Shown here: in pieces, positions 1 to 24,870 of the stretch
Numbering within the stretch: the stretch's first letter is position 1
How the letters are laid out: each line of letters begins with the position of its first letter
Source: a virus
IMG/VR virus record: IMGVR_UViG_3300047451_000072
Location: 1 to 24,870 of that record
Direction: 5' to 3' (one strand)
DNA: 24,870 nucleotides
The notes under the pieces: generated by a model
What the model was told of the DNA's origin: nothing
Database searches by the model: none
Seen by the model: the letters and a program-made list of their open reading frames with translations, nothing else
Program-made: the position numbers and the translations under genes

Positions 1-135
1 GCTTCTCAGATCACAAGGGAAGAGAAGGTTATTACTGACGCCGACATAGAAGATACAGCTTCGGCAGCGAGAGAAAGATTAAAACAAATGAGGGCTACGG
101 CCATTGATGCGGAGGTAGTTGAGAATGGGTCGTAG
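1..135 (+). CDS. C-terminal end of an unknown protein, possibly small terminase (partial)
   Basis: The first reading frame is open from the left edge to a TAG at 133-135, giving 44 residues with no stop. The peptide is acidic and probably helical (ASQITREEKVITDADIE at its start, AEVVENGS at its end). It lies just before terL and overlaps the next small gene by 11 bases, as is usual for genes of this block. Position and the acidic tail would suit the end of a small terminase subunit, but the recognisable DNA-binding part would lie outside the window, so this is only inferred from gene order. It could equally be any small packaging-region protein. Confidence 0.5.
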   Translation, partial: ASQITREEKVITDADIEDTASAARERLKQMRATAIDAEVVENGS

Positions 136-238
136 TTGGTTGGTAAAGAAGGTGGAGTGGTGGAAACATTTGAAGTGGCGTAAACGTTCCCAGCACCGCA
201 GAGAAAGACAACACGTTAAGCAAAGGATGTTGAAGTAA
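125..238 (+). CDS. 37-residue Trp- and Arg/Lys-rich small protein
   Basis: An ATG at 125 inside the end of the preceding gene opens a 37-residue frame that stops with TAA at 236-238. The last A of this stop is the first base of the next gene's ATG (TAATG). The product begins MGRSWLVKKVEWWKHLKW and is very basic, with four tryptophans and many Arg/Lys/His, and has no membrane segment. Being linked by overlap at both ends supports a real translated gene. A nucleic-acid-binding or packaging role is a guess from charge alone. No family was recognised. Confidence 0.5.
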   Translation: MGRSWLVKKVEWWKHLKWRKRSQHRRERQHVKQRMLK

Positions 239-489
239 TGGCTGAACTAGAATACAAAGTTAATTGGCATAACAAAAACGTGAACCCACAGGATGTTGTG
301 CTTCAGGAAATGAAGAGACTGCCAATCGTTGGCGGCCCTTCGCACGGGCGAGTGATTTGCGCTAAAAACTGGAACCGAAACGAAACTGAGGTTAATGGTA
401 AACGCTGTGCCCACGAGGTTGTAAAGGTTGAGCGATCAGATGAATCATTTGCTTTTGTCGCCATCGTAAAGGAGGCTACGGATATTTAA
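238..489 (+). CDS. small hypothetical protein upstream of terL
   Basis: This 83-residue protein has no family I recognise. It starts in a TAATG overlap with the preceding small gene. An AGGA lies about 10 bases before the ATG, a usable ribosome-binding site. It is of mixed charge with two cysteines (VICAK, KRCAH) and no membrane segment. It ends three bases before terL and begins with the same five residues, MAELE, as the terminase. It was probably co-transcribed and translated with terL. A role in packaging is only suggested by position. Confidence 0.7.
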   Translation: MAELEYKVNWHNKNVNPQDVVLQEMKRLPIVGGPSHGRVICAKNWNRNETEVNGKRCAHEVVKVERSDESFAFVAIVKEATDI

Positions 490-492
490 AAA

Positions 493-2133
493 ATGGCTGA
501 GTTAGAATGGCAACCCCACCCCATCGTCGAACGTCCTACAGACGAAGAGATACTCTTACTTGCGAATGGGTCTCAAGCAGACAAGGAGCTACTAAAGCAA
601 TGGCATCAGCAGTATCACAAGCGTATTGAGGCATCAGAGGCAGACCCTTTGAACGCTGGGTTTACCCTAAAGCCTTGGAAGCACGCAGAGAATAGCCTTG
701 GTAAACACTCAACTACTATGATTTATGGCGGCAATCGTAGTTCAAAGACAGAATTTAGCGCTAGGGCTGTAGTCAAAGCTGCGTTATCTAACCCTAACTC
801 AGAGATTGTGTGCTTTGCTCAAGATGCTGATGCGTCTGTGCGTATACAACAACGAGCTGTATTCCGCTACCTACCACCAGAGTTCAAGAAGAAGTCGAAG
901 TCGGAAATGGAGTATTTGAACTTCACTCACAAGAACGGGTTTACTGGTGCATCCTTCATTCTACCGAATGGCTCAACTGTTTATTTCCACACCTACTCTC
1001 AGTTCATAGCCAACCGCGGCAAGTTTGAGGGTCTAGAACTAGGGAGTAAGACACCAAAGTGGCACAACCTCGGTCTGTGGCTTGATGAATATCTAGAGGA
1101 CGGCGACTTGGTTGAAACTATGCGCTTCCGTCTGGCTACCCGTAACTCTAAGTTGCTCATTAGCTTTACCCCTATTGATGGTCATACACCCTTCGTAGCC
1201 TCATACCTAAAGGATGCGGAGACATTGCAGACACGCAAGGCAGATTTACTCAACAACGAGGAGGTTCCCTTTGTCCAAGTCAATCACAAGAAGGACGCTG
1301 GTATCATTTACTTTCATAGTGCATTGAACCCCTTCGGTGGCTATGATCGCATTAAGAAGGAGTTACAGCATAGCCCCAGGGAGCAGATACTTACCCGTGC
1401 CTACGGCATACCAGTTAAGTCGATGACTACGCTGTTCCCGTTGTTTAGCACAAATGTCCACGTTTCCTCAAAACTACCCGAACTAAGCCCAGAAACACAC
1501 ACCATCTACCAGGTGGTTGACCCTGCTGGCGCAAGGAACTATGTGTCTATATGGGCAGCAGTAGACCAACACGGCTACGTGACTGTGCTGCGAGAGTGGC
1601 CTGATAAGAAGACATATGGAAGTTGGGCAGAGTTTGGTGATCCTAAATGGAAGTTTGGCCCTGCATCTAAAAAGATTGGGCATGACGTGCAGGGGTATGT
1701 GGAGTTATTTAAAGACATAGAGGAAGACTTAAAAGTTAGCGTGTTTGAACGCATAGGAGACTCCCGTTTCTTTGCTAGTGAGAATGACGACAACATCGAC
1801 CTATTTGACCAGTTTGCCGACCACGATATGCACTTTGTGCCGTCAGACGGTAGGAACGAGAACATGGGACTAGCCGCGCTCGACGAGTGGTTCAAGTATA
1901 ACCCCAATTCCGAGGTAGATAAAGCCAACAGACCACTCATACAAATACACAAGTCCTGTGGCAACCTTATATATGCCATTTTGAACTACGGGGCGCAAGG
2001 CAAAAAGGACGAACCGCTCAAAGACTTTATTGATGCCCTTCGCTATTTGCGTATGGCAAACCACGGCGAAGGGCCAGAACACTACGACTCTAAATCTCTA
2101 GGAGTTATCAGACGAACCACAGGAGGATACTAA
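493..2133 (+). CDS. terL: terminase large subunit (packaging ATPase and nuclease)
   Basis: This is the motor that pumps phage DNA into the procapsid and cuts it. The 546 residues fit the usual size. The ATPase half shows a Walker A variant GGNRSSKTE (79-87), a Walker B LGLWLDE (193-199) with its catalytic acid, and a coupling-type SFTPIDG (224-230). The RNase H-like nuclease half shows spaced acidic motifs: VVDPAG (Asp343), IGDSRFF (Asp423) and DFIDALRYL (Asp514). The Walker A has SSKT where related terminases often have SGKT. The frame is closed by the preceding gene's stop at 487-489, so ATG 493 is the first start. An AAGGAGG lies about 17 bases upstream, rather far, so the ribosome may arrive by coupling. 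The portal gene follows after two small genes. Motif spacing and order make this a firm call. Confidence 0.95.
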   Translation: MAELEWQPHPIVERPTDEEILLLANGSQADKELLKQWHQQYHKRIEASEADPLNAGFTLKPWKHAENSLGKHSTTMIYGGNRSSKTEFSARAVVKAALSNPNSEIVCFAQDADASVRIQQRAVFRYLPPEFKKKSKSEMEYLNFTHKNGFTGASFILPNGSTVYFHTYSQFIANRGKFEGLELGSKTPKWHNLGLWLDEYLEDGDLVETMRFRLATRNSKLLISFTPIDGHTPFVASYLKDAETLQTRKADLLNNEEVPFVQVNHKKDAGIIYFHSALNPFGGYDRIKKELQHSPREQILTRAYGIPVKSMTTLFPLFSTNVHVSSKLPELSPETHTIYQVVDPAGARNYVSIWAAVDQHGYVTVLREWPDKKTYGSWAEFGDPKWKFGPASKKIGHDVQGYVELFKDIEEDLKVSVFERIGDSRFFASENDDNIDLFDQFADHDMHFVPSDGRNENMGLAALDEWFKYNPNSEVDKANRPLIQIHKSCGNLIYAILNYGAQGKKDEPLKDFIDALRYLRMANHGEGPEHYDSKSLGVIRRTTGGY

Positions 2134-2136
2134 ATT

Positions 2137-2511
2137 ATGAAACCAAAAGAACTAGCAGAACAACTAGGTAAGACCGCAATGCACATTGGGCGTGTGCGTA
2201 AAGAAGTGTGCAATGAGTCCGACATGGACGGCAAGGACATCTTGCCTTCTGGAGTAAAGAAGATCCTAGCTTTCTTTGAGAAAGAAATGATGGCTATTGA
2301 GACGGCTAAGGTGGACATTGTAGAAGTGCAGGTGCTCCCGCTCAAAACAGCCAATCCTCGCTTCATATTTGCCAAGGACTTGGAGCGAAAGGTTAAGGTA
2401 AGGGTGGGGGTGCCTAGAAATCGTAAGCCCGTTCTAGACAATCCTCGGACTATCCACAAGGCGGAGCGTGGTTCAGAGGACGGAGAGTTTTTCTATAAGT
2501 GGGTTAAGTAG
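2137..2511 (+). CDS. small protein with helix-turn-helix-like N-terminus
   Basis: The gene encodes 124 residues with a good ribosome-binding site (AGGAGG about 10 bases before the ATG), inside the end of terL. The N-terminal part, KPKELAEQLGKTAMHIGRVR, reads like a helix-turn-helix in which a short helix, a turn at the Gly-Lys, and a recognition helix can be drawn. The middle is helical and acidic, and the last 50 residues are basic with a beta-like pattern ending FFYKWVK. It sits between terL and the portal gene. It might bind DNA during packaging (a displaced small terminase) or regulate late genes. Both are inferences, and no family was recognised. Confidence 0.7.
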   Translation: MKPKELAEQLGKTAMHIGRVRKEVCNESDMDGKDILPSGVKKILAFFEKEMMAIETAKVDIVEVQVLPLKTANPRFIFAKDLERKVKVRVGVPRNRKPVLDNPRTIHKAERGSEDGEFFYKWVK

Positions 2512-2513
2512 AC

Positions 2514-2720
2514 ATGGTCGATACACGACAGGAAGACGTAAATTCTGGGTTTGTATCTAGGCATTCCGCATATTGGTCTAAGATTGAGTGCGTAAAGAAA
2601 GAACTATCAGGATCAGTAGAACCAATGACAGCAAACCAGTTGTGCGACGCTTTAGGTCTAAACGACAACCACATCTATCCCATTTTATCTAAAATGAGAA
2701 AAAGCTTGAGCGCAAGGTAA
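2514..2720 (+). CDS. 68-residue winged-helix-like protein
   Basis: The C-terminal half, PMTANQLCDALGLNDNHIYP followed by ILSKMRKS, has the pattern of a winged-helix DNA-binding fold: an entry helix, a short turn, a recognition helix and a basic end. The N-terminal 30 residues are polar. It begins two bases after the preceding stop, with no clear Shine-Dalgarno, and was probably translated by coupling. Its last codons overlap the conserved promoter-like element at 2708-2731. Two consecutive DNA-binding-like proteins here might be small terminase or regulatory components, but no homologue was identified. Confidence 0.65.
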   Translation: MVDTRQEDVNSGFVSRHSAYWSKIECVKKELSGSVEPMTANQLCDALGLNDNHIYPILSKMRKSLSAR

Positions 2721-2731
2721 TATGATACAAT
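2708..2731 (+). promoter_or_regulatory. candidate phage promoter upstream of portal (copy 1)
   Basis: The block GAGCGCAAGGTA (2708-2719) is followed after three bases by TG (2723-2724), one base, and TACAAT (2726-2731), an extended -10 box. The same 12-base block with the same spacing occurs at 5081-5104 before the scaffold gene, and the two copies agree at 19 of 24 positions. There is no TTGACA-like -35 at 17 bases. The -10 overlaps the ATG at 2730. A start seven bases downstream would place the mRNA end about one base before the second ATG at 2739. Confidence 0.5.
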
Positions 2732-4844
2732 GACGACAATGGCACAATCATACTCCGACCGTTCGGATGAACCCGAAATCTATTTCTCGGAGGACTTCGA
2801 TTTTGACAATTTTAAGCAGACGTATAATGACGACGTTGATGACCTACGTGCATACGTAGACCGATGCGAAAAGAACCGAGACGTTATTAACTGCTCGTGG
2901 GAAGGCAAGTCCCCCGATCTCAAAAAGGGTGAAGGTGCATTCCCACATGAAGGAGCAAGTGACACCGAGGTATTCTTGGTAAAGCAGAAGATTCGCAACA
3001 ACGATGCTCTCCGAACCAACGCACTAAGTAAGTCCACTATCCGAGCATACCCGCGTGAGTCCTCTGACGTAGATCGTTCAGCAGAAGTGTCGGTGTTCCT
3101 ACGTTGGCTACGAGACAATGGCATCCCCAATTTCAAGCAGGAGATGGAGCTATCGGGATACTATGGTGACGAAACAGGGCTGATGGTTACATACTGCGGC
3201 TGGAGAGCTAAGAAACAAAGCTACCTCAAGCTATTTGACATTGACCAGATTGCCGAGACTCTACCAGAGCTAGCAGAGATCTGGATGGACGAAGACCGAG
3301 TTGATGAAGCCATGGAGCTTTTTAACAGCGTAGAAGGTTGGGAACTTAACGAAGCGCGAGTCAAGAAGGCTCTAAGGCAACTGCGTAAGTCTGGTGTAGC
3401 CGAGATACCTGTTACAGTGAAAGAAAACTCGGAAGCAGACGTTCGGACGCTTATGCCAGATGCGGACGTTATCTTACCTGCTTATACGGTAAATTACCAA
3501 GACGCGCCACGGATGCACATTCGTATGCTTATGTCAGCGCAAGAGATATTGAATCGTGTTAGCTCTGAGGGCTGGGACGAAGAATGGGCTAACTACGTCA
3601 TTGAAAACCATCGTGGTATTGATCAAAGCAAGTTTTACAATCCCAACAGTGTCCAGAGCTACCGCCGCATTGGTCGTGTCGCTCGCATTACTAACGAGCG
3701 CGCTAGAGATACGATTGAGGTTGCTCTAACATTTGAACGTCTTATCGACGACGCCGACAACGCAGAGGGCATCTACCTTACTGTGTGGTGTCCCGAGATG
3801 ACAGAACAAGACGGAACACCCAATGTAGCCAAGCGTGTGCTATTGAGTGGTCGTAAGAACTACCCTGTCGTCATTACTAAGACCTCACTAGGTAAGACAC
3901 TATACGATGGTATCACACTTCCAGAGCTACTACGTGCGCCACAGAAGAACCAAAAGACCCTACGTGACAGTTATATGGATGAGTCTGGTTGGAGCATTAG
4001 TCCAACTATCTGGGCACCAGCAGGTGTAGATGCTTCTGGTATGGGGCCTGGTGCCGTGATTAGTGGGCCTACAGGACGTAAGCCTGAGTATATTGATAGA
4101 CCATCTAACTTTGCTCCTAACCTAAACTTAGAGCAGTTACTTGTGGATGAGGCTAATCAGATTGCAGGGCAAGACCCCGACGACCCTCTAAGCGTCCAGC
4201 TGCAGCAGCACAACATTGGCCAATACTTATCACACGTTCAGAACGTGCTGAAGATGACCTACGAGACATGGAAGCTCGATGGCCCAGAGGAACTATTCCT
4301 GCGTGTCACGGGTAATCCAGAGCCAGTTCAGTTCACCAAGAAGGAGGACGAGGGCGAAATGGACATTACCGTAAGCTTCAACTCTACCTACGATGATCCA
4401 GAGAAAGTTGAGAAGATGTTGGCAGGTCTATATCAGATCCTACAAAACGACCAAGGTGGTCGTGTAAACTCTGAGGCTATCACGGACATGGCACTATCCG
4501 CCCTTGATCCTACACTAGCCGACTCAGTTCTTATGCCAGCAGAGCAGGGTTCTGCCAAGATTATCAATGAGACTACCAACGACATTGCTAAGATGGCTGC
4601 TGGCATCCCCGTTGGCGCACCACAGAACGCAAGTCAAGCTAGACTACAGATTGTCCAAGACTACAAGCAGTCACAGACTGGTGCTATGGAGTTACAGTCT
4701 AAGCCACAATTCCAATTCCTAATTGCCGAGTATGAAAAACAGCTGACCTTCCAACTACAGCAACTACAGAACGCTGAAATCGGCAAGGTTGGAGCGCAAC
4801 CCGCCCAGATGGGTGGCACAGTAACACAAGGCATGAATGAGTAA
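2730..4844 (+). CDS. portal protein (head-tail connector ring)
   Basis: The portal forms the dodecameric ring at one capsid vertex through which DNA enters and leaves. Evidence is position (after terL, before scaffold and capsid), length (704 residues, typical of short-tailed phage portals), an acidic N-terminus, an early segment SDTEVFLVKQKIRNNDALRT that resembles portal N-terminal regions, a mixed alpha/beta core, and a Gln-rich helical C-terminus (FQFLIAEYEKQLTFQLQQLQ). Two starts are possible: ATG 2730 (MTTMAQSY) and ATG 2739 (MAQSY). Neither has a good Shine-Dalgarno, and 2739 matches the predicted transcript start of the overlapping promoter element. The last eight bases overlap the next gene. 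It is assigned from context and general pattern, since portals have few invariant residues. Confidence 0.85.
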   Translation: MTTMAQSYSDRSDEPEIYFSEDFDFDNFKQTYNDDVDDLRAYVDRCEKNRDVINCSWEGKSPDLKKGEGAFPHEGASDTEVFLVKQKIRNNDALRTNALSKSTIRAYPRESSDVDRSAEVSVFLRWLRDNGIPNFKQEMELSGYYGDETGLMVTYCGWRAKKQSYLKLFDIDQIAETLPELAEIWMDEDRVDEAMELFNSVEGWELNEARVKKALRQLRKSGVAEIPVTVKENSEADVRTLMPDADVILPAYTVNYQDAPRMHIRMLMSAQEILNRVSSEGWDEEWANYVIENHRGIDQSKFYNPNSVQSYRRIGRVARITNERARDTIEVALTFERLIDDADNAEGIYLTVWCPEMTEQDGTPNVAKRVLLSGRKNYPVVITKTSLGKTLYDGITLPELLRAPQKNQKTLRDSYMDESGWSISPTIWAPAGVDASGMGPGAVISGPTGRKPEYIDRPSNFAPNLNLEQLLVDEANQIAGQDPDDPLSVQLQQHNIGQYLSHVQNVLKMTYETWKLDGPEELFLRVTGNPEPVQFTKKEDEGEMDITVSFNSTYDDPEKVEKMLAGLYQILQNDQGGRVNSEAITDMALSALDPTLADSVLMPAEQGSAKIINETTNDIAKMAAGIPVGAPQNASQARLQIVQDYKQSQTGAMELQSKPQFQFLIAEYEKQLTFQLQQLQNAEIGKVGAQPAQMGGTVTQGMNE

Positions 4845-5070
4845 GGAACCTAAGAAGACAATAGCGGACGTAATTAAACTACTTCGGGACAACCCGGAGT
4901 ATGGTCGTGCGTTCTACGAATACTTTGAAGATAAGCGAGACGAGTTGATCTCTGCGCAGTTTACTAGAACTGATCCAGGCTTCGATAAAAAATGTCACAT
5001 CTCTGCACAGTTTATTCAAAATCAAATACTTGACGAGTTTCAACTCAAAAGTTTGAGCCGTAGGGATTAG
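4837..5070 (+). CDS. 77-residue hypothetical protein between portal and scaffold
   Basis: The ATG lies inside the end of portal (GCATGAATGAG), with AAGG five bases before it, so translation is coupled to portal. The protein is charged and helical, with aromatic-rich YGRAFYEYFEDKRDEL and a twice-used ISAQF segment (residues about 38-42 and 55-59: LISAQFT and HISAQFI). No family is recognised. The conserved promoter-like element begins 11 bases after its stop. Small genes at this spot in other phages can encode head-assembly accessory proteins, but nothing here proves such a role. Confidence 0.7.
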   Translation: MSKEPKKTIADVIKLLRDNPEYGRAFYEYFEDKRDELISAQFTRTDPGFDKKCHISAQFIQNQILDEFQLKSLSRRD

Positions 5071-5080
5071 GATTTATCAC

Positions 5081-5104
5081 GAGCGCAAGGTAGTGTGCTA
5101 TACT
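5081..5104 (+). promoter_or_regulatory. candidate phage promoter upstream of scaffold (copy 2)
   Basis: The block GAGCGCAAGGTA (5081-5092) is followed by GTG, then TG (5096-5097), C, and TATACT (5099-5104), a near-perfect extended -10. It matches the element at 2708-2731 in sequence and spacing. It lies in the 79-base gap before the scaffold gene. The predicted start near 5111 would give a leader of about 40 bases that begins with a five-base-pair hairpin (CGACC 5112-5116 with GGTCG 5125-5129). This would give scaffold and capsid their own strong promoter. Confidence 0.6.
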
Positions 5105-5149
5105 ACGATTACGACCCCCACCTTGGTCGGTTAATCATTAGGTAGATAT

Positions 5150-6205
5150 ATGACACAAATAGCAGAAACGGATAACCTTGAGTCCGAACAAGATCAAGAG
5201 ACGCTAAAGCCCCTTACAATCGAAGAAGCGCGAGCTAATCGAGAGAAGGCTAAAGCAGGTGAAGCAACAGAGCCAGAAGCCCCAGAAGCCGAGGACGAGT
5301 CAGAAGAAGTGGTCGAAGAGACTGCAGAAGACAATCCAAAAGTAGAAGAGGCCGAAGACGAAGAAGAGTCACCAGACAATGTTCTTTCTAAGTTGGAAGA
5401 TGAGTTTGACCTAGACGACCTAAGCGAAGAGCAGATGGAAGCCTTAACCGAAAAGTTGGAGATTGGTAGCCGTAAGGCATTTGCCAAGCAACGGCTGGAA
5501 ATTAAGGAACTAAAAGCTCAAGTGGATGCCGAACGGTTAGAAAAAGAGGAAGCTTTAAAACTTCGTCAACTAACCCCAAGCGTCGAGGAACTAGATACTA
5601 GCATACAGCAAGCCGAGACGAACGCAGAGTATTGGAACGATCAGTTGATTCTGAACCAAGACACTGAGTATGACGAAGCTTCTGGTAAAGACATTAAAGG
5701 AGTCAGAGACGAGAGCGGTAAGTTCTACCCTGCACAAGAAGTATTAAACTTCGTGAAAGCAGAGCGTAAGAAAGTTACTGACCTGCGTCAAAAGCGATCA
5801 GAAGCAGAGAAGGAGTCGGCAAGTGCCGGTGATGTCGACGCTAAGATTGACACCTTTAAGGCAGAGCTAGGAATCGAAGGAGAGGCTGAAGAACGCTACG
5901 ATGCGTTAATCAAGTCTCCGAAGTTTAAGTTGGTCAAGTCGCTCATTCCCGAATACGGAGTGGAACTAGCAGAGTTGTTGGCACAAGCAAGTCTATACGA
6001 TGGTAAGAGTAAGAAGAAGAAGGTCATACTCAAACGTAAGGCTCCTAAGTCAACACCAAATGCAGTTCCATCTTCTCCCAATGGGCGCGGCAATGCCAAG
6101 AGCGGCAGAGCCAGTGAACTAAGTAAGATAGTCAGCGGAGGTGGTTATACACCCCAAGAAAAGCTAAATGCTATGCGTGAACTAAGAACCCTTAATAACC
6201 GATAA
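5150..6205 (+). CDS. capsid scaffolding protein
   Basis: Scaffold proteins guide capsid subunits into a procapsid and then leave. The 351 residues fit: a very acidic, low-complexity N-terminal third (long runs of Glu/Asp/Ala/Pro, roughly residues 40-100), a charged coiled-coil region (SRKAFAKQRLEIKELKAQVD and the following Glu/Leu/Lys heptads), and a basic C-terminus (KSKKKKVILKRKAPKS) that in scaffolds often contacts the shell. The gene lies between portal and major capsid protein, the usual place. AGGT seven bases before the ATG and the promoter element at 5081-5104 serve it. Assignment rests on composition and order, and no protease domain is visible. Confidence 0.85.
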   Translation: MTQIAETDNLESEQDQETLKPLTIEEARANREKAKAGEATEPEAPEAEDESEEVVEETAEDNPKVEEAEDEEESPDNVLSKLEDEFDLDDLSEEQMEALTEKLEIGSRKAFAKQRLEIKELKAQVDAERLEKEEALKLRQLTPSVEELDTSIQQAETNAEYWNDQLILNQDTEYDEASGKDIKGVRDESGKFYPAQEVLNFVKAERKKVTDLRQKRSEAEKESASAGDVDAKIDTFKAELGIEGEAEERYDALIKSPKFKLVKSLIPEYGVELAELLAQASLYDGKSKKKKVILKRKAPKSTPNAVPSSPNGRGNAKSGRASELSKIVSGGGYTPQEKLNAMRELRTLNNR

Positions 6206-6232
6206 CTAACAATTCAAAGAAAGATATAAATT

Positions 6233-7189
6233 ATGGCATATACAGATACAAATGTAACTGGTAATCGCGAAGACCTCAAGCAACTTGCTACCGTCATCGC
6301 TGCAACTCAAGCTCCCGTTTGTGGATTGCTTCCTACCCGTCAAGTCAACAACAAGCGTCCCGTCGTATTGATGGACTCCCTTGCAAGCCCCGTGGCTACT
6401 GGTCACATCGAAGGCACTGCAACTGACACTGGCGTTGACAAGTTCGCCGCTGTCGGTGAATACACAGGTCAAGCGCAACGTCTCGTTCGTGAGTGGCAAG
6501 TAACTAAAGAACAAGAAGCCCACAACTCTGCTGTTGTTGCTGACAAAGCTGGTGCTTCCGAGAAGGCCCTTAAAGAGCTTATGCGCGACAAAGAAACAGT
6601 TGTTTGTGGTGACCAAGGCAAGACTGCCGACGTTCCTGGCACAACTGCTGGTGTGACTGCTGGTCTTGGTGACATCACCAATGCTTCTAACACCGACTTT
6701 GCCGCTGCTTACCGCACACCTGCCGCTTCTATCTACAGCGGCACTAAAGCTGACTTCGACGATGCTGCTTTCAATGCAGTTCTCGCTTCGATGTTCGGTC
6801 AAGGTGGTGAGTTCCTCGACTTGCACTTGGTTGCTGGCACAGGACTACGCTCTCACATGGTTGTGAAGTTCACACGCACAGCTGGTGCAGCTAGCCAAAT
6901 CGACTACAACATGAATGGCACTGCTGTCATTCCTTACACTGTTGAAATGTATGACTCCGACTTCGGAACGGTCAAGATCATCAACGGTAATCCTGCATGT
7001 ATGCCTTCGGTTGACCGTGGCTACGTAATCGATCCTCGCTATCTTGAGTGGGGCGAACTGTATGGTGAAGGCTCCGAGGAGTATGAAGGTCGTGGCGTAG
7101 GCTCCAAGGGTGCCTGCGACCTATACGGAACTACTCTCTCTCAAGGCCCCAATGGTCTTGGTAAGGTTGAGTTCTCTGACGAAGCCTAA
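6233..7189 (+). CDS. major capsid protein
   Basis: This 318-residue protein is called the shell protein from position (directly after scaffold), size, and a pattern like HK97-fold capsid proteins of the SU10/DUF5309 type: an N-arm, a segment VREWQVTKEQEAHNSAVVAD, a Gly-rich linker (GTTAGVTAGLGD, around residue 140-150), and a beta-rich C-terminal domain with YTVEMYDSDFGTVKIINGN. Codon use is sharply different from neighbours, dominated by a few codons (GCT, CGT, GGT, AAG, GAC), as expected for the most abundant protein. It has no strong Shine-Dalgarno, only an A-rich AAAGAAAGA about ten bases upstream. A strong terminator follows 24 bases after its stop. Confidence 0.87.
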   Translation: MAYTDTNVTGNREDLKQLATVIAATQAPVCGLLPTRQVNNKRPVVLMDSLASPVATGHIEGTATDTGVDKFAAVGEYTGQAQRLVREWQVTKEQEAHNSAVVADKAGASEKALKELMRDKETVVCGDQGKTADVPGTTAGVTAGLGDITNASNTDFAAAYRTPAASIYSGTKADFDDAAFNAVLASMFGQGGEFLDLHLVAGTGLRSHMVVKFTRTAGAASQIDYNMNGTAVIPYTVEMYDSDFGTVKIINGNPACMPSVDRGYVIDPRYLEWGELYGEGSEEYEGRGVGSKGACDLYGTTLSQGPNGLGKVEFSDEA

Positions 7190-7213
7190 TCGCCCAAATT
7201 AGCAACTATCTGC

Positions 7214-7257
7214 GAGGGCGGTGTTAAGTAGCACTGACTTGACATCGCCCTCTTTTT
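7214..7257 (+). terminator. rho-independent terminator after the capsid gene
   Basis: GAGGGCGGTGT (7214-7224) pairs with ACATCGCCCTC (7242-7252) as an 11-base-pair stem with one G-T wobble and a 17-base loop, followed at once by TTTTT (7253-7257). It lies 24 bases after the capsid stop and would set a high capsid mRNA level apart from the tail genes. Confidence 0.9.
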
Positions 7258-7267
7258 AGTCTAATAA
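7239..7267 (+). promoter_or_regulatory. possible promoter overlapping the terminator
   Basis: A perfect TTGACA (7239-7244) lies at the end of the terminator loop and 3' stem arm. Seventeen bases later is TAATAA (7262-7267), a poor -10. TCTAAT (7260-7265) is a better -10 but with only 15 bases between. It would restart transcription for the genes from 7275. The weak -10 choices keep this tentative. Confidence 0.35.
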
Positions 7268-7274
7268 CCAAATA

Positions 7275-7562
7275 ATGGCAATTAAGAAAAAACCCCTAAC
7301 CCCAAAGGAAAAGCTCGACGCTCTTCCTCCAATGGAAAAGCTCGCTCTCATCCGAGGCATACAGGCCAATGACGAGCGCACATTACAATATTATTACCGC
7401 AACTTCGTAGACCCCACAACTCTCCGCAAGGGTAAGTCTATGGATCAATTCCACTATATGCTGGCGCGCAAGGAGTGCGAAGCAGTGGATGGTATGGGTG
7501 GTAATTCAGACTTTGATAAATACATTTTTGATAAATCCTTCCAACAAGCATCACTAGCATAA
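7275..7562 (+). CDS. 95-residue hypothetical virion-region protein
   Basis: The start context is CCAAATAATG with no Shine-Dalgarno. The protein has a basic N-terminus (MAIKKKPLTPKEKLDALPPM), a helical middle, and a tyrosine cluster YYYRNFV. The following gene starts one base after its stop (TAATATG). It lies between capsid and connector, where small head-completion proteins are found, but no motif confirms that. I do not recognise the family. Confidence 0.7.
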   Translation: MAIKKKPLTPKEKLDALPPMEKLALIRGIQANDERTLQYYYRNFVDPTTLRKGKSMDQFHYMLARKECEAVDGMGGNSDFDKYIFDKSFQQASLA

Positions 7563-7563
7563 T

Positions 7564-8697
7564 ATGGCACAAGGCACACGCACATGGACTGAACTTATTG
7601 GATTGACCGCAGCACGCTGTGGTTGTGCTTTATCTGGTGATGACGCAACGCAGGTTGCATTCCTTCTTAACTCAGCGGCTCGGCAACTGTATCTTGAGAA
7701 TCCCTGGTGGGAACGGTTTCTAGTATTAGAGCCAAGGACAGTAGAGCGTGGTTATGTAAGCTATTCAGAAGACAGCTTTAATGTGTATGGTGCTGGAACA
7801 AATGAGGTTAATGGTCTCTATGTTCGCAACGGAGATGCGTATGAATCCAAGAATAATTACCAAATTGTAAAATTATTAGGCATTACCGTTTCTGGTGCGG
7901 GAAGCACAGCTGCTAATAGTGATCAATACGTTCAAGTGGGCACGACAAACGGAAAACCATACTACGGATGGGACGTTGGTGACGACGTGTATTACATACG
8001 GTGGATTAGCTCTGGCACTCCGCGATGGCAAATTACATCGGCCTCTCTTGGGGAATTGTATTACTCGACAGATGATGTTGCGACTCCCAACTTGGTTACT
8101 ACGTGGCTTCAATCTGCAGCAGGATGGGGAGATCTGCCTGTGCCATCTGTTTCTGTAAACAGTGAAGAGTGGAAAATAGTAGATCAAAACGATTCAGTCA
8201 TATATAATGTAGCAAGCACTTCAAGCACTCCGCCAGAAACTGGTTGGACTTCAGATAACGGCGAAGACCCAGCACCAAGAGTGCAAGCCCTATCAGAGAT
8301 AGGGGAATACATTGGACATTGGAATGGTAAAAAGTGGTCTGGCGCTAACCCAGCAATGGGAACGGCCTACCCCGATCAGAATGGCATACGTGTAACCGAC
8401 TCAAGTCAAGACATTGTGTATATGGCATTCAAGAAGTCTTTTAACACTATATACGGAGACGGCACAGGTGGCACAGCAGCAGATGTTCCTGCCGAGTGGT
8501 TTGAGTTTATGGCGTATAGCGCAGCACGTAGCTTCATTCAGTCCCAACGGCAGAGTGACAGTTACCAACCAATTGCCATTAGCGAGGTTGAGCGCGTAAG
8601 GGAGCAAGCGTTGCTCAAAATTAACAGACAGAGAATTTACGAGACGATAGCACAACGCTTTCGGACTTATTACAATCAAGACGTAAGCATACACTAA
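7564..8697 (+). CDS. head-tail connector or tail tubular-like protein with nested beta domains
   Basis: The outer parts (residues 1-65 and 280-377) look like a helical connector protein: an N-terminal TWTELIGLTAARCGCALSGD with QVAFLLNSAARQLYLENPWW, and a C-terminal Arg/Gln-rich helix with YNQDVSIH. Position after the capsid gene fits a gp4/tail-tubular-A type ring component. The middle is unusual. It seems to contain two copies of one beta-rich domain, with motifs GAGx, NGxY, WxI, LYY and PxP. Copy B (about 107-197: VSGAGSTAANSDQYVQV, PRWQIT, ELYYSTDD, LPVPSV) sits inside copy A, whose halves are about 74-106 (YGAGTNEVNGLYVRNG, NNYQI) and 203-240 (EWKIVDQND, VIYNV, GEDPAPRV). Such inserted domains could face outward and bind a surface. 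The connector role is inferred from context. Confidence 0.7.
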   Translation: MAQGTRTWTELIGLTAARCGCALSGDDATQVAFLLNSAARQLYLENPWWERFLVLEPRTVERGYVSYSEDSFNVYGAGTNEVNGLYVRNGDAYESKNNYQIVKLLGITVSGAGSTAANSDQYVQVGTTNGKPYYGWDVGDDVYYIRWISSGTPRWQITSASLGELYYSTDDVATPNLVTTWLQSAAGWGDLPVPSVSVNSEEWKIVDQNDSVIYNVASTSSTPPETGWTSDNGEDPAPRVQALSEIGEYIGHWNGKKWSGANPAMGTAYPDQNGIRVTDSSQDIVYMAFKKSFNTIYGDGTGGTAADVPAEWFEFMAYSAARSFIQSQRQSDSYQPIAISEVERVREQALLKINRQRIYETIAQRFRTYYNQDVSIH

Positions 8698-8698
8698 G

Positions 8699-9514
8699 AT
8701 GGGTTTTGGACGATTACGATTCCGCAGAAGTTTTGGACAGGTTAAATCACAGTTTCGTGGTGCGCGTCCTAAGTTCTATCCATTGTTCACCGGCTTACTT
8801 GATACCTATACTGGTGCCGCCGCTGCTTACAGCCTGCGCCGACTGTCGAAGAGTGTTTCTTCTGTTGTTCGTGTAAGACGATCAAGCGACAATGCGGAGA
8901 GGGATTTTACCGAGGATGGGGTTTCTGATGGGACTCTAGTTGCTTGGGTAGGTGCTGGTAACGACGGCTTCGTGCCCACTTGGTATAACCAGTCAGGAAA
9001 CGGCAGTGATGCTGTTCAGCAGGTGTCTGGAAGTCAGCCTAAGATTGTTGATGCTGGTGTGCTTGTTAGTGGTGGGTTGGACTTTGATGGGGTTGATGAC
9101 TTTCTCGAAAAAACTATCACATTAACGCATCCAACAACTATGTTCTCCGCATATAAAGCTTTATCCAACTCTAGCTTTGTAACTGGTAGTGCTTCGTCCT
9201 CCCTTAATTTTGGTCAAAGGTTTAATGGCCAATACGCTATGTTTGCTGGCACTTCGATGGGAGCTGGCACGCATCCTTCGACCGAAGTTTTAGCTTCTTG
9301 TTTATTTAACACCACTTCATCAACAGGACACTGGAATGGTGTAGAGGTTTTAAGTGGTGATGTGGGAACTAGAACTGACTTTGATTATATTGGTAAAAAT
9401 TTAAGTAATTATTTCGACGGACCCATCCAAGAACTAATTATCTACCCCTCTGACCAGTCAGCCAACCGTGTTGCCATCGAAACCAACATTAACAATCAAT
9501 ACGACATCTACTAA
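8699..9514 (+). CDS. LamG/concanavalin-like appendage protein
   Basis: This 271-residue protein has a short, very basic N-terminus (MGFGRLRFRRSFGQVKSQFR) that may dock it to the virion, then a beta-sandwich lectin-like domain. Telling segments are AAYSLRRLS with VVRVRRSSDNAERDF, FVPTWYNQSGNGSDAVQ, a LDFDGVDDFLEK strand, and a C-terminal GPIQELIIYPSDQS. This set is typical of LamG/arabinofuranosidase-B-like folds used by phages and marine bacteria to bind sugars. No glycosidase active site can be claimed. It starts one base after the connector stop and its end overlaps the next gene (TAATG). It is likely a receptor-binding or capsid decoration protein. The fold is fairly sure, the role less so. 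Confidence 0.75.
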   Translation: MGFGRLRFRRSFGQVKSQFRGARPKFYPLFTGLLDTYTGAAAAYSLRRLSKSVSSVVRVRRSSDNAERDFTEDGVSDGTLVAWVGAGNDGFVPTWYNQSGNGSDAVQQVSGSQPKIVDAGVLVSGGLDFDGVDDFLEKTITLTHPTTMFSAYKALSNSSFVTGSASSSLNFGQRFNGQYAMFAGTSMGAGTHPSTEVLASCLFNTTSSTGHWNGVEVLSGDVGTRTDFDYIGKNLSNYFDGPIQELIIYPSDQSANRVAIETNINNQYDIY

Positions 9515-9750
9515 TGCCCTATCTAATCTACCCAAATGAACAAGACGCTATCGACCGTGCAGACGAAGAGGGCAGAGACATTGGCTTTGCTTACTGGACT
9601 GAAGGCAAAGGCACACGCTGGTTGACTAAGCCAGTTCCTACTGCTGACGGCGGTTGGGCATTGGATGTTTCGGAGTATGACCTAGACGAGATAGAAGAAG
9701 CTAGCGTAGTGGACACGTATTTACCCGTCGAACAATCAGAGGAAATCTAG
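9514..9750 (+). CDS. 78-residue acidic hypothetical protein
   Basis: Start and stop overlap the LamG-like gene (TAATG), so the two are coupled. It is acidic, with Trp and Tyr in a beta-like pattern (DIGFAYWTEGKGTRWLTKPV, then GGWALDVSEYDLDEIEE). No membrane segment or signal. The shape suggests a small structural or chaperone partner of the upstream appendage protein, analogous to fibre-assembly factors, but this is inference. Family not recognised. Confidence 0.7.
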   Translation: MPYLIYPNEQDAIDRADEEGRDIGFAYWTEGKGTRWLTKPVPTADGGWALDVSEYDLDEIEEASVVDTYLPVEQSEEI

Positions 9751-9763
9751 ACCCAAAGTAATT

Positions 9764-9844
9764 ATGTATAGCAAAAACAAAAGAAAGTGCCTTAAGGGTA
9801 AGTCTAAAGGTAAGCGACCAATCAAGAGCAAAAGCAAATACTAA
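9764..9844 (+). CDS. 26-residue lysine-rich peptide
   Basis: ATG 9764 opens a 26-residue frame ending TAA 9842-9844, eight bases before the next gene. The peptide begins MYSKNKRKCLKGKSKGKRP and is about half Lys/Arg, with one cysteine. The start context AGTAATTATG resembles those of nearby genes (AAAATTATG, AAATTATG). It fills the otherwise empty 100 bases and shares its basic nature with the next gene, which supports it, but the small size keeps confidence moderate. It may be a DNA- or RNA-binding peptide. Confidence 0.4.
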   Translation: MYSKNKRKCLKGKSKGKRPIKSKSKY

Positions 9845-9852
9845 TCAAAATT

Positions 9853-10062
9853 ATGCCAGCTAAAAAGAAGACAGCACAACAAAAGTATGGAGATGGAACA
9901 ACTTACCGTAGTAAGGGTAAGACCATCAAACGTATTAGTAGCCCCGGCACAAAGCGTGGTAATGCTTATTGCGCGAGAACCGTAAGTCAAAAGCGCACAC
10001 CCAAGGTAAAGGTTCGCCGCAAGGCTTGGGGTTGCAGTGGTCAACGATCAATTAAGAAGTAA
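9853..10062 (+). CDS. small highly basic protein with SPGTKRGNAYCAR motif
   Basis: The 69 residues are very rich in Lys and Arg (MPAKKKTAQQKYGDG to GQRSIKK) with a central SSPGTKRGNAYCAR and a C-terminal WGCSG. A similar small basic protein with this Gly-Asn-Ala-Tyr-Cys-Ala-Arg segment is, to my recollection, frequent beside structural genes of marine phages, of unknown function. Charge suggests binding of packaged DNA, but it is also close to the membrane proteins of a possible lysis set. The ATG context is AAAATTATG with no Shine-Dalgarno. Confidence 0.75.
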   Translation: MPAKKKTAQQKYGDGTTYRSKGKTIKRISSPGTKRGNAYCARTVSQKRTPKVKVRRKAWGCSGQRSIKK

Positions 10063-10066
10063 AGGC

Positions 10067-10231
10067 ATGGAAGACATCATCTACAAATCAACAATAGGAA
10101 CGGGAGGATTTATTGCCACCATTGAACTAGCACCAGTAAATGAAGTATTAGGATTTGTAGTAGGTCTTGCTACTTTTGCTTATATGACGGCATCCGCCAT
10201 TAAAGTAATCAAAGAACTAAAGGACAAATAA
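10067..10231 (+). CDS. 54-residue membrane protein (holin candidate)
   Basis: ATG 10067 is preferred: it follows the preceding stop by four bases. The in-frame GTG at 10037 would overlap that gene by 26 bases. An AAAGG ends one base before the ATG, and an A/G-rich AAGAAG lies further back. The product has one clear membrane segment (about 27-46: EVLGFVVGLATFAYMTASAI) and a charged tail KVIKELKDK, a shape seen in small holins or spanin-like and ejection accessory proteins. The next gene, also a membrane protein, starts one base after its stop. A holin role is inferred from size and neighbours. Confidence 0.65.
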   Translation: MEDIIYKSTIGTGGFIATIELAPVNEVLGFVVGLATFAYMTASAIKVIKELKDK

Positions 10232-10232
10232 T

Positions 10233-10631
10233 ATGACACCAGAACTAATAGCAATGCTTGGAGGAAGCGTAAGTGGTTTCGTAATGAAACTGGTTGGCGC
10301 ACAGATGGAACATCAGGCTCGACAATTTGAACGTATGATTAGTAATCAACAGGGGGCAGATGCGTCGGCTGATGCAGCATCTAAACGTGCGGGTGGTGTA
10401 TTAGTTCGTAGGTTCTTAGTAGCATCCACCGTCTTTGCCATTATAATAGCCCCATTTGTCTTTGCATGGACGGACATAGGGGTAAGTGTAGCCAGAGAAA
10501 CAGCGGGCTTTCTAGGGCTATTCAAGAGCGTTAAATGGGACACTATTGAAGGCTTCGTAATCTTACCAGAAATTAGGCAAACTGCTTTAGCTATCGTAGG
10601 CTTTTACTTTGGTTCTTCTCAGATCAAATAA
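10233..10631 (+). CDS. 132-residue two-segment membrane protein (holin or ejection candidate)
   Basis: The N-terminal region (1-58) is soluble, with a helix QMEHQARQFERMISNQQG. Hydrophobic segments are at about 61-79 (FLVASTVFAIIIAPFVFAW) and about 113-128 (TALAIVGFYFGSSQ), before a short C-tail. AAAGGA eight bases upstream is a good ribosome-binding site. It is transcribed with the 54-residue membrane protein. Two adjacent small membrane proteins suggest a holin pair, though no endolysin is visible in the window. An inner-membrane channel for DNA ejection is another option. Confidence 0.7.
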   Translation: MTPELIAMLGGSVSGFVMKLVGAQMEHQARQFERMISNQQGADASADAASKRAGGVLVRRFLVASTVFAIIIAPFVFAWTDIGVSVARETAGFLGLFKSVKWDTIEGFVILPEIRQTALAIVGFYFGSSQIK

Positions 10632-10635
10632 CACT

Positions 10636-10797
10636 ATGTCAAAATGTCCGTTCGGAGAAGCTTTACAAAAAACGAAAGGGACAAGGGCAAGGAATACAAT
10701 ACTGTCGGCCATCAAAGCATGTGAGCAAAAAGACACCTGCCACTGCAAGCGAAATTTTATCCAATCAAAAAAAATCACGAAGAGTAAAAGCCATTAA
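10636..10797 (+). CDS. 53-residue Cys-rich basic protein
   Basis: ATG 10636 is chosen as it falls four bases after the upstream stop; an earlier in-frame TTG at 10609 would overlap that gene. The protein has four cysteines, KCPF, KAC and DTCHC, plus one His, and a basic Lys/Ser-rich tail (KKITKSKSH). The Cys/His spacing could bind a metal, but no known zinc finger type fits. No Shine-Dalgarno. A small nucleic-acid-binding role is possible. No family recognised. Confidence 0.6.
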   Translation: MSKCPFGEALQKTKGTRARNTILSAIKACEQKDTCHCKRNFIQSKKITKSKSH

Positions 10798-10824
10798 GCG
10801 CAAGCGATAACATAGGCATTACAT

Positions 10825-13182
10825 ATGGCAACCATTACCAGCACATCGACACGAATTACCGTAAGCGGAACCTATAAGGCGTTTACGGGTGCGTCTGGCA
10901 ATACGTCAACTGTCATTCAATTTTCGTCTGGGAATGCTCCTGCGACTGGCGATGCGGGTCGTTTTTTGCTTTGGCAAAACGGAGCAAACACAGGAGACTG
11001 GGAAATAAGATACATTGAGAGTGCTACGGCGTCAACTGTAACGGTTGCGGATGGCGGTTTTAGTTCTGCTCCGAGTGCGGGCGAAGACTTTGTAATCTCT
11101 ACCAATCTCGATGACATTGACGGAGCAACTGCCGACAGTGTTATGAGGTCGCAGGGCGATTCGTATCAGATAATTGACCGAGACTTTGAGCTGACTTCTG
11201 GAGCATTTCTGGCAGACACAAACAAGTCTCTAGTTACTAAGGCAACAAGCGGCGGTAACTTTGCAGGCACTTACCCTTTGGCCGATAATTGTGCGTTGCA
11301 GTTTGGGCGATTGATTGGCGGCGAGGCTAACGACAGCACCGAGACAATTGGCGGGTGTCAAATCGGCTTTGAGGTGATAAGCAATAACTCGTTGCTATTT
11401 ACCACGTCGAACGCTTACAGCTCGACAGGGCCAGTCATAAATTTTTATGGGTGCCTGCTAGAATCAAAGGCAACAGGCGGAGCGTTATTTATCCGAGCGC
11501 CTGGACCGATGCGAATAATCGGCTGCGTAGCTGATGGGCCTATGGGTGGCAGGCTTTACTCTAGCGCATCAGAGCTTGTTGACACGCGGTTTAGCGGCAA
11601 TGAGTCAGGCGGTATTGCTTGGTCGCTTGGTAGTTCTTTTACCCGACCAATTTCCAATGCTTTTTTCTTTCAAGGAAACACTGCGATTAAATCCTTTGGA
11701 GACTTTTCGGGCACATTTAACAATACGACATTTGCAGACTCGATTACAAATATCATCAATTCTGACAACGCTTCGTCTAACTTACTATTCTCGTTCATTG
11801 ACTGCACGACGTTTGAAGATAGCGACATAACGGCAGACAATGGACAATATGAACAGCTAAAGTCAATCAACTACACGATTGCGGACAGTAGCGGCACAGG
11901 CATTACTGGCGCAAAGGTTGCGGTGTTTGACAACGTGGGAGACGAGCAAGGGGGCGGCGTCCAAACAAGTTCGAGCGGTGCTGTGCCACAGATTAACGCT
12001 CGGTTTTTCCGTAAAGACCATGGTGCAGCAGCCGTCAACAAAGCGCCTTTTGATATTCGTATTCGCAAATATGGATATGTCTATTTGGGATTTCAAAGCG
12101 CTGTTTCAGAGCCAATCAAACAAGAGGTGCGCCTCACGGACAACACCCGTATTGTGTTGAGTAAGGCTGATGCGGCTGCATTGACGGGGATTGACATTAA
12201 TTTTAGCACAACAACTTTAACCGTTACTTCCAATCATGGGTTCCAAAACCTTTATGATTACTACCAGCGGCAACTTGAATATAACGCAAAACTAGAGTTT
12301 GTCGAAGAATGGGTGCGCGCTGGCGATGCGTTTAATTTAGCAGCATGGGACGTTGTCATCGACGGATGCACATACACGGGCGACATGACAACAACGGGCA
12401 CTATTACGCTATCAAATGGGGCGATATTTTTAGGCGACCGAACAGATAGCAATGGCACAGTTCTTGCTCCTAGGAATGTATCAATAACCAGCTTGGTTGC
12501 TGGCTCTAGAGTTCGTATTTACAACAGCACCACTGCGACGGAAGTTTACAACGATACAGTAGCGGGGACGAGTTACGCGGCATCTTATACAGAGGGGGTG
12601 GGCTACTCAGCAGGCGACACGCTAGAGGTTAGAGTGTCAGAGATTACGCAACTGGAATTTACGGCGCAAGTATCAGTTACATCATCTGGCTGGTCTTTGC
12701 TTGCCGGACAAGAGACCAATGCGACATACGCATCGCACGGAGTTGACGGCTCGACGGTAACTGGCATTTCATGGGATAATGGAAACATGGAGTTTGATTT
12801 CAACGATTCGGACAATCAGGTGGTTGGCGGAAACATCGCGGCGTGGTATTTTTACTTTATCACGACATCGACAGGCATATCTGAAGCATTTGGCGCGTTG
12901 TCTTGGCCGCAGGTAAATCGGGTTAGCAATCGAGCGTCGGTAAGGGCAATTACGTTTGACAACACCAAGTCGGATCCTTTAATCATTAAGGATTGCTGGA
13001 TTGACCGCGACGACGGCACATCAATTATTTCTGCAACATCTAATTCTATCCAGATTGATCCACCAGCTGTATTCGTGGCGGAGACAGGCACTAGCGGACT
13101 GACATCCTCTGAGAGTGCTAAGTTATTCGGGCTACCCGACGAGGATACAATCATACAAGCGCAAAAGGACGCAATTTACTAA
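10825..13182 (+). CDS. large tail fibre/beta-helix-type structural protein
   Basis: The 785 residues are Ser/Thr/Gly/Asn-rich with few charges, as in tail fibres or spikes. The N-terminal ~120 residues start ATITSTSTRITVSGTYKAF. The next ~220 residues have short repeating beta strands with Cys/Gly turns (FYGCLLESKATGGALFIRA, RIIGCVADG), like a right-handed beta-helix. Around 347-420 a carboxypeptidase-regulatory-like Ig domain is suggested by IADSSGTGITGAKVAVFD and IRIRKYGYVYLGF. Around 550-610 lies another sandwich (SLVAGSRVRIYNSTTATEVY). The C-terminus, SAKLFGLPDEDTIIQAQK, may form an assembly tip. It overlaps the next gene (TAATG). Receptor contact or virion surface display is likely, and no enzymatic residues are recognised. 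Confidence 0.75.
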   Translation: MATITSTSTRITVSGTYKAFTGASGNTSTVIQFSSGNAPATGDAGRFLLWQNGANTGDWEIRYIESATASTVTVADGGFSSAPSAGEDFVISTNLDDIDGATADSVMRSQGDSYQIIDRDFELTSGAFLADTNKSLVTKATSGGNFAGTYPLADNCALQFGRLIGGEANDSTETIGGCQIGFEVISNNSLLFTTSNAYSSTGPVINFYGCLLESKATGGALFIRAPGPMRIIGCVADGPMGGRLYSSASELVDTRFSGNESGGIAWSLGSSFTRPISNAFFFQGNTAIKSFGDFSGTFNNTTFADSITNIINSDNASSNLLFSFIDCTTFEDSDITADNGQYEQLKSINYTIADSSGTGITGAKVAVFDNVGDEQGGGVQTSSSGAVPQINARFFRKDHGAAAVNKAPFDIRIRKYGYVYLGFQSAVSEPIKQEVRLTDNTRIVLSKADAAALTGIDINFSTTTLTVTSNHGFQNLYDYYQRQLEYNAKLEFVEEWVRAGDAFNLAAWDVVIDGCTYTGDMTTTGTITLSNGAIFLGDRTDSNGTVLAPRNVSITSLVAGSRVRIYNSTTATEVYNDTVAGTSYAASYTEGVGYSAGDTLEVRVSEITQLEFTAQVSVTSSGWSLLAGQETNATYASHGVDGSTVTGISWDNGNMEFDFNDSDNQVVGGNIAAWYFYFITTSTGISEAFGALSWPQVNRVSNRASVRAITFDNTKSDPLIIKDCWIDRDDGTSIISATSNSIQIDPPAVFVAETGTSGLTSSESAKLFGLPDEDTIIQAQKDAIY

Positions 13183-13424
13183 TGAAGTTTCAAGAGCTAA
13201 TACTGTCTTTGTCTAAGTTTCCTACTGGTCGCAGTTTCCAAGACCACATGAACAGTATTACAACTGGGTGTGACGGATCAACTACTTATTTATCAATGGA
13301 TTCAAGTGAATTATTAAGCGCGTCCATTGATTCCCCTACGAGCCTTGATATGAACATTTCTTTAGATGCCGATGTAGAGAATGATTTGCAATCAAGGAAC
13401 AACACTAACTTATCATTACAATGA
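13182..13424 (+). CDS. 80-residue Ser/Asp-rich small protein
   Basis: It starts in a TAATG overlap with the fibre gene, and its last four bases (ATGA) overlap the next gene's start, so three genes are translated in series. The product is rich in Ser, Asp, Asn and Leu (MSITTGCDG-like core, SLDMNISLDADVENDLQS) with no membrane segment. No family recognised. Tight coupling suggests it works with the neighbouring tail proteins, perhaps as an adaptor or assembly factor. Confidence 0.65.
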   Translation: MKFQELILSLSKFPTGRSFQDHMNSITTGCDGSTTYLSMDSSELLSASIDSPTSLDMNISLDADVENDLQSRNNTNLSLQ

Positions 13425-13762
13425 GCAAGCCTAACAAATACACTGGAGACGACTGGGATTTCTCGGTTACACTAAAGCAAAATGGAGCCGCATTAGACGT
13501 ATCGGGAGCCACTAGCATCAAGGTGCAAGTTGTGTCCAGCAACTCATACACGCCCGTAATTCTAATTTCAGCCATTGACGCAAGCTCCGGTAATAGTGGA
13601 GCTGACTGGGCCAATGGCATTGTTACTTTTTCTTTTGATGCCAGTGATACCGGTTCTATCTCATCCTCTTCTGGATGGCTTGAAATTCAAAAAGAAGAGG
13701 GAGGTCGTAAGACTACTTGGCCTCGTTCTGCATTTAATATATTGAAAGGAACCATTGAATAA
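13421..13762 (+). CDS. 113-residue Ig-like tail/baseplate protein
   Basis: The sequence GDDWDFSVTLKQNGAALDVS followed by ATSIKVQVVSSN has the strand pattern of the N-terminal beta-sandwich found in baseplate upper proteins and phage Ig-like modules, and ends with a strand pair WLEIQKEEGGRKTTWPRSAF. Such small domains link fibres to the virion. The gene is joined to its neighbour by an ATGA overlap. Fold is inferred from alternation of hydrophobic and polar residues; no catalytic residues. Confidence 0.7.
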   Translation: MSKPNKYTGDDWDFSVTLKQNGAALDVSGATSIKVQVVSSNSYTPVILISAIDASSGNSGADWANGIVTFSFDASDTGSISSSSGWLEIQKEEGGRKTTWPRSAFNILKGTIE

Positions 13763-13763
13763 G

Positions 13764-13793
13764 TTGACTGTTTGCTAAAAACACTTCTATCTT
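13764..13793 (+). promoter_or_regulatory. possible sigma70-like promoter
   Basis: TTGACT (13764-13769), 18 bases, then TATCTT (13788-13793), in the 43-base gap before the gene at 13806. The -35 differs from the consensus at one base and the -10 matches 4 of 6. A start near 13800 would leave almost no leader before ATG 13806, so the mRNA might be near-leaderless. Confidence 0.35.
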
Positions 13794-13805
13794 AATATAT
13801 AAATA

Positions 13806-15521
13806 ATGTCATACAAACCTACACACGCTAACGGAACCTTTACTAAATTTGGTGCTCCCGAAATTGAGAAGCTATACAATGACAGGTATAGAATTGTTGT
13901 GCGTTGCAACGTAAAGGGTGTAGACAGTAAATGGCACTACTCGAACGTAGATAACTTTTGGAAAGACTTTGGCTCTTTATATGAATCCCCACTGCATGCT
14001 GATGGTTTAGCTGTAGGTTGGGAGCCAGCAGCGGGTGAGACGTATCCTAATATGCGTTTGGTTAAAGTTTCACAGAACTACCCAAGGACGCCAAATGATG
14101 GTGCGCCAGTTTTAGAGTTTATCTACGAGACTTTGACGGGTTCGTATGTGCAGGATGCTGACGATAAAGTAGACCACGAACTTAATGGTTTACGCCGTGT
14201 CACACGCACCGTCATAGCCACAGAGGACTCAAGCTACGCTAAGTTGGTAGGAACGGCCACAATTAATCATACAGGGCGTGGCTATGGTTATGAGACCCTA
14301 ACCCTAGCTAGTGAAGAAGAAGTGCCTAAGAGGCAGAATGAGGGTGGATTTACGCGCATACAAGAAACTTGGGTGGCAAGCGGAATACTCAACTTGTCCA
14401 CCCCATTGGTTGGAGGGCAGCAGCGTGTAGAAGTTTCGGCCATTAACCTTACAAGTGCAGAGGTTGGCACCTTGCTGTTTGAGGTAACTGCTAACCACGA
14501 GTTAATTAACGAATCTGTATCTGACTACGAAGGCATTAAGACATCTCAATACACCTTTGAGGTTGATGACTTTGAGATTAGAAGCCAAACTGAAAATGGG
14601 TTAAAAACTCTCGAACGCACACAGCTAGGCGCAGGTGCATTTTCCGATGGAGCTATAGGCACAGATACCTATAGCGACCTTACACTTACTCGTGAGCAGA
14701 TCGACAATAGCAATACCATCAAGAAGCGCGTAAGCCGTTACTCCGATGTGGGCGTTCTAGCTGTTCAACCCGTAGAAGATGGAGCGTTCTCCCTGGCACC
14801 CTCCTATATTTATACTACAGTTGGATTGCCCGCTAGCTTAATAAACTCTTCTGAGATATTTCGCCCTGATGGTGTAACTGAGCTTGGCAGTGACGTTACA
14901 TGGTTTGAGCCTACTGTCCAGAACGTCGAGGGGTTTCCTACTTACACACAGTATGCAATTTGCATTGACCTCGATGGGGAAGACGAAATTAAAGTCCACT
15001 CCCAGTATCAAAAAGTGCAGATTACTGAACCAGGCGTAATGAGTTGCAACTATTTTTACGAGAACGACTCCAACACGGGAGCGGCAGGTGTTTACCCTCA
15101 AGCCACGCAAATGCCACGCACTTACAGAAAGAACGCGCTAGTAGAAGTCTTTCTCACTACAGACAACACTTTATCTAGTCCTGCCGATGATGAGGTTGCC
15201 TACACGGAAGAGGGAGTAGATTGGTGCAACATTAGCTTTAGAGATTACTACTATAGCAATGAAGCAAAGTCTTCTTCAAGTAGCGCAAGTTGGAGATCTT
15301 TCCCAAACTACCTCAATAGTGCTGGGACTACGGCAAATGCCGGAGCGGAGGTTGTAGGTAAATACGCTGCTATTGCTAACAGCTATGGCGATGGAGACAC
15401 TACCTATGTAACAACTGGAATTCATAAAGTAAAACTTGAAGAATATCTCAAAGCTCCAAAAAACACGACTCCCTTTTACACTCAGTATTACCTAAAAACA
15501 ATTGTTTCCTTTCCCGCATAA
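13806..15521 (+). CDS. 571-residue virion structural protein
   Basis: A long, acidic, beta-rich protein with many Thr/Tyr/Ser and few hydrophobic runs, as for phage tail or capsid-surface proteins. It begins MSYKPTHANGTFTKFGAPEI and has an even spread of short strands (VRCNVKGVDSKWHYSNVD, RVTRTVIATEDSSYAKL) with no low-complexity parts. It starts in an AT-rich context (TATATAAATAATG) without Shine-Dalgarno, and overlaps the next gene by one base (TAATG). It is the largest of the block 13182-16773. The exact role (tail fibre, baseplate hub or spike) cannot be set from sequence alone. Confidence 0.65.
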   Translation: MSYKPTHANGTFTKFGAPEIEKLYNDRYRIVVRCNVKGVDSKWHYSNVDNFWKDFGSLYESPLHADGLAVGWEPAAGETYPNMRLVKVSQNYPRTPNDGAPVLEFIYETLTGSYVQDADDKVDHELNGLRRVTRTVIATEDSSYAKLVGTATINHTGRGYGYETLTLASEEEVPKRQNEGGFTRIQETWVASGILNLSTPLVGGQQRVEVSAINLTSAEVGTLLFEVTANHELINESVSDYEGIKTSQYTFEVDDFEIRSQTENGLKTLERTQLGAGAFSDGAIGTDTYSDLTLTREQIDNSNTIKKRVSRYSDVGVLAVQPVEDGAFSLAPSYIYTTVGLPASLINSSEIFRPDGVTELGSDVTWFEPTVQNVEGFPTYTQYAICIDLDGEDEIKVHSQYQKVQITEPGVMSCNYFYENDSNTGAAGVYPQATQMPRTYRKNALVEVFLTTDNTLSSPADDEVAYTEEGVDWCNISFRDYYYSNEAKSSSSSASWRSFPNYLNSAGTTANAGAEVVGKYAAIANSYGDGDTTYVTTGIHKVKLEEYLKAPKNTTPFYTQYYLKTIVSFPA

Positions 15522-16060
15522 TGAACAAAATTCAGACAGGCAAAATCATCACGGGCAAGCCTTCAACCATGTCTGCGAGAGAAGCCGCCGGCGGACTTAA
15601 TCTTGCTGGCAACAATACTATTGCGGGTCGCAACAAAGCTGCGCTAGAAATTCCCCCTCCAGTGCGTGGTCAAGAGCCAATTGAGTTGGTCTCTACACGG
15701 AACAACGCGAGTGGGGCGGCAGGCGACAGTCTCAGTGGAATTGAAATCATCTGGGCTGACCAAGAGGAAACATTTATTTCCGCCAGTGATATATTAGAAA
15801 ACTATGATTCAGACAATGACGACTACTGGTCTGTCGTTTTTGCAGTGTCAAACAATGCGTTTACCCAGGCAACTCCGACTTACGACTCGACGCAAGACTT
15901 GTGGGACGACACGGGAACCGATCAGACGGTCTATCGCTTGCGCGTAAAAACACTAGATGGAGATAACGATCCTACGTCTATTTCAATGTATGGTCAGTAT
16001 CGTGAATCAATCCTATGCGTAAATGGAGATCCAGTGACGGTTCTGGTTAAAATAAGCTAA
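15521..16060 (+). CDS. 179-residue structural protein, tail region
   Basis: It starts and ends in TAATG overlaps with its neighbours, so it belongs to a translationally coupled set of three. The N-terminal 40 residues are polar and basic (MNKIQTGKIITGKPSTMSAR), perhaps a linker. The remaining part alternates beta strands (GIEIIWADQEETFISASDIL, TVYRLRVKTLDGD). No known family. Gene position suggests a tail-tip or fibre-adaptor function. Confidence 0.65.
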   Translation: MNKIQTGKIITGKPSTMSAREAAGGLNLAGNNTIAGRNKAALEIPPPVRGQEPIELVSTRNNASGAAGDSLSGIEIIWADQEETFISASDILENYDSDNDDYWSVVFAVSNNAFTQATPTYDSTQDLWDDTGTDQTVYRLRVKTLDGDNDPTSISMYGQYRESILCVNGDPVTVLVKIS

Positions 16061-16773
16061 TGCCAGAAGCCGATAAATTTATGTCAGACGGAGTGGGCAA
16101 CGGATTTTCGTTTTGCCTGACTAAGGTTGACGTGTCTGGATTTGACTACTGGACTTCACTCGGCGGGTGGAGTAAGGTTAATGAGCCATCTAGCGATGCA
16201 CTCAAGGCGCAGAGCATAGCAGACTCGTTTCAAAATGCAATGAAGCTGTATTTTAACTACAACGGGCATTCAATTGATGTCGATCTTGGCGGCATCCGAA
16301 CACTTACCCTTGATATTGATCAATATGTTTGGGATGGAGGCAGTGTGACCGTACCATTTGAGCCAAAGGATCGGGCTTGCAGAAGTGGTGGATGGAATGC
16401 TTTTATCGAAACCTATCTTGATGGCGACGGCGATTCTGCGGATACCGAGGTAGGCATACTTCCACGGAAAATGTATAACGGTTCCACTGACAATGAGGAT
16501 AACTTCGTTGGCTATGGCGTTGTTAATGGAGGAGGCAGTGCGATTAAGGCTACAAACATAAACGGTGCATTTAGGTTTTTCTTTTCATCTTATGTAGATA
16601 ATGAAGAGCCAACAGCGTCGTGGACGTTTGAATATAGCGAAGCCATCGAAGAAGGCATGTGGTTCGTTGCTTCGGCAGAAGCAAACAGTGGCTCAACGTC
16701 CATCGACGAATTAGAGGCAACATTTTCAGGCACGACCATCACCTTCAAGGACTTCGACTTCTACACCTACTAA
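16060..16773 (+). CDS. 237-residue beta-rich virion protein
   Basis: It overlaps the preceding gene by TAATG and ends the left run of tail genes. The protein is aromatic- and Asp/Gly-rich (FDYWTSLGGWSKVNE, YFNYNGHSIDVDLGGIRTLT, FRFFFSSYVDNEE), with a terminal strand FKDFDFYTY, like secreted lectin or fibre-head sandwiches. No catalytic motif. The last position of the operon before a 191-base gap suggests it may be the most variable receptor-contacting component, but this is inference. Confidence 0.65.
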   Translation: MPEADKFMSDGVGNGFSFCLTKVDVSGFDYWTSLGGWSKVNEPSSDALKAQSIADSFQNAMKLYFNYNGHSIDVDLGGIRTLTLDIDQYVWDGGSVTVPFEPKDRACRSGGWNAFIETYLDGDGDSADTEVGILPRKMYNGSTDNEDNFVGYGVVNGGGSAIKATNINGAFRFFFSSYVDNEEPTASWTFEYSEAIEEGMWFVASAEANSGSTSIDELEATFSGTTITFKDFDFYTY

Positions 16774-16784
16774 CCAGCCTAATC

Positions 16785-16813
16785 TTGACTTAACCTAATA
16801 ATTGCCCTATACA
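16785..16813 (+). promoter_or_regulatory. sigma70-like promoter in the 16774-16964 gap
   Basis: TTGACT (16785-16790) is followed by exactly 17 bases and TATACA (16808-16813). This would serve the internal-protein genes from 16965, with a purine-rich leader of about 145 bases. It faces the - strand promoter at 16889-16918. Confidence 0.55.
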
Positions 16814-16888
16814 CACAGACGCAAAAGAAAAAGAAACAACAAAAAGAAAAAGGAGCGAAGCGAGTTTTTCCTTCCCTTCTACTAATCA

Positions 16889-16918
16889 ATTATAACGACC
16901 ACCCCAATTTACTGTCAA
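16889..16918 (-). promoter_or_regulatory. consensus sigma70 promoter on the - strand
   Basis: Read on the - strand, TTGACA (16918-16913), 18 bases, then TATAAT (16894-16889). Both hexamers are perfect consensus. It points leftward, against all local genes, and a start near 16882 would run through a T-rich tract into the 3' end of the 16060-16773 gene. No - strand gene is visible downstream, so an antisense or regulatory RNA, or chance, are the options. Confidence 0.5.
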
Positions 16919-16937
16919 GCCTTAAATTTCATATACA
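16908..16937 (+). promoter_or_regulatory. second possible + strand promoter before 16965
   Basis: TTTACT (16908-16913), 18 bases, TATACA (16932-16937). A start near 16944 would give a 20-base leader before ATG 16965. It overlaps the -35 region of the - strand promoter, so the two might exclude each other. The -35 is weak. Confidence 0.3.
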
Positions 16938-16964
16938 ACACAGACAAGAAAGACACACAACACT

Positions 16965-18626
16965 ATGACTGACGCAGAATTACTAGAAGAAGAACGTAAG
17001 AAGAAAGAAGCCAAGGCTATGGGAGGGGTTCAACCTCAAGCCCCAGTGATGGACATGTCGCAGGAAAACCCAGACTTTGGAGCCATGCTTCGTAGTTCAG
17101 GCGTTCCAGACTCCAACGTGGTTGCTCAAGTTCCTGGCATTGAGAATGTCAGAAACCCTGGTGCGTTTGATCCAGTTGGCTCTCCCAGCGTTGATGAAAT
17201 TCCCCCCATGAATGCTCCAGCACGTGGCGTAACTCGCAGGGACGTGTCAGCCCCCGACCAAGTTGTTCCCGCGGGTCGTTTTGGTGGTCAGTCAGACGCA
17301 AGACTGTCGGACGTTGGTTTAAGTCCAGTTCAAGGTCGTGGTCGAATCACACCATCATCTGAAGCAACACAAGCCGCCACAGGAGCCTCGGCATCCCAAG
17401 CAACCCCAAGTGTCACCCCAACAATCGAAACCCCCTCAGGGGACGCACAGGGGCAAGTAGGGGCAGTTCAAAGTCCTTTCCTTCAGTCCCCAAATACACC
17501 TTCTGGTTTGGGTGGCCCTTTACTTCGTGGATTTGAAATGATTAATGACGCATCACGACCACCTAGTGCCCCTATGGGTCAAGAAGCGACACGTGCCGCT
17601 CTTGGTGGTAGGACGCTCAATGAATACTTAACTGCTCCAGCTGGAACTGAGGGTGTATCTGGGCTACGCACAGACCCACAGGGTCGTATGATTCCTTCTG
17701 GATTTGAAACAAGGGCAGATGCGTTCCCAGACTATGAGGATCAAGCTGCCGCACGTGAGGCTAGACTTGCCGATCGACCAGACTTTGGTGAAGCAGTGAG
17801 CGACCGTGATCGCAGAGCCGCTAGGGGTGAAGGCATTAGTATGGCAGATAGAACTGCTATGGCTAAGGCAAGTGCTCGTGGTGCTAGCCCTAGTGAGATT
17901 GCTCGTGGCAACAAGATTGCAGATGAACTTGGAGTTGACTTGGAAACAGGTCAGCCATTGCAACCCGCTGGTGGTCTGACGTTTGAGCAAAAGTTGGCGC
18001 AAGATAAGTTTGAATTTGATGTGAATAAATTTACATACGAACAGGCTAAAGAAGATGCTGACGAGGCAACAGCAAATGCTCAGTCTGCAACGGCTGCAAA
18101 GTTTGCGGTTCGCGATCAACTACGACAAGGCGCAAATGTAATGGATAAGGCTCAAAGAGCTGGAAAAAACATTGGTTTTTCAACAACTGGTGCTACCGGT
18201 GCATTACTCGGCCTCCTCCCTGGAACCGCAGCTTATGACCAAAAAGCTACGATAGAAACATTGGAGGCAGATGCTGCTTTTTCTGCTCTACAACGTATGC
18301 GAGATGCTTCTAAGACTGGTGGTGCTTTAGGTAATGTTTCTGAACGAGAGTTGGACTTACTAAAGGCAACTGCTGGTAGTCTACGAGTAGGTCAAAGTAA
18401 AGAGCAATTTAGGGAAAACCTTGGTCAATACGTAGAACGATACAACGAAGCTATGCTGAATGTGTATGACGCTTTTGTAGCAGACTACGGCGAAAAAGAT
18501 GCCAACGAAGCCTTTAAGGTTAAGGGCAGACAAGACTTAATCCCCCAACAAGGCGACAATCAATCTGCAGGTGGAGGCACAACTACCGAAACCGCTAGTG
18601 GTCAATTCACCGTAACAGTATTATAA
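16965..18626 (+). CDS. internal virion protein, probable ejection protein
   Basis: A 553-residue protein with a Pro/Gly/Ala/Ser-rich, low-complexity N-terminal half (about 20-250) and a helical, charged C-terminal half. The C-terminal part contains LPGTAAYDQKATIETLEAD, then MRDASKTGGALGNVSERELD and YVERYNEAMLNVYDAF. This set (Pro-Gly-Thr-x-Ala-Tyr-Asp, then Ser-Lys-Thr-Gly-Gly-Ala-Leu-Gly, then Val-Ser-Glu) resembles a conserved segment of phage internal or DNA-transfer proteins as I recall them. It starts behind the promoter cluster and ends two bases before the next large gene. A role in DNA ejection through the cell envelope is inferred from pattern, size and position. No peptidoglycan-cutting motif is clear. 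Confidence 0.65.
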   Translation: MTDAELLEEERKKKEAKAMGGVQPQAPVMDMSQENPDFGAMLRSSGVPDSNVVAQVPGIENVRNPGAFDPVGSPSVDEIPPMNAPARGVTRRDVSAPDQVVPAGRFGGQSDARLSDVGLSPVQGRGRITPSSEATQAATGASASQATPSVTPTIETPSGDAQGQVGAVQSPFLQSPNTPSGLGGPLLRGFEMINDASRPPSAPMGQEATRAALGGRTLNEYLTAPAGTEGVSGLRTDPQGRMIPSGFETRADAFPDYEDQAAAREARLADRPDFGEAVSDRDRRAARGEGISMADRTAMAKASARGASPSEIARGNKIADELGVDLETGQPLQPAGGLTFEQKLAQDKFEFDVNKFTYEQAKEDADEATANAQSATAAKFAVRDQLRQGANVMDKAQRAGKNIGFSTTGATGALLGLLPGTAAYDQKATIETLEADAAFSALQRMRDASKTGGALGNVSERELDLLKATAGSLRVGQSKEQFRENLGQYVERYNEAMLNVYDAFVADYGEKDANEAFKVKGRQDLIPQQGDNQSAGGGTTTETASGQFTVTVL

Positions 18627-18628
18627 TT

Positions 18629-21472
18629 ATGGCTAACTTTGAATTACAAGACAACGAGACGGGAATGAAGATTCGCGTTTCTGGTGAAAATGCACCACAA
18701 GAAGAAGACATCCCGCAGTTGTTTGCAGCTGCGCGCAAAAATGCATCAATGCAATTGTCGGAAGGTTCATTTAAGACCAACGCCGATTTTAGCAAAGTAG
18801 ACAAGGTGGAGCAACGCAAGCGAGTTCAGAAGTTAGCAAGTGCAGCCCTTGGAACATCCAGTGAAGACGTTGACGTAGATTCGGGAATGGGCTTATGGGA
18901 ACGCACAAAGCTTGATTTGTTGCGAGACGAAAACTCAAAAATGGAATATCTTGAGAAGAAGTTTGGTTCCGAAAACGTCAACTCTTTAAACATTGGCGGA
19001 ACTAACAAAATGTTCTATCGTGACCCCAAGACCAAAAAGATGACCATGGTGGATGAAATGGGCGCAAGTCTTGCTGATTTTACTGCTGATATTGCTGGTG
19101 AAGCTGTAACTACAGCGGGTGCTGTTGGTGGTGCTCTCGTAGGTTCTGCACTAGGTCCTGGTGGAACAGTTGCGGGCGCAACGGCTGGTGCTGCATTAGG
19201 TGGCTTTCTAACTGGTGTAACTCAAGACGTAGCCTCAGAAGTTGCCACGGGTCAAGAAGTAGATATTGGTGACATTACCAAACGTCGAGGAGTAGAAACG
19301 GCTATTGGCGTTCCAATAGACCTTGCTACCGCTGGTGTTGGTCGTATTTTTTCTAGAGGTTTAGCGGGCAAAGGAGCCAACAAATTGATTGGCGAATTTG
19401 ACGAAGCTGCCTCTAGGGTTGATAAGCTGTTGGAAGTAGAAGGAGCGCGTTTGCCAGAAGTAGAGGCATTAAGGACGGGTTTAGGTTCCAAGCAAGCTAG
19501 TGAAATTGCCGCCGCTCGCCCAACGTCCAAGTTGGCAAAAGAACTTCAATCCGTTAGAGACCGGGTTGGAACTTTAAGACAATCACTGGAAGGTCGTGGT
19601 CGTATGGGTGTATCAACTGATGAGTTTAATCGAATATCAGAAGGTATAGCCAACAATTACAAGCGTCTGGTAAACGAGGTTGAGTTGACCAATAAGGGTT
19701 TAGCCAACGAGCTAAGGGGTCAAGCATCTCGTAAGATGCAAAAGTTAGTTGCTCCCAAGGTCTCAGAAGATAATTTAGGCTCTAGAGTCAGAAAATACCT
19801 CGCGCCAGGAGTTAAACAAATTGAAGAGACTAATACTGCTAATTGGAACCGTTTACGTGACGTTGGCGCAACTACGCAAGTTCCAATCCAATCTATTACA
19901 CGATCCATTCAAGAGGCCAAAGACCACTTCATTAGGCTAAAAGACCCAAAAAGCACAAGCATAGTGAAAGAGTTAGAAACTCGCATGAAAGGTAGCGAGG
20001 GACAACCAACTGGATTGCTTGACCAATACGGTCAGGATATAATGACTGCGGGTAAATCTGGAGAAAAGTCAGTGTCTTTCAATGAGTTGAAGGAGATCAT
20101 TGATGAATTAAATGATGTCGTCTCCAGCAGTAAGGTTGCTGGCTTTTCAGAGAAAGAAAAGGTTGCGTCTAGGGTGCTTGATAACCTCTCGGGTAAAAAC
20201 GGTTTGCGCTCTAGAATTGCAGGTCAAAATCCAGAACTGGACGAGGCTCTCACTACTACCCTTGACTACTACAAAAACAATCTTCTAGCTACCCGCAGAA
20301 GCGCAGTTGGAAGAGCGTTACGTGAGCAGTTAGCTGACCCAGCAATTACCGACTCGCAGGTTGCAAAACTTGCAATTCAAGACCCAGCATACATTAGGCA
20401 GTCTCTGGATATTGCCAAGCAGTCTGGTGGTGGTGAAGCTAAGGCATTGAAGAACAGTTTGCGCGAACTATACCTTAACCGCATTGGTTTGTCAGAGGGA
20501 ATGGACGTAAAGAACCTAAACCTTTCGTTCAATGATGACATTGTCCGCGAGCTTTGGGGTGAGCGTCAATTGAGAGAGTTGAAAAACTTACAGAATCGCG
20601 TCAACCAAATGAAGGATGTTGACATTGTAAATATCGACCGTCAAGACGTGAACCAATACTTGAATGCGTTAAGCAATGATGAGCGAAGTCGCATTATGCG
20701 ATCAATTAAGCAAAGGAATAAGAAGAGCCTTCAGCTTGACCGACTTGAAATATCTTCTTTGAACAAATTATTGGCTCCAGTGCGGGGCAAGAGAACTGGA
20801 GTATTCGGAGACTCACCAATGACCGGGATGGAGCTGTCTCAGTTTGCGGAAAAGTTTGTCAAAGCCAGCCCAGACCAAGTCAAAAGAACTATCAAACTTC
20901 TGGAAGACCAAGGTGACAAATTGGGGATGCAAGCGTTCCGTCAAAGCTACATAGGCAAGCTTTTTGACAGTTTTGGGGGTGGTGCGCAAGTCGATAGATT
21001 TGGAAACCCACTATGGAACCCAGAGTCATTTGCGAAACAAATGCAGAACGGCAAGCGTGAATATATAAATGCCAAAGCAATACTTGGACAGGATGGGGTG
21101 GATGACCTATTGGTTGCAAATAAGGTGTTGCAGGAGGCCGCGGAGACCACTGGTTTGAACGTCCAGGACATCTTCCAACCTCGCTACTCACTAACATCTG
21201 GTGGTTTACAACTTTACGGTGTAGGCAACTTGATCGGAGGGTTGCGCGGCAGGGCAATGGCCTGGGCATATAGCAACAAGATGGGGGCAAAGCTGATGAA
21301 GCTATTGACTAATCCCGGGACGGACGCAGAGACTGAGGCTATGTTGCGTAAAATACTTCCAGCCCTTATGACTAGCTCTAAGGGTTTGCAGGCCATAGCC
21401 ATCCAAAGCGAGATTGACCCAGAGTTCGCCGACCAGATTGCGCCGCTGTTTTCCGCTCTTGAAGCCCCCTAG
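18629..21472 (+). CDS. large internal/ejection protein with a Gly/Ala-rich membrane-like segment
   Basis: The 947 residues start two bases after the previous stop (start context TTATAATTATG, no Shine-Dalgarno). An N-terminal charged region with GLWERTKLDLLRDENSKMEY leads to a striking Gly/Ala/Val segment at about 155-196 (GAVGGALVGSALGPGG, then GATAGAALGGFLTG), which could insert into a membrane. The rest is mainly long helices, rich in Lys/Glu/Arg/Gln, with a C-terminal SEIDPEFADQIAPLFSALEA. Long helical proteins with such a segment at the end of the virion block fit the inner-core proteins that form a channel during infection of short-tailed phages. No lysozyme or transglycosylase catalytic motif was recognised. 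The gene is followed by a bidirectional terminator. Confidence 0.7.
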   Translation: MANFELQDNETGMKIRVSGENAPQEEDIPQLFAAARKNASMQLSEGSFKTNADFSKVDKVEQRKRVQKLASAALGTSSEDVDVDSGMGLWERTKLDLLRDENSKMEYLEKKFGSENVNSLNIGGTNKMFYRDPKTKKMTMVDEMGASLADFTADIAGEAVTTAGAVGGALVGSALGPGGTVAGATAGAALGGFLTGVTQDVASEVATGQEVDIGDITKRRGVETAIGVPIDLATAGVGRIFSRGLAGKGANKLIGEFDEAASRVDKLLEVEGARLPEVEALRTGLGSKQASEIAAARPTSKLAKELQSVRDRVGTLRQSLEGRGRMGVSTDEFNRISEGIANNYKRLVNEVELTNKGLANELRGQASRKMQKLVAPKVSEDNLGSRVRKYLAPGVKQIEETNTANWNRLRDVGATTQVPIQSITRSIQEAKDHFIRLKDPKSTSIVKELETRMKGSEGQPTGLLDQYGQDIMTAGKSGEKSVSFNELKEIIDELNDVVSSSKVAGFSEKEKVASRVLDNLSGKNGLRSRIAGQNPELDEALTTTLDYYKNNLLATRRSAVGRALREQLADPAITDSQVAKLAIQDPAYIRQSLDIAKQSGGGEAKALKNSLRELYLNRIGLSEGMDVKNLNLSFNDDIVRELWGERQLRELKNLQNRVNQMKDVDIVNIDRQDVNQYLNALSNDERSRIMRSIKQRNKKSLQLDRLEISSLNKLLAPVRGKRTGVFGDSPMTGMELSQFAEKFVKASPDQVKRTIKLLEDQGDKLGMQAFRQSYIGKLFDSFGGGAQVDRFGNPLWNPESFAKQMQNGKREYINAKAILGQDGVDDLLVANKVLQEAAETTGLNVQDIFQPRYSLTSGGLQLYGVGNLIGGLRGRAMAWAYSNKMGAKLMKLLTNPGTDAETEAMLRKILPALMTSSKGLQAIAIQSEIDPEFADQIAPLFSALEAP

Positions 21473-21510
21473 AAGGGCTTACTACCCCACACCCTACTCC
21501 TACCCCTCGT

Positions 21511-21555
21511 AACAAAAGAAAAGCCCTTCAGCAGCGTCTGAGGGGCTTTCTATGT
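21511..21555. terminator. bidirectional rho-independent terminator between convergent blocks
   Basis: AAAGCCCTTCAG (21520-21531) pairs with CTGAGGGGCTTT (21538-21549), 12 pairs with one G-T wobble around a six-base loop. On the + strand TTTC follows. On the - strand the complement of AACAAAAGAAAA supplies a U-rich tail. It thus ends the late + genes and the leftward - module. The stretch 21472-21480 (GAAGGGCTT) is an exact complement of 21521-21529, so an alternative pairing exists. Confidence 0.85.
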
Positions 21556-21630
21556 AGTAAAAACTGAGGTTAATTACTAGGGTGCTGGTGGCTCTAAGGC
21601 TATAAATAACAAAACAAATTATTCATAGTA

Positions 21631-22314
21631 TTATAGGAACATTGGTTCGAAGAAGGCAACCTTGGAGCTGTATACAACGCCACACCCTACAATTGGTTTG
21701 GCAGCATACACTCGCCCGTAGTTCATAGAGGGGTGATCGTGTTCTACGCCACAACCTACCTGCATACCAAACACACAATCGTGTTGGTTTGCGTGATAGA
21801 CTAGACCAGCTTGGGCGTGCAGGTGCCCTTGGACTAAGGAATTAAACTCAGCCACAGCATTCTTATATGCCGCCTGCTGTCCGCCCTTCCCCTTGTCTCC
21901 GTGACGGTAGATGACATTATCAATTACTAGGTCGTGATAGCGAGGATGTATTGTCCACCCGTCCAACTGCCATAGAGATTTGAAGTCTTTCATTAGATGT
22001 TCTGGTATGCCAATGGTCTTGGCCTTACGAGAGGGAAGGTCGCTATGGTTACCCTTGAGGTAGTCTACCTTGGGAAAGGCTTTGTGGAGCTTCCTAACCT
22101 GCTTAAATGCTTCGGCAAACTCATCCTCTGCGCTTGGCATTGACGGATCTTTCTCGTGGTAGGATATTGAGTTCCAGTCTACCAAGTCTCCGATGTGGAC
22201 AACCCGGTTGCAATTGTGTTTCTTCTCAATCTTCTTGAGGAACTTGATGTAGTCTGGGTGCATGGCAGGGCAGTGCGTGTCACCGATGATTAGAACTTTA
22301 TTTTTCTGTGGCAT
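21631..22314 (-). CDS. metallophosphoesterase
   Basis: All motifs of a calcineurin-like metallophosphoesterase are visible in the 227 residues: GDTHC (11-15), GDLVDW (42-47), GNHSD (88-92), RHGDK (137-141) and GHLHA (163-167). The metal-binding Asp, His and Asn residues are therefore present, so the enzyme should hydrolyse a phosphomono- or diester with a two-metal centre. The GNHSD version has Ser before Asp rather than the common GNHD/GNHE. Substrate cannot be read: cyclic nucleotides, nucleic acid ends or phosphoproteins are all possible. It is last in the leftward module before the shared terminator. It has no Shine-Dalgarno (ACACAATATG) and 128 bases of gap upstream. Confidence 0.9.
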   Translation of the reverse strand: MPQKNKVLIIGDTHCPAMHPDYIKFLKKIEKKHNCNRVVHIGDLVDWNSISYHEKDPSMPSAEDEFAEAFKQVRKLHKAFPKVDYLKGNHSDLPSRKAKTIGIPEHLMKDFKSLWQLDGWTIHPRYHDLVIDNVIYRHGDKGKGGQQAAYKNAVAEFNSLVQGHLHAQAGLVYHANQHDCVFGMQVGCGVEHDHPSMNYGRVYAAKPIVGCGVVYSSKVAFFEPMFL

Positions 22315-22400
22315 ATTGTGTATGGGTTTGTAGTTTACCGCGTTGATTTTGATGGGTTAAAAAGTAAGGGCAACATAGTATAGGAGCCTTGAGGCACTCT

Positions 22401-22412
22401 GGGACATGTCCC
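22401..22412. repeat. perfect 12-base palindrome, possible operator
   Basis: GGGACATGTCCC is a perfect palindrome about 90 bases upstream of the metallophosphoesterase gene and 31 bases after the stop of the gene before it. On the - strand a TATACT lies some 20-25 bases downstream of it, but no -35 hexamer fits. It could be a protein-binding site. Chance cannot be excluded. Confidence 0.35.
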
Positions 22413-22442
22413 CGTTTCGCTATGCTGACCTAAAGTGTTCTT

Positions 22443-22664
22443 CTATACATTGCAACTATTGCATGCGTCATTGGCATATGCTCGCATATGTCTCAAAATG
22501 TCCGTCCATTTATCTTCTTGCATTCCTGTATCAGTAACTGCGTCGTATAGTGTTTCCAAAAATAAGTCTAACGTTTTAATGGCTTCTTCTGCGGTCAGCT
22601 CCGTGACTTCAACTTCTCGCATTTGGAACAATGTCAATTTTTCTTTTTGTAATTTTATGTTCAT
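22443..22664 (-). CDS. 73-residue hypothetical acidic protein
   Basis: A helical, acidic protein (ELTAEEAIKTLDLFLETLYD) that ends with two cysteines near the terminus (ACNSCNV). It starts in an AT-rich context (CAACTATATG) without a Shine-Dalgarno. It is isolated, with 125 bases of AT-rich DNA upstream and 128 bases downstream, so it may have its own promoter. No family recognised. Confidence 0.65.
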   Translation of the reverse strand: MNIKLQKEKLTLFQMREVEVTELTAEEAIKTLDLFLETLYDAVTDTGMQEDKWTDILRHMRAYANDACNSCNV

Positions 22665-22789
22665 ATAGTTGATTTTTATAATATTAGATTTAGATTGAAA
22701 AGCGAAGCGTTAAGTTTAATGTCGTATAAAATGAACAACTCCCTCTATTTTGCTAATTATATAGAGTTATACTCGCAATTGGGTATATA
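22665..22789 (-). other. AT-rich gap with a consensus -10 box
   Basis: The 125 bases between the - strand genes are very AT-rich and hold no - strand frame of note. On the - strand a perfect TATAAT lies at 22761-22756, but no -35 hexamer is found 16-18 bases upstream. It may act as a promoter region for the 73-residue gene. Nothing else is seen in it. Confidence 0.25.
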
Positions 22790-22924
22790 TTAGTTGTAAA
22801 AATAAACGCCCCAGTGGTGATCAACCCACTGCTCCCCGTTGCTCCTCGCAAGGTCTTTCGGGTGAGTAACCGTCACCGATCGCGCTACGCACTTACGGGA
22901 GAGGATATAGGACAAGGCCTTCAT
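22790..22924 (-). CDS. 44-residue small protein, overlooked by size
   Basis: On the - strand an ATG at 22924-22922 opens a frame of 44 residues with stop TAA at 22792-22790. It starts three bases after the stop of the 89-residue gene. The product reads MKALSYILSRKCVARSVT to WVDHHWGVYFYN, mixed charge, with an aromatic C-terminus. It covers exactly a GC-rich island (about 22808-22910) in an AT-rich surround, which is the main reason to believe it. No Shine-Dalgarno and no family recognised. Coding would also explain why this stretch looks structured. Confidence 0.55.
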   Translation of the reverse strand: MKALSYILSRKCVARSVTVTHPKDLARSNGEQWVDHHWGVYFYN

Positions 22925-22927
22925 TTG

Positions 22928-23197
22928 TTATTGATTTTTATTTGTTAGATATATCCAGTCAGACATTTGGCTTTGGATGTCGCTCTTTATAGATTTCATT
23001 GTTGCGTATTGAACACCAGCAGTAAAATCCTTCAAAACATCTTCTAGAGTATCGCCCTTCCACACATACTGCGGGAATGTATCAAACTCCGTAATGTCTG
23101 GATGCTTAAACTGCGCCTCATGTTCCTCAATTTGTTCGTAACCGAGCAACTTGAGGATTTTTTTATCCCGGGATGTTAATTTCTTTTTAGTCTTCAT
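22928..23197 (-). CDS. 89-residue hypothetical protein
   Basis: It overlaps the preceding gene by one base (TAATG), so it is coupled. The protein starts with a basic helix (MKTKKKLTSRDKKILKLLGY) and continues with acidic, helical parts ending KSDIQSQMSDWIYLTNKNQ. No motif recognised. Its tightly joined neighbours suggest a shared function in an early or host-interaction module. Confidence 0.7.
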   Translation of the reverse strand: MKTKKKLTSRDKKILKLLGYEQIEEHEAQFKHPDITEFDTFPQYVWKGDTLEDVLKDFTAGVQYATMKSIKSDIQSQMSDWIYLTNKNQ

Positions 23198-23427
23198 TAT
23201 TTATTGGACGTTGGTTTTACTGACCGAGGAGGCATCACCACCCATTGATCTTTAGCTTGCATGACGAACTGCTCTAGGTGTGCTAGGTCTTCGTCATACA
23301 GGGGCTTATCTGAAACTACTGTTTTAAATCCAGCGAATCGCTTGAAGGCATCCGCGTGAAAAATAACAGAGAGAAGGCAGCGTTCTCCTTGCTCGTTGTC
23401 CATGTCTAGTGTGCAGGTGTATTTCAT
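23197..23427 (-). CDS. 76-residue hypothetical protein
   Basis: It starts two bases after the stop of the 111-residue repeat protein within the sequence ACATAACTATGAAA and ends in a TAATG overlap with the next gene. The N-terminal half (MKYTCTLDMDNEQGERCLLS) is beta-like, then an alpha-rich part. No family recognised. Its start region is almost the same as that after the other repeat paralogue, although the proteins that follow differ. Confidence 0.7.
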   Translation of the reverse strand: MKYTCTLDMDNEQGERCLLSVIFHADAFKRFAGFKTVVSDKPLYDEDLAHLEQFVMQAKDQWVVMPPRSVKPTSNK

Positions 23428-23429
23428 AG

Positions 23430-23765
23430 TTATGTTTTATTGGCCGAGCGTGGCGTTCCTCCCGTGTAGCCTTGACTGTCCGCAAAGTAAGTCTTGTTAC
23501 CTTTAGTATCATACTCACACCTATACCAGAAGTCATCGCTTTCCTCGTAGTAAGTCACGTTACCGTCGGCATCATGATCCCACCTATACCAGAAGTCATT
23601 ACTGTCCTTGTGGTAAGTCACGTTACCGTCGGCATCATGATCCCACCTATACCATGAGCCGTCTCTGCCCTCGTGGTAAGTCATGCAACCATTAGCATCT
23701 TTAAACTCGATAGGAAAGGTAAATGAAATCCCGAGTTCTGTTAGTGTTTCGCTTAGTTTTTTCAT
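23430..23765 (-). CDS. 111-residue tandem-repeat protein, copy A
   Basis: The N-terminal 19 residues form a helix (MKKLSETLTELGISFTFPI), followed by four 21-residue units at about 20-103 of the form (W/E)-x-x-D-x-x-Gly-Asn-x-Thr-Tyr-x5-Asp-x-Phe-Trp-Tyr-Arg. One unit reads WDHDADGNVTYHKDSNDFWY. The pattern has the Tyr-Asp and Gly-Asn spacing of YD/RHS-type repeats, though shorter. The unit likely folds into short beta hairpins. A paralogue lies at 24459-24794 and shares 30 of the first 32 residues. The function is unknown; a ligand or envelope-binding protein is a guess. Start in ACATAACTATGAAAAAAC, no Shine-Dalgarno. Confidence 0.8.
   Translation of the reverse strand: MKKLSETLTELGISFTFPIEFKDANGCMTYHEGRDGSWYRWDHDADGNVTYHKDSNDFWYRWDHDADGNVTYYEESDDFWYRCEYDTKGNKTYFADSQGYTGGTPRSANKT
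23457..23708 (-). repeat. four tandem 63-base coding repeats, copy A
   Basis: The DNA for the four 21-residue units of the 111-residue protein has a 63-base period. Units two and three are nearly identical at the DNA level, which points to recent expansion or slippage between units. Confidence 0.75.
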
Positions 23766-23767
23766 AG

Positions 23768-23878
23768 TTATGTGTTAATAGCTAACCAAGCGTATGTCAC
23801 AACGCCTTTGGCGCGGCTGTCTTCAGTGTTAGTCGGAGAAATGTGGAACTTCATGCCAGTGAGTAAAGGTTTCTTCAT
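23768..23878 (-). CDS. 36-residue small protein overlapping the 62-residue gene
   Basis: On the - strand ATG 23878 opens a 36-residue frame (MKKPLLTGMKFHISPTNTED, ending VVTYAWLAINT) with stop TAA at 23770-23768. A second ATG at 23854 would give 28 residues. Its stop is joined to the next gene by the same TAACTATG junction as the two other repeat-protein starts, and it fills an otherwise empty 63-base gap. It overlaps the end of the 62-residue gene in another frame, so it is uncertain. Confidence 0.35.
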   Translation of the reverse strand: MKKPLLTGMKFHISPTNTEDSRAKGVVTYAWLAINT

Positions 23879-24017
23879 CGTCCGTCCACAATTGAAACAG
23901 AACAGTCTTATATCCGCCCTTCTCCTTATCCCTCACCCCGTCCCACATAAGTCGGCAGGTTGGTTTCATTTCTACTCCACAATCATTCTTGTATGATGTT
24001 ATCTTTCTCGTATTCAT
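23829..24017 (-). CDS. 62-residue hypothetical protein
   Basis: A protein of mixed charge (MNTRKITSYKNDCGVEMKPT, then GGYKTVLFQLWTDDEETFTH), with a beta-like second half and no membrane part. The start context is AAAACTTATG without Shine-Dalgarno, behind a 76-base gap in which a small hairpin (CGGC, five bases, GCCG) can form. No family recognised. Confidence 0.6.
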   Translation of the reverse strand: MNTRKITSYKNDCGVEMKPTCRLMWDGVRDKEKGGYKTVLFQLWTDDEETFTHWHEVPHFSD

Positions 24018-24093
24018 AAGTTTTCGATGTTAAAATTAAAGGACACAACCAGTCAGAGCTAGCAACGGCTAATCGCCGCGCTCACACTCGACG

Positions 24094-24456
24094 TTATAGT
24101 TTGAGGAAATCAAAAAGCCTTTTCAACAACCCATCCTTCGGTTTAGGTGGATCGTATGGCGGTATTTCTATTTCGTGGTTGTAAAATGTCCTGTAGAACG
24201 CCCGAAGGTTTTCCATGTTACACATGTAGGCATCCTCAGCGGAAGTGCCACCATGAAATACAGAGATCTTTACCTGATGCTTCATGTGTTGCAGTGTCCT
24301 CCACGCCACCTGAGCATCCCACTCACTATAACCATTCGAAACGGTCAATGCCTTATCTCCCGACATTGTTTTATCATTTGGTGCTTTGCCGAAACCACTT
24401 CCAGAAGTTCCTGTAGGTGCATTCACCGTCCCTGCGATTTCATTCAGTTTTTTCAT
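24094..24456 (-). CDS. 120-residue hypothetical protein
   Basis: It begins MKKLNEIAGTVNAPTG, near in form to the MKKLSET start of the repeat proteins, and continues as a mixed protein with WDAQVAWRTLQHMKHQVKIS in the middle and a basic C-terminus, KPKDGLLKRLFDFLKL. The last segment can be a short amphipathic helix. It starts two bases after the stop of repeat copy B (24459-24794). No family recognised. Confidence 0.7.
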   Translation of the reverse strand: MKKLNEIAGTVNAPTGTSGSGFGKAPNDKTMSGDKALTVSNGYSEWDAQVAWRTLQHMKHQVKISVFHGGTSAEDAYMCNMENLRAFYRTFYNHEIEIPPYDPPKPKDGLLKRLFDFLKL

Positions 24457-24458
24457 AG

Positions 24459-24794
24459 TTATGTTTTATTGGTTGAACGGGAAGTTCCTTCCGTGTAGCC
24501 ATTACTGTCCTCGTAGTAAGTCTCGTTACCATTATCATCATACTCATACCTTTCCCAGAAGTCATCGCTGGTCTCGTGGTAAGTCTCGTTACCGTTAGTA
24601 TCATACTCATGCCTATACCAGAAGTCATCGCTGTTCTCGTGGTAAGTCACGTAACCATTGGAATCACGCTCATACCTATACCATGAGCCGTCACTGTCCT
24701 CGTGGTAAGTCATGCAACCATTAGCATCTTTAATCTCAATAGGGAATGTAAATTCAATCCCTAGTTCTGTCAGTGTTTCGCTTAGTTTTTTCAT
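24459..24794 (-). CDS. 111-residue tandem-repeat protein, copy B
   Basis: This is a paralogue of the protein at 23430-23765 with the same length, the same 19-residue helical N-terminus (differing at residues 14 and 21 in the first 32), and four 21-residue units at about 20-103, such as EYDTNGNETYHETSDDFWER. The same Asp/Gly-Asn/Thr-Tyr/Phe-Trp pattern is kept, while other positions differ, so both copies may be functional. The stop is followed by CT and the ATG of the 120-residue gene. Its own start overlaps the TGA of a gene cut off at the right edge (ATGA). Confidence 0.8.
   Translation of the reverse strand: MKKLSETLTELGIEFTFPIEIKDANGCMTYHEDSDGSWYRYERDSNGYVTYHENSDDFWYRHEYDTNGNETYHETSDDFWERYEYDDNGNETYYEDSNGYTEGTSRSTNKT
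24486..24737 (-). repeat. four tandem 63-base coding repeats, copy B
   Basis: Four units with a 63-base period code for residues 20-103 of the paralogue, more diverged from each other than the middle units of copy A. Confidence 0.75.
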
Positions 24795-24870
24795 AGTGTC
24801 GGATGGCTGTAGACGTAGTTAGTTGCAGGCTGGATCAAGCCCTTCTTGATGCATTTGTAAACAGTTCTGC
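24791..24870 (-). CDS. C-terminal end of an unknown protein (partial)
   Basis: On the - strand an open frame enters from the right edge, reads RTVYKCIKKGLIQPATNYVY followed by SHPTL, and stops with TGA at 24793-24791, overlapping the start of repeat copy B (ATGA). The residues Cys-Ile-Lys-Lys-Gly-Leu-Ile-Gln might be part of a helix-turn-helix recognition helix, but too little is visible. The ATGA overlap supports coupling with copy B. Confidence 0.5.
   Translation of the reverse strand, partial: RTVYKCIKKGLIQPATNYVYSHPTL

What the first reader, a model, noticed from the sequence alone, without database searches (positions are those of the whole stretch)
23430..24794. Two paralogous 21-residue-repeat proteins in one leftward operon
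Copies A (23430-23765) and B (24459-24794) share start, length and a four-unit repeat with Asp, Gly-Asn, Thr-Tyr and Phe-Trp-Tyr-Arg marks, and differ in about half of the repeat positions. The middle units of A are almost identical in DNA, so units can expand. Phages seldom keep two diverged copies unless they have distinct partners. They could be adhesins, anti-host or immunity-like proteins.
Basis: partly seen in the sequence, partly recalled or inferred. Interest (0 to 1): 0.6.

Follow-up and report, generated by a model that had tools for sequence, protein, structure and literature searches.

The report
Phage mini YD-repeat binding proteins
The two look-alike genes belong to a large, apparently unnamed family of small phage proteins built from the same hairpin repeat as big Rhs toxin shells; phages keep duplicating the genes, changing the number of repeats and changing certain repeat positions unusually fast, which suggests binders of changing targets inside the infected cell.

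Summary
ORFs A (23430-23765) and B (24459-24794) are real, leftward, 111 aa each and 71% identical, with four 21-residue units each. They differ at 34% of repeat positions, not half. They are in-paralogues (99/96 support); dN/dS is 0.09 in the start cap and about 0.9 in the repeats.

They belong to a large phage family that I did not find named anywhere. In 166 fetched loci I count 261 distinct proteins with 1-12 units and 1-14 gene copies per stretch of at most 10 kb. Otherwise identical relatives differ by exactly one 63-bp unit. AlphaFold2 (pLDDT 94) gives a short helix followed by a ladder of beta-hairpins. Fold and profile searches converge on Rhs/YD repeats, but the phage proteins are too short to close an Rhs shell.

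The three most variable unit positions (8, 19, 21) have pooled dN/dS about 1.4-1.5, against at most 0.9 in a neutral simulation, so diversifying selection is likely. Neighbouring genes, where known, are mostly replication and nucleotide genes, with no constant partner.

Best reading: early, intracellular binding scaffolds with changing targets. The fold is well supported; the function is inferred (0.4).

The parts
24459..24794 (-). Copy B: YD-repeat protein, 111 aa, four units
   Evidence: AlphaFold2 pLDDT 93.9
24735..24794 (-). B: N-terminal cap (aa 1-20), with predicted helix 4-10
24672..24734 (-). B unit 1 IKDANGCMTYHEDSDGSWYRY
24609..24671 (-). B unit 2 ERDSNGYVTYHENSDDFWYRH
24546..24608 (-). 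B unit 3 EYDTNGNETYHETSDDFWERY
24483..24545 (-). B unit 4 (degenerate end) EYDDNGNETYYEDSNGYTEGT
23430..23765 (-). Copy A: YD-repeat protein, 111 aa, four units
   Evidence: 71% identical to B
23706..23765 (-). A: N-terminal cap (aa 1-20)
23643..23705 (-). A unit 1 FKDANGCMTYHEGRDGSWYRW
23580..23642 (-). A unit 2 DHDADGNVTYHKDSNDFWYRW, 90% DNA identity to unit 3
23517..23579 (-). A unit 3 DHDADGNVTYYEESDDFWYRC
23454..23516 (-). A unit 4 (degenerate end) EYDTKGNKTYFADSQGYTGGT
23747..23777 (-). Shared gene border (ACATAACTATGAAA) at the start of A; similar borders at 23409-23439 (end of A) and 24438-24468 (end of B)
23197..23427 (-). 76-aa ORF directly after A; a 92% identical copy follows a YD gene in another phage (L089)
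24094..24456 (-). 120-aa ORF between B and A; its first bases resemble the start of A and B
21631..22314 (-). Metallophosphoesterase at the end of the leftward run
   Evidence: PHROG 221, 4.5e-48; Metallophos 1.5e-8

Best explanation
A and B are members of a phage family of small, standalone YD (Rhs-type) repeat proteins. Shown: each 21-residue unit (E-Y-D-x-N-G-N-x-T-Y-x-E-x-S-x-G-Y-W-x-K-x) is predicted as a beta-hairpin; the units stack into a short sheet behind an N-terminal helical cap; unit number, gene number and C-terminal tail vary greatly between phages. Inferred: the proteins are made early in infection, stay in the cell and act as binding scaffolds. Conserved residues (W18, K20, E1, Y10, E12) hold the ladder together, while fast-changing positions (8, 19, 21, also 11, 13, 15) contact targets. 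Targets are probably host proteins, host defences or rival mobile elements, so adding or losing units and duplicating genes gives a phage a changing set of binders. Two copies with one cap and different repeats would then serve different targets or different target variants.
For: Fold: AlphaFold2 pLDDT 93.9 and 91.6; Foldseek to RhsA 1.8e-5 and other Rhs shells; profile matches to Tse5 7.1e-5 and RhsA 2.8e-4, RHS_core in 29 of 55 members. Variation: 1-12 units, up to 14 genes per locus, up to 27 matches in one record, pure one-unit indels. Selection: dN/dS 1.38-1.47 at positions 8+19+21 with bootstrap intervals above 1, and 0.07-0.11 at 10 and 12; neutral simulation 0.48-0.92. Setting: small-gene clusters with replication and nucleotide genes, strand opposite the virion genes in the window. 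Almost absent from 286 related bacterial genomes. One relative is fused to cREC_REC, 1.6e-20.
Against: No target, expression time or location in the cell is known. The selection test uses non-independent pairs, and the positions were picked from the same data. Which face the variable positions lie on is inferred from strand limits only. Variation in unit number could be neutral slippage, and some may be assembly error in metagenomes.
Confidence: 0.4

Rival explanations
1. The proteins have a modest accessory role in infection, and their tandem repeats and shared gene borders simply make them prone to copying; the variation is mostly neutral turnover under weak constraint.
For: 63-bp units and shared borders offer sites for unequal crossing-over; overall unit dN/dS is 0.54-0.65; P8625 keeps only one copy.
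Against: dN/dS above 1 at particular unit positions beside near-invariant ones; the cap is conserved while the repeats diverge; the family persists in very different phages.
Confidence: 0.3
2. They are virion or tail-associated adhesins that vary to follow changing host surfaces.
For: Repeat proteins with variable positions are common in adhesins (general knowledge); structural similarity to the single-layer sheet of OspA.
Against: Genes lie apart from the virion genes and on the other strand in the window; known neighbours of relatives are mostly replication and nucleotide genes.
Confidence: 0.12
3. They are immunity or antitoxin proteins, like the hairpin-repeat MORN_2/YwqK family, that neutralise toxins of hosts or rival phages.
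For: Hairpin repeats of similar length; weak structural matches to viral MORN proteins (E about 0.02 and worse).
Against: No MORN_2 match for A or B at E up to 10; the signature matches RHS/YD repeats instead; no constant partner gene.
Confidence: 0.1

Closest known systems
Verrucomicrobia phage P8625 CDS42 (KP792622, AKA60293.1)
   Same: Same cap and units, 62% identity to B over 100 residues; top viral structure match (A0A0E3M0X5, 51% identity; taken to be this protein from its length and identity)
   Different: Single copy, five units and a GKVIEVDGKKYKL tail that A and B lack
Rhs/YD-repeat shells (RhsA, Tse5, Tc toxin components, teneurins; PF05593, TIGR01643)
   Same: YD-x-x-G unit of about 21 residues forming stacked beta-hairpins; profile and fold matches
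   Different: About 10 strands instead of the 76 of RhsA (PMC8765631), no closed cocoon, no toxin domain; scores below Pfam cut-offs where shown
OspA-type single-layer beta-sheet
   Same: Open flat hairpin ladder; Foldseek E about 7e-4
   Different: No sequence relation shown; Z about 5 only
MORN_2 / YwqK-type hairpin repeats
   Same: Short hairpin repeats of about 22 residues
   Different: No profile match for A or B; signature is YD-like

Membership tests
RHS/YD repeat (as a repeat kind) | Unit of about 21 residues with a YD-x-x-G signature | tested here: met
   Unit consensus EYDxNGN..., D3 91% and G6 89% conserved; aligned in the same register with Tse5 and RhsA units
RHS/YD repeat (as a repeat kind) | Stacked beta-hairpin fold like Rhs cores | tested here: met
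   Foldseek best matches are Rhs cores, TM to query up to 0.68; VIA-align Z 10.7 but rmsd 7-9 A
RHS/YD repeat (as a repeat kind) | Score above the curated Pfam/NCBIfam cut-off | tested here: not met
   A and B have no RHS hit; PF05593 matched 8 of 55 members, best 8.7e-4; where a bit score was shown it was 17 against 22
Rhs toxin / Tc / teneurin shell protein | Closed cocoon of dozens of strands | tested here: not met
   A and B have about 10 strands; RhsA has 76 (PMC8765631)
Rhs toxin / Tc / teneurin shell protein | C-terminal PxxxxDPxGL motif and toxin domain | tested here: not met
   Neither is present in the 111-aa sequences of A and B; motif as described in PMC8765631
MORN_2 / YwqK antitoxin | Match to PF07661 | tested here: not met
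   No match for A or B at E up to 10; HMMER filters may drop weak ones
MORN_2 / YwqK antitoxin | Neutralises a toxin | not testable with these tools
   No constant partner gene among 482 neighbours speaks against a fixed pair only
Phage tail adhesin | Encoded with virion genes | tested here: not met
   Opposite strand from the virion genes in the window; known neighbours of relatives mostly replication and nucleotide genes
Phage tail adhesin | Present in virions | not testable with these tools
   Needs mass spectrometry of particles
Family of P8625 CDS42 | Same cap and units over the body of the protein | tested here: met
   62% identity over 100 residues, E 2e-30; alignment A1

The most novel reading that the evidence does not exclude
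Phages carry an evolvable repertoire of repeat binders: YD-hairpin proteins with a fixed framework and selected variable positions, diversified by gaining or losing 63-bp units, by tandem gene duplication at shared borders and by tail swapping, each tuned to a different host defence or rival element. This would be a phage counterpart of other repeat-based binding repertoires.
Probability: 0.3. Interest if true: 0.8.

Novelty: new variant of a known kind. Interest (0 to 1): 0.52.

Why it matters
In solved structures this fold appears in giant toxin shells and teneurins. Here it stands alone in small phage proteins, in arrays of up to 14 genes, with signs of diversifying selection. If they bind defence or host proteins, they would be a large unexplored source of phage counter-defence genes, and P8625 with its cultured marine host makes the question testable.

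Tried and rejected
Calcium-binding EF-hand reading of the D-x-N-G-N motif: E 0.18 at best; the motif fits the hairpin turn of a YD unit. DNA-mimic reading: median pI 4.97 and net charge -0.04 per residue, too mild. Toxin-partner reading: no constant neighbour. The MORN_2 search of genomes gave no control hit and says nothing. A plasmid search at E 1e-8 with a long relative found nothing. Weak matches to Listeria, faecal, Streptococcus and Pseudomonas phage records were not followed: identities 23-44% and weak E-values. Paper searches found no description of the family; that is not proof that none exists. C-terminal tails were looked for in non-repeat ORFs of the same loci and occur there only in a shifted and a truncated family copy.

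Full report
What is in the window. The window is a whole virus record of 24,870 bases. Terminase, a 704-aa ORF in the usual portal position, the major head protein and other virion genes run rightward. From 24,794 down to 21,631 a run of small genes reads leftward and ends in a metallophosphoesterase (PHROG 221, 4.5e-48). B is the first and A the fourth of these. The record stops 76 bp upstream of B. Between B and A lie ORFs of 120 and 62 aa without convincing family matches.

Check of the observation. A and B are 111 aa each, align without gaps at 83.8% DNA and 71% protein identity, and contain four 21-residue units each. In a tree of 34 four-unit proteins they are sisters (99/96), and A has the longer branch, 0.48 against 0.19. 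The caps are under purifying selection (dN 0.044, dS 0.511), the repeats as a whole hardly (dN 0.192, dS 0.211), and the variable repeat positions have dN 0.363 against dS 0.298. Units 2 and 3 of A are 90% identical in DNA, closer to each other than to B, so a unit was probably copied or converted within A. The stated 'half of the repeat positions' is really 34%.

Family. One named phage has a clear relative: P8625, lytic on a marine verrucomicrobial strain (PMC4642752), CDS42, a single-copy hypothetical protein with five units. IMG/VR yields 125 and 105 confirmed stretches with two alignments. A unit matrix applied to 166 loci gives 261 distinct proteins (237 complete) with 1-12 units, mostly 3 or 4; 84 loci have two or more copies within at most 10 kb (P8625, 33 kb, and the window are held whole), and L096 has 14 (some loci overlap on one contig). 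A search of whole records gives 27, 17 and 7 matches in three of them, where a long protein can match more than once. Two gene pairs are 100% identical except for exactly one 63-bp unit, and further pairs at 88-94% differ by one to three units. Some of this could be repeat collapse in metagenome assembly. Of 286 genomes of the class of the one Opitutae bin that holds a member, that bin alone has a true member, on a 14-kb contig that may be phage DNA. Twenty other genomes match only weakly (20-34 bits), inside long open frames of 314 to 9,597 aa, nearly all over 700, as expected of giant YD-repeat proteins.

Close relatives of this phage. L048 shares the metallophosphoesterase (74%) and a weakly similar 947-aa virion protein (24%), and has four YD ORFs with 3, 3, 4 and 6 units, the last being two YD genes joined in frame. 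L094 shares the same two genes and has one YD ORF of 3 units with a cysteine-rich tail. L089 shows none of the virion genes in the piece held, yet has a YD gene directly followed by a 92% identical copy of the window's 23197-23427 ORF, so this stretch seems to move between phages.

Fold. AlphaFold2 on B with 55 rows: pLDDT 93.9, helix 4-10, then hairpins. A relative with the GKVIEVDGKKYKL tail: 91.6, with the tail as one more small hairpin at lower confidence. Foldseek's top PDB matches are Rhs proteins (RhsA 1.8e-5), then teneurins, Tc components and OspA. VIA-align gives Z 10.7 to Rhs cores but with rmsd of 7-9 A, so this is agreement of kind, not of detail. Independent sequence profiles agree: Tse5 7.1e-5 and RhsA 2.8e-4, RHS_core in 29 of 55 members. 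RhsA has 76 strands in its shell (PMC8765631), so these proteins cannot form such a cocoon alone.

Which positions vary. Over the distinct sequences of 897 well-scoring units the entropy peaks at positions 19 (3.84 bits), 21 (3.32) and 8 (3.10), while Y10 and E12 hardly change. For nearest unit pairs in two identity classes, dN/dS at 8+19+21 is 1.47 (1.26-1.69) and 1.38 (1.14-1.75); at 19 alone 1.87 (1.58-2.26) and 1.42 (0.99-1.91); at 10 and 12 it is 0.07-0.11. A neutral simulation with the same estimator gives 0.48-0.92 at these positions, depending on transition bias, so the excess is not an artefact of the counting. Limits: pairs are not independent, and the positions were chosen from the same data.

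How copies may arise. A sequence around ACATAACTATGAAA occurs at the start of A, the end of A and the end of B. In relatives the stop of one gene often overlaps the start of the next in CTATGA. CTATGA marks 84 of 259 family starts against 107 of 1511 other ORFs, and 48 of 259 family ends against 33 of 1511; adjacent family genes share a border, so these counts are not independent. Short shared borders plus 63-bp repeats offer sites for unequal crossing-over; this is a proposal. A and B lack the GKVVEVDGIKYKL tail found in at least 56 relatives.

Function. The 482 near neighbours fall into 346 clusters, the commonest in only 14 loci, so there is no constant partner. Where a neighbour is known it is mostly an integrase, polymerase, nucleotide-metabolism or RNA-ligase gene, with a few cell-wall hydrolases. 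One relative is fused to cREC_REC, the cyclic-phosphate processing receiver domain (1.6e-20), and one to DUF551 (below cut-off); single cases may be accidents. I therefore favour an early intracellular binding scaffold with changing targets (0.4) over neutral turnover of an accessory protein (0.3), adhesin (0.12) and immunity protein (0.1). The fold and family statements are much safer (about 0.9) than the function.

Noticed in passing
L160:55-795: A YD-repeat protein fused to a cREC_REC (cyclic-phosphate processing receiver) domain, E 1.6e-20.
   Followed up: partly
record G004 (IMGVR_UViG_3300035034_000461), e.g. G004:C1:36046-36399 and 48101-48409: 27 YD matches in one 73-kb record; two are interrupted by an in-frame TAG, either broken copies or a recoded stop.
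   Followed up: no
L106:3794-5452, L140:3734-4732, L142:2201-4705: YD units appended in tandem genes to a different N-terminal domain that starts MKxLIRKILREE.
   Followed up: no
L099:3464-5542 and L102:3281-4846: Long phage proteins with 12 and 9 YD units and large other parts.
   Followed up: partly
window 23197-23427 and L089:3662-3859: A 76-aa ORF of unknown function is 92% identical over 63 residues in a phage piece that otherwise shares only the YD gene, in both cases right after a YD gene.
   Followed up: partly
family gene starts in all loci: Only 19 of 205 family genes have a Shine-Dalgarno-like motif upstream; A-rich leaders and ACT-ATG starts are common.
   Followed up: no
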